Assembly: GCA_000961655.1 (NCBI GenBank)
Contig: LADR01000039.1
Span: 62,001-126,000, forward strand
DNA: 64,000 bases
Direction of reading: 5' to 3'
Source: Desulfatitalea sp. BRH_c12
GTDB lineage: Bacteria > Desulfobacterota > Desulfobacteria > Desulfobacterales > Desulfosarcinaceae
The notes under the pieces were generated by a model. It was not told where the DNA came from, did not search any database, and saw only the letters and a program-made list of their open reading frames with translations. This document shows positions 1-64,000 of the stretch, one piece after another (the stretch's first letter is position 1; each line of letters starts with the position of its first letter). A program made the translations under genes and the position numbers.

Positions 1-710
1 GGGCTGCGGCCGTGCCGGTCGGCGGGTTGGATATCCTGGGCGCGTGCGTGACACCCCTGGGAGAATTTGGCATCGGCGCTTATCGGGAAGTGATGAGCGT
101 GCTCTTTTTTTCCGATCGTCCGCTGGATGCTTTCACTGCTGCCATGACTGTGCGGTTGACCGCGGAATCAGCTTCCAGCGTGCGTTTGCTCTATCTGTTG
201 ATGCGCTACCAACTCGGGCGCGAACGCATTCCCGCGCCAGCTGCCAGCGGGGCCGCAGCCAATGGCGAACTGGTGATCGGCGACACGGCCCTGCGCTGGT
301 TGCACACCTATGAACGCGAGGGACAGGTCAAAGGGTATGCACATGTCGCGGATCTGGCCGCCCTGTGGGACCTGCGGCATCGCTTGCCATTTGTTTTTGC
401 CCGCTGGGTGGTGCGCAAGGACGCTCCCGATTCTGTTCGGGGCAACCTGGAACGATGGCTGGAGACCTTCGCGGGCGAGGAGCCGGCCTTGATCGAACGT
501 TCGGTCCCCAAAACAGCCTTACAATTGAATCTGCCCGATGACTACATGCGCCGCTACCTCAAGGTGATTCGGCGCTGCCTTGCGCCGTCGGACGTCGCAG
601 GCCAGGCGCGCTTCCAGAGTGAATGGCGGGCGCTGGCGGCAGACGAGCGGATCACCTGGTTTCCGGGCGAACCCGGCGCAACTGGCCACAGGACACATCA
701 GCATGGATAA
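1..710 (+). CDS. mqnA: Chorismate dehydratase MqnA, 3' part (partial gene)
   Basis: The reading frame is open to the left edge of the window (first full codon at base 3), so the N-terminus, probably about 70 residues, is missing. MqnA removes water from chorismate to give 3-enolpyruvylbenzoate, the first step of the futalosine route to menaquinone. The visible part carries the family block ending in SVLFFS and the following LTAESASSVRLL stretch, which matches the MqnA pattern of a serine/threonine-rich ligand loop after a VxSVLxFS strand. The stop codon overlaps the start of mqnC by 8 bases, so the two genes are cotranscribed. An adjacent mqnC makes this assignment much safer than similarity alone. 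Confidence 0.8.
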   Translation, partial: AAAVPVGGLDILGACVTPLGEFGIGAYREVMSVLFFSDRPLDAFTAAMTVRLTAESASSVRLLYLLMRYQLGRERIPAPAASGAAANGELVIGDTALRWLHTYEREGQVKGYAHVADLAALWDLRHRLPFVFARWVVRKDAPDSVRGNLERWLETFAGEEPALIERSVPKTALQLNLPDDYMRRYLKVIRRCLAPSDVAGQARFQSEWRALAADERITWFPGEPGATGHRTHQHG

Positions 711-1803
711 TCCCGTAGGATCCGCACATGGCCGCATCGAACGTCCAGATGCGCTCGAACTGCTGACCCGCATGCCCATGGGCGAATTGATGCGCACGGC
801 CCACGCCGACCGTTTGCGCCGGCATCCCCACGACCGGGTCACTTACGTATGCGATACCAATCCCAACTACACCAATGTGTGTGTGACCCGCTGCCGTTTC
901 TGCGCATTTTGCCGCAATCCCGGTGATCCGGAGGCCTACACGCTTTCACCTGAACAGGTGGCCGCCAGGGTCAAAAAAGCCTGCGATCTGGGCGCTACCA
1001 CCGTGCTGCTGCAAGGCGGACACAATCCCGACATTCATCTAAGCGATTGGCTGGCTTACATCCGGGCCATCCGGACAACCTGCCCGTCGATTCATATTCA
1101 TCCGTTCAGTCCGGCCGAGTACCTGTTCATGGCACAGCAGGAACAGAGCGATGTGGCCGCTATCCTTCAGGCCATCTACGATGAAGGCATACGCACCATA
1201 CCGGGCGGCGGCGCCGAGATTCTGGCCGAGCGGGTCCGCCAGCGCATCGCGCCCGCCAAAGCGGACACGCAACAGTGGCTGGATGTGTGTGAAACAGCCC
1301 ACAAGATCGGATTCCGCACGACCGCCACCTTGATGTACGGCCACGTGGAGAAGGATGCGGAGATCATCGATCATCTCATGCTGCTGCGCGACCTGCAGGA
1401 CCGCAGCGGCGGCTTTGCCAGTTTTATTCCCTGGTCGTTCAAACCCGGAGACACCCCATTGGGACGCGACATAGAACGCACGGTTCACCCGGCCAAATAT
1501 GTGCGTATCATCGCGGTGGCGCGCCTGGTGCTGGATAATTTCGCGCACATCCAGTCCTCCTGGTTCAGCGAGAACGTGGCCGCCGGCCAATTGGGGCTGC
1601 TTGCCGGGGCCGACGATTTTGGCGGCATCCTGTTCGAAGAGAATGTTTTGCAGCAGGCCGGTCATGAACGCGCCACCACGGTGGAAAATGTGCAGACCAT
1701 CATCCGGCGGGCGGGCTTTACGCCGGCCCAGCGCGACTCTTTCTACAATGTGGTCCGGACATTCGCAGGGCCGGCCAGGATTGGCATCGAAAGCGAGACG
1801 TAA
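703..1803 (+). CDS. mqnC: Cyclic dehypoxanthinyl futalosine synthase MqnC (radical SAM)
   Basis: 366 aa. MqnC cyclises dehypoxanthine futalosine with a SAM-derived radical in menaquinone synthesis. The radical-SAM cluster motif is C60-x3-C64-x2-C67 inside NYTNVCVTRCRFCAFCR, the hallmark shared by MqnC and MqnE. The C-terminal part with HIQSSWF and a GADDFGG..EENV block fits MqnC rather than MqnE. I chose the ATG at 703, which overlaps the mqnA stop; the frame is open further upstream, but only inside mqnA. Cytoplasmic iron-sulfur enzyme. Menaquinone is the expected quinone of anaerobic respiration here. Confidence 0.9.
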   Translation: MDNPVGSAHGRIERPDALELLTRMPMGELMRTAHADRLRRHPHDRVTYVCDTNPNYTNVCVTRCRFCAFCRNPGDPEAYTLSPEQVAARVKKACDLGATTVLLQGGHNPDIHLSDWLAYIRAIRTTCPSIHIHPFSPAEYLFMAQQEQSDVAAILQAIYDEGIRTIPGGGAEILAERVRQRIAPAKADTQQWLDVCETAHKIGFRTTATLMYGHVEKDAEIIDHLMLLRDLQDRSGGFASFIPWSFKPGDTPLGRDIERTVHPAKYVRIIAVARLVLDNFAHIQSSWFSENVAAGQLGLLAGADDFGGILFEENVLQQAGHERATTVENVQTIIRRAGFTPAQRDSFYNVVRTFAGPARIGIESET

Positions 1804-1897
1804 GCACTGTTGATCGCGATGCTGCGGTGCCTTGCGTCAGAGCATGCCAACAGGTGAATGACAGCCAGTGGCCGCAGGTCTGCATGCACAGCGAAAA

Positions 1898-1912
1898 GCG
1901 TGGGCACCACGC
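1898..1912. terminator. Short hairpin between convergent mqnC and SDR genes
   Basis: Six-base-pair GC-rich stem (GCGTGG/CCACGC) with a 3-base loop, preceded by AAAA and followed by GTTT, in the 167-bp gap between converging genes. It could act as a weak terminator. The stem is short and the U-tract poor. Confidence 0.25.
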
Positions 1913-1970
1913 GTTTGCCTCAGGTGTGCTGGTTTTTTCCCGTTTTGCAGGGAAGGTACGGCTTGAAAGT

Positions 1971-2753
1971 CTACCTGCGCAGCGGCGCTGTGTGCAGGTG
2001 TGCGCCACCGTCCACGATGAGGGTTTCACCGGTCGTCCAATCGGCGCCGCCGATGATGCCCAGTACCGCCTGGGCGACCGTTTCAGGCGTGGCGGTCGCT
2101 TTAAGCGGGGCATGTTGGGCATATTGTTCGCGGATGGCATCGTAGAGCTCAGCGCCCAAGCCGTTTTTCAACCATTCACCTTCAACAAAGCCGGGGCAAA
2201 TCGCGTTGACCCGGATCTGCGGCCCGAGCACGCGCGCCAGGGACAGTGTCATGGTGACCAGGGCGCCCTTGGAGGCGGCATACGCAATTGAGCTGCCCAC
2301 GCCCGTAATCGCTGCGGTCGAGGCCATGTTGACGATGTGGGCTACGGGTTGAGAGCGCAGGGCCGCTTCGGCCGCGCGCGTCATCTGGTACGCCCCGATC
2401 AGGTTGACCGCATAAATATCCAGAAAATCAGATTTCGTCAGCCCGTTCAGATCCTGGTGGGCACAAAACTTGGTGGTGCCGGCGTTGTTCACCAGAATGT
2501 CGAGACGCCCGAAACGCTGCAAGGTGGCGTCGACCAGAGTGCGGCAGTCGCTGTCCTCGGCGATATCGGTGCGCTGCACGAGCGGTTGCCCGCCCAACGC
2601 TTTACATTCGGAGGCCGTTTTTTGCGCACCTGCTTCGTTGCGGCTGTAGGTGATCGTGACCTGACAGCCGTTAGCGCTCAGTTGCCGGGCAACAGCCGCG
2701 CCGATGCCTGATGACGAACCGGTGACAATGGCCGCTTTTCCATTCAGATCCAT
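1971..2753 (-). CDS. Short-chain dehydrogenase/reductase (FabG-like)
   Basis: 260 aa, the usual classical SDR length. The N-terminal cofactor motif TGSSSGIG (about residues 11-18), the NNAG motif near residue 90, and the catalytic Ser ... Tyr-x3-Lys (YAASK) are all present, followed by the ICPGFVEGE and DGG segments typical of the C-terminal half. It is therefore an NAD(P)-dependent oxidoreductase acting on a hydroxyl or keto group. The substrate cannot be read from sequence; FabG-type 3-oxoacyl-ACP or sugar/alcohol substrates are all possible. An AAGGAG ribosome site lies just upstream of the ATG. It sits 110 bp downstream of the YeeE/YedE genes on the same strand and may be in the same transcript, but no functional link is evident. 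Confidence 0.85.
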   Translation of the reverse strand: MDLNGKAAIVTGSSSGIGAAVARQLSANGCQVTITYSRNEAGAQKTASECKALGGQPLVQRTDIAEDSDCRTLVDATLQRFGRLDILVNNAGTTKFCAHQDLNGLTKSDFLDIYAVNLIGAYQMTRAAEAALRSQPVAHIVNMASTAAITGVGSSIAYAASKGALVTMTLSLARVLGPQIRVNAICPGFVEGEWLKNGLGAELYDAIREQYAQHAPLKATATPETVAQAVLGIIGGADWTTGETLIVDGGAHLHTAPLRR

Positions 2754-2863
2754 GGGGTTCTCCTTCTGATAGGTGTGGGTCGCCTTGGATGATGCCCTCC
2801 ATCTTCAACCAAGCGTCAGAGGATGTCAAACAGTTGCATTGTCTTGCCTGTCTTACGGCCATT

Positions 2864-3463
2864 TCACACGATGTCCGACCTGGGCGCCAGATCAGTCAAC
2901 CCTTGTCGCTCTGAGTTGTCGGCATTATTGCGGTTTCGGGCTTGAAGGCCGGCGCCCAGGGCGACCGCGCCGGCCAGGCCGGCGACCCACAGCCAGGGGG
3001 ATGTGTCCGTGATCTCCGGCAGGGTTTGTTTGCCGGTGCTGCCTTTTTCAATGATCGGTTTGATATGCGGGTAAGCTTTGACATAGGCCATAGCGCCGCC
3101 TAACATGCCGGCCGCGCCGGCCGCCGCATCCGCATGGCCCTGACCGATGGCCGCCATGCTCGTTCCCGGGCAATACCCCAGCAGCGCCATGCCGGCACCG
3201 AAAAGCGTGCCACCCAATACAACGCCGCCGGTGTTCAGGGGTTTGATTTTCAAGTCGACCAGGTCCAGTGCATTGAGCGCATAGGTCCCCAGGGCCCCGA
3301 CTGCGGAAGCCGTGGCCATGATTTTGATGACCGAGGCATCTTCGAAAAGCAATTGCCCGCTGATCGCCTCATGCTCGGCGGCGCGGCCCTTGTGCAGCAG
3401 GAAACCGAAAGCGGCACCGGTGGTCAGCCCAAGCAGAATTTTACCCCATGAATCGCGTTTCAT
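2864..3463 (-). CDS. YeeE/YedE half-size sulfur transporter, second gene (DUF6691-like)
   Basis: 199 aa from the ATG at 3463, which overlaps the stop of the upstream half-gene (ATGA), so the pair is translationally coupled. A longer open frame exists upstream but runs antisense to the partner gene's frame. The protein is almost entirely small hydrophobic helices with the family signature GxxLFGAGMALLGYCPGT, where the conserved Cys sits in a re-entrant pore of YeeE-type thiosulfate/sulfane-sulfur channels. Full-size YeeE is about 350 aa; many proteobacteria carry it split into two DUF6691/YeeE halves, as here. Inner-membrane uptake or export of thiosulfate or a related sulfur species is inferred, supported by the adjacent rhodanese gene. 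The C-terminal ~20 residues are polar. Confidence 0.85.
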   Translation of the reverse strand: MKRDSWGKILLGLTTGAAFGFLLHKGRAAEHEAISGQLLFEDASVIKIMATASAVGALGTYALNALDLVDLKIKPLNTGGVVLGGTLFGAGMALLGYCPGTSMAAIGQGHADAAAGAAGMLGGAMAYVKAYPHIKPIIEKGSTGKQTLPEITDTSPWLWVAGLAGAVALGAGLQARNRNNADNSERQGLTDLAPRSDIV

Positions 3464-3984
3464 GATTTCCTCCCCAGCAGGGCCTTTGCGACCGCCGCGC
3501 CGGCCGCGAATATGATCGGATTGAAAAGCCAGCTCGATGCGGCCAATTGCATCGTGCCGCTGATCCCATGGCCGCTGGTGCACCCTTTGGCCATGCGTGC
3601 ACCGAACATCATCAAGGCGCCACCGGAAGCGGCCGCCCCAATGCGCAGTCCCGGCGATGCCCCGATTTTTTCGCGCCAGGCATCCGGCACGGCCGGCGGT
3701 ATTGGATCGTTGGACAACCGGGCGCTCACCAGGCTGCCCAGCACCACGCCGCCAACCAATCCCCATTCCCAGCCGATGCTGGGTTCCATGCCGCTTTGCG
3801 CTTTATAGTCGTCGACCTGCATGGCCTCCGGTGCGACTTTTTCAGCAACCATGACGGCGGCCTGCTCGAATGGCGTCGTGATGCCCAACGGCTTTTTGGC
3901 GGTTAGCATCGCAACGGTTTCCAATACCCCAATTGCTGCCCCAACTGTGTAGGGCGACCACTTTTTACGTCGCAAAACGGCCAT
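3460..3984 (-). CDS. YeeE/YedE half-size sulfur transporter, first gene
   Basis: 174 aa with a strong GGAGG ribosome site before the ATG. Several transmembrane segments are visible, and the pore signature MFGARMAKGCTSGHGISG contains the conserved Cys of the YeeE/YedE family. It lies 12 bp behind the persulfide-dioxygenase-like gene and overlaps the other half-transporter by 4 bases. The two halves probably form one functional channel. Established: full-length YeeE takes up thiosulfate. Inferred: the pair moves thiosulfate or another sulfane-sulfur compound to or from the enzyme encoded next door. Confidence 0.85.
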   Translation of the reverse strand: MAVLRRKKWSPYTVGAAIGVLETVAMLTAKKPLGITTPFEQAAVMVAEKVAPEAMQVDDYKAQSGMEPSIGWEWGLVGGVVLGSLVSARLSNDPIPPAVPDAWREKIGASPGLRIGAAASGGALMMFGARMAKGCTSGHGISGTMQLAASSWLFNPIIFAAGAAVAKALLGRKS

Positions 3985-3996
3985 ATATCACCTCCA

Positions 3997-5388
3997 TCAA
4001 TCCACTTCTTCAATCGGGCATCCTGCTTCGAGGCAGGCCGCCATCGAGCCGAGGCTGTCTTCCACCACATCAAAGCCGTTTTGCTTCAGAATCGAAGCGG
4101 CGATAATGGCGCGCATACCGCTGCCGCAAAAGGTCGTTACAGGTTTGCCCTTAGGGACCGCGTCCAATTTGTGGGGAAGATCGCCGAGGAAGATATGGTG
4201 CGCTCCGGGGAATTTGCCGACCTCCTGTAACTCTTCTTCTTCGCGCACATCCAAAAGCGTAAACGCATCTTTTTCTTTCAGTCGTCGGCTCAGCTCTTTT
4301 ACGTGCACCGCCGGAATGCGGTCATAGTCACGGCCGCTGACCTCCCAGGCATGTAGGCCGCCCGACAGAAAGCCGCTGAATTGATCGTAGCCCATGCGGA
4401 TCAGAAAACGCACCGCGGTCTCTATTTCGTCATAGCTGTGCGCGATCAAGCCGATCGGTCGCTCATACGATAGAAAATAGCCGCCATAGGCGGGCACCAT
4501 TTCCAATGGGATGGCCAGACTACCTGGCACGAAAGCGCCCGCAAATGCTTCGGGGCTGCGCAGATCCAGTATCTGGGCGCCTTGTTGGGCCGACTCGGAG
4601 AACTGGCTGGGCGACTGTGGCGGGGGTTTGGGCAGCCGATCCAGTATCGGTGCGTTGCCCTGTTGGTTGTATTCCTCCATTTTTCGGAAATAGGGCGGTT
4701 GATGCGGCTTTTCGGCCACCTTGCGGTCGATGAACGCCTCGCGGTCGGGCACTTGCAAGGCCGGATTGAACATTTTTTCGTATCCCAATGTGGAAAATTC
4801 GCGATCCGCCATACCCGATCCGCAGACCGACCCGGCCCCATGGGCAGGATAGAGGATGACCTGATCGCCCAGTGGAAGAATTTTTTTGAAGATGCTATCA
4901 TATTGCAGACCGGCCACTTCGCGTGCGCGATCCGGAAAAAAATCGGTGCGTCCCACCGAACCGATGAACAGGGCGTCGCCGGTAAACACCCCGATCGGCC
5001 GGTCGCCGGTGCTTTTGTCCTTCATGACAATGGAAATACTTTCAAAGGTATGTCCGGGCGTTTCCAGGATCGACAACTGGATATTGCCGAACACAAATGT
5101 ATCTCCCTCGGAAACCGGATGTCCGTACGCAAAATTCAGATTTTTTCCGTGGAAAATAGCCGCGCCAGTTCGCCGGGCCAGATCCCGTGAGCCGATCACA
5201 TAATCTTCATTGCGATGGGTTTCGAATATATGGGTGATCCGGGCGCCATTGCGCTGTGCAATATCCACGTATACCTCACAATCCCGGCGCGGATCGATCA
5301 CTGCCGCTTTACCGTCATGACCGATGATGAAGGATAAGTGCGCCAGGCTTTCCGACTTGACCTTCTCCAAAAAAATGCTTCCCGCCAT
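3997..5388 (-). CDS. Metallo-beta-lactamase/double rhodanese protein (persulfide dioxygenase-like)
   Basis: 463 aa. Residues 1-240 form a metallo-beta-lactamase fold related to persulfide dioxygenases (ETHE1/CstB-like): TPGH near 112, FTGDALFIG..GRTDF and YPAHGAG are clear. The usual HxHxDH metal motif is replaced by H58-R-N60-E-D62-Y63, so metal binding may differ. Two rhodanese domains follow (about 265-350 and 355-460). Only the second has a catalytic cysteine, C421 in CGSGMR; the first has HSYDE at the loop and is probably inactive. Likely role: oxidation or transfer of glutathione or low-molecular-weight persulfide sulfur in the cytoplasm. It heads an operon with the two YeeE/YedE halves, a common sulfane-sulfur arrangement. 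Confidence 0.82.
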   Translation of the reverse strand: MAGSIFLEKVKSESLAHLSFIIGHDGKAAVIDPRRDCEVYVDIAQRNGARITHIFETHRNEDYVIGSRDLARRTGAAIFHGKNLNFAYGHPVSEGDTFVFGNIQLSILETPGHTFESISIVMKDKSTGDRPIGVFTGDALFIGSVGRTDFFPDRAREVAGLQYDSIFKKILPLGDQVILYPAHGAGSVCGSGMADREFSTLGYEKMFNPALQVPDREAFIDRKVAEKPHQPPYFRKMEEYNQQGNAPILDRLPKPPPQSPSQFSESAQQGAQILDLRSPEAFAGAFVPGSLAIPLEMVPAYGGYFLSYERPIGLIAHSYDEIETAVRFLIRMGYDQFSGFLSGGLHAWEVSGRDYDRIPAVHVKELSRRLKEKDAFTLLDVREEEELQEVGKFPGAHHIFLGDLPHKLDAVPKGKPVTTFCGSGMRAIIAASILKQNGFDVVEDSLGSMAACLEAGCPIEEVD

Positions 5389-5784
5389 GATACTTGCCCC
5401 CTATTGAAAGTGGTTGTGATGATATATGATGATTTCACGTGTATGCCCGTGAGATACAATCAACAAGACTGTCGTTCAGAAACGATGGAGAGACAAAAGC
5501 GTGTACAAAGGTAGTATGCCCCAAAATGGGGGTAAGGCAAATACGTGCGAGACCCGATTACCTGCGTTTGAATGCGTATACAGGCACGACCGGAGAATGC
5601 GCCTGTATGCGGGATCTACGTAAAAGTAGGCGGGCGGTCCTGGCATGATCTTTCTACCCCCCGGATCACCGGCGTTTGGAACCCGAAAGTTGAATTATCT
5701 ACACTAAACTCTACGCCATAGTCACTTGAGTGAACTGCATAACCCGATCCTAGAACTCCTCAAACAGACGACATCGGAGAAGTA
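5389..5784. repeat. Intergenic region with fragments of two dispersed repeats
   Basis: 396 bp without a convincing gene. Bases 5657-5697 match the right end of the 180-250-bp palindromic element seen at 35990 and 59303 (CCGGATCACCGG followed by GTTTGGAACCCGAAAGTTGA). Bases 5723-5754 resemble the terminal repeat of the 58774-58986 element (CTGCATAACC). A separate imperfect inverted repeat lies at about 5571-5611 (GTATACAGGC / GCCTGTATGC). The leftward promoter of the sulfur operon should lie within 5389-5480. Confidence 0.55.
5435..5452. promoter_or_regulatory. Inverted repeat upstream of the persulfide dioxygenase-like operon
   Basis: TCACG and CGTGA arms separated by 8 bases, 47-64 bp upstream of the ATG at 5388. 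Size and position suit a repressor or activator dimer site. No regulator gene is adjacent, and the site does not match an operator I know. Confidence 0.3.
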
Positions 5785-6786
5785 TCAAATTCCGCGGAGG
5801 AAGGCGCTGCGGGCCTCGGCTTCCAGCACGTGGGCCATGCCTGTGTAGCGCGGGGAGTGATGAAAGATGCTCATCTGCTGGACACGTGCCTTACGGGCGA
5901 TCAAGCCGGCCTGGCGCGCCGTGAGGTGATATTTGGCTTCGGCAATGGTCCGTTCGCTGTCGAGAAAAGAGGCTTCGATGAAGAGAAGGTCGGCGTCCTG
6001 CGCCAGGGCGACGATCTTTTCCTCGTTGGACCGGCTGAAAACGGCATCGGTCACATACGCGATTTTCTGGCCGCGTGTGATGCGCGCGATTTTTTCGCTG
6101 AGCGCTCCCAGTGCAAAGGTCCGCGGCGACTGCTTTGTCAAGGGTACCGATACCTCAGTGGCCGGATCGGCACCCTCGAACAGCAATGCCTTGAAAGTGG
6201 CTATCCAGGGCCCGACCGCCAACCCGAGGGCATCCAGTTCAGCCTTGAGGATGTTGACATGGAAGCGTTCTTGCAGACGATAGGCCAGGCAGGGTATCTG
6301 GTGATCCAAGGTGGCGTACCGCACCTGCAAGGCCGGTTCCTGGTGCACGACATCGCCGCAGGCCGCGGCCACCTGCGCTTCAGAGGGGATGAACCCCGTC
6401 GAGCAGTCGAAAACCCGGGTGGTGCGCCGGTCCGCGTCGATCTCCGTGGCCGCGATGACCAGGGCTTCGTCGTAGTTTTGAACCAAATTCCATGTGTACC
6501 CGGCCAACTTGCCAGCCACATTGGCGAGGAACCCGTGCGGGCCATACAGGTGCAGCCGTTTTCCGCGGCCCAGCAACAGGCGCAGAATTCGGTCGAAACC
6601 GATGAAGTGGTCCACATGGGTATGGGTGATGAATATCCGCTGAACTTTGAGAAGATCGTTTGGCGCCAAGGCGCTCAGATCGCCCAGGTCGAAGAGCAAG
6701 GCTTGCTTGCGGAAAGTAAGATTGACCAACAGCCCAGGATCATCGAAAGGGCCGTTGATCATCCGGCATTGAAATGAAGGACGCAT
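5785..6786 (-). CDS. RNase Z-like metallo-beta-lactamase hydrolase
   Basis: 333 aa from the ATG at 6786, which has an AGAGGG site directly upstream; an in-frame ATG at 6834 would overlap the preceding gene by 37 bp. The HTHVDH motif (residues 55-60), a GxxxxxYVTDA segment, the YHLTARQAG block and HHSPRY near the C-terminus are the metal-binding motifs of the ElaC/RNase Z branch. RNase Z cleaves tRNA precursors 3' of the discriminator base. This protein is somewhat diverged, so another phosphodiesterase function is possible. Cytoplasmic, with no signal sequence. It follows a 139-aa unknown gene by 11 bp on the same strand. Confidence 0.75.
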   Translation of the reverse strand: MRPSFQCRMINGPFDDPGLLVNLTFRKQALLFDLGDLSALAPNDLLKVQRIFITHTHVDHFIGFDRILRLLLGRGKRLHLYGPHGFLANVAGKLAGYTWNLVQNYDEALVIAATEIDADRRTTRVFDCSTGFIPSEAQVAAACGDVVHQEPALQVRYATLDHQIPCLAYRLQERFHVNILKAELDALGLAVGPWIATFKALLFEGADPATEVSVPLTKQSPRTFALGALSEKIARITRGQKIAYVTDAVFSRSNEEKIVALAQDADLLFIEASFLDSERTIAEAKYHLTARQAGLIARKARVQQMSIFHHSPRYTGMAHVLEAEARSAFLRGI

Positions 6787-6797
6787 AACCCTCTGCG

Positions 6798-7217
6798 TCA
6801 GGGTAAAATCTTGTTTACCTGCTGGTTGATGCAACCATAAATTTCAAAATCGGAACCAAAGATATCTACCACCGATTTGTGATTGATCAGTTTTTCCAAC
6901 AAGAAGGCGGTTACATAGAGGCTGACCACATTCGGTTGCTGGACCACTTGACGGTACGGCGAAACCAGGTAATCGATATCGAAATCGTCGGCATGACAGA
7001 GCGTTTCCAGGCATTTGACGATTTGTTCTTCGAGACTGTTTTTATTGGTGGTCTCCACCAACTGATGTTCCACCAGCTTCGAGGCAATGGCGCCGCCAAG
7101 CGTCTCGACGTGCTCGCGTGCCGAGAGGATCGTCCGGCGTCGGGCATGCTCCTTCGACGACTCGATTTTTGACAGGATGCTTGACTCGCGATTGCTTGGT
7201 CGAAATACTTTCCCCAT
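6798..7217 (-). CDS. Conserved hypothetical protein, 139 aa
   Basis: I do not recognise this family. It is soluble, with no signal peptide or membrane segment. A basic N-terminal stretch (about residues 1-35) is followed by what looks like an all-helical body. Leu/Val-rich helices alternate with acidic patches (SLEEQIVKCLETL, DDFDIDYLV). The stop lies 11 bp before the RNase Z-like start, so the two are probably cotranscribed. Coding is supported by composition, spacing and an AAGGCGG site before the ATG. Confidence 0.6.
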   Translation of the reverse strand: MGKVFRPSNRESSILSKIESSKEHARRRTILSAREHVETLGGAIASKLVEHQLVETTNKNSLEEQIVKCLETLCHADDFDIDYLVSPYRQVVQQPNVVSLYVTAFLLEKLINHKSVVDIFGSDFEIYGCINQQVNKILP

Positions 7218-7410
7218 AGAACACCGCCTTACCCTTAAGTTTTAATCAATCGCACCTTCGCTGCGGTCGATTTCATTTTTCTTGTATCGTTTATCCCCGC
7301 CCATTAAAAAAACGGCATCATAATGATAAGTTTTTTGCTTTTCAAGCTAAAAGAATGGTGTCGCAGGCGATGCACCCATTTCCCTGCAGAAAAGGCAGGA
7401 CCCGGCCGGA

Positions 7411-9123
7411 TCAGAACGCCTCGACCACCAATTGGATCTCTTTGTTCCCCTTGTAGCGGTTCCATTGCACCCGAAAAGCCAGGCGTGCGAATGCATCCAG
7501 ACGCGGACAATCCGGTTCGATGTTGAAATGGATGGCTGCAACCGGTGGCGTGCAGGAATCGGGCTGGCACAACACCATACGCCGGTGGGTCCGGCCGACA
7601 ATGGCGGCCGTGGTCACCTTCACTTCACGCGCCATGAACAACGGCGCAGGATTGTCTGTGCCGAAGGGCGACAAAAGCTCCAATTCGTCGATCAACTGTG
7701 CCGAAATCTGCCCCAACGCGATTTCGCTGTCGATGTCTATTTGAGGTCCCGATGGCTGGTCTTGGAGCATGTCGGTCACGGCTGCTTCCAACGCCGTTTG
7801 CAGCTTGCCGATGTTTTCGGTTCGGACGGTGAGCCCCGCAGCCATCCGGTGCCCGCCGAAGCGTTCCAGCAGATGTTCGCAGCGTGTCAAGGCGCTGTGC
7901 AGATCCAACTGGGGGATGCTGCGGGCAGAGCCCTTGGCCATGCCGTCCCGAGCGGATACCACCACCACCGGGCGGTGGTAGCGCGCAACCAGCTTGGCCG
8001 CCACAATACCCAGCACGCCCTCATGCCACTCGCTTCCAGCCAAGAGCAGCGATTTGCATGTCAGGCTGGCCGGGCGATTCTCGATATTTTTAATAATATG
8101 TTTATAGATTTCGTTTTCGGTCGCCTGGCGCCGGATGTTGAGCGCATTCAGATCCTCGGCCAGAGGCTGGGCCGACGCCAATGAGGGGGCATTGAGCAGG
8201 TCGAAGGCGATCTTGGCATGCGCGACACGCCCGGCCGCGTTGATGCGCGGGCCGATCCGGAAAGAAATATCTTCGGCAGTTATCGGGGTGTGGCGGATAC
8301 CGGCGGCATTCAATAGTGCCTGGATGCCGGGACGCGGGCCCTTGTTGATGCATTCCAGCCCCACGCGGGTTAGCACACGGTTAACGCCTTGCAGGGACAC
8401 CATGTCCGCCACTGTGCCAATGGCCACCAAATCGCAGTACCCCTTGAGATTGGGTTCAGGGCGATTTTGCCACCAACCCTGTGCTCTTAAAACCGTCCGC
8501 AAGGCGATCGCCAGATAGAAGGCCACCCCGACGCCGGCCAGATCGGCCAATTCCGCAGGCTGATCCGCCATTTTGGGATTGACGATCGTATGGGCATCCG
8601 GAAGATGACCATCGATGTTGTGGTGATCGGTGACGATGACGTCGATGCCGAAACGTCTGGCCGCCGCGACCGCTTCGAAACTGCTGGATCCGCAATCCAC
8701 GGTGACAATGAGATTGACGCGCTGGGGGACGGCCAACTGCATGATGTGCATGGGCTGCAGGCCGTATCCCTCTTCGAGTCGGTGGGGCAGATGATAAAAA
8801 AGATCTCCTCCGGCGGCTTTGAGAAAATTGAACAGCACGGCCGTGGCGGTGATGCCGTCCGCATCGTAATCGCCGAAGATCATGATCTTTTCTTTTTTGT
8901 TTAGCGCAGCCGCGATGCGTTCCGCCGCGCGTTGGGCCCCTTTGAGAAGCGTGGGAGCGGGCAGATTATCCAAACTTGGTTGCATGAATTGCGTGACCTG
9001 ACCGATGGTCCCAATGCATCGGTTGGCCAGAATCGTCGCCGTGATGGGATGGCACTGAAGGGCGTGTTGAATATCGAGAACCCGTTCCGGATCCGGTTGC
9101 AATATTTTCCATTGCATTTGCAT
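7411..9123 (-). CDS. recJ: Single-stranded-DNA-specific exonuclease RecJ
   Basis: 570 aa from the ATG at 9123, the normal RecJ length. The frame stays open 54 codons upstream but that part does not look like RecJ. DHH-family motifs are complete: D85-Y-D87-A-D89 (motif I), TVDCGSSS near 141, and D166-H167-H168 (motif III). The DHHA1 part has GSARSI and ERFGGHRMAAGL, and a C-terminal OB-like domain follows. RecJ degrades single-stranded DNA 5' to 3' using Mn/Mg in recombination, base-excision and mismatch repair. It is transcribed divergently from the DUF4911-miaB operon. Confidence 0.95.
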   Translation of the reverse strand: MQMQWKILQPDPERVLDIQHALQCHPITATILANRCIGTIGQVTQFMQPSLDNLPAPTLLKGAQRAAERIAAALNKKEKIMIFGDYDADGITATAVLFNFLKAAGGDLFYHLPHRLEEGYGLQPMHIMQLAVPQRVNLIVTVDCGSSSFEAVAAARRFGIDVIVTDHHNIDGHLPDAHTIVNPKMADQPAELADLAGVGVAFYLAIALRTVLRAQGWWQNRPEPNLKGYCDLVAIGTVADMVSLQGVNRVLTRVGLECINKGPRPGIQALLNAAGIRHTPITAEDISFRIGPRINAAGRVAHAKIAFDLLNAPSLASAQPLAEDLNALNIRRQATENEIYKHIIKNIENRPASLTCKSLLLAGSEWHEGVLGIVAAKLVARYHRPVVVVSARDGMAKGSARSIPQLDLHSALTRCEHLLERFGGHRMAAGLTVRTENIGKLQTALEAAVTDMLQDQPSGPQIDIDSEIALGQISAQLIDELELLSPFGTDNPAPLFMAREVKVTTAAIVGRTHRRMVLCQPDSCTPPVAAIHFNIEPDCPRLDAFARLAFRVQWNRYKGNKEIQLVVEAF

Positions 9124-9355
9124 GACGGGGCAATATCCTATAAAAGAAGGTCGAACAAGGATAAAGTCCGGACGTGCTGAAAACACAAGCTGGGCGCGTG
9201 GTGCATGGTACGGGCTTGAAGGGTTTGGTAGTACCCCCGGAAAAGTGTGGACACACAGAGAGAGCACCTTATTCAAATAGCGCACCCTCTGGTATCTGCG
9301 TTGTCGGGCGGTATTTTTTTTTTACGAGACATCCACCTGAAGCGGAAATCCTGGC

Positions 9356-9613
9356 ATGAACACTGTCCGGCAATACTACCGTGTGGACCGTCACCGGATC
9401 AACATGGTGCGGTTCATCTTCGAAGCCTACGAGGGCGTGGCCGTCGTGACCACTCTGGATGCGGCCCGCGGATCGATCGTACTCGCCGTCGCGCCGGGTT
9501 GTACGGAGACGGCCCGGATGGTCATGAACGATTTGGGGCGTCACTTTCTGATCGAACCGTGCAGTGCTCCGGTAAAGGTCGAATCAAATTCAAATGAAGC
9601 GGATAATGACTAA
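9356..9613 (+). CDS. DUF4911 domain protein
   Basis: 85 aa. The sequence YYRVDRHRINMVRFIFEAYE followed by a VAVVTTLD...VAPG core matches DUF4911, small proteins found mainly in Desulfobacterota and often next to miaB, as here. It overlaps miaB by 8 bases, so translation is probably coupled. Function is unknown; the small alpha/beta pattern would suit a regulatory or RNA-related accessory protein, which is inference only. No membrane segment. Confidence 0.8.
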   Translation: MNTVRQYYRVDRHRINMVRFIFEAYEGVAVVTTLDAARGSIVLAVAPGCTETARMVMNDLGRHFLIEPCSAPVKVESNSNEADND

Positions 9614-11039
9614 AAAAATACATATCAACACGATGGGCTGCCAGATGAATGTATATGACTCCGGCCAGATTCTGAATCGTATGGCGCCGCTGGGGTACAC
9701 GCCCACCGAAGAGCTGGCTGAAGCGGACTTGATAATCGTCAATACCTGCGCGATTCGCGCCAAGGCGGAGCAAAAAGCGTTCAGTTTTCTGGGACGCCTG
9801 GCAACCCTCAAGGGCCTGAAACCTGAGCTGATCATTGGTATCGGCGGGTGCGTGGCGCAGCAGGAGGGCCGTAAAATCATGTCGCGCATGCCGTACGTGG
9901 ACCTGGTCTTCGGCACGCATGCCATCCCGCGCCTGCCGAGCATCATTGAGCGCATCACGGCCACGCGCTGCCGTATCGTGGATGTGAAGCAGGCGCCGAC
10001 ACTGGCGCCGGAAGACTTTACCACCGGCCCATTTACTGCCACCGATGTGTCGGCATTTGTGACCATCATGCGCGGCTGCGACAACTATTGCACCTATTGT
10101 GTCGTGCCGTACGTGCGCGGCCGTGAATCGAGCCGTCCGCCCGAGCAGGTTGTGTCCGAGATTCGCCACATGGTGGCGCATGGTGTCCGCGAAGTCACCC
10201 TGCTCGGCCAGAATGTGAACAGTTATGGCCAAAAAGAGGGGCTGTGCACATTCGACCAACTCCTGGCGATGATCGACGGGATCGACGGGTTGGAGCGCAT
10301 CCGTTTCACCACCTCACACCCCAAGGACCTGTCTCCGGCGTTGATGCAGGCTTTTGCGCAGCTGCCGAAATTGTGCCCGCATATCCATCTGCCCGTGCAG
10401 TCCGGCTCGGATGCGACCTTAAAACGCATGAACCGCCGCTACGACACCCGCCACTATATCGAGAAAGTGGCACGGCTGCGCCAGATCCGCCCCGATATTG
10501 CCATTACCTCGGATATTATCGTCGGTTTTCCGGGCGAAACCCAGGCCGACTTCGAAGCCACGCTGCAGTTGATCCGGCAGATCGGCTATGACGGGTTGTT
10601 TGCTTTCATCTATTCGGATCGTCCCAATGCCCCGGCTGCGCGGTTCGATGGCAAGCTGGATGAAGCGACCAAAAAAGAACGCCTGCAAGCCGTGCTGACC
10701 TGCCAGGAAACCTTCACGCTGCAAAAAAATAAAGCCCTCGTGGGCAGCGCACAGCAGGTCCTGGTCGACGGCCTGAGCAAGCATGTGAGCAATGAAAATG
10801 AAATGGATGAGCCCGTTTTAGACGCGCCATCGACGGGAGTGCAGTGGTCCGGCAGAACCGGTACCAATCGGATCGTGCATTTCCTCAATGAACCATCGGC
10901 GGATTCGGGGAATGAAATGTTGACAGGGCGTATATTGGAGCTCATGATAGAAAAAGCAATGCCGCACAGCCTTTGGGGACGGCTCACACCTCACCCCATC
11001 GGATCCTCCGGAAAAGGAGCGCACCCTTATGCTGCATAA
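9606..11039 (+). CDS. miaB: tRNA-2-methylthio-N6-dimethylallyladenosine synthase MiaB
   Basis: 477 aa from the ATG at 9606 (an ATG at 9594 is also in frame). The N-terminal UPF0004 domain has the three cluster cysteines C12, C48 and C82. The radical-SAM domain has C158-x3-C162-x2-C165 (CDNYCTYC), and a TRAM domain forms the C-terminus. MiaB methylthiolates i6A37 of tRNAs reading UNN codons with two 4Fe-4S clusters. The extreme C-terminus runs about 20 residues past the TRAM domain and overlaps the next gene by 11 bp. Confidence 0.93.
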   Translation: MTKKIHINTMGCQMNVYDSGQILNRMAPLGYTPTEELAEADLIIVNTCAIRAKAEQKAFSFLGRLATLKGLKPELIIGIGGCVAQQEGRKIMSRMPYVDLVFGTHAIPRLPSIIERITATRCRIVDVKQAPTLAPEDFTTGPFTATDVSAFVTIMRGCDNYCTYCVVPYVRGRESSRPPEQVVSEIRHMVAHGVREVTLLGQNVNSYGQKEGLCTFDQLLAMIDGIDGLERIRFTTSHPKDLSPALMQAFAQLPKLCPHIHLPVQSGSDATLKRMNRRYDTRHYIEKVARLRQIRPDIAITSDIIVGFPGETQADFEATLQLIRQIGYDGLFAFIYSDRPNAPAARFDGKLDEATKKERLQAVLTCQETFTLQKNKALVGSAQQVLVDGLSKHVSNENEMDEPVLDAPSTGVQWSGRTGTNRIVHFLNEPSADSGNEMLTGRILELMIEKAMPHSLWGRLTPHPIGSSGKGAHPYAA

Positions 11040-11526
11040 AGCCAATGTGGTGGGGCTGACCATGGACCCCACCTCGAATACACCGATCATCATTCTTAAG
11101 ACGGAAGCGGGCGATCAGGCCATCCCGATCTGGATCGGCCTCCTGGAAGCCACATCGATCGCTTCTGTGCTGCAGAATATACATTTCGAGCGGCCCATGA
11201 CGCACGACCTGTTCAAAAATTTCAGCGAACACCTCAATATCCAGGTGACCAAGGTGGAAGTATGCGACTTGCGTGACAATACCTTTTTCGCCATGATTCA
11301 TTTCGATGGCGATTCGCAATCGTTTACCTTGGATGCCCGTCCCAGCGACGCCATTGCCATCGCGCTGCGGTTCCGGGCGCCTATTTTCGTGGACCAGAAA
11401 GTCATCGAAAAATCCAAGCGCGGCGAAGGCGATGTCGAAGTGCTCGATCAAAGCGAAGAAGGAAAAAAATGGGCGGAGTACCTTGAAAATTTATCGCCCG
11501 AGGATTTCGGCAAGTACAAGGTCTGA
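11029..11526 (+). CDS. Bifunctional nuclease (BFN/DUF151) domain protein
   Basis: 165 aa. The N-terminal ~135 residues match the DUF151/BFN family: GLTMDPTSNTPIIILK, PIWIGLLEA and DARPSDAIAIALR are the conserved blocks. Some members in plants and Thermotoga have been characterised as DNA/RNA nucleases, but the bacterial role is mostly unknown. The acidic/basic tail (EGKKWAEYLENL) resembles the UVR-like tail seen in many members. GGAAAAGGAG precedes the ATG. It is the third gene of the DUF4911-miaB operon and converges on the M29 peptidase gene with only 13 bp between stops. Confidence 0.85.
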   Translation: MLHKANVVGLTMDPTSNTPIIILKTEAGDQAIPIWIGLLEATSIASVLQNIHFERPMTHDLFKNFSEHLNIQVTKVEVCDLRDNTFFAMIHFDGDSQSFTLDARPSDAIAIALRFRAPIFVDQKVIEKSKRGEGDVEVLDQSEEGKKWAEYLENLSPEDFGKYKV

Positions 11527-11539
11527 CGCCGCCCGCATC

Positions 11540-12739
11540 TCAATACTGGAACAAACCGTTCTCGTAAATCGTTGTCTTCCGGCCGCCGGGCAGGTGCGCC
11601 ACGACGCGTTTCTTCTCGGTATTGACCAGATCCCAATGCAGTGCTGAATCATTGAAGCCCAGCTTGCGTTTTGTGGCATTGTCCAGTTCCGCCAAGTCGC
11701 CAGCGTACGTATCCGCATAGGAAGAGCCCAGGGCAATGTGGCAGTTGCCCTGCGCGCCGCCGAAATTCTCGTCAAACAGGGTGTTGGCCATGAACCGGTC
11801 GATCTTGGAAAAACGCTTGTCGGTTAAAGAAAACTCACCGATCCGACTGGCGCCCCGGTCCATTATTGCTTGCTGCCGGATGAAGGCGGCCCCTTGCGCT
11901 GCATCGATCTGGACGGCAGTGCCTTTTCGGAAAACAATACGCACGTCTTTGACCAGATTCCCGCTTCGATACGATGGCAGGTTCGCATAATAAACCCCTT
12001 CGGTACCGCGCCAATCGGGGGAGAAAAAAACTTCGAAACTGGGGATGTTGTGGCCGGATATGCCGACCCAGCGGCGCTGGGCGCCCGGCGTGACCGTCAA
12101 ATCCATATGGGCCGATTCGATCTGCAGCCGGACGGGGGCCATGCTGTTGAGCCAGCCTTTAACTTCCTGGGCCTTCTTGAAAAGTGACCGCCACTGGGCG
12201 ACAGCATCACGTCGATGCAAACGGCAGGCTTTCACGATCTGATCGGTATAGTCGCGCAGGGTCATTTGGGCATGCTCAGCTTGCGCTGCCGTGGGCAGCA
12301 TGCACAAGGTCCACCCGAACAAACCGCGTGCATCGCGGTCATCCATGATATCGCGCAAGGGTTTGCGCGAAACCGCATGCCGACCGATTTTCTTGGGGTC
12401 GACCCGGCTCAGGTGGGTGATGGACTCGGGCGCGTGTAAAAAAATGGCGCCGTTTAAATGACGAAAGAGCTCTTCTTCGCCCGGGATCTGAAAGACCAGT
12501 TGCTTGGCATTGGCCAATTGAAAAAAATCCTGTTCCATCGTCGGGGTGGGATTCAAACGCAAAACAGGGTTGATGCCGGCATCCATGAGCCTGGCATGCA
12601 GGATCTCCGCCAGACGCAGGGCCAAAGGGTGAAAACGGACCAGAACGATATCGCCTTTTTTAAAACGCCCGTTGCGTGCCGTATGCAGTCCCCATAGCAA
12701 AACGTCCGCATAGCGCTCGAGCTGTATCTCACTCAACAT
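11540..12739 (-). CDS. M29-family aminopeptidase
   Basis: 399 aa, typical length for the thermophilic metalloprotease family (AmpS/PepS). Recognisable blocks are GHNIPSFEVFFSPDW with TEG, the IGEFSLTD...FMANTLFDEN region, GNCHIALGSSY, and the C-terminal ALHWDLV. These supply the Glu, His and Asp ligands of the two-metal site. The enzyme removes N-terminal residues from peptides in the cytoplasm. The gene stands alone on the minus strand; its upstream region contains the 12843-12939 inverted repeat. Confidence 0.88.
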   Translation of the reverse strand: MLSEIQLERYADVLLWGLHTARNGRFKKGDIVLVRFHPLALRLAEILHARLMDAGINPVLRLNPTPTMEQDFFQLANAKQLVFQIPGEEELFRHLNGAIFLHAPESITHLSRVDPKKIGRHAVSRKPLRDIMDDRDARGLFGWTLCMLPTAAQAEHAQMTLRDYTDQIVKACRLHRRDAVAQWRSLFKKAQEVKGWLNSMAPVRLQIESAHMDLTVTPGAQRRWVGISGHNIPSFEVFFSPDWRGTEGVYYANLPSYRSGNLVKDVRIVFRKGTAVQIDAAQGAAFIRQQAIMDRGASRIGEFSLTDKRFSKIDRFMANTLFDENFGGAQGNCHIALGSSYADTYAGDLAELDNATKRKLGFNDSALHWDLVNTEKKRVVAHLPGGRKTTIYENGLFQY

Positions 12740-12769
12740 GCTGAATTCCTCTTGATATCAAAGGTTTAG

Positions 12770-12939
12770 GTGTAGGTGTAGGTGTCAGGTGTCGGTATCC
12801 TGTCATTTGTATAGGCCCGCGCACTGGGTCACGATCACCCTTAGGGGCGAACCTTGTGTTCGCCCGAGTCCAACGCACGGGCATCTGAACAAAAACGCAC
12901 CCCCATGAAACGCACCGGGCGAACACAAGGTTCGCCCCT
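12770..12939. repeat. Short tandem repeats and a perfect 24-bp inverted repeat
   Basis: Bases 12770-12800 contain degenerate repeats of GTGTAG/GTGTC. Bases 12843-12866 and 12916-12939 are exact reverse complements (AGGGGCGAACCTTGTGTTCG and onward), 49 bp apart. The arms resemble those of the 63601-63742 pair (GGGGCGACC...GGTCGCCCC). This looks like a small REP-like or MITE-like unit rather than a gene. Confidence 0.7.
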
Positions 12940-13016
12940 GAAGCTTGAACGACGATTCCAGAACTATTCGCATGGCACATCCCGATTTTTTAAGAGATCA
13001 TCAAACTTATTTCTGT

Positions 13017-13274
13017 TTATGGATGATCTTCTTCTTTAAGGAAAAGACGGTGGTACTCGCCTTCTTCCAGATGCTTGCGCAGCAGATCGGACATGAGATC
13101 GAACAAGACGGTCAGTTCTTCATCTTCCAATCGCTTTATCAAAACCTGCATGAGTGCGTCGTCCGCGAATTTTTGAAGATAATAGACGACAGTATTTTCG
13201 TCGGTCTGGCGGTTAAGGCCGAAACCGACCATGCCCTGATATTTCTCCACAAAGGTGTGGGTATGTTGGGTCAT
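13017..13274 (-). CDS. Small conserved cytoplasmic protein, 85 aa
   Basis: MTQHTHTFVEKYQGMVGFGL begins a small soluble protein of the kind annotated only as 'cytoplasmic protein' in sulfate reducers. It is acidic (many Asp/Glu) and predicted helical, with the tail LRKHLEEGEYHRLFLKEED. No catalytic motif, signal or membrane segment is visible. It stands alone between repeat-bearing gaps. The function is unknown; coding is supported by composition and by family resemblance recalled from related genomes. Confidence 0.65.
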   Translation of the reverse strand: MTQHTHTFVEKYQGMVGFGLNRQTDENTVVYYLQKFADDALMQVLIKRLEDEELTVLFDLMSDLLRKHLEEGEYHRLFLKEEDHP

Positions 13275-13557
13275 TGCCGCTCCTATGAAATGATTGACAC
13301 CGGACCTCGTGACTCGCTATAGGCGAGGCCGGTGATTGCACCGGTATTGCAGTCGTGTGATGCAAGCCGGTTGCTGACGGAACGTACATACTTGAAATTT
13401 CGCGTGAAATCAACACATCGCGGAGGATGCACGCATGCTGCCCGCGATATTTGCACCTTTTGCAGGACCCTACCGCAAAAGCGTGTACCTATGAAGGAGC
13501 TAGGAAATTTAAAATTATAAGATCGTATGCGCACGGGCCGTTCCTCTTGCTTTGTGC

Positions 13558-13587
13558 TTGATTGAAGGAAAACAGTTGGTCTATAAG
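13558..13587 (+). promoter_or_regulatory. Sigma-70-like promoter for the LysM protein gene
   Basis: TTGATT (13558) and TATAAG (13582) separated by 18 bp, ending 55 bp before the ATG at 13643. The rest of the 368-bp gap 13275-13642 holds no gene I can support. Confidence 0.45.
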
Positions 13588-13642
13588 GAATCTTAACAAA
13601 TTGTGCTTCGGACGGATTATCCGGGCATCCTGGAGGTATGGC

Positions 13643-14302
13643 ATGAAATGGAAAGATTCAAATGAGATGAATGAGCCCGTGGAACAAAACAAGGAAGAAT
13701 ATTTTGACGAAGAACAGTATTCGCCCTGGACCAGGAACAAGGATGCCGCCCAATTCGGCCGGTTGCGTAAAATTCCGACTATGTTCATCCTGATCGGACT
13801 TGCCGTCGTGATATCGCTGGCTGCTTTACTGATGTTATTGCTCAGTACCCAAAAAGATCCCGCAAGCGACAAACAGATGGCTTTGCTGCAAGAAAAAATC
13901 AAACAACTGGAAGAACGCCTGGACAGGTACGAAGGTGTGGATGAAAAAGTGACCCGCATCTGGGAGCAAGCCAGGGCATTTGAAAAGTTCAAGGATCGTT
14001 TCGACCGCAGTGAAACTTCCATTATGCTGCGCATGGACCAGATGACCACCAGCCTGGAGTCGGTGCAAAAGCAGGTCGGCCAAATACGCAAGGCGCCGCC
14101 GGTTGTGTCCGCACCCGTCAAGGCCGCACCTGTCAAAGCCGAAAGCACTGCCGCAAGGAACCGTTTTCATACGGTTGAAGCCGGGGATACGTTGTACAGC
14201 ATCAGCAAGAAGTATGGCATCGAAGTAGACGATCTGCTCAAAATGAATCAGCTGGAGAAAGAGAGTATTCTTAAGCTGGGTCAGAAGTTGATCGTTCAAT
14301 GA
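13643..14302 (+). CDS. Membrane-anchored coiled-coil LysM protein
   Basis: 219 aa from the ATG at 13643, which follows GGAGG by 6 bases. A charged cytoplasmic N-terminus (1-43) precedes one transmembrane helix (about 44-67). Next is a coiled-coil stretch (about 75-150, with KIKQLEERLDRYEG), then an Ala/Pro/Val linker with repeated APVKA. A C-terminal LysM domain (about 176-219) begins HTVEAGDTLYSISKKYGI. LysM binds peptidoglycan glycan strands, so the protein probably tethers the inner membrane to the wall. Its specific role, perhaps in division or envelope organisation, is not evident. Confidence 0.85.
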   Translation: MKWKDSNEMNEPVEQNKEEYFDEEQYSPWTRNKDAAQFGRLRKIPTMFILIGLAVVISLAALLMLLLSTQKDPASDKQMALLQEKIKQLEERLDRYEGVDEKVTRIWEQARAFEKFKDRFDRSETSIMLRMDQMTTSLESVQKQVGQIRKAPPVVSAPVKAAPVKAESTAARNRFHTVEAGDTLYSISKKYGIEVDDLLKMNQLEKESILKLGQKLIVQ

Positions 14303-14414
14303 TCTGTCTTTTCATGGCGATACTGTATTTTCCGCCGGTTCCCAATGTGCCCGCCCATTGCGAAAGAAGATGGCCCCGAGCTAATCGCGTAAACCGGTAA
14401 AAAGGGAGGTATTC

Positions 14415-15182
14415 ATGTCGAAGCACTATATTATCGGATGGATGATGATCGTATGGGCCACTGCCTTCCTGCCGGCAGCGCACGCGGTAGGACTGGAGAT
14501 TGCGGTAGGCGCCTGGCGACAGGATCCCAGCGGCGATGCGAGCTATAAAGCGAGTGGTCCCGGCGATATTTTGTCCGTTGAGGACGATTTGCGCTATGAT
14601 CGAGAAAACCGTTTCAGCGGGCGGGCCAAAGTCGACATGCCTTTGTTTTTGCCCAATATCTACCTGATGGCCGCTCCCTCGGAATTCGACGGCAACGGTG
14701 CAAAGGACGTCGATTTTACTTTTGGCGACACAACCTTTTCAGGTGCCATACCCTTTTATTCCAAGCTCGACTTCGATCAATATGATGTCGGTTTTTATTA
14801 CGGCATCCCTTTGTTGCAAACAGCCACCCTAAACAGATTGAACATCGATGTGGGCATCAACGTGCGCATCCTGGACTTGGAGGCCCTGGTTCGCCAGTCG
14901 GGCATTGAAGAAAAAGAGGATATCACGCTGGTCGTCCCGCAGGTGTATCTCGGGGCGCAGTTTGCCCCCATCGACTGGCTCGCTTTCGAAGCCGAAGGCC
15001 GTGGGCTTTCCATCGGTGGCAATAATATGTACAGCCTGATCGGGCGTGTGCGTGTGAAAGTAGCCGGTCCGCTCTTTGCCGCCGCTGGCTATCGTTATGA
15101 CAAGATCGATGTCGATGAAGATGATGTGGATGTCGATTTTACCATCCAAGGACCATTTGCCGAGGTGGGGCTGAAATTCTGA
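14415..15182 (+). CDS. TIGR04219-type outer membrane beta-barrel protein
   Basis: 255 aa with a signal peptide (cleavage expected after AHA, residue 24). The mature protein alternates polar and hydrophobic residues and ends in aromatic Phe (VGLKF), the usual outer-membrane assembly signal. The GLEIAVGAWRQ start and the SGIEEKEDITLVVPQVYLG block resemble the TIGR04219 family. Acidic repeats near the end (DVDEDDVDVDF) are likely extracellular or periplasmic turns. Function unknown. GGGAGG precedes the ATG. Confidence 0.78.
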   Translation: MSKHYIIGWMMIVWATAFLPAAHAVGLEIAVGAWRQDPSGDASYKASGPGDILSVEDDLRYDRENRFSGRAKVDMPLFLPNIYLMAAPSEFDGNGAKDVDFTFGDTTFSGAIPFYSKLDFDQYDVGFYYGIPLLQTATLNRLNIDVGINVRILDLEALVRQSGIEEKEDITLVVPQVYLGAQFAPIDWLAFEAEGRGLSIGGNNMYSLIGRVRVKVAGPLFAAAGYRYDKIDVDEDDVDVDFTIQGPFAEVGLKF

Positions 15183-15224
15183 TGCCTTTGCGGGTTCTGC
15201 AAGGATTCATTTCAGTCCCAAACA

Positions 15225-15252
15225 TTGACAAGTATCTCTGAACACGTAATTT
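15225..15252 (+). promoter_or_regulatory. Possible sigma-70 promoter for the Mrp gene
   Basis: A perfect TTGACA at 15225 is followed after 16 bp by TAATTT, a weak -10. It lies 68 bp before the chosen start at 15320, downstream of the previous stop. Confidence 0.4.
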
Positions 15253-15319
15253 ATGTGATTAAGTAGCGTGGCACGCCAACTGTCATCTGGAAATGAGCGT
15301 TAGCGAGGAGTTTTCAAAG

Positions 15320-16162
15320 ATGGTGCAGATCCATAACAGCGTCGATTCGGCCCAGAGTCAAGCAAATCCCAAGCAGGCCTTGGAAATGGCGGTCAAGGAA
15401 TCCCTTGGCCGTATCAAACGCAAGTTTATCGTCATGAGCGGAAAGGGCGGCGTCGGCAAAACCAGCACGGCGGTCAATCTGGCCATGGCTCTGGCGCGTC
15501 TGGGAGCCAAAGTGGGATTGGTCGATGTGGATTTGCACGGCCCGGATGTTCCCCGCATGTTGGGATTAAAAGGGATTCTCGACATGAACGAGGAGCAGAA
15601 ACTCATCCCGGCCCGCTACAATGACAATCTGTCCGCCGTCTCGGTGGAAACCTTGATTGAAGGTAAGGACGACGCCATTATCTGGCGTGGCCCGGTCAAG
15701 CACTCCGTCATTCAGCAGTTCATCGGCCAGGTGGCCTGGGGCGACCTTGATTTTATGCTGATCGATGCGCCTCCGGGTACCGGCGACGAGCCACTGACCG
15801 TGGCCCAATCGATCAAAGATGCCCAGGCGATCATCGTAACCACCCCTCAGGAGGTTTCCTTGTCCGATGTCCGCAAATCAATTAATTTCTGCAAAACCGT
15901 CAAGATGGAAATTTTCGGTCTTATCGAAAACATGAGCGGGTTTGCTTGCCCGCACTGCCAGACGGTGCTCGATCTGTTCGGCAGTGGGGGCGGCGAGCGT
16001 ACAGCCAACGACATGCAGGTCACCTTCCTGGGCAGAATTCCTCTCGATCCTGAGGTGGTGGCCTGCGGCGATGCAGGGATTGCTTTCCAGGAAAAATTTC
16101 CTCAAGCGGTGGTGACCCAGGCCTTCGAACAGATTGCCGGCAAGCTGATGGCCACCCTTTAA
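15320..16162 (+). CDS. Mrp/NBP35-family iron-sulfur carrier ATPase
   Basis: 280 aa from the ATG at 15320, which has GAGGAG 9 bases upstream; an in-frame ATG at 15293 has no ribosome site. The deviant Walker A motif SGKGGVGKTS (residues 40-49), the DVDLHGPDVPRM switch, the DAPPGTGDEP segment and C210-P-H-C213 are the diagnostic features. Proteins of this family carry a bridging 4Fe-4S cluster on the CxxC and deliver it to apo-proteins. In this lineage many redox enzymes would need it. A short N-terminal extension lacks the DUF59 domain found in some relatives. Confidence 0.9.
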   Translation: MVQIHNSVDSAQSQANPKQALEMAVKESLGRIKRKFIVMSGKGGVGKTSTAVNLAMALARLGAKVGLVDVDLHGPDVPRMLGLKGILDMNEEQKLIPARYNDNLSAVSVETLIEGKDDAIIWRGPVKHSVIQQFIGQVAWGDLDFMLIDAPPGTGDEPLTVAQSIKDAQAIIVTTPQEVSLSDVRKSINFCKTVKMEIFGLIENMSGFACPHCQTVLDLFGSGGGERTANDMQVTFLGRIPLDPEVVACGDAGIAFQEKFPQAVVTQAFEQIAGKLMATL

Positions 16163-16265
16163 AGGCCATTGTTCGTTGGGTGGCAGGAGTCGTTTGGATC
16201 ACGGGTGTATCTTAACCTGGTGATCCGCAGGGATGGACCGTCGCATCAAGTGACAGGGTGACGCC

Positions 16266-18593
16266 ATGAGCCAAGCGCTCCATTTTTTTGATGACCTTCC
16301 CCACTTTCGGATGCTGCCAGACAAGGAAAGGGCCAATCTCGCCGCTCAGGCACGTAGGCATACCTTTGCCAAAGGATTCGTGCTGGCCGAACAAGGGCAG
16401 ACCGCCATTGAGGACATCTATATCATCTGCAAAGGCCAATTTTCGCTCTATGACCATACGCCTGAAGGGATGGTCTTGGGTGGGTATATCAAATCCAGCG
16501 AGGTCTTCGGCGGTATCACCCTTCTGATGAACGGCGGTATTTCCCTGCGAACGGTACGGGTAGACGAGGAAACCGAGGCCTACCTGATACCCAAAGCGGT
16601 TTTCCTGGATCTTTGTGCGCGTTACAAAAAATTCTACGATCACTTCATCGAAAATTTCAGCCGCCATGTGTTCGATCCGTCCCTGGCAGCTGTCATCGCC
16701 TCCGGACAGGCCAAGAGTTTTCTGGCCGATCTGGCGCCCTTTTCCTTTCTACCGGAAGAGGCATTGGATGACGCCATAAATCATCTTTCGGTTGTCTCGC
16801 ACCCCAAAGGGACACTGCTCTTTCGGCAGGGCAGCACCCGTATCGGGTACTTGTACATTCTGCAAAGAGGAACCGCTGAGCGCTACTATGAAAGTCAGGG
16901 CAGCAAAACCATGCGCGACTTTCTATCCGAGGGCGATATCTATGGCGGCATATCGATTCTGGTCAATGACGGTTTGTCGGTCCGCACGCTCGAGGTGACC
17001 GAGGATAGCTGCTTTTACCTGCTTCCCAAGCGGATTTTTCTGCAGCTTTGCCAGGATTACACTGAATTCAGCGAGTTTTTTACGGACACCTTCGGCAAGC
17101 GCATGTTGGACAAATCCTATGCGGCCATCATTGCGCGTTCGGCTGTGCCCTCGGGGGAGGCCCTGCAGCTGTTTCATCAATCGGTTGGACAGCTGTACAA
17201 TGCCACACCCGTTTTCGGCACACCTGAAACCACCATTCAGCAAGCCGCGCAAATCATGCAGCGTGAAAAGAGCAGCTATGTGATTATTCCGGCATCCCAG
17301 AGCCACAGCGCTGGCATTTTGACCGACAGGGATCTGGCCTATAAAGTCATTGCGCGGGGTTATGACACGCAGCGCAGGGCCGTTGAGATCATGTCCTCGC
17401 CGCTGCGCACGATCAGTGATCAGTCCATGGTGTTCGAGGCGCTGGTCGGCATGATGCAGCATGACATCAAACATTTGGCGGTTACCGATCCACGTGGACA
17501 TATGGTCGGCATGTTTTCTCACCGCGAGTTGATCTCCGCCCAGGGACAATCGCCGCTGTTTTTGCTGCGCAACGTATCGCAGGCCGAATCGCTGAACGAT
17601 ATTATAGAACAGCAGCGCCGCTTGCCCGGTCTGATCAAAAACCTGATCAGTAACGGCGCTGAGGCGCGCCATCTCAATCACCTGATTTCCACTTTTTCGG
17701 ACGCGGTGTTAAAGAGAGTGCTCGCTTTCGTGGTGCAGGAGGTGGGGCCGGCGCCTTGCGCTTTTGTATTCATGACTCTCGGCAGCGAAGGACGCCGCGA
17801 ACAGACCCTGAAAACCGATCAGGACAATGCCATTATCTTCGAGGATGTGCGTGAAGAAGATCTGCCGGCGGCGCAGGCATATTTTCTGGATCTGGGGCAA
17901 CGTGCCTGCACCATGTTGGATCAGGCCGGCTACACGCTGTGCCGGGGCGAGGTCATGGCGCGCAACCCGCGCTGGTGCCAACCCCTGACGACGTGGAAGA
18001 ATTATTTTCTGCAGTGGATCCATGCTGCCGGTCCTGAAGAACTGCTGCATTCCAGTATTTTTTTTGATTTTCGTGGCGGGTACGGAGACTTTGGCTTGAT
18101 CAATGCCTTGCGTGGCCATTTGAACGATGCCATCGGCCGATGGACCGGCTTTTTACGCTTCATGATGCAGAACGCGCTGAATTTCGGGCCGCCGCTGGGT
18201 TTTTTTCGCAACTTTCAGGTCGCCTCCAAAGGCGCCCACCGTGATGCCTTCGACATCAAAAGCGCCATGCTGCCAATTGTCGATTTTGCGCGTATTTATG
18301 CTTTGAAAAACCGTATCGAAGCCACCAACACACTGGAACGCCTGCACCAGCTCAAATTGAAAAAGGCCATCAGCCAGGAAGAGCATGATGAACTGGACAA
18401 GGCCTACAGCTTTATGATGCAGCTGCGCCTGGTGCGCCAGGTGACGGCCCTCTTGGATCAGAAAACGGCCCCGGACAATTTTATCAATCCCAAACGTCTG
18501 ACCCGTATCGAACAGACCATGCTCAAGGAAATTTTCAAACGCACCGAGAAATTTCAAGCCAAAATGAACTTCGATTTTGGGGGTGTTCTCTGA
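16266..18593 (+). CDS. Double cNMP-binding/CBS/DUF294 nucleotidyltransferase-like protein
   Basis: 775 aa. Two cyclic-nucleotide-binding beta-barrels lie in tandem (about 10-140 and 150-290), then a CBS pair (about 305-430), the DUF294 nucleotidyltransferase-like domain (about 450-600, with TLGSEGRREQTLKTDQDNA) and a helical DUF294_C tail. The GSxGRxE...DxD pattern is retained, so nucleotidyl transfer may be active. The usual family has one cNMP domain and about 620 aa; the duplication here adds about 140. The sensed ligand is unknown. The family resembles regulatory uridylyltransferases, but the target cannot be inferred. Confidence 0.85.
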   Translation: MSQALHFFDDLPHFRMLPDKERANLAAQARRHTFAKGFVLAEQGQTAIEDIYIICKGQFSLYDHTPEGMVLGGYIKSSEVFGGITLLMNGGISLRTVRVDEETEAYLIPKAVFLDLCARYKKFYDHFIENFSRHVFDPSLAAVIASGQAKSFLADLAPFSFLPEEALDDAINHLSVVSHPKGTLLFRQGSTRIGYLYILQRGTAERYYESQGSKTMRDFLSEGDIYGGISILVNDGLSVRTLEVTEDSCFYLLPKRIFLQLCQDYTEFSEFFTDTFGKRMLDKSYAAIIARSAVPSGEALQLFHQSVGQLYNATPVFGTPETTIQQAAQIMQREKSSYVIIPASQSHSAGILTDRDLAYKVIARGYDTQRRAVEIMSSPLRTISDQSMVFEALVGMMQHDIKHLAVTDPRGHMVGMFSHRELISAQGQSPLFLLRNVSQAESLNDIIEQQRRLPGLIKNLISNGAEARHLNHLISTFSDAVLKRVLAFVVQEVGPAPCAFVFMTLGSEGRREQTLKTDQDNAIIFEDVREEDLPAAQAYFLDLGQRACTMLDQAGYTLCRGEVMARNPRWCQPLTTWKNYFLQWIHAAGPEELLHSSIFFDFRGGYGDFGLINALRGHLNDAIGRWTGFLRFMMQNALNFGPPLGFFRNFQVASKGAHRDAFDIKSAMLPIVDFARIYALKNRIEATNTLERLHQLKLKKAISQEEHDELDKAYSFMMQLRLVRQVTALLDQKTAPDNFINPKRLTRIEQTMLKEIFKRTEKFQAKMNFDFGGVL

Positions 18594-18640
18594 TCGATGG
18601 GTTCAGCGTGAACGCGACCCCGGTCAAAGGCGCCAACTTT

Positions 18641-19099
18641 TCAAGCCGCTTTACGCCGGATCATGCGCTGAATGGTGTATTCCATCACCGTTTGCCGGTC
18701 CTGGTTTTGGACCCGATGAAGATAGGTAACGATGCCTTGGATCGGTTTGCTGGTTTCGCGCTTGCCGACCACTTCGATAGCGACGCTGATCGTATCACCG
18801 ATGAATACCGGCTTGAGAACTTTCAGTTCGACCCCCAGAAAAGCTATGCCAGTGCCGTGTAGAATGCCTGAAAGAATCGTCAGCCCTTCGGCCACCGAAA
18901 AGGTCAAGGTGCCCGGCACAACCCTGCCTTTGTAGGGCGTTTGCTCCGCGACGTACGATTGGTCCATGAAAAGCGGCTCGAAAAAGCCATAGGAGGTCGT
19001 GAAGTTGACGTGGTCGGCTTCCGTGAGGGTTCTTCGATCGGTTTGAAACGTCTGGCCTACGTGAAATTCTTCAAAGTGACGGCCTTTGGTGCTCATCAT
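18641..19099 (-). CDS. MaoC-like dehydratase (hot-dog fold)
   Basis: 152 aa from the ATG at 19099, which has AAAGGA 5 bases upstream; the frame is open further but into the flanking gap. The motifs FEEFHVGQTF, TEADHVNFTTSYG and VVPGTLTFSVAEGL match the MaoC family of (R)-specific enoyl-CoA hydratases, with Asp and His in the ADHVNF region as the likely catalytic pair. It probably hydrates a 2-enoyl-CoA or related thioester. Its pathway is not given by its neighbours. Confidence 0.85.
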   Translation of the reverse strand: MMSTKGRHFEEFHVGQTFQTDRRTLTEADHVNFTTSYGFFEPLFMDQSYVAEQTPYKGRVVPGTLTFSVAEGLTILSGILHGTGIAFLGVELKVLKPVFIGDTISVAIEVVGKRETSKPIQGIVTYLHRVQNQDRQTVMEYTIQRMIRRKAA

Positions 19100-19121
19100 T
19101 ATGGTCCTTTCGTGCAATGGG

Positions 19122-20483
19122 TCATGCCGTGCTGACCGCCCGGACATAGTGCAAAGCGGTAAAATCCTGCCAGGCGACGAACCCCAGAACGGCATCCACA
19201 TAGTAGGCGGCCACGTACGAGCGGCGATCACAACTCCAGAGTCGACGCTGCACCGGATCGAAGATCGCCGCCATGCACAGATCCCGGCTTTGGGGCGGTG
19301 GCTGCAACAGCGTTATCAGTTCGTCCACTGTAGGCAGACGCCAGTTGCGGCGGTCGGCGTAATTTTGCCCGTTCAACTGTCGGACGTAGGCTTGGGCCTG
19401 GGTCCAACTGAGCGGATAGCGACTGCCGCCGCGCTGCCAGATCAATCCGGCGCAACGGTCGATGATCAGGTCCGCTGTCTTGGGTTCGAGGTGATTGCGG
19501 GTATAGACTGCGGGACGCCAGAGAGCGTCGAGCCCGAAGCGCTGCGCGGCCAAGCGCGGGGGGGCTTTGAAAGGCGTCGCGCGCAATGGGCCGACGCAAA
19601 GCTTGTCCGCATGCTGGGGCGCATCAGGGGGCATCTGGCGGCACGTGTTTTCCTTGTGAGCCTGCCAATGCCGTTCCAATGCGTCCACTTCACGCAGCAT
19701 GGCGTGCGCATCGGCAAAGCGCCGTTCGGGTGCGCTGGCTGCGGCCCGAGCGATGAAAGTGTCCCAGACGGCATCCAAGTCGGGGTTGATCCGGCTGGGC
19801 GGACAATAACGGTGGTTGTGCGGCGGGTATTCCGGCAAGCGGCCGGTGAGCATGCGGTACAGCATGATGCCCAGGGGGTATATATCCGCCATCGGACCGG
19901 CTTTGTCGGGATCTTTCTCCTGTTCGGGAGCGGCGTAATAGGGGGATCCCACGTTCAAGTTGGAAGGTCCGCGAAAGGATTCCCCCCTGAGCCTGGAAAG
20001 GCCGAAGTCGCAGATCTTGATGCTATCCTGAGGCGTGAGCAGCAGGTTGAACGGTTTGATGTCGCGGTGCACGATCCCCGCATCGTGCAGGCATCCCAGA
20101 CCCTGCAGCGTCTGGCGAATATAGCTCAGCGCACGGTCTGCAGGCAGTGTGCGCGACGGTGTTTCGCTACGGTAGGATTCGCCCATGGTGGCCCCCAAAC
20201 TGTCCGCATAGTAATCCATGACATAAAAGGGATTCCCCTGGTGCGTGTCGAAATCGTGAATCTCCACAATATGAGGATGATGCAGGCCGGTCATGGTTTT
20301 GGCTTCGGCAACGAACAGATCCTGCAGCACTGCGTTGCCCATAAGTTTGCCCAGCATAGGATCGGGAGCGAGCAGCTTGAGGGCGGCGATTTTGCCGATC
20401 ACGGGCAGTTCGACCTTGAATACCTTGGCCATGCCCCCCCGCCCCAACAGGCCGCGGATGCTATACCGTCCGATCTGCTTCAT
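19122..20483 (-). CDS. Serine/threonine protein kinase fused to a DUF1566 domain
   Basis: 453 aa. The kinase domain fills residues 5-270: GRGGMAKVFK P-loop, K36 in ALK, H139-R-D141-x-K-x2-x-N146 catalytic loop, D159-F-G and APEQ. All key residues are present, so it should be active. Residues about 345-453 form a DUF1566 (C-type-lectin-like) domain with GLIWQRGGSRYPLSW and WRLPTVDEL. No transmembrane helix separates the two, so the DUF1566 domain appears cytoplasmic, although in most proteins it is exported. The ATG shares its A with the stop of the metallophosphoesterase, giving tight coupling. Confidence 0.88.
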   Translation of the reverse strand: MKQIGRYSIRGLLGRGGMAKVFKVELPVIGKIAALKLLAPDPMLGKLMGNAVLQDLFVAEAKTMTGLHHPHIVEIHDFDTHQGNPFYVMDYYADSLGATMGESYRSETPSRTLPADRALSYIRQTLQGLGCLHDAGIVHRDIKPFNLLLTPQDSIKICDFGLSRLRGESFRGPSNLNVGSPYYAAPEQEKDPDKAGPMADIYPLGIMLYRMLTGRLPEYPPHNHRYCPPSRINPDLDAVWDTFIARAAASAPERRFADAHAMLREVDALERHWQAHKENTCRQMPPDAPQHADKLCVGPLRATPFKAPPRLAAQRFGLDALWRPAVYTRNHLEPKTADLIIDRCAGLIWQRGGSRYPLSWTQAQAYVRQLNGQNYADRRNWRLPTVDELITLLQPPPQSRDLCMAAIFDPVQRRLWSCDRRSYVAAYYVDAVLGFVAWQDFTALHYVRAVSTA

Positions 20484-21208
20484 CACCACAAACGCCTGGC
20501 ATGTGTTTCCGGAAATCCGGCGGCTTTGATTTTGGCGGCGGTCGCCGCGATGTCATAGGGCACGAAGCGGACTTCGATCCGTGCCCGTTCCTGATCCCAG
20601 ATGACGTATTTGGCCGGATTGCTGCCGTCGCGCGGTTGTCCGACACTGCCCACGTTGATCATATAGCGACAGCTGTCAAGCAGAGGGGTAATGCCCTGCG
20701 ATAGTGGCCGGCGTTCCACTTGGCGTCCGTCGAACTGAATCATTTCCAATGTATGGGTATGGCCGATGAAACAAATGGGTACGGTCAGGGATTCGAAGGT
20801 CTTGCGCAACTCGGCAGGGGTTTTCTGAAACAAATAGGTCTGGGATGAGTCGGGTGGGTAACCATGCACGAAATGGGCGCCAAACAGGGTCCGGCTGTAC
20901 GGCAGTGTCTTGATAAAGGCTAAAGAATCCTCGCTCAGCAGAGTGAGGGTCTTTTCCAGGGAGGCGCGCGCGCTGGGATTGAACCACTGGAGGTGGATGC
21001 GGTCGCAGACCGCCATTTCATGGTTGCCGATAATGGTCGGGATGCGCCGCCGGCGGACCTCGGACAGGACGGCTTCGGGCTCCGGCCCGTAACCGATACA
21101 GTCGCCCAGACAGACCATTTCGTGCAACCGCAGGGCATCCGCATCAGCCAATACCTTGCGCAGAGCTTCGTAGTTCGCGTGAATATCGGACATCACCCCA
21201 ATTTTCAT
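20483..21208 (-). CDS. Calcineurin-like metallophosphoesterase
   Basis: 241 aa. Metal motifs are D8-x-H10 (SDIH), GDCIGYGPEPEAV, GNHE, the VHGYP loop and the GHTH motif, all of the YfcE-like family. Members hydrolyse phosphodiesters or phosphomonoesters with two metals; some act as protein phosphatases or on cyclic nucleotides. The stop codon overlaps the kinase start by one base, which suggests an opposing phosphatase, though this is inference. No signal peptide. Confidence 0.85.
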   Translation of the reverse strand: MKIGVMSDIHANYEALRKVLADADALRLHEMVCLGDCIGYGPEPEAVLSEVRRRRIPTIIGNHEMAVCDRIHLQWFNPSARASLEKTLTLLSEDSLAFIKTLPYSRTLFGAHFVHGYPPDSSQTYLFQKTPAELRKTFESLTVPICFIGHTHTLEMIQFDGRQVERRPLSQGITPLLDSCRYMINVGSVGQPRDGSNPAKYVIWDQERARIEVRFVPYDIAATAAKIKAAGFPETHARRLW

Positions 21209-21288
21209 AAAATGTCCGTGAGCCTACCTGCGTATTGAAAGCGTGTTTGCAATGCAGGGTTGTCAGAATCGGCCGGCGATCGGATCGA

Positions 21289-22065
21289 TCAGATCAAGAA
21301 ACGATTGATATACCAATCGATCCACTGCGGACCGAAAAAAATATAGAGAATGGCGCCGATGGCCAGAAAGGGGCCAAACGGTACCGCCATTTCCATTCCT
21401 TTGCGCGAGCGCAACATCAGGGTGATGCCAGCCAGTGTGCCGATGAACGATGAGGTCAAGACGGTGAAAAGGACCCCCTGCCAGCCGATGAAAGCACCGA
21501 TCATCGCCAGCAGCTTGATATCGCCGCCGCCCATGCCTTCGCGGCCTTTCAGGAAGCTGTACCCCCAGGCCACGGCATAGAGCGAGCCGCCGCCGATCAG
21601 GATGCCTATCAAAGAAGCCTGCCAACCCGGTTGGGGCAGAAAGAAGCTGCAGAACAAGCCAATGGGAATTCCCGGAAGACTGATCGCGTCGGGGATAATG
21701 CGGTGATCGATATCGATGAAGGTGATGACCAGCAGCGTGGCTACGAAAAGAAAGTAGACCACGGTCTGCGGTTGCCAGCCGAAACGCATCCATAAGGCCA
21801 GGCCGAACGAGGCCGTCAATAGTTCCACGATGGGATAGCGCGGGGAGATGGTGGTGCGGCAGGTGCGACAGCGTCCGCGCAGAATCAGGTAACTGACGAC
21901 CGGAAGATTGTCGTACCAGTGGATCGGTGTAGCGCATCCGGTGCAGGCCGACGCCGGTCGCACGATCGAACGCCCGGCCGGCAGTCGGTAGATACAGACA
22001 TTGAGGAAACTGCCAACACACAGTCCCATCAGAAAAATATAAAGATTGAACAACAACGGGGTCAT
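21289..22065 (-). CDS. pilD: Prepilin peptidase (type IV leader peptidase)
   Basis: 258 aa from the ATG at 22065 with AAGGGAT upstream. The N-terminal cytoplasmic domain has the paired zinc motif CTGC...CRTC. Six to seven membrane helices follow. The catalytic aspartates lie in DIDHRIIPD and in GGGDIK, the GxGD protease signature. The enzyme cleaves and methylates prepilins and pseudopilins at the inner membrane. No pilin or secretion genes are adjacent, so its substrates lie elsewhere. Confidence 0.92.
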   Translation of the reverse strand: MTPLLFNLYIFLMGLCVGSFLNVCIYRLPAGRSIVRPASACTGCATPIHWYDNLPVVSYLILRGRCRTCRTTISPRYPIVELLTASFGLALWMRFGWQPQTVVYFLFVATLLVITFIDIDHRIIPDAISLPGIPIGLFCSFFLPQPGWQASLIGILIGGGSLYAVAWGYSFLKGREGMGGGDIKLLAMIGAFIGWQGVLFTVLTSSFIGTLAGITLMLRSRKGMEMAVPFGPFLAIGAILYIFFGPQWIDWYINRFLI

Positions 22066-22211
22066 GCCCGATCCCTTCAAACGTGACTTGTGCAGCGTCG
22101 GTTCGCTCCCGGGAGCGATAGGGTGTGGATTGAAGCTTTCCCTAATGGCCGGACAGGCTTCATTCCGAATCGTCTTTGTAGGTATGTTTGCCTGAAAAAG
22201 CAAGATAGATG

Positions 22212-22239
22212 TTGTCAAAATCTTGATTTGCTTTATAAT
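22212..22239 (+). promoter_or_regulatory. Strong sigma-70 promoter of lon
   Basis: TTGTCA (22212) and a perfect TATAAT (22234) with 16-bp spacing, 131 bp before the lon ATG. Transcription should start near 22246, giving a ~125-base leader that includes the hairpin at 22280. Confidence 0.65.
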
Positions 22240-22279
22240 ATGTCGCTGATCTTATTTGGAAATTATTATATGACCCCCG

Positions 22280-22304
22280 ATTCCGGCATCCAGCCGGAAT
22301 TTTT
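22280..22304 (+). terminator. Intrinsic-terminator-like hairpin in the lon leader
   Basis: ATTCCGGC and GCCGGAAT form a perfect 8-bp stem with a 5-base loop, followed by TTTT. It lies between the promoter and the lon start, so it could attenuate lon transcription or yield a short leader RNA of about 55-60 bases. The U-tract is short. Confidence 0.5.
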
Positions 22305-22370
22305 ACTAAAAACGGTCCCGGCGAATGTCGGGTCCGTGAAAAATGATGTGAGCATAGATAGGAACCGTAG

Positions 22371-24797
22371 ATGGCTGAAACGGACAAAGACGATCTGATC
22401 AGTATTATCGAAGAAGACATCGGCAGCACCGAGATTCCGACCAATTTGCCGCTGTTGCCGGTGCGCGATGTGGTCATTTTTACAGACATGCTGCTGCCTC
22501 TTTTTGTCGGGCGTGAAAAATCGGTGCGGGCGGTCGAAGCCGCCGTATCCAAGGACCGCTTTCTTTTTGTCGCCACCCAGAAAGATCCGGCTGTGGAAAA
22601 TCCCAAAGCCGGTGACATTTTCGAGGTAGGTACGATCAGTCGCATTTTGCGCATTCTGAAGCTTCCCGATGGTCGTGTCAAAGCGCTTGTGCAGGGGTTT
22701 GCCAAGGCGCGGGTTCTGAAATATGCACAGAAACGCTCCTATTTTCGCGTGGACGTCCAGATACTGGAAGAGCCCGAGGCTAAAGAGCCCAACCTCGAAG
22801 TGGAAGCGCTGATGCGCAATGTGCGCGAGTATTCTGAAAAAATACTTGCCCTGCGCGGTGAGTTGTCCAGCGATGTGGGCAACATTCTGGAGAGTATCGA
22901 TGATCCGGGCAAGCTGGCCGATCTGGTGGCTTCCAACCTGCGGCTCAAGATCGAAGAGGCCCAGCAGGTCATCGAACTGGTGGACCCGGCGGCGCGTTTG
23001 CACAAGGTGCACGATCTGCTGTCGCGTGAGGTCGAGCTGTCGGCTATGCAGGCCAAGATTCAGTCCGACGTCAAGGATGAGATTTCCAAGAGCCAGCGGG
23101 ATTACTTTCTGCGCGAGCAAATGCGCGCGATTCACAAGGAGTTGGGCGAACTGGATGAAAGAGGCCAGGAAGTCGAAGAGTATCGCAAGCGCATCAAGCG
23201 CGCCCGAATGCCCAGGGAAGCTCTCGATGAAGCCCAGCGTCAGTTGCGACGGCTGGAGCAGATGCACCCGGATGCGGCCGAGTCCGCGGTGGTGCGTACC
23301 TATCTGGATTGGCTCACGGAGTTGCCCTGGCAGAAAAATACCAAGGATGTCATCGACGTCGGACAAGCCAAGGAGACCCTGGATCGCGATCACCACGGGT
23401 TGGATAAGATCAAGGACCGTATCCTTGAATATCTGAGCGTGCGCAAGCTCAACCCCAACATCAAAGGATCGATCCTGTGCTTTGTGGGCCCGCCGGGCGT
23501 GGGCAAGACATCGTTGGGCCAGGCCATCGCCAAAGCCATGCGCCGCAAATTCATCCGTATTTCCCTGGGCGGCATCCGCGACGAGGCCGAAATCCGCGGT
23601 CACCGCCGTACGTATATCGGCGCCATGCCCGGCCGCATCCTGCAGGGACTCAAAACATGCGGCACGCGCAATCCCGTCTTCATGATGGACGAGATCGACA
23701 AGGTGGGCGCCGATTTTCGCGGCGATCCCTCTTCGGCGCTCCTCGAAGCCCTGGATCCGGAGCAGAATGGGGAATTCTCCGATCACTACCTGAATCTGCC
23801 CTTTGATCTGTCGCAGGTCATGTTCATCCTGACCGCCAACGTAACCGACACGATCCCATCGGCCCTGCTTGACCGTATGGAGGTGATCAACCTGTCCGGT
23901 TACACCGAGGATGAAAAACGTACGATTGCCGAAAATTACCTGATTCCCCGGCAAGTCAAAGAAAACGGTCTCAAGCCGCGTCAATTGACCATCAGTCCGA
24001 ATGCCATGACCACCATTATCAATGAGTACACATCCGAGGCTGGCTTGCGCAACCTGGAGCGCGAAATCGCAACACTCTGCCGCAAGGTGGCCCGGCGGAT
24101 CGCCGAAGGAAAAAAAGGACCGTTTACGATCACGCGCGGCAACCTGGAGAAGTACCTGGGCGTGCCCAAATTTTATCCTGAACTGGATCAGGAAGCCAGC
24201 CAGGTGGGCCTATCCACCGGATTGGCCTGGACCCAGGTCGGCGGTGAGGTGCTCTATGTGGAAGCCAGCCTGATCCGTGGCAAAGGTGAACTGATCATTA
24301 CCGGCCAGATTGGCGAGGTGATGCAAGAGTCGGCGCGTGCGGCCCTGAGCTACTCACGGGCCTATCTGGATACGGTGGGCATCAAACCCGCCACCTTCGA
24401 GAATCTCGACATCCATATCCATGTGCCGGCTGGTGCCATCCCCAAGGACGGCCCATCGGCGGGCATTGCCATGGCCACTGCGCTGATATCGGCGGTCACC
24501 CAGCGCCCCGTGGACAAGGACGTGGCCATGACTGGCGAGATCACATTGCGTGGCAGGGTGCTGCCCATTGGCGGACTAAAGGAAAAAGCGTTAGGCGCTT
24601 TGCGTGCCGGCATTAAAACGGTCATTATTCCAGCCAAAAACAACAAGGAACTGGAAGAGATCCCGCCCGCCATCAAACGTAAACTCAAGTTTGTCCCGGT
24701 TCAGAACATGGACGAAGTGCTCGATATCGCGTTGTTGGCACCTGTCGGAAAAGCAGCCCGGCCGGAACGACGAGCCAAGGCGGCCAGGAAATCATAG
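22371..24797 (+). CDS. lon: ATP-dependent protease Lon (LonA)
   Basis: 808 aa, standard LonA length. The N-terminal substrate-binding domain (about 25-220, starting LPLLPVRDVVIF) is followed by a coiled coil and the AAA+ domain with Walker A GPPGVGKT (373-380) and Walker B MMDEIDKV. The protease domain has catalytic S696 (GPSAG) and K739 (GGLKEK). It degrades misfolded and regulatory proteins in the cytoplasm. The C-terminal 20 residues are Lys/Arg-rich. Expression likely starts at the promoter at 22212. Confidence 0.97.
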   Translation: MAETDKDDLISIIEEDIGSTEIPTNLPLLPVRDVVIFTDMLLPLFVGREKSVRAVEAAVSKDRFLFVATQKDPAVENPKAGDIFEVGTISRILRILKLPDGRVKALVQGFAKARVLKYAQKRSYFRVDVQILEEPEAKEPNLEVEALMRNVREYSEKILALRGELSSDVGNILESIDDPGKLADLVASNLRLKIEEAQQVIELVDPAARLHKVHDLLSREVELSAMQAKIQSDVKDEISKSQRDYFLREQMRAIHKELGELDERGQEVEEYRKRIKRARMPREALDEAQRQLRRLEQMHPDAAESAVVRTYLDWLTELPWQKNTKDVIDVGQAKETLDRDHHGLDKIKDRILEYLSVRKLNPNIKGSILCFVGPPGVGKTSLGQAIAKAMRRKFIRISLGGIRDEAEIRGHRRTYIGAMPGRILQGLKTCGTRNPVFMMDEIDKVGADFRGDPSSALLEALDPEQNGEFSDHYLNLPFDLSQVMFILTANVTDTIPSALLDRMEVINLSGYTEDEKRTIAENYLIPRQVKENGLKPRQLTISPNAMTTIINEYTSEAGLRNLEREIATLCRKVARRIAEGKKGPFTITRGNLEKYLGVPKFYPELDQEASQVGLSTGLAWTQVGGEVLYVEASLIRGKGELIITGQIGEVMQESARAALSYSRAYLDTVGIKPATFENLDIHIHVPAGAIPKDGPSAGIAMATALISAVTQRPVDKDVAMTGEITLRGRVLPIGGLKEKALGALRAGIKTVIIPAKNNKELEEIPPAIKRKLKFVPVQNMDEVLDIALLAPVGKAARPERRAKAARKS

Positions 24798-24804
24798 CCG
24801 GACC

Positions 24805-25482
24805 ATGCGAATTCTTGCTATCGATACGGCCACGGAAATATGCGGCGTGGCCCTGACGCGCGACGGGCAATTGGTGGCCCAGGAGGCGAGCATGGGGGCG
24901 ACCCACACCAAAGTGGTCATGGACGGCGTGCGCAGCGTCATGCAACGCGCCGGACTGTCGTTCCGTGATCTCGATGGCTTGGCCGTAACCCGGGGGCCCG
25001 GGAGCTTCACCGGCCTGCGCATCGGCATCAGCACCGTGAAAGGACTGGCCGCGGCCACAGGGATACCTTTGGTGGGTGTTTCCACTCTGGCGGTTTTGGC
25101 TCACCAGGCGCCGGTGCATGCTGCCTGGGTGTGCCCGATGATCGATGCGCGTCGGCGTGAAGTGTACTGGACGTTATACCGGCGCCGCGAAGCTGTTTTG
25201 AAAAGCGTTACCCCGGAGAAAGCAGGGCCGGTCGACGGCATGGGCATCGAAACCAGAGACGCGGTGTTTTTTATTGGCAACGGTGCCCAGCTTTATTTCC
25301 CGCTGTTGCAGGAAAGATTTCCGCAAGCACACCGCTGGGAGGATGACGCGTCCAACGCCGTCCGTCCCGATACAGTGGCGTTGCTGGGCGGGCAACGCCT
25401 GGCCCAGGGAGGCCAGGAGGATGTGCATCGGTTCGCGCCGGTGTACCTGCGGCGGTCGGACGCAGAGAACATGCGTTCCTGA
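24805..25482 (+). CDS. tsaB: tRNA threonylcarbamoyladenosine biosynthesis protein TsaB
   Basis: 225 aa from the ATG at 24805, 7 bp behind the lon stop. The N-terminus MRILAIDTATEICGVAL and the block GPGSFTGLRIGISTVKGLA are the signature of TsaB, the inactive paralogue that scaffolds TsaD and TsaE in making t6A37 of ANN-decoding tRNAs. It ends with the usual PVYLRRSDAE motif. No tsaD or tsaE is in the window. Confidence 0.92.
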   Translation: MRILAIDTATEICGVALTRDGQLVAQEASMGATHTKVVMDGVRSVMQRAGLSFRDLDGLAVTRGPGSFTGLRIGISTVKGLAAATGIPLVGVSTLAVLAHQAPVHAAWVCPMIDARRREVYWTLYRRREAVLKSVTPEKAGPVDGMGIETRDAVFFIGNGAQLYFPLLQERFPQAHRWEDDASNAVRPDTVALLGGQRLAQGGQEDVHRFAPVYLRRSDAENMRS

Positions 25483-25509
25483 TATCGGAGTACCGCAACC
25501 GCATCTTTA

Positions 25510-25536
25510 TTGACAGCCTGCGCAAAAGTAGATAAT
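25510..25536 (+). promoter_or_regulatory. Promoter in the greA leader
   Basis: A perfect TTGACA (25510) is followed after 15 bp by GATAAT (or after 17 bp by TAATTG). It lies downstream of tsaB and ~250 bp before greA, so it would generate a long leader. Confidence 0.5.
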
Positions 25537-25674
25537 TGCATATGCAATGACACATTTTCAATTTCAGCGCTTTTTGATGGTCGGCACCATTCGGTATCAT
25601 CGGTTAAAATAGCCCCAGGAGGCTTCTCAGGAATAGACTAAGTACCGGCCACTATAACAAACCCGTTAAACGTT

Positions 25675-25725
25675 AAAAACACCGCCCCCCCGGGTTGCTT
25701 CGTCCGAGGGGATCGTGGTGTTTTT
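25675..25725 (+). terminator. Terminator-like hairpin in the greA leader
   Basis: AAAAACACC and GGTGTTTTT form the base of a hairpin, with CCCC/GGGG pairing further in and a T-rich 3' side. It sits 60 bp before greA and about 140 bp after the promoter at 25510. It could end a small leader RNA, terminate tsaB read-through, or attenuate greA. Confidence 0.55.
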
Positions 25726-25784
25726 GTTTTGGAAAGAGCGACCCGTCAGACCGGGTCCGAGACTTGCGCCCTAAAGGAGAAATC

Positions 25785-26252
25785 GTGGAGAGGATACCCA
25801 TAACCCCCCAAGGTTACGAAGCCTTGAAGAAAGAGTTGACCCATTTAATGTCGGTGGAACGGCCCAATGTGATCAAGGCCATCGAAGAAGCCCGATCGCA
25901 CGGCGATCTTTCGGAGAATGCCGAATTCGAGGCCGCCAAAGAACGCCAGGCGTTTATCGAAGCACGCGTCGGCGAACTCAACTACAAGTTGGGCAATGCT
26001 CAGATCATCGATCCCGATACCCTGCCCAAGGACCGCGCCGTTTTTGCCAGTCGCGTATTGTTGGCCAATGTCGATACGGGTGAAGATGTTGAATACCAAC
26101 TGGTCGGGCCGGAAGAATCCGACATTAATAAAGGGCGAATTTCCGTGGCTTCGCCGCTGGGTAAGGCCATCATCGGGCATAAGCCCGGAGATGAAATCAT
26201 TCTTCAGGCACCAGGGGGCAAACGGGTATACGAATTGGTGGAGATCTTGTAG
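25785..26252 (+). CDS. greA: Transcript cleavage factor GreA
   Basis: 155 aa from a GTG at 25785, chosen because AAAGGAGA lies directly upstream and the protein then starts exactly at the family N-terminus. The coiled-coil domain contains the tip motif GDLSENAEFEAAKE with the acidic residues that reach the RNA polymerase active site. The C-terminal domain has SPLGKAIIGHKPGDE. GreA rescues backtracked polymerase by stimulating 3' RNA cleavage. The rpoZ gene follows. Confidence 0.95.
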   Translation: MERIPITPQGYEALKKELTHLMSVERPNVIKAIEEARSHGDLSENAEFEAAKERQAFIEARVGELNYKLGNAQIIDPDTLPKDRAVFASRVLLANVDTGEDVEYQLVGPEESDINKGRISVASPLGKAIIGHKPGDEIILQAPGGKRVYELVEIL

Positions 26253-26340
26253 GGCGCCCTTTTCAGCTGGACACCTTTTCGGATAAAGGGTAAACTTATT
26301 TTTTTCAAGTAAGAAACAATGCATTCGCATGGAGGTTTTA

Positions 26341-26544
26341 GTGGCAAGAATTACGATTGAAGATTGTTTGAAAAGAATCGATAACCGCTTCAGATTGGTT
26401 CACATGGCCGCCTCCCGCGTGCGCCAGATCCGGGAAGGATCGGAATATTTGGTCAGCTCGCCCAAGAACGAAGATATCGTTGTGGCCTTGCGCGAACTGG
26501 CGGCCGGCAAGGTGGTGCAACGCGGACAATCTGACAGAGAATAG
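26341..26544 (+). CDS. rpoZ: RNA polymerase omega subunit
   Basis: 67 aa from a GTG at 26341. An ATG 12 bases earlier is in frame, but GGAGG at 26331-26335 lies between them and fixes the GTG as the start. ARITIEDCLKRIDNRFRLV and VVALRELAAGKV are the conserved omega blocks. The subunit helps assemble beta' and, in many bacteria, forms part of a ppGpp site. Pairing with greA puts two transcription factors in one operon. Confidence 0.9.
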   Translation: MARITIEDCLKRIDNRFRLVHMAASRVRQIREGSEYLVSSPKNEDIVVALRELAAGKVVQRGQSDRE

Positions 26545-26577
26545 GATCGTTTCGGCTGATCAGGACTTGGGTTTCCG

Positions 26578-27321
26578 GTGACGGCTCCGAACCAAAACGG
26601 CACATTGCACAAAGCGCTCAACCATCAATTTGGTAAAGCCCTGCATGCCTATGATATGATCTGGGATGGGGATCACATTGCAGTGGGCTTTTCCGGAGGC
26701 AAGGACAGTTGGGCCCTTTTGTGGCTCTTAACCGAGCGGTTGCGCCGGATTCCCATCCGTTACACACTTTTCCCCATCTACATCGATCTGGGATTCGGTG
26801 ACGATGCCATCCGGGTCGCCGAGGAACACGTGCGGGGCATGGGATGGGACCTGCATGTCGAACACACCGATTTCGGCATTGTGGCGCACAGTTCCGCCAA
26901 TACGGAAAACCCATGCTTCTTATGTGCCCGCCGTCGGCGCCAGCGCCTCTTCGACCTTGCCGAGACGTTGGGCTGCAACAAGTTGGCCCTGGGTCATAAC
27001 AAGGACGACCTGATCGAGACCCTTTTCCTCAATATGATGTATGCTGGCGAGATGAGCACCATGTTGCCCAAACAGCTGTTTTTCGAGGGTCGCATGACGG
27101 TCATTCGTCCCCTGGCATACGCTGAGGAGGCTGCGCTGGAACGCTTTGCCGCCCAAATGGGCTGGCCGATCGCGCCCAACGGGTGTCCTACCGCCGGTCA
27201 TTCCAAACGGGCGGAAATCAAGCATTTCCTCAAAGGCCTATACGGCGGCAATCCGAAAATCAAGGGGAATATTTTCGCGGCCATGCGGCATGTCAACAAG
27301 GATTATCTACTTAGTAAATAG
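26578..27321 (+). CDS. ttcA: tRNA 2-thiocytidine synthase TtcA-like
   Basis: 247 aa from a GTG at 26578. The PP-loop ATP motif is S39-G-G-K-D-S44. Three cysteines, C113 and C116 (PCFLC) and C203 (NGCPTAG), are spaced as in TtcA, where they hold a 4Fe-4S cluster. The enzyme thiolates C32 of certain tRNAs. The length is short compared with E. coli TtcA (about 310 aa). A related TtcA/TtuA-type sulfurtransferase is possible, but the C-x2-C plus late C pattern favours TtcA. Confidence 0.85.
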   Translation: MTAPNQNGTLHKALNHQFGKALHAYDMIWDGDHIAVGFSGGKDSWALLWLLTERLRRIPIRYTLFPIYIDLGFGDDAIRVAEEHVRGMGWDLHVEHTDFGIVAHSSANTENPCFLCARRRRQRLFDLAETLGCNKLALGHNKDDLIETLFLNMMYAGEMSTMLPKQLFFEGRMTVIRPLAYAEEAALERFAAQMGWPIAPNGCPTAGHSKRAEIKHFLKGLYGGNPKIKGNIFAAMRHVNKDYLLSK

Positions 27322-27444
27322 ACTTAATTCCTTTTCAGCTGCGTTCACCCGGCTTGACTCATTCCGTGTGGAACCCGAAACCTTAAGCTTTCCTATACAG
27401 AATGGAAATCATTGCTTGGTTTTGTGGCGCACTCGGTGTAAAGG

Positions 27445-27612
27445 ATGATTTCTGTTCATATAGATCAGGATGGAATTGCTCACACGGACATGCGACAGAT
27501 GGCTTCTCCAGGTCATGCCGCGGTTTTTAGTCTGCTCCGGATGATGGCTGGAGGGCATACTTATGAAAGACGTTCAAAATCAACCCGACACGCGCAATCT
27601 TCCCATCGATAA
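27445..27612 (+). CDS. Possible 55-aa leader ORF overlapping folE2
   Basis: An ATG at 27445 opens 55 codons that begin MISVHIDQDGIAHTDMRQ and end 50 bp inside folE2 in another frame. The first ~37 residues look protein-like, and AAGG touches the ATG. It could be a small protein or a leader peptide that modulates folE2 translation. Spacing of the ribosome site is poor, so this is tentative. Confidence 0.25.
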   Translation: MISVHIDQDGIAHTDMRQMASPGHAAVFSLLRMMAGGHTYERRSKSTRHAQSSHR

Positions 27613-28348
27613 GGTGGGAATCAAGAACCTGCGCTACCCTGTGACCGTGCGCGACCGTCGCGAGGGGCGTCAGGCGACCGTTGCCATGATCAATATGTAT
27701 GTGGATCTGCCCCATGAGTTCAAGGGGACCCACATGAGCCGTTTCGTCGAAATGCTGCATCTGCTCAGGACGGATGTGTCGCTCAAACGTTTTGCCGACC
27801 TTCTCGACCAGATGAAGCAGCATCTGAACGCCGCCTCGGCCCACATCGAGATGACCTTTCCCTATTTCATCGAAAAAAAAGCGCCGATCAGCGGTTCGCC
27901 GGGTTTGATGGATTATACGTGCCGCATCATCGGTTTCAGCAATTCGCGCAATGAAGTCGACCTGATATCCGAGGTCAATGTGCCGATCTCTTCGGTATGT
28001 CCCTGTTCCAAAGAGATCAGCGATGAAGGTGCCCACAATCAACGCGGCGAGGTCAAACTGCAGACGCGGTTCAACCGTTTCATTTGGTTGGAAGACATGA
28101 TCGAACTGGTGGAGTCCTGTGCTTCATGCGATGTTTTTTCGGTACTCAAGCGTGTGGATGAAAAGCGGGTGACCGAGAAAAGCTACAATAACCCGAAATT
28201 TGTTGAAGATGTGGTGCGCGACATCGCTTCCCGCCTTTTGCAGGACGATAATATCACCTGGTTTTCGGTCAGCGCAGAAAACTTCGAATCGATTCACAAC
28301 CATAGCGCCTACGCGCACATTACCAGCGGACCGTGGCCGATAAGCTGA
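27563..28348 (+). CDS. folE2: GTP cyclohydrolase FolE2 (type IB)
   Basis: 261 aa. FolE2 converts GTP to 7,8-dihydroneopterin triphosphate for folate and queuosine synthesis with a metal other than obligatory zinc. Diagnostic blocks are VGIKNLRYPV, HMSRFVEML, VPISSVCPCSKEISDEGAHNQR with the metal-binding Cys, and the SIHNHSAYA end. GGAGGG lies 7 bases before the ATG. No classical folE is seen in the window. Confidence 0.93.
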   Translation: MKDVQNQPDTRNLPIDKVGIKNLRYPVTVRDRREGRQATVAMINMYVDLPHEFKGTHMSRFVEMLHLLRTDVSLKRFADLLDQMKQHLNAASAHIEMTFPYFIEKKAPISGSPGLMDYTCRIIGFSNSRNEVDLISEVNVPISSVCPCSKEISDEGAHNQRGEVKLQTRFNRFIWLEDMIELVESCASCDVFSVLKRVDEKRVTEKSYNNPKFVEDVVRDIASRLLQDDNITWFSVSAENFESIHNHSAYAHITSGPWPIS

Positions 28349-28410
28349 TCGGTGTGGACCTCCTGCAATTGCAGCATGGATACTGAAAGCCGCAATTAGG
28401 CCCCTTCTTT

Positions 28411-29631
28411 CTAATGCAGTTCACGCTCGATGACCCGCATCACGGCATCCGTCGTACGGCCGGGCGTGTTGAGCATCACCACGAACCTGTAATAACCGCC
28501 ATCGGCCGCCGACAGGTAGCCTGCCCGCGTGCGCACATCCGACAACGTGCCGGTCTTGTAATATTGGCGTCCCTGCTGTCGCATCAACGCGTGATAGGGC
28601 GCGAATTTGTCAAGAATGTCCAGCATGGTGTCGGCCGATAGGCGATTCTGACGCGAAAGTCCCGATCCCTCTGCCAGAAAACCGGTTTTATGTCCCAGAA
28701 CCGATTCATAATACGCGCGAAGTGCCAGCACACCCTTGTCCAGATCGCCTGGCGGCAGATAGGCCTGTGCGCCTATGGTGAGCAGCAACTGGTTGGCAAT
28801 GAAGTTGTTTGAGTAGTTGAGCAGTACCGCGATCACTTCGGTGAGGCATTTGTCGGAATAATGCCGCCAAAGCAGCCGGTCTTTCGCAGGATCGGCCGTG
28901 CCGCATGCAATGGTGCCCTGGGTTGTCACGCCAGCCTCCCGGAGGAAATGGCCCATCAGTTCGCCGGCATAGTTCAGGCTCTCCTGGCGATCGGCGGCCA
29001 AGGTGATGCGTCCGCTTTTCAACCCGGTGGCCTCGATCTTGGGAACAATGGCCGGCAGCAGAGGGGTCTGTGGCTCGGCGCTGACCCAACCGCCATTGCG
29101 GCGCTCGAAAGAGACCGTGTTGAAATTGACGCATAAGGCGCCATTGGGCGCGTCGTAGGGTTGGGCCGAGCGGCTGCGCCCGGGGATGGCGATCGAATGG
29201 ACAAAGTAGCTGTCATCCAGGAGCAGGTGGTCGACGTTGCGGGTCTGAACGGCCAATTCCGCGGCAATGCCGGACAGCCGTTCGGAAACCAGCAGCGGGT
29301 CGCCATATCCCTTGACGATCAGGTGCCCCTCGGGAGTGGCGAAAAAATCGGTCGGGAAACGATACTCCGCGCCTAAATAGTGCAGGGCGGCCAATGACGT
29401 CAGCACCTTGAGAATGGAAGCAGGGACGAGCAAGCAATCCGAATGAATGGCCGCCAGAATCCGCCCATCCGGCGACGCCACAGCGACGGCATCCTTTTTT
29501 CCGATCAAGGGTGTCAACTGACTTTCAAGACGGGTCTTACCGGCTTGTGCCAGCCCTTGCAGCCCTGCCGACACAATCAGGAACGCCACCATGAAATGCA
29601 GCCAACCCTTTTTCCAGCCCCTGTGTAGCAT
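28411..29631 (-). CDS. dacB: D-alanyl-D-alanine carboxypeptidase/endopeptidase (PBP4, S13 family)
   Basis: 406 aa with an N-terminal signal or anchor (hydrophobic residues 13-28, cleavage possible after AQA). The penicillin-binding motifs are S72-x2-K75 (ASILK), SNN in NYSNNF, and K359-T-G. S13 enzymes trim or cleave peptidoglycan stem peptides in the periplasm. The protein is a little shorter than E. coli DacB (477 aa), so the domain inserted between the SxxK and SxN motifs may be smaller. It follows dtd and tex on the same strand. Confidence 0.88.
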   Translation of the reverse strand: MLHRGWKKGWLHFMVAFLIVSAGLQGLAQAGKTRLESQLTPLIGKKDAVAVASPDGRILAAIHSDCLLVPASILKVLTSLAALHYLGAEYRFPTDFFATPEGHLIVKGYGDPLLVSERLSGIAAELAVQTRNVDHLLLDDSYFVHSIAIPGRSRSAQPYDAPNGALCVNFNTVSFERRNGGWVSAEPQTPLLPAIVPKIEATGLKSGRITLAADRQESLNYAGELMGHFLREAGVTTQGTIACGTADPAKDRLLWRHYSDKCLTEVIAVLLNYSNNFIANQLLLTIGAQAYLPPGDLDKGVLALRAYYESVLGHKTGFLAEGSGLSRQNRLSADTMLDILDKFAPYHALMRQQGRQYYKTGTLSDVRTRAGYLSAADGGYYRFVVMLNTPGRTTDAVMRVIERELH

Positions 29632-29652
29632 GTCTTGCGTTGTCCTTCTTAT

Positions 29653-30093
29653 TTATCTACTCTCCACGATCAGCGTCACCGGGCCATCGTTGACGAGCGA
29701 TACGTGCATCATGGCCCTGAATTGGCCGGTGGCTACCGTGATGCCGCGCTTGCGCACTTGCTCAGCGAAATGCAGGTAAAGGCATTCCGCCAGTTCAGGG
29801 GGCGCTGCGGCGGCAAACGAGGGGCGACGCCCTTTGCGACACTCTCCGATCAGCGTGAATTGCGAGACGACCAGCATCTGTCCGCCACTTTCCAGCAGAG
29901 AGCGGTTCATCTTGCCATCCTCGTCTTCGAAAATGCGTAAGTGGCACAATTTTTCCGCAAGATAGTCTGCGTCCCGCAACGTATCTTCACGGGCCACACC
30001 CAGCAGCACCAGCAAGCCAGGCCCAATGGCGCCGACCGGTGTATCGTTTACCGTGACCGAACTTTGGGTAACGCGCTGCACAACAGCTCGCAT
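29653..30093 (-). CDS. dtd: D-aminoacyl-tRNA deacylase Dtd
   Basis: 146 aa from the ATG at 30093, giving the exact family N-terminus [15 protein letters not shown]. The conserved SQFTL and the Gly-x-Pro region near the C-terminus ([11 protein letters not shown]) are present. It hydrolyses D-amino acids wrongly charged on tRNA. It lies 13 bp downstream of tex and 21 bp upstream of dacB, so the three genes probably form one transcript. Confidence 0.95.
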
Positions 30094-30106
30094 CCGAAAC
30101 CTCGAC

Positions 30107-32398
30107 TTAGCTTGACCGCCGTCCGTTCCATTGCCCCAGGGCTTCGGCCAACGGGTTGTTGAACGGCTGCTTGGTTTGCGGTTGGGGCTTGCCCCCCTGA
30201 GGTTTTTTCTTGCCCTGGGGCTTGCGTTCCCTTTGGGGCTTCCCGGCTGCCGAGGATGCTTCCGGCCGGGCATCGTTGCGCATGGAAAGACTGATGCGCT
30301 TGCGCTCGTGATCCACTTCCAAAACAGTGACCATTACCTTTTGTTGCACTTTGACCACATCGGAAGGATCTTTGATGAAGCGATCGGCCAACTGGCTGAC
30401 ATGCACCAGACCGTCCTGATGGACGCCGATATCCACAAAGGCGCCGAATTTGGTGACATTGGTGACAATGCCGGGCAGTTGCATGCCCGGTTCCAGATCT
30501 TTCATTCCGGTGACATGACCGAAGGTGAACACCTCGAAGTTTTTTCGTGGGTCGCGCCCGGGTTTGGCCAGTTCCGCCATGATGTCGGTCAGGGTCGGCA
30601 AACCGACCTTGTCAGTCACATACCGTTTGATGTCGATGCGTTGCCGCAATTCGGCATTTTGCATCAGGTCCTGCACAGTACAGCCTGAATCGGCGGCCAT
30701 GGCATCCACAATGGCATAGCTTTCCGGATGCACGGCGCTGGCATCCAAGGGATTGTCGCTGCTGGGCACGCGCAGAAAGCCGGCCGCCTGTTCGAATGCT
30801 TTGGGGCCGAGTCGCGGTACGTCTTTGATATCTTTGCGGCGGGCAAATGGCCCGTTGGCATCCCGGTAGGCCACGATGTTGCGTGCCAGTTGCGGTCCCA
30901 GACCCGACACATAGGTGAGCAGCTGGGCGCTGGCCCGGTTCAAGTCCACGCCAACCCCGTTGACGCAGCTGACCACCACGTCGTCCAGGGAGTTCTTCAG
31001 GGCGCCCTGGTCCACATCGTGCTGGTACTGGCCCACACCAATGGATTTTGGATCGATTTTGACCAGTTCGGCCAGCGGATCCATAAGTCGACGGGCGATA
31101 GAGACCGATCCACGCACGGTGAGATCGTGGTCGGGGAACTCCTCGCGCGCCACCTCGGAGGCCGAATAGACCGACGCGCCACTTTCGTTGACCATCAATA
31201 CCACGATTTCTTCGGGCAGGCCCAACCCGCGCACAAAGGCTTCCGTTTCACGGCCAGCCGTGCCATTGCCGATGGCGATCGCTTCCACATTGTGCTGTGC
31301 GCACAATTGGCGCACGGTTTCAGCCGCCTTTTGGGCTTGCCCCTCGCCATTGTGTGGGAAAATGGCCGTATGATGCAGCAGTTTACCCTGCCGGTCCAGG
31401 CAGACCACCTTACAGCCGGTGCGAAACCCCGGATCGAGTCCCATGACCCGCTTGGCGCCTAATGGCGGCGACAACATAAGTTCGCGCAGATTTTCCGCAA
31501 ACACCCGGATCGCCTCGGCATCTGCGCGTTCTTTAAGATGCAGGCGCAATTCGGTTTCCAGTGAGCGCGCCAGCAGACGTTTGTAACTGTCGTGAAGAGC
31601 CATGCGCACGTGCTCGCTGTCCGGGCCGTTGCCCTTCATGAAAAGGCCTTCCAGGATCTCCAGTGCTTCGGGTTCGGGCGGCACGATGCTCAGTGATAAC
31701 ACTTCTTCACGCTCACCGCGCCGCATGGCCAGCATGCGATGGGAAGGAACGGTCGTGGCGGGCTCCTGCCAATTGAAGTAGTCCTTGAATTTAGCGCCTT
31801 GCGTTTCTTTGCCGTCGACCACCGTGCTGTAAACGATTGCTCTGTCGGCAAAGAAGGCGCGCAGGCGCGCACGGGCCGTTTCATCTTCATTGACCGTTTC
31901 GGCCAGAATATGGCGGGCGCCTTCGAGCGCCTCATCGGCATCGGCCACCCCTTTTTCGGCGTCGACAAACGGTTGGGCTGCCTGCAGCGGATCGATCCCT
32001 TGCTGCGCCATCAGCGTGAGCGCCAGTGGTTCGAGGCTTTTTTCACGGGCTATGGTGGCTTTGGTGCGGCGTTTGGGCCGGAAGGGCAGATAAATATCCT
32101 CCAAAACGGCCATCGTATCCGCGGCCATCACTTTTTCTTTGAGTTCGTCGTTCAGGTGGCCGTGTTTTTCCAGGCTGCCGAGAATGGCCTCTTTGCGGCT
32201 TTCCAGCTCGGCCAGTTGGGTGAGCCGGTCTCTTACGGCAGTGATTTGAACTTCATCCAGGCTGCCGGTCACCTCTTTACGGTAACGGGCAATAAAAGGG
32301 ACCGTTGCACTTTCGGCCAGAAGATCGGCCACGGCTTCTATCTGTCGGGGCAAAATGCCCAATTCAGTGCTGATAACGGAAACATGCTGGGAATTCAT
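30107..32398 (-). CDS. tex: RNA-binding transcription accessory protein Tex
   Basis: 763 aa. Ordered features are a Tex_N helical domain, a YqgF-like RNase H fold ([14 protein letters not shown] near the middle), a helix-hairpin-helix (Tex_[23 protein letters not shown]) and a C-terminal S1 domain (about 646-718, with [19 protein letters not shown]). A Lys/Gln/Pro-rich tail follows, which is likely disordered. Tex binds nucleic acid and is linked to transcription and toxin expression in other bacteria; the exact role is not settled. Confidence 0.95.
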
Positions 32399-32579
32399 CT
32401 CATATTCTCCTGACGGAAATGGATCGAACGCTTAAACCAAAGTGGACCCGAGCTATATGCGTTGGGGGGGTGGATTGTCAAGTGGGCAGGGGTTTGAGGC
32501 AGGGCAAGCGCATGTAAACCTTGGCACGCAGCGTGCTGTTATGCGTTCTTTGCTTGGCGCCATATCTATCGTGCTGAAA

Positions 32580-32797
32580 AACCCGGTGATCCGGGTGGGC
32601 GGTTCGCGCCACCCTCCATTCGATTAGGTGCGGCAATAAGGCATGCTCCGGACGGGCCGCAAACTTAGCTGCGCTCATACAGTGCGGCCCCATATGGTGC
32701 ACGCTTTTACGCGCATGCTTTTGTTAAAGGTTCTGAAAATTACAACGTATGACGCCCCATACCTGGGTCTTACTGGAGACTGCATAACCATAAAAAA
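32580..32797. repeat. Composite dispersed repeat in the tex upstream region
   Basis: Bases 32581-32694 match half of the palindromic element seen at 35990 in the opposite orientation, including the central inverted GGGCCGCA/TGCGGCCC pair at 32655-32690. Bases 32695-32790 match the internal and terminal sequence of the 58774-58986 element (ATGCTTTTGTTAAAGGTT ... TGCATAACC). The rest of the 399-bp gap 32399-32797 holds a GC-rich palindrome at 32524 and no gene. Confidence 0.75.
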
Positions 32798-33535
32798 TTA
32801 TTCTTCTTTATCCAGGAAGGCTTTGACTGTTTTTAAATGGTAGATCAGAAAGAAGACGATCAGGATCGAAACCGTGATCGTGCCCCACTTTTTCATGAGG
32901 TCCACATTCACGTATTGATTGATATAGAACAAAAATCTGTTGCCGGCCAACGTATAGATGATGATGGAAGCCAGGGTTCCGCTGAATACGATCAGGAAAT
33001 TATTGATGACGCGGTAGTTGAGCAGGTATCCGATGATAGACCCGACCACCGGGCCGGTCATGAAGAAGGGAAACATCACGAACAGGAAAAGGCCTACAAC
33101 ACCATATTTTTTTATCATTGTTTTCTGGTTTTGAGCGGACATTTCGGCCTGCCTGACGGCATTGCGAAACAGTTTAGGCTCGATCACGTTGCGCATGATG
33201 AGGACCAGAAAGCCGTAAGAGATCATTACGGCGATGATTTCGATAAACAAATTGAACACAATCGTAAATAACGGTGAAAGGCCGGCGGACAGACACGTGG
33301 CCACCCCCAGACTCCTGCCTCCCATCGTATTCATGAATGCCGCGGAAACCAGAACTCTGTTTAAATGCGGATCGATGAAAAAAAGAACAGCGAAAAACAA
33401 GAGGGCCAGAAACGCCAGCGCGATGCCGACCGTCAGGACTTTAACTTCTATGAGGTCGAAGCGTTCTTTGACCAGATAAGCTAATTTCTTCAAACCACGA
33501 AGAATCAGAGCCGCAATTTTTTTTACGTATTTCAT
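32798..33535 (-). CDS. Small multidrug export-type membrane protein (PF06695-like)
   Basis: 245 aa from the ATG at 33535. A start at 33589 is impossible if the promoter at 33589-33617 is real, because the -10 box would lie within the coding sequence; CGGAG precedes the 33535 ATG. The basic N-terminus is followed by about five hydrophobic helices, with the family block FPFFMTGPVVGSIIGYLL. The export role is only the family name and has little proof. The last residues are charged and cytoplasmic. Confidence 0.75.
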   Translation of the reverse strand: MKYVKKIAALILRGLKKLAYLVKERFDLIEVKVLTVGIALAFLALLFFAVLFFIDPHLNRVLVSAAFMNTMGGRSLGVATCLSAGLSPLFTIVFNLFIEIIAVMISYGFLVLIMRNVIEPKLFRNAVRQAEMSAQNQKTMIKKYGVVGLFLFVMFPFFMTGPVVGSIIGYLLNYRVINNFLIVFSGTLASIIIYTLAGNRFLFYINQYVNVDLMKKWGTITVSILIVFFLIYHLKTVKAFLDKEE

Positions 33536-33588
33536 CAGCACTCCGAACACTCGCCGCAGGTAGCGCAGTTTCCAGTTATAAGAGGCCA

Positions 33589-33617
33589 CTTATAGGGTTT
33601 GGCGTGAGGCTTGTCAA
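33589..33617 (-). promoter_or_regulatory. Near-consensus sigma-70 promoter, leftward
   Basis: On the minus strand TTGACA (33617-33612) and TATAAG (33594-33589) are 17 bp apart, an almost ideal promoter for the membrane protein gene. Transcription should start near 33582. The rest of the gap, 33618-33906, holds nothing I can name. Confidence 0.8.
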
Positions 33618-33906
33618 TGCTTATTTAAAATTACATCTTATTGAAATAATAGTTAATTTTATTCTAAGCGCCTTGTCCGTGGGACGGGTAAAAGCGCAAA
33701 GTGGCGCATGAAAGCACCCGGTGGGGTGGGCGCGTCGTCGTGTCATGGTTTGGTATCCAAAGGTAGGGTTAGATTGGCTGGCATTACACCTCTGCCCGTA
33801 TTGAAATTCACAGATGCGCGTTGCAACCTGACGGGAGGTTCGCGCGGCGACCGTGCGCGCATCATTGGTTTAGGTAAACAATCATAATTGCCATGAAAGG
33901 GTCTTT

Positions 33907-35892
33907 ATGCAGGCGAATACCAAGCGGGTCATCATCGAAAACATGCAACCGGAAATCGATGGCGGACGGTTTCCCATTCGCAGAGCGATCGGCGAGCGGG
34001 TGCTTGTCACGGCCTCCGTTTTTGCGGACGGTCACGACCGTTTGGCCGCTGAACTGCTGTACCGCAGGCAAGGCCATGAACAATGGCAGGTGCAGCGCAT
34101 GACAGCTTTGGTCAATGACGTTTGGCAGGCCGACTTCCGCGTCACGACCACCGGCAGTTATGAATACATGGTGCGCGGGTGGATCGATCGGTTCAGAAGT
34201 TGGCTCGGCGGGCTCGAGAAAAAACATGCCGCCGGCCAGGATGTTTCCCTGGAGATGATCGAGGGGGCCCAAATCGTTGCCGCTGCCGCGCAGCGCGCGG
34301 CTGGTGAAGAAGGTCGCTGGTTGGCCGGGCAGGCCGATTTCTTGAATTCCCAGGAAAGAATACTGGATAAATTACACGTTGCAAGGGATCCCGACATGAT
34401 CCGCCTGATGGATCGGTACCCCGATCGCGGCGGCATGGGCGAATACGGCAAGCGTTTGCGTGTGATGGTTGAACCCTTGCGGGCCTTGTTCAGTACCTGG
34501 TACGAAATGTTTCCGCGTTCATGCGGCGATGCCCCTGGCCGGCACGGGACCTTCCGCGACTGCATCCGACGGCTCGATTATATCGCTGGCATGGGTTTCG
34601 ATGTGCTGTATCTGCCGCCGATCCATCCCATTGGGCGGTCCCATCGCAAAGGCCGCAACAATACGCCCCAAGCCGGACCGCACGATCCGGGCAGTCCGTG
34701 GGCCATCGGGGCCTCTGAAGGCGGGCATTGCGCAATCCACCCTGGCCTTGGAACCATGGAAGATTTTCAGGCATTGATGGCGGAGGCGCGCACCCGTGAG
34801 ATCGAGATTGCCCTGGATATCGCTTTTCAGTGCAGCCCGGACCACCCCTATGTCCGCGAACACCCCGAGTGGTTTCGCTTGCGGCCGGACGGCTCAATTC
34901 AATACGCCGAAAACCCGCCCAAGAAGTACGAGGATATCTTTCCATTCGATTTCGAAACCAAAGAGGCCGAGGCGCTCTGCCGCGAGCTGGTCGATGTGGT
35001 GCGTTTCTGGATAGACCAGGGGGTGCGCATTTTTCGCATCGACAACCCGCATACCAAGCCGTTGCGCTTCTGGGAATGGCTGATCGCCGAGATCAAAAGC
35101 GGCCACCCCGACGTCATCTTCCTGGCCGAAGCGTTCACACGGCCCCGCGCCATGTACCGCCTTGCAAAAGGAGGGTTCACCCAATCCTATACCTATTTTA
35201 CATGGCGCAACATGAAATGGGAGATAGAGGCGTATTTCGAGGAGTTAACCCAAACCGAGGTGTCAGAGTACTTCTGGCCCAATCTGTGGCCCAATACGCC
35301 GGACATTCTTCCTGAATATCTTCAAGTTGGCGGCCGGCCGGCTTTTACCGTGCGCTTGGTCTTGGCGGCGACGCTTTCCTCCAATTACGGGATCTATGGT
35401 CCGGCCTATGAACTGGGCGAGCACGAGGCCAAAGAACCCTTCAGCGAAGAGTATCTCAATTCGGAAAAATATGAAATCCGCCACTGGGATTTGGAGCGCG
35501 GCGACAGCCTCAAGGGCTTTATCCGACGGGTCAATCAGATCCGTAAGGAAAATCCGGCCCTGCAGCAGACGCGCAATCTGCAGTTCCACCCCGTGGACAA
35601 TGAAGAGATCGTCTGCTACACGAAGCATACCGATGATTTCGAAAACATCATCCTGGTGGCTGCCAATCTTGACCCCCACCACACCCACTCGGCCTGGATC
35701 AAGTTACCCCTGGCGGAAATGGGCCTGGACCCCGAGCAGACCTTCCAGGTCCATGATTTGATCAGCGAAGCCCGCTACCTGTGGCACGCCGAGTATAATT
35801 ACATCGAACTGAACCCTCAGATCATGCCGGTTCATATCTTCCGTATCCGCAAGCGGTTGCGCTCGGAACATGATTTTGATTATTTCATGTGA
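33907..35892 (+). CDS. glgE: Alpha-1,4-glucan:maltose-1-phosphate maltosyltransferase GlgE
   Basis: 661 aa, a normal GlgE length. An N-terminal beta-sandwich and helical S-domain insert precede a GH13_3 barrel with YEMFPRS near 198, IHPIGRSHRKG, nucleophile D379 (FRIDNPHTK) and acid/base E408 (LAEAF). GlgE transfers maltosyl units from maltose-1-phosphate onto alpha-1,4-glucan. Partner genes for maltose-1-phosphate supply (treS-mak, glgM) and branching (glgB) lie 7-13 kb downstream. AAGGG precedes the ATG. Confidence 0.95.
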   Translation: MQANTKRVIIENMQPEIDGGRFPIRRAIGERVLVTASVFADGHDRLAAELLYRRQGHEQWQVQRMTALVNDVWQADFRVTTTGSYEYMVRGWIDRFRSWLGGLEKKHAAGQDVSLEMIEGAQIVAAAAQRAAGEEGRWLAGQADFLNSQERILDKLHVARDPDMIRLMDRYPDRGGMGEYGKRLRVMVEPLRALFSTWYEMFPRSCGDAPGRHGTFRDCIRRLDYIAGMGFDVLYLPPIHPIGRSHRKGRNNTPQAGPHDPGSPWAIGASEGGHCAIHPGLGTMEDFQALMAEARTREIEIALDIAFQCSPDHPYVREHPEWFRLRPDGSIQYAENPPKKYEDIFPFDFETKEAEALCRELVDVVRFWIDQGVRIFRIDNPHTKPLRFWEWLIAEIKSGHPDVIFLAEAFTRPRAMYRLAKGGFTQSYTYFTWRNMKWEIEAYFEELTQTEVSEYFWPNLWPNTPDILPEYLQVGGRPAFTVRLVLAATLSSNYGIYGPAYELGEHEAKEPFSEEYLNSEKYEIRHWDLERGDSLKGFIRRVNQIRKENPALQQTRNLQFHPVDNEEIVCYTKHTDDFENIILVAANLDPHHTHSAWIKLPLAEMGLDPEQTFQVHDLISEARYLWHAEYNYIELNPQIMPVHIFRIRKRLRSEHDFDYFM

Positions 35893-35989
35893 GGTCGTGT
35901 ACCCGTCAATTCGTCTATTGAAAACTTGTTAATTGTAGATTGTACCTTTGCGAAGTTTCGCACGTCCATGCTGTTTGTCTTTCGGCCTT

Positions 35990-36197
35990 GGCACAGAGGA
36001 GGTGATCCGGGTGGGTGGTCTGCGCCACGTCAGCCGTGAGATTTAGTGAGGCATAAGGTGTGCGCAGGACATGGGGCCGCACTGTTTGAGCGCAGCGAGT
36101 TTGCGGCCCGTCCGGAGCGCACCTTAAAGCCTCACTTAATCGAATGGATGGTGGCGCGGACTACCCACCCGGATCACCGGGGTTTGGAACCCGAATC
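35990..36197. repeat. Palindromic dispersed element, complete copy
   Basis: Arms of about 68 bp (36001-36069 and 36112-36180) are near reverse complements: GGTGATCCGGGTGGGT on the left matches ACCCACCCGGATCACC on the right. A second inverted pair, GGGCCGCA/TGCGGCCC, lies in the centre (36075-36109). The whole could fold into a long hairpin. Related copies are at 59303 and 32580, with fragments at 5657, 58995 and 63868. No open frame is inside, so it resembles a non-autonomous MITE or large REP unit. Confidence 0.85.
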
Positions 36198-36345
36198 ACT
36201 AAAACCTTTCTAAGTCACAACTGAACCTTCATATACTACCCCCTGCTAATTCAGGTTGGCGGATGCTAAGCGCGGTATGCAGTTCGATCGTCCTTCTTTT
36301 GTTAAATATCAATTTAAATCAATAAGTTATATAATTATGAAGATC

Positions 36346-36361
36346 TGGTACGCCTATTGCT
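36346..36361 (+). promoter_or_regulatory. Sigma-54 promoter of the yeiH module
   Basis: TGGTACG-N4-TTGCT. The GG of the -24 box and GC of the -12 box are 10 bp apart, the strict sigma-54 spacing, and only one base of TGGCACG differs. It lies 56 bp before the yeiH GTG. The sigma-54 activator encoded at 40966 in the same cluster is the natural partner. The rest of 36198-36345 is AT-rich with no clear activator site. Confidence 0.8.
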
Positions 36362-36369
36362 ATGTAGTG

Positions 36370-36388
36370 CGTGACAATTTGAGTCACG
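36370..36388. promoter_or_regulatory. Inverted repeat at the yeiH transcription start
   Basis: CGTGAC and GTCACG arms with a 7-base spacer, centred about 20 bp after the -12 box, so it overlaps or follows the expected start site. It could bind a repressor or form an RNA stem in the leader. Confidence 0.4.
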
Positions 36389-36416
36389 GAATCTCATACG
36401 CACATAGGAGGAAGCA

Positions 36417-38168
36417 GTGGAAACAACAACCCGCATTGATAACGATGATGTCATCACCGACAAGGGGTCGGCCAGTTGGTCCGATCTGTGGCGCAAGGAA
36501 GATTACTGGGCCATTTGGCTGGGGGCCGTGCTGCTGTTGGTAGGCCTGCTGGTATTTTTACCCGCCAAGCCCAAGGGCATGGACGATACGATCCGTAATG
36601 CAAATCAGATCATGGCCGCCGAGTCCCAAAAGGCGCCATTCAAGACGGTCGCCTGGTTCGAAGCCCAAGATGCCAAAAAAAAACTGAAAGCTTCCAGCAG
36701 CACTGTCGGGAAGTTCTTCGGGAAATGGCTGGCCTATCCGAGCGGTTGGTCGACCGACATTCGCGATACCGTTATCATGGGACAGGCCAAGGCGGATGCC
36801 TTGAATGCCCGCAATATGCCAAAGTATGAAGCGGCCAAACAGGCTCAGGCGCAGGCGCTGACCGCAGCGCTGACCGCCGAGCAAGCCGCGCAGGCTGTTG
36901 GTTTCAGTGACAGCGCCTTGAACGCCACAGCCGAAGAAAAAATCGACAGCTGGCGCAAAGCCAATGCCGCGGCGTCCAAAGCAAAAGCCAAAACCGAGCT
37001 CAAGACCTACAATCGCATTCCTACGCTGATCGTGCTGGGTGTGTTGATGGGGCTCTTTTTCGCCATTGGCATCAAAGCCATGGGCAAGCCGACCGGCGCC
37101 TTTTTAAAAGGGTTTGTTTTCGTGTTCCTGGTCAGTGTCGTCTCGTACGCCCTGGCCGGTCAGGCCACGATGAAACAATATGGGGTTGAATTCGCGGTTT
37201 GGGCTATTCTTATCGGCATGCTGATCGCCAACACCGTCGGGACACCCAAGTGGGTCAAACCTGCTCTGGAAACCGAGTTTTTCATCAAAACCGGTCTGGT
37301 ACTGCTGGGCGCCGAAGTGTTGTTTTCCAAAATTGTCGCCATCGGTATACCGGGTATTTTCGTCGCCTGGGTAGTAACGCCAATCGTGCTCATCAGCACC
37401 TTCATCTTCGGACAGAAGGTGCTCAAGATGCCCTCCAAAACGCTCAATATGGTCATTTCCGCCGATATGAGCGTGTGTGGCACTTCCGCCGCCATCGCCA
37501 CGGCGGCAGCGTGTCGCGCCAAAAAAGAGGAGCTCACCCTGGCCATCGGCCTGTCGCTGGTTTTCACTGCGATCATGATGGTGCTTATGCCGGCGATCAT
37601 CAAGGCCGTGGGCATGCCCTTCATTCTCGGCGGCGCGTGGATGGGCGGCACGATCGATGCCACCGGCGCGGTCGCAGCCGCGGGTGCTTTCCTATCCGAA
37701 AAGGCCCTGTATGTCGCGGCAACGATTAAAATGATTCAGAACGTCATGATCGGCATGACCGCCTTCTGCGTAGCGGTCTATTGGTGTGCCAAGGTGGATT
37801 GCGCGCCGGGCCAGAAGGTCGGCTGGATGGAGATCTGGTATCGCTTTCCCAAGTTCGTGCTTGGGTTCCTGGTGGCTTCGGTCCTGTTTTCATTGCTGGA
37901 TGCCAACATGGGATCGGATGCCGGATATGCCTTGATCGATAACGGCGTTTTGCGCGGGTTCACCGGCAAGGCGCGCGGCTGGTTCTTCTGCCTGGCCTTT
38001 GCATCGATCGGTCTGGCCACCAATTTCCGTGAACTGGGCCATCATTTCAAAGGCGGCAAACCACTCATCTTATATGTCTGCGGGCAGAGCTTCAACTTGA
38101 TCCTGACCTTGACCATGGCCTATATAATGTTCTATCTGGTGTTTCCGGAAATTACGGCAAAAATATAA
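36417..38168 (+). CDS. YeiH-family (UPF0324) putative sulfur oxyanion exporter
   Basis: 583 aa from a GTG at 36417 behind AGGAGG. After a first membrane helix (about 33-50) there is an Ala/Lys-rich soluble segment of about 150 residues, then about ten further helices. The blocks [32 protein letters not shown] and [18 protein letters not shown] identify the YeiH/COG2855 family. E. coli YeiH is about 350 aa; the long polar insert after helix 1 is the main difference. Family members in taurine and sulfonate gene clusters are proposed sulfite or sulfate exporters, so that role is inferred here. Confidence 0.82.
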
Positions 38169-38208
38169 CCGGCACACCGTGATCGTCTATGGCTCTGGCG
38201 ATGTGATT

Positions 38209-38232
38209 CGGGCTCCTCTCCAGAGGAGCCCG
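38209..38232 (+). other. Strong intercistronic hairpin after yeiH
   Basis: CGGGCTCCTC and GAGGAGCCCG form a perfect 10-bp stem with loop TCCA, without a U-tract. It sits 41 bp after the yeiH stop and 28 bp before the next start. It could stabilise the 3' end of yeiH mRNA and lower expression of the genes behind it. Confidence 0.6.
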
Positions 38233-38259
38233 GAGACCACCGCCGCAAAGGATTGCACA

Positions 38260-38523
38260 ATGCAGAATGCACCTGTTTTCATGCGTTGGCTGGCCCTGAT
38301 GGCCGGTGCTTTTATGTTTTGGACGCTGATGTTCGTCATCTGCCCGGCCATCAACCGGACCTTTCCGGCCATGGCGCGCATGGCATCCGTGGTCGATGCG
38401 TATGGCCTGAGAACCGGCATGTTTTTTTATACCGATGTGGAGATCACCGCGGATGCCAACATCGAAACCGCCAATACCGTGCGCTTTATGCCGACAGGAG
38501 GAAAAAACCGCGAGCGCCGCTGA
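38260..38523 (+). CDS. Small membrane protein of the yeiH cluster, 87 aa
   Basis: ATG at 38260 follows AAAGGA. One hydrophobic helix (about residues 8-30, LALMAGAFMFWTLMFVICPA) is followed by about 55 polar residues. I do not recognise the family. It lies between the exporter and its sensor kinase, 25 bp before the latter, and so is probably cotranscribed. A periplasmic accessory or signal-relay role is possible but not shown. Confidence 0.6.
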   Translation: MQNAPVFMRWLALMAGAFMFWTLMFVICPAINRTFPAMARMASVVDAYGLRTGMFFYTDVEITADANIETANTVRFMPTGGKNRERR

Positions 38524-38548
38524 TATTTCTTGCGGAGCCGTTTGACCC

Positions 38549-40981
38549 ATGAAGCTACCCCGTCTTTACACCATCCAGAGCCGATTTCTGGTCGGCATGA
38601 CCATTGCCGCGATTCTTATCGGTACATTGTTTGCCATCGGTTTCTACTTTCAAATGCGCAGTGTGCTCGAAAACGAGGTGCGCGAGAAAGCCGAGCTGAT
38701 CTTCAACCAAGTCGAATCCGTTCAAAATTATGTACGCATCGTTTTGCGGCCGCGCATGTACAGCGAGATGCCCGACAAGTTCGTCATCGAAGCCATGTCC
38801 TCGTCGTTCATCTCGCGTTCGGTCATGCAGCGCACCGGCCAAAGGGACGGGCAAATGCTCTACCGGCGCGTCTCCGACAATGCCCGCAATTCCGAGTTTC
38901 AGGCCAATGCGACCGAACTCGGGTTGATTGCTTATTTTCGTGAACATCCGCAGGCAGAGGTATGGCAAGGGCACATGGCCATTGACAATCGCGACCATTT
39001 CGTCATGGCGCGGCCAGTGCGATACGAAAAAAGTTGCCTTTATTGCCACGGCGATCCGGAAAAGGCACCTGCCGAACTGGTAGCCCAGTATGGCCTGCGC
39101 GGCTTCGGTCGCGAAGAGGACAGTATCGGCGGGCTCGACTTCGTCGGCCTGCCGGTGTCGCCCCAAATGGCCAAGGTCAAGGGGCGCGTGGCGACCTACT
39201 TGATTTTCTTTTCAATTTCGTCTGTCCTGTTCTTCCTGGCGACCCAACTTATCTTCAAACGAACCGTATCGGACAACATTCGCTATTTGACCCGTCTGCT
39301 GCGCACCAATGTCAAAGATGCCGAAGGTCAGGCACTGTTACGCGAAGTACAGCGCCGTGACGAACTGGGCGCGATGATCGAGGGGGTTGAACAACTGGGC
39401 AACCACATCGCCGAAAATCGCCAAAAGCTTGAGGGCTATGCCGCCGATCTGGAAGGCAAAGTGAACCGGCGCACCCATGAACTGGCCCGCGAATCCGCCG
39501 AACGTACCGCCGATGTGGATCTGTTCGTCCGATTGCTGCACATTTTCAATCGCTGCCAGACCCGCCCCGAACTGTGGCGTCATGCACTCCCCTTGATCGT
39601 AGAACGCTTCGATCTATCGCGGGCGGCATATGTCTGCACTTTCGCTTCGAATAATTCTTTCGTATGGCCGCCGCAGTCCGGCACACCCGAGTTGCCGGAC
39701 GATTACGTGCAGTTGCTGACCCAATCGCAAACCCGCATCGCCGGATCGACCGCCTTTATTCCGGTTGAATCCTCGCAAGGCAATACCGAAGGATTGCTGC
39801 GTTTGGACAAAAAACCCGGCGATGTCTTCCGGTCCGAAGAACAGGAAATTCTGCGCGCCATCGGCCGGCAATTGGGCATTGCTGCCGAATACCTGGGCGC
39901 GCTGGACGGCTTGTTGCGTCACTCGGAGATGCTGCAGTCCATTTTCGAGGGCATCTCGGACCCCCTGCTGCTGGTGGATGCCCAGGGATCGGTGATCATC
40001 ACCAACAACGCGGCCCGTCAGCTCTGCCTGGAATTGAGTGGCGGCAGTTCATCGGACGGCAACCTCATGCCCTTGCTTTTTGTCGGCAACGATCAGGATG
40101 TCGCTGAAATCTCCCAGATCGCCGTGGGCGGTGTCGTCGCAACCCGGCAGGTCAAGCTCGCTTCCGGGCGGACCTTCGTCATCGGTCTGCACCCGCTGGC
40201 CAACCACCGGCTGGTTGTTCATGTCAGCGAGGTCACCCACCAGTACCGCATGCTCGAACAGGTTGCCCGCTCCGAAAAAATGGCTACGGTCGGGAAGCTG
40301 GCGGCCGGTCTGGCGCACGAGATCAACAATCCATTGGGGGTCATTCTCTGCTATACGGAGCTGCTCAGGAAAAATGCGCCGATGAACGAGCAGCGCGAAG
40401 ATTTGGATATTATCCTGCGCCACACGCGCCAGGCCCGCGAAGTGTTGCGCAACCTCTTGAATTTCGCGCGGCCCAAACTGGCTGCGGAGGGGCAGACGGA
40501 TCTTTCCGCGGCCGTGCAGTCTCTACTGAAGGTATTCGGACTTCAGGCGGAAAAAAAGAAGGCCCGTTTGCGCTTGCAAACCCACGCGTCGGTTCCTATG
40601 GTCGGCATCGAACCCCAGGTCGTCGAACATATCGTGTCCAACCTGCTGCTGAACGCTCTGGATGCGCTGCCGCCTTCCGATGGCGAAATCGCGGTCACCA
40701 TCGCGCATAGCCCGGACAACGGCGAAGTGGTTCTGAAGATCATGGACAACGGTACCGGCATCGATCCCCAGGATCTGCCCCATCTGTTCGACCCGTTTTT
40801 CACCACCAAGGCCCCGGGAAAAGGCGCCGGTCTGGGTTTGACGGTGATCTATGGCTTCATGCAGGATATGGGCGGACGCATCGATGCCACTAATCGGAAT
40901 GAAGGCGGGGCCTGCTTCGAGTTGCATTTTCCGATTCGGGCGCGCCAGGGAGAAAAGTCTCAGATATGCATGAAACCATGA
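38549..40981 (+). CDS. Histidine kinase with c-heme DUF3365 sensor domain
   Basis: 810 aa. Membrane helices at about 12-34 and 213-232 bracket a periplasmic DUF3365 (Tll0287-like) domain that contains C163-x2-C166-H167, a covalent c-type heme site. A coiled coil, a GAF-like region (about 310-440), a PAS-like region (about 450-560), the phospho-acceptor H590 (LAHEINNPLG) and a HATPase domain with MDNGTGIDP and GLGLTV follow. The heme suggests sensing of redox state or a gaseous ligand. The kinase probably phosphorylates D67 of the next gene's product. The stop overlaps that gene by 16 bp. Confidence 0.92.
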   Translation: MKLPRLYTIQSRFLVGMTIAAILIGTLFAIGFYFQMRSVLENEVREKAELIFNQVESVQNYVRIVLRPRMYSEMPDKFVIEAMSSSFISRSVMQRTGQRDGQMLYRRVSDNARNSEFQANATELGLIAYFREHPQAEVWQGHMAIDNRDHFVMARPVRYEKSCLYCHGDPEKAPAELVAQYGLRGFGREEDSIGGLDFVGLPVSPQMAKVKGRVATYLIFFSISSVLFFLATQLIFKRTVSDNIRYLTRLLRTNVKDAEGQALLREVQRRDELGAMIEGVEQLGNHIAENRQKLEGYAADLEGKVNRRTHELARESAERTADVDLFVRLLHIFNRCQTRPELWRHALPLIVERFDLSRAAYVCTFASNNSFVWPPQSGTPELPDDYVQLLTQSQTRIAGSTAFIPVESSQGNTEGLLRLDKKPGDVFRSEEQEILRAIGRQLGIAAEYLGALDGLLRHSEMLQSIFEGISDPLLLVDAQGSVIITNNAARQLCLELSGGSSSDGNLMPLLFVGNDQDVAEISQIAVGGVVATRQVKLASGRTFVIGLHPLANHRLVVHVSEVTHQYRMLEQVARSEKMATVGKLAAGLAHEINNPLGVILCYTELLRKNAPMNEQREDLDIILRHTRQAREVLRNLLNFARPKLAAEGQTDLSAAVQSLLKVFGLQAEKKKARLRLQTHASVPMVGIEPQVVEHIVSNLLLNALDALPPSDGEIAVTIAHSPDNGEVVLKIMDNGTGIDPQDLPHLFDPFFTTKAPGKGAGLGLTVIYGFMQDMGGRIDATNRNEGGACFELHFPIRARQGEKSQICMKP

Positions 40982-42390
40982 TCAACACCCACTTGATGCC
41001 CGTGGCCGGCCGCGTACTCGTGGTAGACGACGAGATCGATTTTGCGCGGGGGCTGTGCCGGCTGATCTCTGGGCAATTCGCCCAAGTCGAATGCGCGTTT
41101 GTCGGCAGTGGCGACGAGGCCCTGGCGGAATTGTCCGCCCACGGGGCCGACCTGATGATTACCGATCTGCGCATGCCGGGCATGGACGGACTGACCCTGC
41201 TCAATCAGGCCCTGGCGTTGTCGCCCAACCTGGCGGCCGTTGTCTTAACCGCTTATGGCGCCATTGAAACGGCGGTGGAAGCCGTCAAAACAGGTGCTTA
41301 CGATTTTTTGACCAAACCCATCGAAACCGGCGATTTGTTCTGTGTGGTGCAGCGTGGCCTCGAACGCAGCCGACTGACCCAGGAAAATGCCCGTTTGCGG
41401 GAACTGCTCAAGGGGGGAGGCCCGGTTCTGATCGGTGAAAGCCCCAGCATGGACCGGTTGCGGGCCTCGATCGCGGCGGTTGCGCAAAACAACTATCCCG
41501 TGCTGGTGCGGGGCGAATCCGGATCGGGCAAGGAGGTCGTGATTCGTCTGATTCATGCCTGGTCCGATCGCGCCGGCAAGCCCCTGTTGTCGATCAACTG
41601 TCCGGCCATTCCCGAAGCGCTTCTGGAAAGCGAGTTGTTCGGCCATGAAAAAGGCGCCTTCACCGGGGCAGACCGCAGCCGGCCGGGCCTGTTCGTCCAG
41701 GCGGGCGAGGGGATCATCCATCTGGATGAAATCGGCGACATCTCCCAAAGCGTTCAGACCAAGCTGCTGCGTGTTCTGCAAGAGCAGGAAGTCAGACCGG
41801 TTGGCGGGCAAAAATCGGTGCGCGTGCATGCCCGCGTGTTGGCCTCGACCCATCAGAATCTTGAGGAGAAACTTGCCGACCGCTCTTTCCGCGAAGATCT
41901 TTACTATCGGCTTGACGTTTTATCCATCACCGTACCACCCCTGCGCGAACGCGTGGAGGATATTCCCTTGCTGGCCCAGTATTTTCTTAAAAAATCGTGT
42001 GATGAACTGGGTACTTCCGAAAAGTTCGCCAGCCCGGAAGTGCTGGCGTGGATCAAGCATCGTGAATGGGCAGGCAATGTTCGCGAACTGAACAACATCA
42101 TGCGTCGCCTGGCTGTTTTTTGTCCGGGCGAAGTTGTCGATCTGAATTGTCTGCGCATGGCCGAGAGCGGGCAGACGATCGTCCCGCTGCCCTCTGGCAG
42201 CCGCATTCAAGCCTACAAGGATGCCAAGGGACGTATTTTGGACCAGTTTACCTCCGCCTATGTTCGCGAGCTTCTGCGGGCCACCGGCGGCAACATCTCC
42301 GAAGCCGCCCGGCAAAGCGGGTTGTCACGCGTTGCTCTGCAAAAAATTGTCGCCCGCCTCAATATCGATTCCCAGGAGTTCAAACTGTAA
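40966..42390 (+). CDS. NtrC-family sigma-54-dependent response regulator
   Basis: 474 aa. The receiver domain (about 16-130) has acidic D21-D22 and phospho-acceptor D67 (MITDLRMPG). The AAA+ domain has Walker A GESGSGKE (183-190), the sigma-54 contact loop GAFTGA (230-235) and HLDEIGD. A Fis-type helix-turn-helix closes the protein (GNISEAARQSGLSRVALQKI). ATG 40966 is preferred because GGGAGA lies 12 bases upstream; ATG 40978 is an alternative. It likely activates the sigma-54 promoter at 36346 under control of the heme kinase. Confidence 0.94.
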   Translation: MHETMINTHLMPVAGRVLVVDDEIDFARGLCRLISGQFAQVECAFVGSGDEALAELSAHGADLMITDLRMPGMDGLTLLNQALALSPNLAAVVLTAYGAIETAVEAVKTGAYDFLTKPIETGDLFCVVQRGLERSRLTQENARLRELLKGGGPVLIGESPSMDRLRASIAAVAQNNYPVLVRGESGSGKEVVIRLIHAWSDRAGKPLLSINCPAIPEALLESELFGHEKGAFTGADRSRPGLFVQAGEGIIHLDEIGDISQSVQTKLLRVLQEQEVRPVGGQKSVRVHARVLASTHQNLEEKLADRSFREDLYYRLDVLSITVPPLRERVEDIPLLAQYFLKKSCDELGTSEKFASPEVLAWIKHREWAGNVRELNNIMRRLAVFCPGEVVDLNCLRMAESGQTIVPLPSGSRIQAYKDAKGRILDQFTSAYVRELLRATGGNISEAARQSGLSRVALQKIVARLNIDSQEFKL

Positions 42391-42748
42391 ACCTTCTTGG
42401 TTCGCCCCCCGGTGTCAGCCACCGTTCGCAGACCCGACCATGCCCGTGTCTGAGCCCAACCGACACACCTGGCACGCGGGCATCAGCCGGGTCGGTAGGG
42501 TCAGGATGCTCCGATATACATAAATGCCTGTATTGAAAACAGGGGGTGGACGTCGCAGCTTTTCCGAAAGGCGCTCAACGGTATTATCGACGGTCACAAC
42601 GGCATGTCGAATGACCGGAGCCGCATATCATTGATCCCGGCAAATGGCGCTATCGCGAATAGACCCACAGATACTTGACTCCGAAATGTATCCGACGCGT
42701 GATGCCCGTTAGACACGATTACATCCACCTCATGCAGGGAGACAGTGC
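42391..42748. other. Intergenic region before treS
   Basis: 358 bp with no supported gene or repeat. TTGACT at about 42677 could be a -35 box for treS, but no good -10 follows at the right distance. Confidence 0.4.
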
Positions 42749-46093
<3,345 letters not shown>

Positions 46094-46128
46094 CAGTTCT
46101 AATCCACCATCAACGAGAGGGTAAACGT

Positions 46129-48057
46129 ATGTCGAGCGATGAAGGTGCCGCCGTCGAAAATGGTCATTCGCTCCTGACGTCGGACGATGTCTATCTGTTC
46201 AATGAAGGCAACCATTTTCGCCTGTATGAAAAGCTGGGTGCCCATGTGTCCACTCGCAACAGCCGCCAGGGTGTGCATTTTGCCGTGTGGGCGCCCAATG
46301 CGGAACATGTCGGCGTCATGGGCACATTCAACGGCTGGGACAAGAGCGCCCATCCTTTGCGTCAGCGCGAAAATTCGGGGATCTGGGAGGGTTTTATTGC
46401 CGGTCTGCCGCCGGGCACGGCGTATAAATATCACGTGCGTTCGCGATTCAGGGCATACCAGGCGGACAAGACCGATCCATTCGCCTTTTTCAACGAGCTG
46501 TCACCCCAGACTGCCTCGGTGGTGTGGGACCTGTCTTATACCTGGGACGATCAGGGCTGGATGGAAAAGCGGCGCCAGCACAACAGCTTGTCGGCGCCGC
46601 TGTCGATTTACGAAATGCACGTGGGTTCCTGGATGCGCGTCCCCGAAGAGGGCGACCGACCGCTGACCTGGCGCGAAATGGCACCGCGGCTGATCGCCTA
46701 CCTGCACCAGATGGGGTTTACCCACGTGGAGTTTCTACCCATCATGGAGCACCCCTTTTACGGCAGCTGGGGGTATCAGTGCCTGGGCTACTTTTCTCCG
46801 ACCAGTCGCTACGGCACACCCCAGGATTTAATGTACCTGATCGATCAACTGCATCAGAACGACATCGGGGTCATCCTCGACTGGGTGCCCTCGCACTTCC
46901 CGTCCGATGAGCATGGCCTGGGCTACTTCGACGGCACGCACCTGTTCGAACACGAAGATACACGCAAAGGGTTCCACCCGGACTGGAACAGCTATATTTT
47001 TAATTATGGGCGCAACGAGGTGCGCAGCTTTTTGATCAGCAGCGCCCTTTTTTGGTTCGACAAATATCATGTCGATGCCTTCCGCGTGGATGCCGTGGCC
47101 TCGATGCTCTACCTGGATTATTCGCGCCGGGAGGGGGAGTGGATTCCCAATGAATTCGGCGGGCGCGAGAACCTGGAGGCCATCGCTCTCCTGCAGCGCT
47201 TCAACATCGAAGTCCACCAGAATTATCCGGATGTGTTGACCGTGGCCGAAGAGTCCACGGCCTGGCCCCAGGTATCCCGGCCGGTGTATATCGGCGGGTT
47301 GGGTTTCGACATGAAATGGGACATGGGCTGGATGCACGATACGCTGGCGTACATGACCCAGGACCCGGTCCATCGCAGCTATCATCATAACCGTCTGACT
47401 TTCCGAATGATCTACGCCTTCCACGAAAACTATGTGCTCCCGCTGTCGCATGACGAAGTCGTGCATGGCAAAGGTGCGTTGTGGCAGAATATGCCCGGCG
47501 ATGAATGGCAAAAAAACGCCAACCTGCGTTTGTTGCTGGGCTACATGTATGCCCAGCCCGGCAAGAAGCTGCTTTTCATGGGCACTGAATTCGGCCAACG
47601 TCAGGAGTGGTCGCACGAACGCAGCCTGGACTGGCACCTGCTGGAGCAGTCTGGACATCGCGGCATTCAGCGCTGGCTGGAAGATCTGAACCAGTTCTAT
47701 CGAAGCCATCCGGCCATGCACCTGCGCGATTTTTCCTCCGATGGCTTTGCCTGGATCGACTGCAACGACGCGCCGCAATCCACCCTGAGCTGGCTGCGCC
47801 GCGGTCCCGGGCCGGGCCAGGAGGTCGTCATCGTTTGCAACTTCACCCCGGTGCCACGCCATAACTACCGGGTGGGCGTTCCCCACGAGGGGGTCTGGCG
47901 CGAGCGCCTCAACAGCGATGCCCGTCATTACGGCGGCAGCAACCTGGGCAGCCTGGGAGAACTGGATGCCACCCCCGTGCCTCAGCACGGTCACCCTTAC
48001 TCTTTGAACTTGCTGCTGCCACCGCTGGCCATCGTGCTTTTCTCTCAGGGAGAATAA
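46129..48057 (+). CDS. glgB: 1,4-alpha-glucan branching enzyme GlgB
   Basis: 642 aa from the ATG at 46129, with GAGAGGG 7 bases upstream; the frame is open back into treS but the family N-terminus starts after this ATG. An N-terminal CBM48 domain (FAVWAPNAEHVGVMGTFNGWD) precedes the GH13_9 barrel with nucleophile D321 (FRVDAV) and acid/base E374 (VAEEST), spaced as in E. coli GlgB. It adds alpha-1,6 branches to the glucan made by GlgE. The absence of the extra N1 domain accounts for the shorter length than E. coli (728 aa). Confidence 0.95.
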   Translation: MSSDEGAAVENGHSLLTSDDVYLFNEGNHFRLYEKLGAHVSTRNSRQGVHFAVWAPNAEHVGVMGTFNGWDKSAHPLRQRENSGIWEGFIAGLPPGTAYKYHVRSRFRAYQADKTDPFAFFNELSPQTASVVWDLSYTWDDQGWMEKRRQHNSLSAPLSIYEMHVGSWMRVPEEGDRPLTWREMAPRLIAYLHQMGFTHVEFLPIMEHPFYGSWGYQCLGYFSPTSRYGTPQDLMYLIDQLHQNDIGVILDWVPSHFPSDEHGLGYFDGTHLFEHEDTRKGFHPDWNSYIFNYGRNEVRSFLISSALFWFDKYHVDAFRVDAVASMLYLDYSRREGEWIPNEFGGRENLEAIALLQRFNIEVHQNYPDVLTVAEESTAWPQVSRPVYIGGLGFDMKWDMGWMHDTLAYMTQDPVHRSYHHNRLTFRMIYAFHENYVLPLSHDEVVHGKGALWQNMPGDEWQKNANLRLLLGYMYAQPGKKLLFMGTEFGQRQEWSHERSLDWHLLEQSGHRGIQRWLEDLNQFYRSHPAMHLRDFSSDGFAWIDCNDAPQSTLSWLRRGPGPGQEVVIVCNFTPVPRHNYRVGVPHEGVWRERLNSDARHYGGSNLGSLGELDATPVPQHGHPYSLNLLLPPLAIVLFSQGE

Positions 48058-48058
48058 C

Positions 48059-49288
48059 GTGAATATTTTGCTTTTGACCAATGAGTACCCTCCCAACATA
48101 TACGGGGGCGCGGGTGTTCATGTCGATCACTTGAGTCGCGAACTATTGCGCATTGACCAGGGGCAACATCGGCTCCAGATACTATGCTTCGGCGAACAAT
48201 CGCCTGCCGCGCCGCCCGCTGAGGTGAGCGCCGTGGCCGGTCCCAATGCCATGTTCCGCGATTTGCGGCACGCCTCCTTTCTGGAAACCTTATACCGCAA
48301 CGTGGTGATGACCGGCATGATTGGCGAAGCCGACCTGATCCACTGTCATACCTGGTACACATATCTGGCCGGTTGCTTGCTCAAGCAAGTCCTGGACGCG
48401 CCCCTGGTGGTGACCCTGCACTCTCTGGAGCCGCATCGCCCCTGGAAAAAAGAGCAACTCGGCAGTGCGTATCATGCCACCTCCTGGCTGGAAAAAACCG
48501 CTTTGCTCAACGCGGATGGCATCATAGCCGTATCCAAGGCCATGCGGCACGATGCATTGTCTCTGTATGCGATCGATCCGCAACGTCTGCGGATTATTTA
48601 TAACGGGATCGACCCGCATCGCTATACGGTGGTCGAGCGCCCCGACATTCTGGCCCGTTACGGGATCGACCCTTCCCGACCTTATGTTCTGTTCGTCGGC
48701 CGCATTACGCGTCAGAAGGGGATTTTGCACCTGGTCAATGCGCTGCCCCTGCTGGACGAGGGCGTTCAGGTCGTGCTGTGCGCCGGCGCACCCGATACCG
48801 AAGACATCCGTCGGGAGATGCACGCACGGGTTGAAGAGGCCCGTCAAAAAACGACCAACCCGATCCTCTGGATTTCGAAAATGGTGCCCGAAGAGGCGTT
48901 GGCTGCCCTGTACAGCCATGCCGCGCTTTTCGTCTGTCCCTCGGTCTACGAGCCGTTCGGCATCATCAATCTCGAGGCCATGGCATGCGCCACGCCAGTG
49001 GTGGCGGCCGCCGTGGGGGGCATACCCGAGGTGGTGGTCGACGGCGAAACAGGACTGCTGGTGCCCTTCGAGCCGGTCGGCAACGGCCTGTCCGATCCCT
49101 TGCAGCCCGATAAATATGCTCGCGATCTGGCCGGGGCGATCAACACGCTCATGCGCGATCCGCAAAGAAGAAGGCACATGGGCGCCGCCGCCCGCAGGCG
49201 GGTGGAAGCCCATTTCGGCTGGAATCGCATCGCCGAACAAACCGTGCATGTCTACGAAGAAGTGGTCCGGCAGCATATCCGCAAGTAG
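48059..49288 (+). CDS. GT4 glycosyltransferase, GlgM/GlgA-like (maltose-1-phosphate synthase)
   Basis: 409 aa from a GTG one base after the glgB stop. The N-terminus LTNEYPPNIYGGAGVHVDHL is the ADP-glucose-type glucan synthase motif, and the C-terminal half has VGRITRQKG and the VYEPFGIINLEAMACATPVVA nucleotide-sugar site. The short GT4 form (TIGR02149-like) is now known in actinobacteria as GlgM, which joins ADP-glucose and glucose-1-phosphate to maltose-1-phosphate, the GlgE substrate. That role fits the neighbours; a classical GlgA activity cannot be excluded. Confidence 0.85.
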   Translation: MNILLLTNEYPPNIYGGAGVHVDHLSRELLRIDQGQHRLQILCFGEQSPAAPPAEVSAVAGPNAMFRDLRHASFLETLYRNVVMTGMIGEADLIHCHTWYTYLAGCLLKQVLDAPLVVTLHSLEPHRPWKKEQLGSAYHATSWLEKTALLNADGIIAVSKAMRHDALSLYAIDPQRLRIIYNGIDPHRYTVVERPDILARYGIDPSRPYVLFVGRITRQKGILHLVNALPLLDEGVQVVLCAGAPDTEDIRREMHARVEEARQKTTNPILWISKMVPEEALAALYSHAALFVCPSVYEPFGIINLEAMACATPVVAAAVGGIPEVVVDGETGLLVPFEPVGNGLSDPLQPDKYARDLAGAINTLMRDPQRRRHMGAAARRRVEAHFGWNRIAEQTVHVYEEVVRQHIRK

Positions 49289-49484
49289 CCGGTGCGGCAA
49301 TGCGAACTTAGGGTTTCCGGGAGCAGCGTATGCACGATCGGCCGTATTTAAAGACCGGCTTGGGCGAAGTACAAAAACGAAAAGAGATCAGTGATCCTTT
49401 ACCCTTTACACTTGACACTTCGCCTGAGGTCACTTGAAGCGAACCGGATAACCGATAAATCCAAATCAACGTAAGGAAAAAACA

Positions 49485-51941
49485 ATGCCCTTACCGCCTT
49501 TGTCACCGGATCGTCTATATAACCGGTGCGATCTTGATTCACTTCGATTCGAGACCACCGATGACCTGCAACCCCTTGAAGGGCCTATCGGTCAGCCCAG
49601 AGCCGCGGAGGCGCTGCGCTTCGGTATCGGGATGAACCGGCGCGGATACAATATCTTCGCTTTGGGGGAACAGGGCACCGGAAAGCATACCCTGATCCGC
49701 AACGTATTGAGCAGTCGCGCCCAAAACGAAGAAGTGCCGTCCGACGTATGCTACGTCAACAACTTCGAAGATGGTCATAAACCGCGTATGTTGATCTTGC
49801 CTGCCGGCCACGGTAAACGTTTTGAAAAGGAGATGCGCCAACTTGTCGCCAATGTACGTCGGGCCTTGCGAGCGGCCTTTGAAAACGAAGATTACCAAAA
49901 CCGACGTCAATCGATGCATTTGGAATTTCAAGAGCGCCAGCAGAAGAGTTTTGAAACCCTGCAGAACAGGGCCGCCGAAGCAGGCCTGACACTCATGCGC
50001 ACGCCCGCCGGGCTGACTTTTGCACCGACGCGCGATCAGGAAGTGCTTTCAGCCGAAGAATACGAAAAACTTCCGGTCGAAGAGCGCCAGCGGATCGAAG
50101 AGAAGATTCAGACACTGCAGAAGCAGGCCGGCAAATTTTTGCAGCAGCTGCCCCTGTGGCAAAGAGAAATCGCTGAAAAACAGAAGGCGCTGGACCGCCA
50201 GGTAAGCCAGTTCGCCGTAGCACCGGTGATCGGTGAACTCGGCAGCAAGTACGCCAACCAAGCCGGCGTTGCGGATTACCTCACTGCAGTGGAAAAGGAT
50301 ATCAACGACAATATGCAACTATTTCTGGAATCAGGCGATAGCGAACAGACCCAGATCCAGAAGATGGTTCAACAACGCATGGGCGCCTCCTTTTCCATGC
50401 AGGGCGCCGGCGGCGATGCCGAGTCTCCGGCATTGCGCCGCTACAAAGTCAATATCCTGGTCGACAATGGCGGGCAGAAGGGCGCGCCGGTGGTGTACGA
50501 GGAAAATCCGACCTACGAAAATCTGGCCGGTAGAGTCGAACACCTGGCTCAAATGGGCGCTCTGGTCACCGATTTTGGCATGATTCGCGGTGGGGCGCTG
50601 CACCGGGCCAATGGTGGTTATCTGATCCTGGACGCGCTCAAAGTGTTGCAAATGCCTTTTGGCTGGGAAGGGCTCAAGCGTGCGCTGCGTTCGGGAGAGA
50701 TCAAGATTGAATCCATCGGCCAGATGTATGGTATGATCGCCACCATATCTTTGGAACCGGAGCCGGTGCCGCTGCACGTCAAGGTGGTGCTCATCGGGCT
50801 GCCGATGATTTACTATCTTTTGCGCCGCCACGACCCTGAATTTGGTGAGCTCTTTAAGGTGGCGGCCGATTTTTCGGACAGCCTGCAGCGCAGTGACGAA
50901 AATACCGAGGCGCTTGCCAGGGTCATTGCATCCGCGGTGCGCCAGGAGGGACTGCGTCCGTTCGAGCGCGGCGCCGTGGCGCGGGTGATCGAGCAAAGCG
51001 CACGTGTGGCCGGCGACGCCGCCAAACTTTCAGCCCACATGAACCGCTTAACGGATCTGCTGCGCGAAGCTGATTACTGGGCCGGTGAAAACGGCCGCCA
51101 CCGAGTGCGTGCCGACGATGTGCACCAAGCCCTCGAAGCCTGGACTTACCGTTCCGACCAGTTGCGCGAGCGTATGCAGGAGCAAATCGCGCGCGGTGTC
51201 ATTTTCGTGGACACCCAGGGTGCCAAGGTGGGGCAGATCAATGGACTGGCCGTCATTCAACTCGGTGATTTCATGTTCGGCCGTCCCAGCCGCATCACGG
51301 CCCGCATCGCCCTGGGCAAAGGCGAAGTGGTGGATATCGAACGTGAAGTGGCCATGGGCGGACCGATCCATTCCAAAGGGGTGCTCATCCTGGCCGGGTA
51401 TCTGGGCGCACGCTATGCCTTCGATCAGCCCCTGTCCTTGTCGGCCAGTCTCGTGTTCGAACAATCCTACAGCGGAGTCGAGGGGGACAGCGCCTCCTCA
51501 GCCGAACTGTATGCGTTGCTGTCGGCGATCGCGCAGGTACCCATCCGCCAATCCCTGGCCGTAACCGGCTCTGTCAATCAGTACGGCCAGGTCCAGCCGA
51601 TCGGCGGGGCCAATGAAAAAATCGAAGGATTTTTCGATATCTGCCGTGACCGCGGACTGACCGGCGAGCAAGGCGTGCTGATTCCCGAGGCCAACGTCCA
51701 ACATTTGATGCTGCGCCAGGATGTGATCGATGCGGTGCGGCAAGAGCGCTTTCACATTCATGCCGTGCGGACCATCGATGAAGGCATCGAGATGCTTACT
51801 GGCCTGCCCGCTGGCGAGGTCGACAGCCAAGGGCATTTTCCCGAAGAGACGATCAACGGCAAAGTCTACCGGCGACTGACCGAAATGGCCCGTCAGCGCC
51901 TGGCATTTGTCAAGGCGGTTAGCTCCAGGGAGGAGGCGTGA
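49485..51941 (+). CDS. LonB-like AAA-fused ATP-dependent protease
   Basis: 818 aa. An AAA_32/LonB ATPase portion with the P-loop-like GEQGTGKHT (about 61-69) and a long coiled-coil insert (about 105-290) is followed by the Lon_C protease domain. The catalytic dyad is S669 (GDSASSAEL) and K712 (GGANEKIEG), 43 residues apart as in Lon. It therefore complements the LonA encoded at 22371. The substrate is unknown. The last gene in this run overlaps spacing with a universal stress protein, suggesting a stress operon. AAGGAAA precedes the ATG. Confidence 0.9.
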   Translation: MPLPPLSPDRLYNRCDLDSLRFETTDDLQPLEGPIGQPRAAEALRFGIGMNRRGYNIFALGEQGTGKHTLIRNVLSSRAQNEEVPSDVCYVNNFEDGHKPRMLILPAGHGKRFEKEMRQLVANVRRALRAAFENEDYQNRRQSMHLEFQERQQKSFETLQNRAAEAGLTLMRTPAGLTFAPTRDQEVLSAEEYEKLPVEERQRIEEKIQTLQKQAGKFLQQLPLWQREIAEKQKALDRQVSQFAVAPVIGELGSKYANQAGVADYLTAVEKDINDNMQLFLESGDSEQTQIQKMVQQRMGASFSMQGAGGDAESPALRRYKVNILVDNGGQKGAPVVYEENPTYENLAGRVEHLAQMGALVTDFGMIRGGALHRANGGYLILDALKVLQMPFGWEGLKRALRSGEIKIESIGQMYGMIATISLEPEPVPLHVKVVLIGLPMIYYLLRRHDPEFGELFKVAADFSDSLQRSDENTEALARVIASAVRQEGLRPFERGAVARVIEQSARVAGDAAKLSAHMNRLTDLLREADYWAGENGRHRVRADDVHQALEAWTYRSDQLRERMQEQIARGVIFVDTQGAKVGQINGLAVIQLGDFMFGRPSRITARIALGKGEVVDIEREVAMGGPIHSKGVLILAGYLGARYAFDQPLSLSASLVFEQSYSGVEGDSASSAELYALLSAIAQVPIRQSLAVTGSVNQYGQVQPIGGANEKIEGFFDICRDRGLTGEQGVLIPEANVQHLMLRQDVIDAVRQERFHIHAVRTIDEGIEMLTGLPAGEVDSQGHFPEETINGKVYRRLTEMARQRLAFVKAVSSREEA

Positions 51942-51943
51942 CC

Positions 51944-52789
51944 ATGGCCGCTGAACAGACCCCGATTCGTCGCATCATGGTGGCCCTGGATGCCTCGGCC
52001 ACGAGCATTTCGGCTTTGCGCAACGCGGTGGAACTGGCCGCGCGGCTGAAAGCCGAGTTGATCGGTCTCTATGTTGAGGACACCAATTTGCTGCGCCTGG
52101 CACAACTGCCCTTTGTACGGGAGGTGCGAACGTTTTCCGAAACCCTGCATCCCCTCGATGCGCTGGATTTGGAGCGTCAGTTGCGGGTCGAAGCGGCCCG
52201 CGTGCGCCAAGTGCTTGAGCGCATCTGCGACGAACGTCACGTGCGCTGCCGCTTCCAGGTGTTCAGGGGCGCCGTGGGCGCCGAGCTTTTGGCTGCGGCC
52301 GCGGATGCGGATTTGATGGTCTTGGGCAAAATAGGGCGTTCCTACTTTGGCACCAAACGTATCGGCTCGATTACACGCATGATCGTCTCCCGCCGCACGG
52401 GAATGACCTTGATCATGCAAAGCGGCGCTTTGCTTACAGTGCCGGTAATGCTGCTTTACGATGGCTCCGAACAGGCCCGCAAAGCCCTTTCAGTGGCCTC
52501 TCACCTGGCGTGGTCCCCTGAAGGCAGGCTGACGGTGTTCGTGGTTGCCGACAATCGCAAGGGCGCAGGGCGTCTCGAGATGGAGGTGATGCAGCATTTG
52601 CAGGACTATGGCGGCGGCGCCGACTTCCGGCTGCTGGTACGCGACGCGCTGGCCGACATTGCCCGCCGCATCTTGGCCGAAGGCGGCGGGCCGGTGGTGA
52701 TCCCCTGCGGGGTGCACGCCGATGATGACGGCGAGCGCCTCTGCACGTTGGTTGGCGAGATCGCCAACCCGGTGCTGTTGGTGCGGTAG
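51944..52789 (+). CDS. Universal stress protein family protein (tandem domains)
   Basis: 281 aa from the ATG at 51944, which is correctly spaced from GGAGG; a GTG at 51938 is too close. Residues 7-155 form a UspA domain (RRIMVALDASATS, ADLMVLGKIGRSYFG). The second half (about 165-281) is a diverged, degenerate domain with VPVMLLYDGSEQARKAL. It follows the LonB-like gene by 2 bases, so both are probably in one stress-related operon. Ligand binding is likely weak in the second half. Confidence 0.82.
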   Translation: MAAEQTPIRRIMVALDASATSISALRNAVELAARLKAELIGLYVEDTNLLRLAQLPFVREVRTFSETLHPLDALDLERQLRVEAARVRQVLERICDERHVRCRFQVFRGAVGAELLAAAADADLMVLGKIGRSYFGTKRIGSITRMIVSRRTGMTLIMQSGALLTVPVMLLYDGSEQARKALSVASHLAWSPEGRLTVFVVADNRKGAGRLEMEVMQHLQDYGGGADFRLLVRDALADIARRILAEGGGPVVIPCGVHADDDGERLCTLVGEIANPVLLVR

Positions 52790-52881
52790 CGCGTCGGCCC
52801 GATAGCCCGTTTTTCTGTTTGCCCGTTAGAGCGCCATTGCGTTAGCCGGTTGGATCAGCGGCCAGGCGAAAGGAGTTTTTT

Positions 52882-53313
52882 ATGAAATTGAGAAGCAGTG
52901 CATTTAGCCACAATGGACGGATTCCAGGCAAATACACTTGTCAGGGTGACGATGTCAGCCCGGAACTGATTATCGAGGATGTGCCCGCGGGCGCCCAGAG
53001 CCTGGTTTTAATCGTGGATGATCCGGATGCGCCGGGCAAGACTTTCGATCATTGGGTGGTCTATGACATCCCCGTGATTTCGCGGATAGAAGAGGGCAGC
53101 ATACCTGGTACCCAGGGGGTCAACGATTTTCGCAAAGGTGATTATGGCGGCCCCTGCCCGCCATCGGGCACGCACCGCTATTTTTTCAAACTTTACGCAT
53201 TGGACGAAACCCTCGGCCTGCCAGAAGGACTCGGCAAGGGCGATGTGCACAATGCCATGCAAGGTCATATATTGGCCGAGGCTGAATTGATCGGGCTGTA
53301 TGCGAAGCGTTAG
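52882..53313 (+). CDS. YbhB/YbcL (PEBP) family protein
   Basis: 143 aa. The signature blocks IPGKYTCQGDDVSPEL, VDDPDAPGKTFDHWVVYDIP and PPSGTHRYFFKLYALD match bacterial phosphatidylethanolamine-binding-like proteins, whose role is largely unknown. No signal peptide is seen, so it appears cytoplasmic. AAAGGAG lies before the ATG. Confidence 0.92.
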   Translation: MKLRSSAFSHNGRIPGKYTCQGDDVSPELIIEDVPAGAQSLVLIVDDPDAPGKTFDHWVVYDIPVISRIEEGSIPGTQGVNDFRKGDYGGPCPPSGTHRYFFKLYALDETLGLPEGLGKGDVHNAMQGHILAEAELIGLYAKR

Positions 53314-53315
53314 CT

Positions 53316-53353
53316 CCGTTTGCCCGTTTGCAGGTCCGCAAGCGGGCGAACGG
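53316..53353. terminator. Long hairpin between convergent ybhB-like and YIP1 genes
   Basis: CCGTTTGCCCGTTTGC can pair over all 16 positions (two G-U pairs) with GCAAGCGGGCGAACGG, loop of 6. It starts 3 bp after the stop. There is no U-tract, but the size and place suit a bidirectional terminator or mRNA end. Confidence 0.6.
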
Positions 53354-53367
53354 GGCCACCGTATTCT

Positions 53368-53907
53368 TCAGAGCGCCGGTGCCTGCTGTGGCGCGCCGAA
53401 CATGGCGAATACCAGGAACAGCACCAAGGCCTGCACGACCCATCCGATCAGACATACGCCCACGGCGCGCAGCGTACTGGAGTAATCCAGCGCCTCGCGG
53501 ACGGCGACCACCATGGCGGCCAGCATCCAGACGCCGGCGATAAAAAAGACGATCCCGGCAAGTCCGGGTATGATCCCCAGGACCCGCACGAGTCCGGGTG
53601 CGCTCGAAAAACCGATGGTGCGCAGCAATTGCCCATAGTCGGCCTGGGTCTGGGGTTGCGGCAGCAGTTTGGTACCGATGACGTAGGTCAGATAAGCCCA
53701 AAGTGCCCACCCCACAAGGGCGCCGACAATTCCAAAGACAAAACCGGACATCCCGCCTTGCGCCACCGCTCCGATACCGGCCGCAACACTTGCGAGCAGG
53801 ACCACCGCGATGGCTTGCCCCATTGCATTACGGTCGGCTTCGACCTCCCTGTACAACGCCGGCTGCAGCTTGGCAGCCCGGATCATTCGATCCACAAATG
53901 GATTCAT
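53368..53907 (-). CDS. YIP1-family membrane protein
   Basis: 179 aa from the ATG at 53907 behind AAGGAAGG. A soluble N-terminus with FVDRMIRAAKLQPALYREVEAD is followed by about five helices typical of the bacterial Yip1 domain (IAVVLLASVAAGIG, FVFGIVGALVGWALWAYLTYVIG). Function unknown. The C-terminus ends in a short Gln/Pro/Ala tail. Confidence 0.8.
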   Translation of the reverse strand: MNPFVDRMIRAAKLQPALYREVEADRNAMGQAIAVVLLASVAAGIGAVAQGGMSGFVFGIVGALVGWALWAYLTYVIGTKLLPQPQTQADYGQLLRTIGFSSAPGLVRVLGIIPGLAGIVFFIAGVWMLAAMVVAVREALDYSSTLRAVGVCLIGWVVQALVLFLVFAMFGAPQQAPAL

Positions 53908-54303
53908 AGCCTTCCTTTCTAAGTTCAAGCCGGCTTGGCCGGAGAGTTAAGTGCAAAGGGTTCAGCGGAGGTACCACTAAGACGTTTTGAAATATTTTCA
54001 GATTCTAATCACCTCGGCGATAAAGGGAATGGGCCTTGGGGCGTATTTTAGCTCGGGGGTGCAAGTATGTACTATGACATGCCTTTCGGCCCAGGCACGC
54101 AAGCAGTGCTCGGGTAACGCGGCCCATCACCCCGATCGCCGGATTGAAAATCCAAAGTTAAGTTGCCTGCAATGACAGATGGCCGTTGAAAGGTAGCGTG
54201 AAGTTGCGTACAGTGCTGTGAATGTTTCAAATTCGCGCCGCATCCCATCGATGTCGGCGGGAAATGAACATACAACGCGGGTTGCGATTGAAGCGGAACG
54301 ACG
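53908..54303. other. Intergenic region upstream of the amidoligase operon
   Basis: 396 bp between divergent genes. No repeat or convincing small gene is seen. A 62-codon plus-strand frame at 53987 is rich in Cys and Ser and lacks a ribosome site, so I do not call it. Both promoters should be here; none matches consensus well. Confidence 0.45.
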
Positions 54304-55017
54304 ATGGACGCCAAACTGCATTTTGAAATCCAGAAACAGCCAGATGACATTACCTGCGGCCCGACCTGCCTGCAGGCGGTCTATAACTACTATGACGACA
54401 AAATTTCGCTTGCCCAGGTGATCCGGCAGGTCAAGCAAATAAAGGGCGGCGGGACCCTGGCCGTGCTCATGGGCTGCCATGCCCTGCAGCGGGGATACCG
54501 CGCCAAACTGTACACCTTCAATTTGCAGGTGTTCGATCCGACCTGGTTTAACCTGAGCACAGAAGATCTCAAGGACCGCCTGGTCCGTCAGATGCGCGTT
54601 AAAAAAAATCCCAAAATTCACGCGGCCACGCGCGCTTACCTCGATTTTTTGCGTCTGGGCGGGACCATCCGTTTCGAGGACCTGACCACCCAGTTGATCC
54701 GAGGTTTGCTCAAGCGGTCGATTCCCATTTTGACCGGGTTGTCGGCCACCTTCCTGTACCGTACGGCCCGCGAGATGGAAGTCGGCAACACATTGGTCTA
54801 CGACGACATTCGAGGGGAGCCCTCCGGCCACTTCGTGGTCCTGTGTGGTTACGACCTGACCCGGCGCTCTGCCCTGGTGGCCGATCCGCTGCTGCCCAAT
54901 CCGATCAGTCCGACTCAGATCTACTCGGTGCGCTTGAACCGGCTGATCTGTGCGATTATGTTGGGCATCCTGACTTATGATGCCAATTTGCTGATTATCA
55001 CCCCGCGCAAGGGGTGA
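54304..55017 (+). CDS. C39-like peptidase of the amidoligase operon
   Basis: 237 aa. The N-terminus carries Q12 and C18 in DDITCGPTC, then H176 (SGHFVVLCGYD) and D194 (VADPL), the Cys-His-Asp triad of a papain-like C39 peptidase. No transporter or membrane helix is attached, so it is a stand-alone cytoplasmic protease. C39 enzymes usually cut after double-Gly leaders, but here the neighbouring ATP-grasp and GCS2 genes suggest processing of a ligated peptide or amide. Ribosome site weak. Confidence 0.78.
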   Translation: MDAKLHFEIQKQPDDITCGPTCLQAVYNYYDDKISLAQVIRQVKQIKGGGTLAVLMGCHALQRGYRAKLYTFNLQVFDPTWFNLSTEDLKDRLVRQMRVKKNPKIHAATRAYLDFLRLGGTIRFEDLTTQLIRGLLKRSIPILTGLSATFLYRTAREMEVGNTLVYDDIRGEPSGHFVVLCGYDLTRRSALVADPLLPNPISPTQIYSVRLNRLICAIMLGILTYDANLLIITPRKG

Positions 55018-55056
55018 CATAAAGATCCGGCGCAGCCGGTCTAGGAGGAACTGCTT

Positions 55057-56520
55057 GTGACCGTTCTCGTGGTCATCGAAAACCCAGAAGAGTGTCCGCT
55101 TCAATTCGCCGGCGTCGAGCCGGTGGCTGCCCGAACCTACCTGTCCGATCCCTCTTTTTCGGGACTCAAGGGCGTCAAAGTCTTTAACATCTGCCGTTCG
55201 TACCGCTACCAGAGCATCGGCTACTATGTCAGTCTGCTCGCCGAGGCGCGCAACCACAAGCCGGTGCCCAACATCACGACCATTCAGGATATGAAATCGG
55301 TGGGCATCATCCGGCTGGTCTCGGAAGAGGTGTCGGAGATCCTGCAAAAGATCTTCACACCCGACGATCCCCAGAAGATGTCGATCACGATATACTTCGG
55401 CAAAAACCCCGATAAGCGCTTCGATCAGATTGCCTCGCGGTTGTTCAAATACTTTCCTGCGCCTTTTTTGCGGGCCGACTTCGCCTTCTACACGGATTGG
55501 CAACTGGTCAATGTCTCGCCCCTGGTGGTCAAAGAAATTCCCGTCGAGGAGCGCGGCTTTGCCGAAGCGGTGGCGAGCGAGTACTTCGCCGGCAAAAGAC
55601 TCTATATCCCCAAAAGGTCTGTCTCGCGCTATGACCTGGCCATCTTGTACGATCCCAACGAACAGCGTGCACCCTCCGATCCGCGGGCCCTTAAACGATT
55701 TGCCAAAGCCGCCGACGAATTGGAAATGGGCGTCGAACTGATCACCAAGGAGGACTCTAACCGGCTCTCTGAATTCGACGGACTCTTTATCCGTGAGACC
55801 ACCAATGTGGACCACCACACCTACCGCATGGCACGCAAGGCGGTGGCTGAAGGATTGGTGGTGATCGACGACCCGGAATCGATCCTGCGCTGTTCGAACA
55901 AGGTCTACCTGGCCGAACTGCTTGGCCGCTCACGCATCGGCATTCCCCAAACGCACATTATTCATAGCAAGAACCTTGAAACGCTCATGTCCGAGATCAG
56001 TTTTCCCTGCATCCTCAAACAGCCGGACAGCTCCTTTTCGCAGGGCGTGGTGCGCGCCAACGATGCCGCATCGTTGCTGGAACTGGCCCGGGGGCTGCTG
56101 AAGAAATCGGAGTTGGTGATCGCCCAGGAGTTTTTATTTTCCGAGTTCGACTGGCGCATCGGCATTCTGGACCGTAAACCGCTGTTCGCCTGCAAATACT
56201 ACATGTCCGGCAATCACTGGCAGATTGTGCGCAAGGACAAGGGCGGCCGGGAGGTGTACGGCAAGGTCGAGACGGTGCCGGTGGGCAAGGCGCCGTCGGC
56301 AGTGGTCAAAACGGCTCTCAAGGCGGCCAATCTCATCGGCGACGGTCTTTACGGGGTGGACCTCAAGCAAGTCGGCCGGTCGGTTTATGTCATCGAGGTC
56401 AATGACAACCCCAATATCGAAGCCGGGTATGAAGACGACGTGCTCCAGGATGAGCTTTATGTGCGCATCATGGAGGTTTTTCTCAAACGCATCGAAAGCC
56501 GCACATCGGGGAGTCGCTGA
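55057..56520 (+). CDS. RLAN-domain RimK-like ATP-grasp ligase
   Basis: 487 aa from a GTG behind AGGAGG. Residues 1-150 match the RLAN domain (RimK-like ATP-grasp N-terminal); 290-480 form the ATP-grasp fold with a KQPDSSFSQGV nucleotide loop, EFDWRIGIL and VIEVNDNPNIEAGYED, which holds the metal-binding Glu and Asn. RimK adds glutamates to a protein tail. The natural acceptor here is unknown. The gap to the peptidase gene is 39 bp and to the GCS2 gene 4 bp. Confidence 0.88.
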   Translation: MTVLVVIENPEECPLQFAGVEPVAARTYLSDPSFSGLKGVKVFNICRSYRYQSIGYYVSLLAEARNHKPVPNITTIQDMKSVGIIRLVSEEVSEILQKIFTPDDPQKMSITIYFGKNPDKRFDQIASRLFKYFPAPFLRADFAFYTDWQLVNVSPLVVKEIPVEERGFAEAVASEYFAGKRLYIPKRSVSRYDLAILYDPNEQRAPSDPRALKRFAKAADELEMGVELITKEDSNRLSEFDGLFIRETTNVDHHTYRMARKAVAEGLVVIDDPESILRCSNKVYLAELLGRSRIGIPQTHIIHSKNLETLMSEISFPCILKQPDSSFSQGVVRANDAASLLELARGLLKKSELVIAQEFLFSEFDWRIGILDRKPLFACKYYMSGNHWQIVRKDKGGREVYGKVETVPVGKAPSAVVKTALKAANLIGDGLYGVDLKQVGRSVYVIEVNDNPNIEAGYEDDVLQDELYVRIMEVFLKRIESRTSGSR

Positions 56521-56524
56521 TATC

Positions 56525-57760
56525 ATGTCATCCGAACCCTTGCATCTGTTCGAGGCCACCGGCATCGAACTGGAATATATGCTTGTCGACAACAGTACCC
56601 TGGCCGTGCTGCCGGCCGCCGACCAGGTGCTGGCGGCCGCGGCCGGCCAGATTGTCTCTGAGGTGGAACAAGGCCCGCTGGCCTGGTCGAACGAACTGGT
56701 GCTGCACGTGATCGAATTGAAAACCAACGGACCGGCGCCTGCGTTGGAAGGTCTGGCACCGATCTTCCAAGACCATATCCGGCGCATCAACGCCATACTG
56801 GCGCCACTGGGCGGCCGGCTCATGCCCACGGCCTGTCATCCCTGGATGGACCCTCTGACCGAGACCGTGCTCTGGCCGCACGAATACAGCCCGGTGTACG
56901 AAGCCTACGACCGCATTTTCGGATGCCGCGGTCACGGCTGGTCCAACCTGCAAAGCATGCACATCAATTTACCCTTTGCCGGGGACCTCGAGTTCGCCCG
57001 CCTGCATGCGGCGATCCGTTTTCTGCTGCCGATCATGCCGGCCCTGACAGCCAGTTCGCCCATCCTGGATGGCCGCCTGACCGGTCACCTGGACGCGCGC
57101 ATGGCGGTATATTGCCGCAATTCGGAGCGTATTCCGTCGGTGGCCGGCCGGATTGTCCCCGAACCGGTCTATACCCAAGAGGCTTACGCGCGTGAGATCT
57201 TCCAGCGCATGTATGCCGATATTGCGCCATTCGACCCGGCCGGCACGCTGCAGCACGAGTTCCTCAATGCGCGCGGCGCTATTGCGCGCTTTGAGCGCGG
57301 CGCTATCGAAATTCGGGTGCTGGACGTTCAGGAACACCCCGGCGCCGATCTGGCGGTCGCCTCTCTGATCATTGCCACGCTCGAGGCGCTCTGCGCGGAG
57401 CGGTGGCGCCCGCTGGCCGGAATCCGCGCAATCGACACCGCATGGCTGGCCGGTGTGTTTCAGAACGTCATCCGGGATGCGGACCGGGCGGTTATCGCTG
57501 ATCCGGTTTACCTGGGGGCCCTGGGGCTGACGGGCCGGCATACGGCCGGTGACATTTGGCAGTATTTGGCGCAGACCGTCTGGCCGGAGGCAGCGCGTGC
57601 TCCCGAGTTGATGCGACCGCTGGCCACGCTGCTCGACCGCGGCTGTCTGGCGGGCCGCATCCTGACAGCCCTGGGTGGCGATATCCGGCCATCCACGCTT
57701 TTCGACATCTATGCCGAGCTGTGCGTATGCCTGGCCCAAGGAGAGATGTTCCGTGGGTAG
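56525..57760 (+). CDS. GCS2-family carboxylate-amine ligase
   Basis: 411 aa from the ATG at 56525. The N-terminus FEATGIELEYMLVD, the WSNELVLHVIELKTNGP block, GWSNLQSMHINLPF and GAIEIRVLDVQE identify the glutamate-cysteine ligase type 2 (PF04107) fold, with acidic metal ligands on the first strands. YbdK-like members join glutamate to an amine, some weakly making gamma-glutamylcysteine. Partners suggest a peptide or glutamyl amide here. Its stop overlaps the next start by 8 bases. Confidence 0.87.
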   Translation: MSSEPLHLFEATGIELEYMLVDNSTLAVLPAADQVLAAAAGQIVSEVEQGPLAWSNELVLHVIELKTNGPAPALEGLAPIFQDHIRRINAILAPLGGRLMPTACHPWMDPLTETVLWPHEYSPVYEAYDRIFGCRGHGWSNLQSMHINLPFAGDLEFARLHAAIRFLLPIMPALTASSPILDGRLTGHLDARMAVYCRNSERIPSVAGRIVPEPVYTQEAYAREIFQRMYADIAPFDPAGTLQHEFLNARGAIARFERGAIEIRVLDVQEHPGADLAVASLIIATLEALCAERWRPLAGIRAIDTAWLAGVFQNVIRDADRAVIADPVYLGALGLTGRHTAGDIWQYLAQTVWPEAARAPELMRPLATLLDRGCLAGRILTALGGDIRPSTLFDIYAELCVCLAQGEMFRG

Positions 57761-58472
57761 CGACCGGGTGCTGGTGATCTCCTGCGAACATGGCGGCCAC
57801 ACCATCCCGGCGCCCTATCGTGCGCTGTTCGAATCCCAGCGCGATAAGTTGATCACCCACTGCAGCTTGGATCTGGGCGCCCTGGGCGTGGCCCGTCGGA
57901 TGGCGACGCATTTCCAGGCGTCGCTTTTTGCGGCCGTCACCTCGCGCCTGCTGGTGGACCTGAACCGTACCATCGGCCATCCCCGGCTCTTTTCCGCCAT
58001 TACGCGTTCGCTGCCGGCCGAAGAGAAGCGGCGTATCCTGAAAAGGCATTATGTGCCGCACCGCGTCGCCATCGAAGATACCGTGCGCCGGCACATCGAT
58101 GCCGGACAGACGGTGGTTCACATTGCCTGTCACAGCTTTACGCCCGTGCTGGATGGCCGTGTGCGCAGCATGGATGTGGGGCTGCTCTACGATCCCGCCC
58201 GCAGGCAAGAACATCGCCTGTGCGCGGCCTGGAAAAAAGCGCTTGCCGACCACGATCCGGCCCTTACGGTGCGGCGTAATTCGCCCTACAAAGGCATCTC
58301 CGACGGTTTGGCCACTCACTTCCGGAAGATCTTCGCGCCAAGTTATCTTGGCATCGAACTTGAAATGAACCAGCAGCATTTGGACAACAAGCTGCGCTGG
58401 CGGGAATTGACCGACGCCGTTGTGGCGTCTCTGCAAATCGCCTTGCAAAGACGCAATGGTCGAAATGCATAA
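57753..58472 (+). CDS. N-formylglutamate amidohydrolase-like protein
   Basis: 239 aa from the GTG at 57753, with AAGGAG 9 bases upstream, inside the end of the GCS2 gene. The N-terminus ISCEHGGHTIP and the HIACHSFTP and GIELEMNQ blocks match the PF05013 zinc amidohydrolase family. Family members cleave N-formylglutamate or similar amides. Together with the ligases, it may trim or recycle the pathway product. It ends the operon; repeats follow at 58535. Confidence 0.85.
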   Translation: MGSDRVLVISCEHGGHTIPAPYRALFESQRDKLITHCSLDLGALGVARRMATHFQASLFAAVTSRLLVDLNRTIGHPRLFSAITRSLPAEEKRRILKRHYVPHRVAIEDTVRRHIDAGQTVVHIACHSFTPVLDGRVRSMDVGLLYDPARRQEHRLCAAWKKALADHDPALTVRRNSPYKGISDGLATHFRKIFAPSYLGIELEMNQQHLDNKLRWRELTDAVVASLQIALQRRNGRNA

Positions 58473-58534
58473 ACCAATGCAAACAGAAGAGCTGCTTGCA
58501 GCGGCCAAAGGGCGTCCGGAACTGACCGCCCAGC

Positions 58535-58710
58535 TGTAGGGTGGGCATTGCCCACCACTGTTCACCGCAAACAACATCTTCGGTTTCTGACACTGATCCC
58601 GCCTAAGCGATTGGATAGACACCGGATCGAGCATAGCGATGAAACGTTGAATACGGCCAATTACAGAGGCGATCAACATTAGACAAATGGTGGGCGATGC
58701 CCACCCTGCT
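58535..58710. repeat. Repeat unit with GTAGGGTGGGC ends, copy 1
   Basis: Starts TGTAGGGTGGGCATTGCCCACC and ends near GGTGGGCGATGCCCACC. The interior includes GATGAAACGTTGAATACGGC and ACAGAGGCGATCAACATTAG. A shorter copy is at 59039 and an inverted one at 63933. It is a REP-like, mobile-looking unit without an open frame. Confidence 0.8.
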
Positions 58711-58773
58711 GGGCTTCCCGAGATGGAAGGGGCCTCCTTAATGGCCATATAGTTGGATACCCCGGCGGAGAAA

Positions 58774-58986
58774 AGTATTATCTGGTTATGCACTCCGCTC
58801 CAGTGATTTGGGCGAAGTGGTGTAAAGTGTAAAGGGAGGCATTCTGTCGATTTGACATGCTCACCCCCCCATGTTGCACGTTTTACGTGCATGCTTTTGT
58901 TAAAGGTTGTAGAAATGACAACGTGACTTCTTATGACACCCCATACCTGTTTTTTACTGGAGCGAAGTGCATAACCAGAAAGTATT
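58774..58986. repeat. 213-bp element with ~31-bp terminal inverted repeats
   Basis: The left end (58774-58804, CTGGTTATGCACTCCGCTCC) and right end (58956-58986) are near reverse complements. The interior ATGCTTTTGTTAAAGGTT ... CCCCATACCTG reappears at 32695-32790. No gene inside. Consistent with a MITE. Confidence 0.78.
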
Positions 58987-58994
58987 ATAATGGA

Positions 58995-59185
58995 TTTGGC
59001 GCGCCATGTCAGCCATGAGATTTTAGTGTGGCAATAAGCTGTAGGGTGGGCATTGCCCACCATTATTCCTGACACTGATCCCGCCCAAGCGCTTGGATAA
59101 GCACAGGAAGAACATAGCGATGAAGCGTTGGATAAGGCCAATCACGGAGCGACATTAGACAAATGGTGGGCAATGCCCACACTAC
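58995..59185. repeat. Half palindromic element followed by REP-like copy 2
   Basis: 58995-59038 matches the left arm of the palindromic element (GTCAGCCATGAGATTTTAGT). It stops abruptly, and TGTAGGGTGGGCATTGCCC begins at 59040, a second copy of the 58535 unit that ends near 59185 with GGTGGGCAATGCCCAC. The junction suggests one unit inserted into another. Confidence 0.75.
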
Positions 59186-59302
59186 TGGGCTTGCCGACCA
59201 AATTCGGGGCGCACCAATCCAAAAGCATCGATAAAGCAGATATCACGATTGCGCGTCCAACAACTTTGCGCTGCTTGTTGACGCGAGACCTTTTTGATTT
59301 AT

Positions 59303-59550
59303 TACTTGTACAACTTTCGGGATTGGTACGTAGTGAGGTAATCCGGTCGGGTGGTCCGCGCCACAGTCAGCCATGAGATTTTAGTGAGGCTTAAGGTGTG
59401 CGCAGGGTGCTTGGGCCGCACTGTTTGAGCGCCAGCGAGTTTGCGGCCCGACCCGGAGCACACCTTTAGCCTCACTTAGGCGAAATGGCGTGTGGCGCGG
59501 ACCACCTGACCGAATTACCGGCGTTTGGAACCCGAAAGTTGAATTACTTG
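59303..59550. repeat. Palindromic dispersed element, second complete copy
   Basis: The arms GGTAATCCGGTCGGGTGGTCC and the complementary right side (to 59520) enclose GGGCCGCA/TGCGGCCC, as at 35990. CAACTTTCGGG on the left and CCCGAAAGTTG on the right extend the inverted ends. Similar overall to 36001-36180 but with point changes. The remaining 59186-59302 and 59551-59682 hold no gene. Confidence 0.82.
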
Positions 59551-59682
59551 CTCATTAGGCGTTTTATTCCACCTTCAATTCTTCTGGATGGTCCACCAAA
59601 AGGTCTTCACGCACCCTTTGTGCCTGGTTCGTTGCTGTGTCTTAGGGTGGCAATATTGTACAAGAGATAAAGGAGTGCTGCG

Positions 59683-61227
59683 ATGCTGCGCGTTTTTCAG
59701 AATGACCTGGTCGACCCGGACCATTTCACCATCACCCTGGAGCTGGTGCCCGGCCGTGAGGCCATGGGACTGGGGGTGGATACCGTCATGGGCATCGCCC
59801 GGGACGCTTTTGCCGACGGCCGTGTGTCCGCCGTATCGATCACCGACAACCCGGGCGGCAACCCCTCTTTAAGTCCTGATGTTCTCGGGCATCAGATTTT
59901 TCAGATAGGCATGGATGTGATCGTCCATTTCACCTGCCGGGACATGAACCGCGTTGGCATGGAGAGCCGGGCGCTGCAACTGGCCATGATGGGCATGAAA
60001 AACATTCTGGCGCTCAACGGCGATTACTCCGGCAAGGGGTTTGGCGGGCAAGGGGCGCCAGTATTCGATATCGATTCGGTTCAGCTGCAGATCCTGCTGG
60101 GGCTGCTCAGCGAGCGCATTCAGGCATCCGGCGATCCGGATGTCTTTTTTGGTGGCTGCGCGGTTTCACCCTTTAAACAGACAGAGGGCGAGTGCTTTGC
60201 CCAATATGCCAAACTGTGCCGCAAGGTGGCCGCCGGCGCACAGTTCATCATCACCCAGTTGGGGTATGACGCGCGTAAGTTCCAGGAACTGATCCAAATT
60301 AAAAATTACATGCAGTTGGAGACACCTACCCTGGGATCGGTTTATGTGCTGACGCCCAGGGCAGCCGAAATCATGCACGGCGGCAAGGTGCCCGGCGCGG
60401 TGGTCACCGATGCGCTGCTCAGGCGGATCAAAAAGGAGAGCCGTGACCCGCAGGCCGGCCGGCAGGCTGCCATCGAACGCACCGCGCGTCTGGCGGCGGT
60501 GCTCAAAGGGCTGGGCTATGATGGCATCCACATCGGTGGCATCCATAAAAACTTTGATACTGCCGGCCGTATACTCGATCGGTTGGCTCAAATTGAGAAC
60601 CGTTGGCGTGAATTTGTGGAAGATTTCGATTTTCCTCAGCCAAACGGCTTCTACGTTTTTGATCGAGACAGCGGCAGCAGCCCATCCACTGCGCGTTTCG
60701 GACGTCGTCCAATCACGCCGTACCTGTTGGAACGTTGGCGTTATGCCTTTCTCAAGCTGACCCACGATATTTTTTTCAATCGCGATAACTGGCTGGCACC
60801 CCTTTTTCGTAAAACGTCGCAATACTTGGATGGCCGGGTCGGCAGCCGCGTGCTGATCGATCTGATCGAGCATCCGGCCAAGGCGATCCTGCTTCAGTGC
60901 GCCATGTGCGGGGACTGCGGCATTCAGCACGTGGGATTTTTATGCCCTGAGTCGCAATGTCCCAAGCATATCCGCAATGGGGCTTGCGGCGGCAGCACCG
61001 GCGGCCACTGTGAAGTCTATCCCGATCGCCCTTGCATCTGGTATCGTGCCCACCGGCGCTTGGCCCATGTGGGGCAGACAGGCCAGATGGTCAAAGGATG
61101 CGTGCCACCGCGCATGTGGGAGCTCAACCACACCTCGTCCTGGCTCAATTTTCACCTGGGCCGGGACCACCAAAGCGTTTCCTCCCAGATTACCCTGCGC
61201 TGCCGGGCATCAAGCTGCACCTTTTAG
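59683..61227 (+). CDS. Methylenetetrahydrofolate reductase fused to MTHFR_C domain
   Basis: 514 aa. Residues 1-310 form the MetF-type TIM barrel (FTITLELVPGREAMG, ITDNPGGNPSLS, ILALNGDYSGKG). Residues about 380-514 carry a Cys-rich MTHFR_C region with CAMCGDCGIQ, CPESQCPKHIRNGACGG and further cysteines that probably bind zinc or iron-sulfur. In acetogens these are two proteins (MetF and MetV); here they are fused. The role is reduction of methylene- to methyl-tetrahydrofolate, or the reverse, in the Wood-Ljungdahl pathway. AAAGGAG precedes the ATG. Confidence 0.88.
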   Translation: MLRVFQNDLVDPDHFTITLELVPGREAMGLGVDTVMGIARDAFADGRVSAVSITDNPGGNPSLSPDVLGHQIFQIGMDVIVHFTCRDMNRVGMESRALQLAMMGMKNILALNGDYSGKGFGGQGAPVFDIDSVQLQILLGLLSERIQASGDPDVFFGGCAVSPFKQTEGECFAQYAKLCRKVAAGAQFIITQLGYDARKFQELIQIKNYMQLETPTLGSVYVLTPRAAEIMHGGKVPGAVVTDALLRRIKKESRDPQAGRQAAIERTARLAAVLKGLGYDGIHIGGIHKNFDTAGRILDRLAQIENRWREFVEDFDFPQPNGFYVFDRDSGSSPSTARFGRRPITPYLLERWRYAFLKLTHDIFFNRDNWLAPLFRKTSQYLDGRVGSRVLIDLIEHPAKAILLQCAMCGDCGIQHVGFLCPESQCPKHIRNGACGGSTGGHCEVYPDRPCIWYRAHRRLAHVGQTGQMVKGCVPPRMWELNHTSSWLNFHLGRDHQSVSSQITLRCRASSCTF

Positions 61228-61356
61228 GACATCGATGCCATCGCTGACCGATCACCGCGCAGACGTCCGGTACGCCGAACGATTGTTTCTATTGAGCCGA
61301 TGTTTACTTTGGCCGTCAGGGCGGAATCTTACTTTCCATTCAAAGGAGTTTGTCTC

Positions 61357-62391
61357 ATGCAGTACGATTTGTTGAAACAGCTGAGCGATATGCCGGGGGT
61401 GTCCGGCCGAGAGGAGCGCGTGCGCGAGTGGCTGTCGGGACAATTGGCCAATCGGGCCACTGGCATGACCACTGACGCCATGGGCAGCCTGATTGTCCAC
61501 ATTCCAGGCCTTGGCCCACGCGTGGCGCTGATCGCCCATATGGATGAAATCGGTTTTCTGGTCAGCAAAATCGAACCTGAAGGATTTGTCCGGGTGATGC
61601 CGGTGGGCGGCGTCGATGCGCGGGTGTTTGGCGCCCAGCAGGTCATCGTGCACGGCCGCCGGGACTTGCCCGGGCTGGTTGGCAGCATTCCGCCCCACCT
61701 GCTCAAAAAGGGCGACGGCGCGGACAACAAGGCGGCCTTGTCCATCGAAGAGAGTTTCATCGATCTGGGTCTGCCGGCCGACGCAGTCATGCAAGCGGTC
61801 GCCGTGGGGGATCCCGTCACCTTTGCCAGCGTCAGCTGGCACAACGACCATGTTTTCTGCGGCAAGGCCCTCGATGACCGGATAGGGCTGTTCGTCATGC
61901 TGGCCGCCCTTGGCCAGGCTCAAAAAATCGACGCCGATCTTTTTCTGATCGCCTCGACCCAGGAAGAGGTCGGGCTGCGTGGGGCGGGACCGGCCGTGTT
62001 TTCAACCCAGCCGCACATTGTGCTTGCTTTGGAAGGCACCGTCGCATCGGATACGCCTGGCTTGAAACTGCCTCCGAACACCCTTGCGACATGCCAGGGC
62101 AAAGGACCCGAGATCCGGCTCAGCGATCGCGGCATGCTCTCCAACCGCAAGCTGGCCGATTTTCTGATCGGACTTGCGGCAAGCGCCGATATCCCCCATC
62201 AGGTGATTGTCAAAAACACCGGTTCCACCGATGCCGCGGCCGGTCAGATTGCCGGCGCCGGCGCACGGGTGTGCACCGTCTCGGTACCCGTACGTTACAT
62301 CCACGCCCCGGCCGGCATGGCGCGCAAAGCGGATATCACGCATACGGTTCAGCTGATCACGGCTTTTCTGGAACATGCATCCGAAGCCTGA
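61357..62391 (+). CDS. M42-family aminopeptidase/endoglucanase-type metallopeptidase
   Basis: 344 aa from the ATG at 61357, with AAAGGAG 8 bases before. Metal ligand motifs are H61-x-D63 (AHMDEIGF), ALDDRIG, and STQEEVGLRGA, which supplies the two Glu residues of the cocatalytic site. The N-terminus LLKQLSDMPGVSGREERVRE is characteristic. M42 enzymes form large tetrahedral shells that remove N-terminal residues from peptides in the cytoplasm. Confidence 0.92.
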   Translation: MQYDLLKQLSDMPGVSGREERVREWLSGQLANRATGMTTDAMGSLIVHIPGLGPRVALIAHMDEIGFLVSKIEPEGFVRVMPVGGVDARVFGAQQVIVHGRRDLPGLVGSIPPHLLKKGDGADNKAALSIEESFIDLGLPADAVMQAVAVGDPVTFASVSWHNDHVFCGKALDDRIGLFVMLAALGQAQKIDADLFLIASTQEEVGLRGAGPAVFSTQPHIVLALEGTVASDTPGLKLPPNTLATCQGKGPEIRLSDRGMLSNRKLADFLIGLAASADIPHQVIVKNTGSTDAAAGQIAGAGARVCTVSVPVRYIHAPAGMARKADITHTVQLITAFLEHASEA

Positions 62392-62460
62392 TGCACCAGG
62401 TTTGCCAGTGCCGACCTTACGGCGGCGCCGGACCGATCCTCACGTTCCGAATGGGGCGTC

Positions 62461-63201
62461 TTACAGATCGGCCAGATATGCCGGACCGCCCAGCAGCCTG
62501 ACCTGGCGTTGGATATCGGCCGCGCGCTGCCGGATATAAGGGGAGGGGGGCGCTACCCTGTAGCCGTTGGGATTAGGCAACACCGCGGCCAGGGTCGCCG
62601 CTTGCCGCTGGTTCAGTCGGGCCGGGGAAACGCCGAAATAGTGCCGGCTGGCGGCCGCAACGCCGAAAATATCCGGTCCGAACTGGGCAATGTTCAGGTA
62701 CACTTCGAGGATGCGCCGTTTGGGCCAGCACAGTTCGATGGTCGCGGTCAGAGCGGCTTCAAGCCCTTTGCGTACCCAACTTCTGCCGGGCCACAAAAAG
62801 AGATTTTTGGTCACCTGCTGGGATATGGTGCTGGCACCGCGCGGATTGGATCGGCGATGATTGGTTTCCAGTGCATCGGCTATCGCTTTGAAATCGAATC
62901 CCCAGTGCTGGGGAAAACGCTGGTCTTCCGCGGCCACGACGGCGATCGGAATCGTCGCTGCCATGTCGGCCCACGCGACCCATTTATAGGCGGGCTTTTT
63001 GCCATCGAGGATATGGCCTATCATGAAGGCGCTGGTGGGGACCGGCACCCAGCGCAGCATCAGGATCATCACGAATAGCGCCGCGACTATTCCAAGCATA
63101 CCCAGGCAGAGCCATCTGAATATCTTTAATAGTAATTTGTCCGGCGCTTTGCGCGACCGCGGCCCCCGAGCATCGGACCGGAACCGTTTATTTGAAAACA
63201 T
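62461..63201 (-). CDS. mtgA: Monofunctional peptidoglycan glycosyltransferase MtgA
   Basis: 246 aa. One membrane anchor (about residues 24-50) is followed by a GT51 domain with AAEDQRFPQHWGFD (catalytic Glu), GASTISQQVTKNLFLWPGRSW, and KRRILEVYLNIAQFG. It polymerises lipid II into glycan strands at the outer face of the inner membrane and lacks a transpeptidase domain. The converging gap with the M42 gene is 69 bp. Confidence 0.94.
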   Translation of the reverse strand: MFSNKRFRSDARGPRSRKAPDKLLLKIFRWLCLGMLGIVAALFVMILMLRWVPVPTSAFMIGHILDGKKPAYKWVAWADMAATIPIAVVAAEDQRFPQHWGFDFKAIADALETNHRRSNPRGASTISQQVTKNLFLWPGRSWVRKGLEAALTATIELCWPKRRILEVYLNIAQFGPDIFGVAAASRHYFGVSPARLNQRQAATLAAVLPNPNGYRVAPPSPYIRQRAADIQRQVRLLGGPAYLADL

Positions 63202-63600
63202 CGTGTACCCGCAAGGTCTGATTGATAGACTGTGTTTCAGACAATTTATCAGAGATATGCGAAGCAGCGTGCATCGCAGAGAAGTTGGCGGCTCAGAAGT
63301 TGGCAGCTCAATTGACAGGTGATCTTCACTTTTCTCTATCCCATTCCGGCCAAACCGGCTTAGAATGCGCGCTTTACACGCGCAAACCCAGGCAGCTTAC
63401 AAGAACGCGAACATAATAGAGGTGGTGCGCTTTTGTCAATATGCGGTTAACTTCATCCAGGTTAACCGCATTTGCGTATGGGCCGCATTTCAGAAATGGA
63501 CCATCGTTCTTTCTTATGGGCGAAGCTTGTGTTTGCCGGTGCGGGAGATGTTGGTTGATCCCTGGGGCGAATGGACACCTTGCTGGTCACGATGCGCGCT
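63202..63600. other. Intergenic region upstream of mtgA
   Basis: About 400 bp with no supported gene. A TTAACCGCAT/ATGCGGTTAAC inverted pair (about 63441-63474) is the only clear structure. Confidence 0.4.
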
Positions 63601-63742
63601 GTAGGGGCGACCGGCGGTCGCCCACGCGAACCACTGTATTCAGGTCATCGCCCAAAATGGCGAGGCCTGATTTTCCCGCACCCATAAATTGCCTGCAATG
63701 TTGGTTTTGCACCCGCACCGGGCGACCGCCGGTCGCCCCTAC
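63601..63742. repeat. Perfect 23-bp inverted repeat unit
   Basis: 63601-63623 (GTAGGGGCGACCGGCGGTCG...) and 63720-63742 are exact reverse complements with a 96-bp interior. Each arm is itself nearly palindromic. Its design resembles the 12843-12939 pair. No gene inside. Confidence 0.8.
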
Positions 63743-63843
63743 AGGTGGAAGCCCTGCGATGACGCGGGTGATGAGGGGTTGCGTAAGGGCGCGAAAAGTA
63801 CGCGCCTTTTGATGTCAAACCGATGTTGTTTGCGGGCAATGGT

Positions 63844-64000
63844 GGTGGGCAATGCCCACCCTACATTCGGGTTGGCACGGAGGAGGTGAGCCGGGCGGGT
63901 GGTCTGCGACGTCAGCCATGAGATTTAGCCAGGTAGGGTGGGCATCGCCCACCATTGTCTTATGCCGATCGCCTCTGTGATTGAGGTATTCAACGTTTCA
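63844..64000. repeat. REP-like ends around a partial palindromic element (runs off the window)
   Basis: GGTGGGCAATGCCCACCCTAC (63844-63864) faces GTAGGGTGGGCATCGCCCACC (63933 on). Between them, 63868-63930 is the left part of the palindromic element (GAGGAGGTGAGCCGGGCGGG, GTCAGCCATGAGATTTAG). From 63933 to the edge the sequence matches the 58535 unit in reverse (GATCGCCTCTGTGATTG, TATTCAACGTTTCA). It continues beyond the window. Confidence 0.78.

Follow-up and report, generated by a model that had tools for sequence, protein, structure and literature searches.

A four-gene operon around an RLAN-RimK ligase in Desulfatitalea: gene content, distribution and a tentative pathway

The locus and its four proteins

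In the stretch of the Desulfatitalea sp. BRH_c12 genome analysed here (64,000 nt, positions 62,001 to 126,000 of contig LADR01000039.1, hereafter the window), four open reading frames lie on the forward strand between positions 54304 and 58472, separated in the ORF list of the window by successive gaps of 39, 4 and -8 bp. The most upstream (54304-55017) encodes a C39-like (papain-fold) cysteine peptidase of 237 aa, matching Pfam PF13529 (Peptidase_C39_2) at 2.4e-8; it is followed by a gene (55057-56520) for a 487 aa RLAN-RimK ATP-grasp ligase, with Pfam matches to RLAN (1.1e-43, residues 25-169) and RimK (4.9e-11). The third gene (56525-57760) encodes a divergent GCS2-family carboxylate-amine ligase of 411 aa (Pfam GCS2, 1.7e-25), and the fourth (57753-58472), which begins with a GTG codon and overlaps the GCS2 gene by 8 bp, a 239 aa FGase-family (N-formylglutamate amidohydrolase-like) hydrolase (Pfam FGase, 6.3e-24). 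The coordinates, spacing and family assignments of the first-pass annotation were all reproduced by the ORF check and Pfam searches; its statement that the catalytic residues are retained also holds, as the C39, ATP-grasp, GCS2 and FGase motifs are invariant in aligned relatives.

No Rfam family matched at gathering scores between positions 53500 and 60000, and promoter and terminator scans yielded no more than about what is expected by chance. Five proteins were scanned against the PADLOC models of anti-phage defence, none of which matched. The 1.2 kb gap that follows the operon contains a duplicated, partly rearranged repeat module (58532-58721 and 59037-59197), the pieces of which are 85-94% alike. 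A 17 bp REP-like palindrome, GGTGGGCAWTGCCCACC, lies 3' of the operon at 58540-58556, 58689-58705, 59045-59061, 59165-59181, 63844-63860 and 63937-63953, and occurs at 171 exact places genome-wide, against none for the reversed control.

The RLAN domain occupies approximately residues 25-169 of the ligase, with the RimK-like part behind it; the protein belongs to the RLAN-RimK ligases on the basis of both PF14401 (148.9 bits, cut-off 25) and PF08443 (43 bits, cut-off 21). Amongst aligned rows having a residue at the position, E447 is the same in 122/122 and N449 in 123/123, and relatives named Desulfatitalea are 81-84% identical to the window ligase. A profile search of the PDB aligned residues 238-460, approximately, to RimK and LysX chains. 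Likewise, the closest Foldseek matches of the predicted model (pLDDT 85.5, pTM 0.61) include RimK (7qys, 7.3e-17), LysX (3vpd), ArgX (3vpb) and 5k2m, all 50 of the matches listed being RimK, LysX/ArgX or D-Ala-D-Ala ligase chains. Hence, as modelled, the C-terminal part of the protein resembles RimK, LysX and ArgX, and the N-terminal domain is left unexplained. The ligase scores far below the cut-offs of the NCBIfam equivalog for the ribosomal S6 glutamate ligase RimK (NF007764, 23.6 versus 331 bits) and of the LysX model (57.9 versus 275.6).

Residues Q12, C18, H176 and D194 of the C39 protein are invariant in all 35 aligned sequences, the window protein included; Q12 is presumably at the usual oxyanion position. 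Membership of the C39-like papain-fold peptidases is indicated by the PF13529 score (35.1 bits, cut-off 24), by the triad and by the fold: the AlphaFold2 model (pLDDT 93.8) most closely matches the C39-like peptidase 3erv and PCAT1 peptidase domains in Foldseek, with the phytochelatin synthase 2bu3 ranked lower at 9.5e-4. An assignment as a double-glycine bacteriocin peptidase does not fit a stand-alone protein of 237 aa with neither an exporter nor a small ORF recurring nearby. Inspection by eye revealed no signal peptide.

E15, E17 and E57 of the GCS2 protein are shared by all 24 aligned sequences, and C11-E12-H13 and H127 of the FGase-family protein by all 36; we take these to be catalytic or metal residues of their respective families. 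The GCS2 protein is a member of the Pfam family, and it matches ten NCBIfam ligase models, every one below its cut-off. These include the glutamate-cysteine ligase and YbdK subfamilies, to which it consequently cannot be assigned (TIGR02050, 55.4 versus 176.4 bits; TIGR02048, 28.6 versus 249.05; EgtA, 17.9 versus 370.8), and its sequence is too distant from solved or characterised ligases for a donor to be assigned. The hydrolase had been named N-formylglutamate amidohydrolase. The Pfam FGase family stands; the named enzyme does not, with no NCBIfam model matching at an E value of 0.01 and the structure bearing that name, 2q7s, scoring 13.5 bits. The nearest solved relative of the hydrolase is 2odf (81.3 bits), a hypothetical protein.

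Distribution and genomic neighbourhood

A contig search with the window RLAN protein gave 565 confirmed relatives, 80 of which were analysed; these were picked by similarity to the window ligase, and hence lean towards the GCS2-bearing gene arrangement of the window (variant B below). Thirteen loci were set aside for their short flanks, leaving 67 with 1 kb or more of upstream and 1.5 kb or more of downstream sequence. C39 and GCS2 genes lie within 3.5 kb of the RLAN gene in 64 of these 67 loci, accompanied by an FGase gene in 47; a further 16 have C39 and GCS2 alone, one has the same pair together with a GNAT gene on the opposite strand (L106), two have C39 only and one has none of them. Of the 57 loci whose downstream sequence extends to 3.2 kb or more, 42 contain FGase. 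Every C39, GCS2 and FGase gene found in the 67 loci shares the strand of the RLAN gene, and the adjacency is far beyond chance. Loci combining C39, RLAN and GCS2 span 15 phylum labels, and those with all four genes nine of them, these labels being taken from record titles, three of which lack one and some of which are doubtful (e.g. metagenome-assembled genomes titled Deltaproteobacteria were counted as Myxococcota). Gaps between -60 and +100 bp separate 116 of 122 C39-RLAN pairs, 73 of 78 GCS2-FGase pairs and 83 of 120 RLAN-GCS2 pairs, the distance not being measurable in 20 of the last, presumably where GCS2 frames run open into the RLAN gene. The first-pass annotation had regarded the four genes as a single operon, a view at odds with adjacency confined to this one genome; the 64 of 67 loci with C39 and GCS2 show it to be conserved far more widely. 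The neighbourhood count it had proposed found the four families together in 47 of 67 loci.

Searches for PF14401 independent of gene neighbours found the domain in 13 of 97 relatives, comprising nine of 11 in the genus, none of 19 elsewhere in the family and four of 67 elsewhere in the order. Across the phylum it was present in 18 of 395 genomes (completeness 80%). It was found in 74 of 323 genomes in the class, presumably Gammaproteobacteria in GTDB, of a genome titled Thiobacillus, and in 62 of 244 in the phylum of one titled Pirellulaceae (completeness 90% in both). None of the 14 control genomes in each survey had it. One locus (L142, G309:C6:2000-14500) looks like a decaying copy: its RLAN gene is interrupted by a stop or frameshift, and C39 was not found nearby. 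Two records filed as plasmids look chromosomal: NZ_LR134436.1, a 9 kb record carrying fur, bamE and dapF, and NZ_AP026896.1, which is 4.9 Mb long.

From these surveys 88 loci were hand-picked, roughly as alternate rows (16 of the 18 from the phylum, the other two being already available, 40 of the 74 from the Thiobacillus class and 32 of the 62 planctomycete ones); some, such as L269 and L106, also belong to the sample of 80 relatives. All-against-all clustering of RLAN neighbours, with genes called by a home-made codon score, found no constant fifth gene: the largest cluster is mixed and spans 15 of 88 loci at varied distances and on both strands, and the others are smaller. Of the 66 tight same-strand neighbours listed, 60 were searched against Pfam; the commonest families matched three each, with no recurrent transporter, exporter, regulator or catabolic gene. 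Similarly, amongst 9604 small ORFs at 176 loci no candidate precursor peptide emerged, the widest cluster reaching five loci. The earlier remark that the operon includes no substrate, transporter or regulator gene is therefore borne out by both the Pfam matches of the tight neighbours and the clustering of small ORFs. At a single locus (L041) a citrate/arsenite-type transporter and an MscS-type channel (6021-7265 and 10715-14233) lie directly beside the operon, an arrangement that does not recur.

Two gene settings of the RLAN ligase

The first-pass annotation overlooked a sister variant that has a RimI-like GNAT instead of GCS2. In variant B, the type found in the window, C39 and GCS2 lie beside the RLAN gene, often with the FGase-family hydrolase; in variant A, represented by an Azospirillum locus (L016) and many Thiobacillus-class loci, a homologous RLAN ligase that shares the key residues is accompanied by this GNAT and by no FGase hydrolase, the GNAT usually being fused to a C39-like DUF3335 domain, such that the peptidase-like component is shared. 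The phylum sample (16 loci) contains eight four-gene loci, five with C39 and GCS2, one with GCS2 and FGase lacking C39, and two with GNAT only. The Thiobacillus-class sample (40) is made up of 25 loci with GNAT and DUF3335, six with GNAT only, seven four-gene loci, one with C39 only and one with none. On the GCS2 side the planctomycete sample (32) has 14 four-gene loci, nine with C39 and GCS2, one such pair with an opposite-strand GNAT and one RLAN-GCS2 fusion, the remainder being three with GNAT and DUF3335, two with GNAT only and two with none. Over all 88 loci GNAT is present in 39 and GCS2 in 46, both in one and neither in four (Fisher p 3e-19, with kinship ignored); the two variants are thus largely exclusive settings.

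DUF3335 shares an ORF with the GNAT in all 28 loci that have it, which represent 28 of the 36 variant A loci in two surveys. No C39-like domain was found in the other eight, so the peptidase is not always needed. When the variant B C39 protein is aligned with the variant A DUF3335 domain, the Cys, His and Asp coincide (hhalign probability 96.2). An FGase gene near RLAN in the absence of GCS2 was not seen in any locus scanned. The proposal that the two hydrolases jointly trim or remove a ligated chain is therefore not supported as a single scheme, C39 being common to both variants and FGase seen solely with GCS2. The control genome of Methanosarcina acetivorans has DUF3335 and no RLAN.

Ten of the eleven ligase positions checked, amongst them K282, K321, Q357, D435, E447 and N449, are identical in every variant A row (40, counting L106, a B-type locus with an opposite-strand GNAT) and every variant B row (82 or 83) having the residue. 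The other, D324, is conserved in 34 of 40 A and 81 of 83 B rows, and by the thresholds used Q52 is the single column separating B from A. Since ten positions agree and only one column separates the variants, the reaction catalysed by the RLAN ligase is probably shared by both. Both pairings also exist as single chains: GNAT-RLAN-RimK in L270 (654 aa) and L029 (649 aa), and RLAN-RimK-GCS2 in L271 (1022 aa). The GNAT exceeds the TIGR01575 (RimI) cut-off in three of six GNAT-bearing proteins scanned, and this RimI-like character makes a peptide-type amine the probable target of capping. What we take to be the acyl-CoA motif is present in 40 of 43 GNATs near RLAN.

Unconstrained trees of the ligases imply four changes between A and B. 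One of the changes in one of these trees is spurious, as row L106, labelled A, has the same sequence as row L269, labelled B, near which a GNAT gene lies on the opposite strand. In an AU test the tree placing all 28 GNAT-type rows in one clade was not rejected, and even scored higher (p 0.70). We therefore make no claim of repeated exchanges between the variants; judging from these trees one ancient split may account for their exclusion, so that the Fisher p value overstates the independent evidence.

Related systems and candidate functions

The available part of a later paper (PMC4431377) credits Iyer et al. 2009 with observing ATP-grasp ligase genes in operons together with genes for COOH-NH2 ligases or GNATs. 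The accessible portion of another (PMC10318531), citing the same work, describes frequent fusions of DUF3335 to GNAT domains, for which it considers peptide ligation or acetylation possible. Hence this kind of operon was probably predicted already in 2009. The literature reached, in which Iyer et al. 2009 was represented by such citations rather than by its full text, yielded neither a description of the four-gene operon nor an assigned product for a four-enzyme set that, with conserved active sites, recurs as a unit across many phyla.

In the synthesis of N-acetylglutaminylglutamine amide (NAGGN), GNAT and ATP-grasp domains are joined in one chain, which the fused proteins of L270 and L029 resemble; TIGR03103 matches their GNAT part weakly, but the five matching proteins reach just 20.6-36 bits against a cut-off of 569. 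This model matches no window protein, the window operon contains no asparagine-synthetase-like partner, and none was present amongst the 25 commonest neighbour families listed; an assignment to the NAGGN pathway is accordingly not supported. The amino-group carrier pathway of LysX and ArgX supplies some of the closest solved ligase folds (3vpd, 3vpb and 5k2m), but the neighbourhood of the operon has no recurrent small carrier protein and, as noted, the LysX model falls below its cut-off. The RimK/RimB system serves the poly-glutamylation of S6. In the available part of PMC12239564, RimK is described as acting on proteins, and RimK/RimB and Rlo likewise each combine an ATP-grasp ligase with a peptidase. 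RimK also provides the nearest solved fold; the window operon differs in its extra RLAN domain, in having C39 rather than a retropepsin, in the added GCS2 and FGase genes and in the low RimK equivalog score.

The reading that we prefer, with a probability of about 0.4, is that the operon is a self-contained cytoplasmic pathway for a small N-capped, amino-acid-extended, probably glutamate-rich peptide. The RLAN ligase would activate a carboxylate with ATP and add an amino acid, most likely glutamate in view of its RimK, LysX and ArgX relatives, whilst GCS2 would cap an amine on the same intermediate by glutamyl ligation, the position held by the RimI-like N-acetyltransferase in the sister variant. 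The C39 peptidase would cleave a peptide precursor or trim the product, and the FGase-family hydrolase would cut an N-acyl-glutamate-type bond, in the GCS2 branch only, for turnover or release. We infer the cytoplasmic location, the substrates, the order of the steps, the glutamate donor and the role of each hydrolase, as we do the principle that the ligase would extend, and a second enzyme cap, the same peptide-like substrate. If this cap-and-extend scheme is true, the product would be a common and so far unrecognised metabolite or tag, RLAN being present in 74/323 and 62/244 genomes of the two large groups sampled. A comparison of the two variants then makes the scheme testable, as ligases of one type would be expected to encounter an acetylated substrate in variant A and a glutamylated one in variant B.

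We lean towards a metabolite over a protein end because free amino acids are the substrates of characterised GCS2 enzymes; a protein target fits equally well in that RimI and RimK both act on proteins. In such a tagging system C39 would trim a host protein, RLAN would extend its C-terminus with amino acids in the manner of RimK on S6, GCS2 or the GNAT would cap an N-terminus or a side chain, and FGase or C39 would erase the mark. The nearest folds are those of the S6 ligase RimK and the carrier-protein ligases LysX and ArgX, the variant A GNAT resembles a protein N-terminal acetyltransferase, no dedicated substrate gene recurs, as expected for a ubiquitous host target, and the RLAN ligase has the highest mean column identity of the four proteins (64% versus 59, 53 and 44%, from samples that are not identical). 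Set against the substrates of characterised GCS2 enzymes, and the absence of RLAN from most genomes of each sampled group, which would make the mark dispensable, we consider protein tagging possible yet rather doubtful. A bolder proposal, and an unlikely one, would place RLAN at the constant centre of a single, broad modification system whose caps can be exchanged: acetyl in variant A (RimI-like GNAT) and glutamyl in variant B (GCS2), with a dedicated FGase-family hydrolase able to reverse the glutamyl cap. Its target would be a common peptide or host protein, modified at the trimmed end, in around one in four of the gammaproteobacterial and planctomycete genomes sampled.

The two hydrolases, one from a family named for N-formylglutamate hydrolysis, could instead point to a catabolic or salvage cassette degrading glutamyl amides or peptides, with the ligases recycling glutamate; the presence of two ligases that consume ATP and have conserved active sites, together with the lack of recurrent transporters or catabolic genes amongst the tight neighbours, makes this very improbable. 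Hardly any weight is given to a RiPP-type system in which C39 removes the leader from a ribosomal precursor modified by RLAN and GCS2: C39 peptidase-transporters are listed amongst the families associated with ATP-grasp RiPP loci (available part of PMC8939145), but the small-ORF clusters span at most five of 176 loci and no exporter recurs amongst tight neighbours. A thiol pathway akin to those of glutathione and phytochelatin, in which GCS2 would correspond to GshA, the RLAN ATP-grasp to GshB and C39 to a phytochelatin-synthase-like transpeptidase, appears improbable. Pairing GCS2 with an ATP-grasp enzyme is the logic of glutathione synthesis, and the C39 model does match the glutathione-acylated phytochelatin synthase 2bu3; however, C39-like and double-glycine peptidases outrank it, the glutamate-cysteine ligase models remain below cut-off, and GNAT replaces GCS2 in variant A. 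A role as a glutathione substitute is also weakened by the distribution of PF02955, the glutathione synthetase ATP-grasp domain, which was found in 11 of 15 operon-bearing genomes searched, with no match in four, such that the operon neither replaces nor requires glutathione synthetase. Matches are strong (E <1e-50) in G002, G003/G486, G481, G489 and the window's own genome, the last of which has two, at G000:C26:78152-78685 (3.3e-53) and G000:C24:161558-162094 (2.4e-52).
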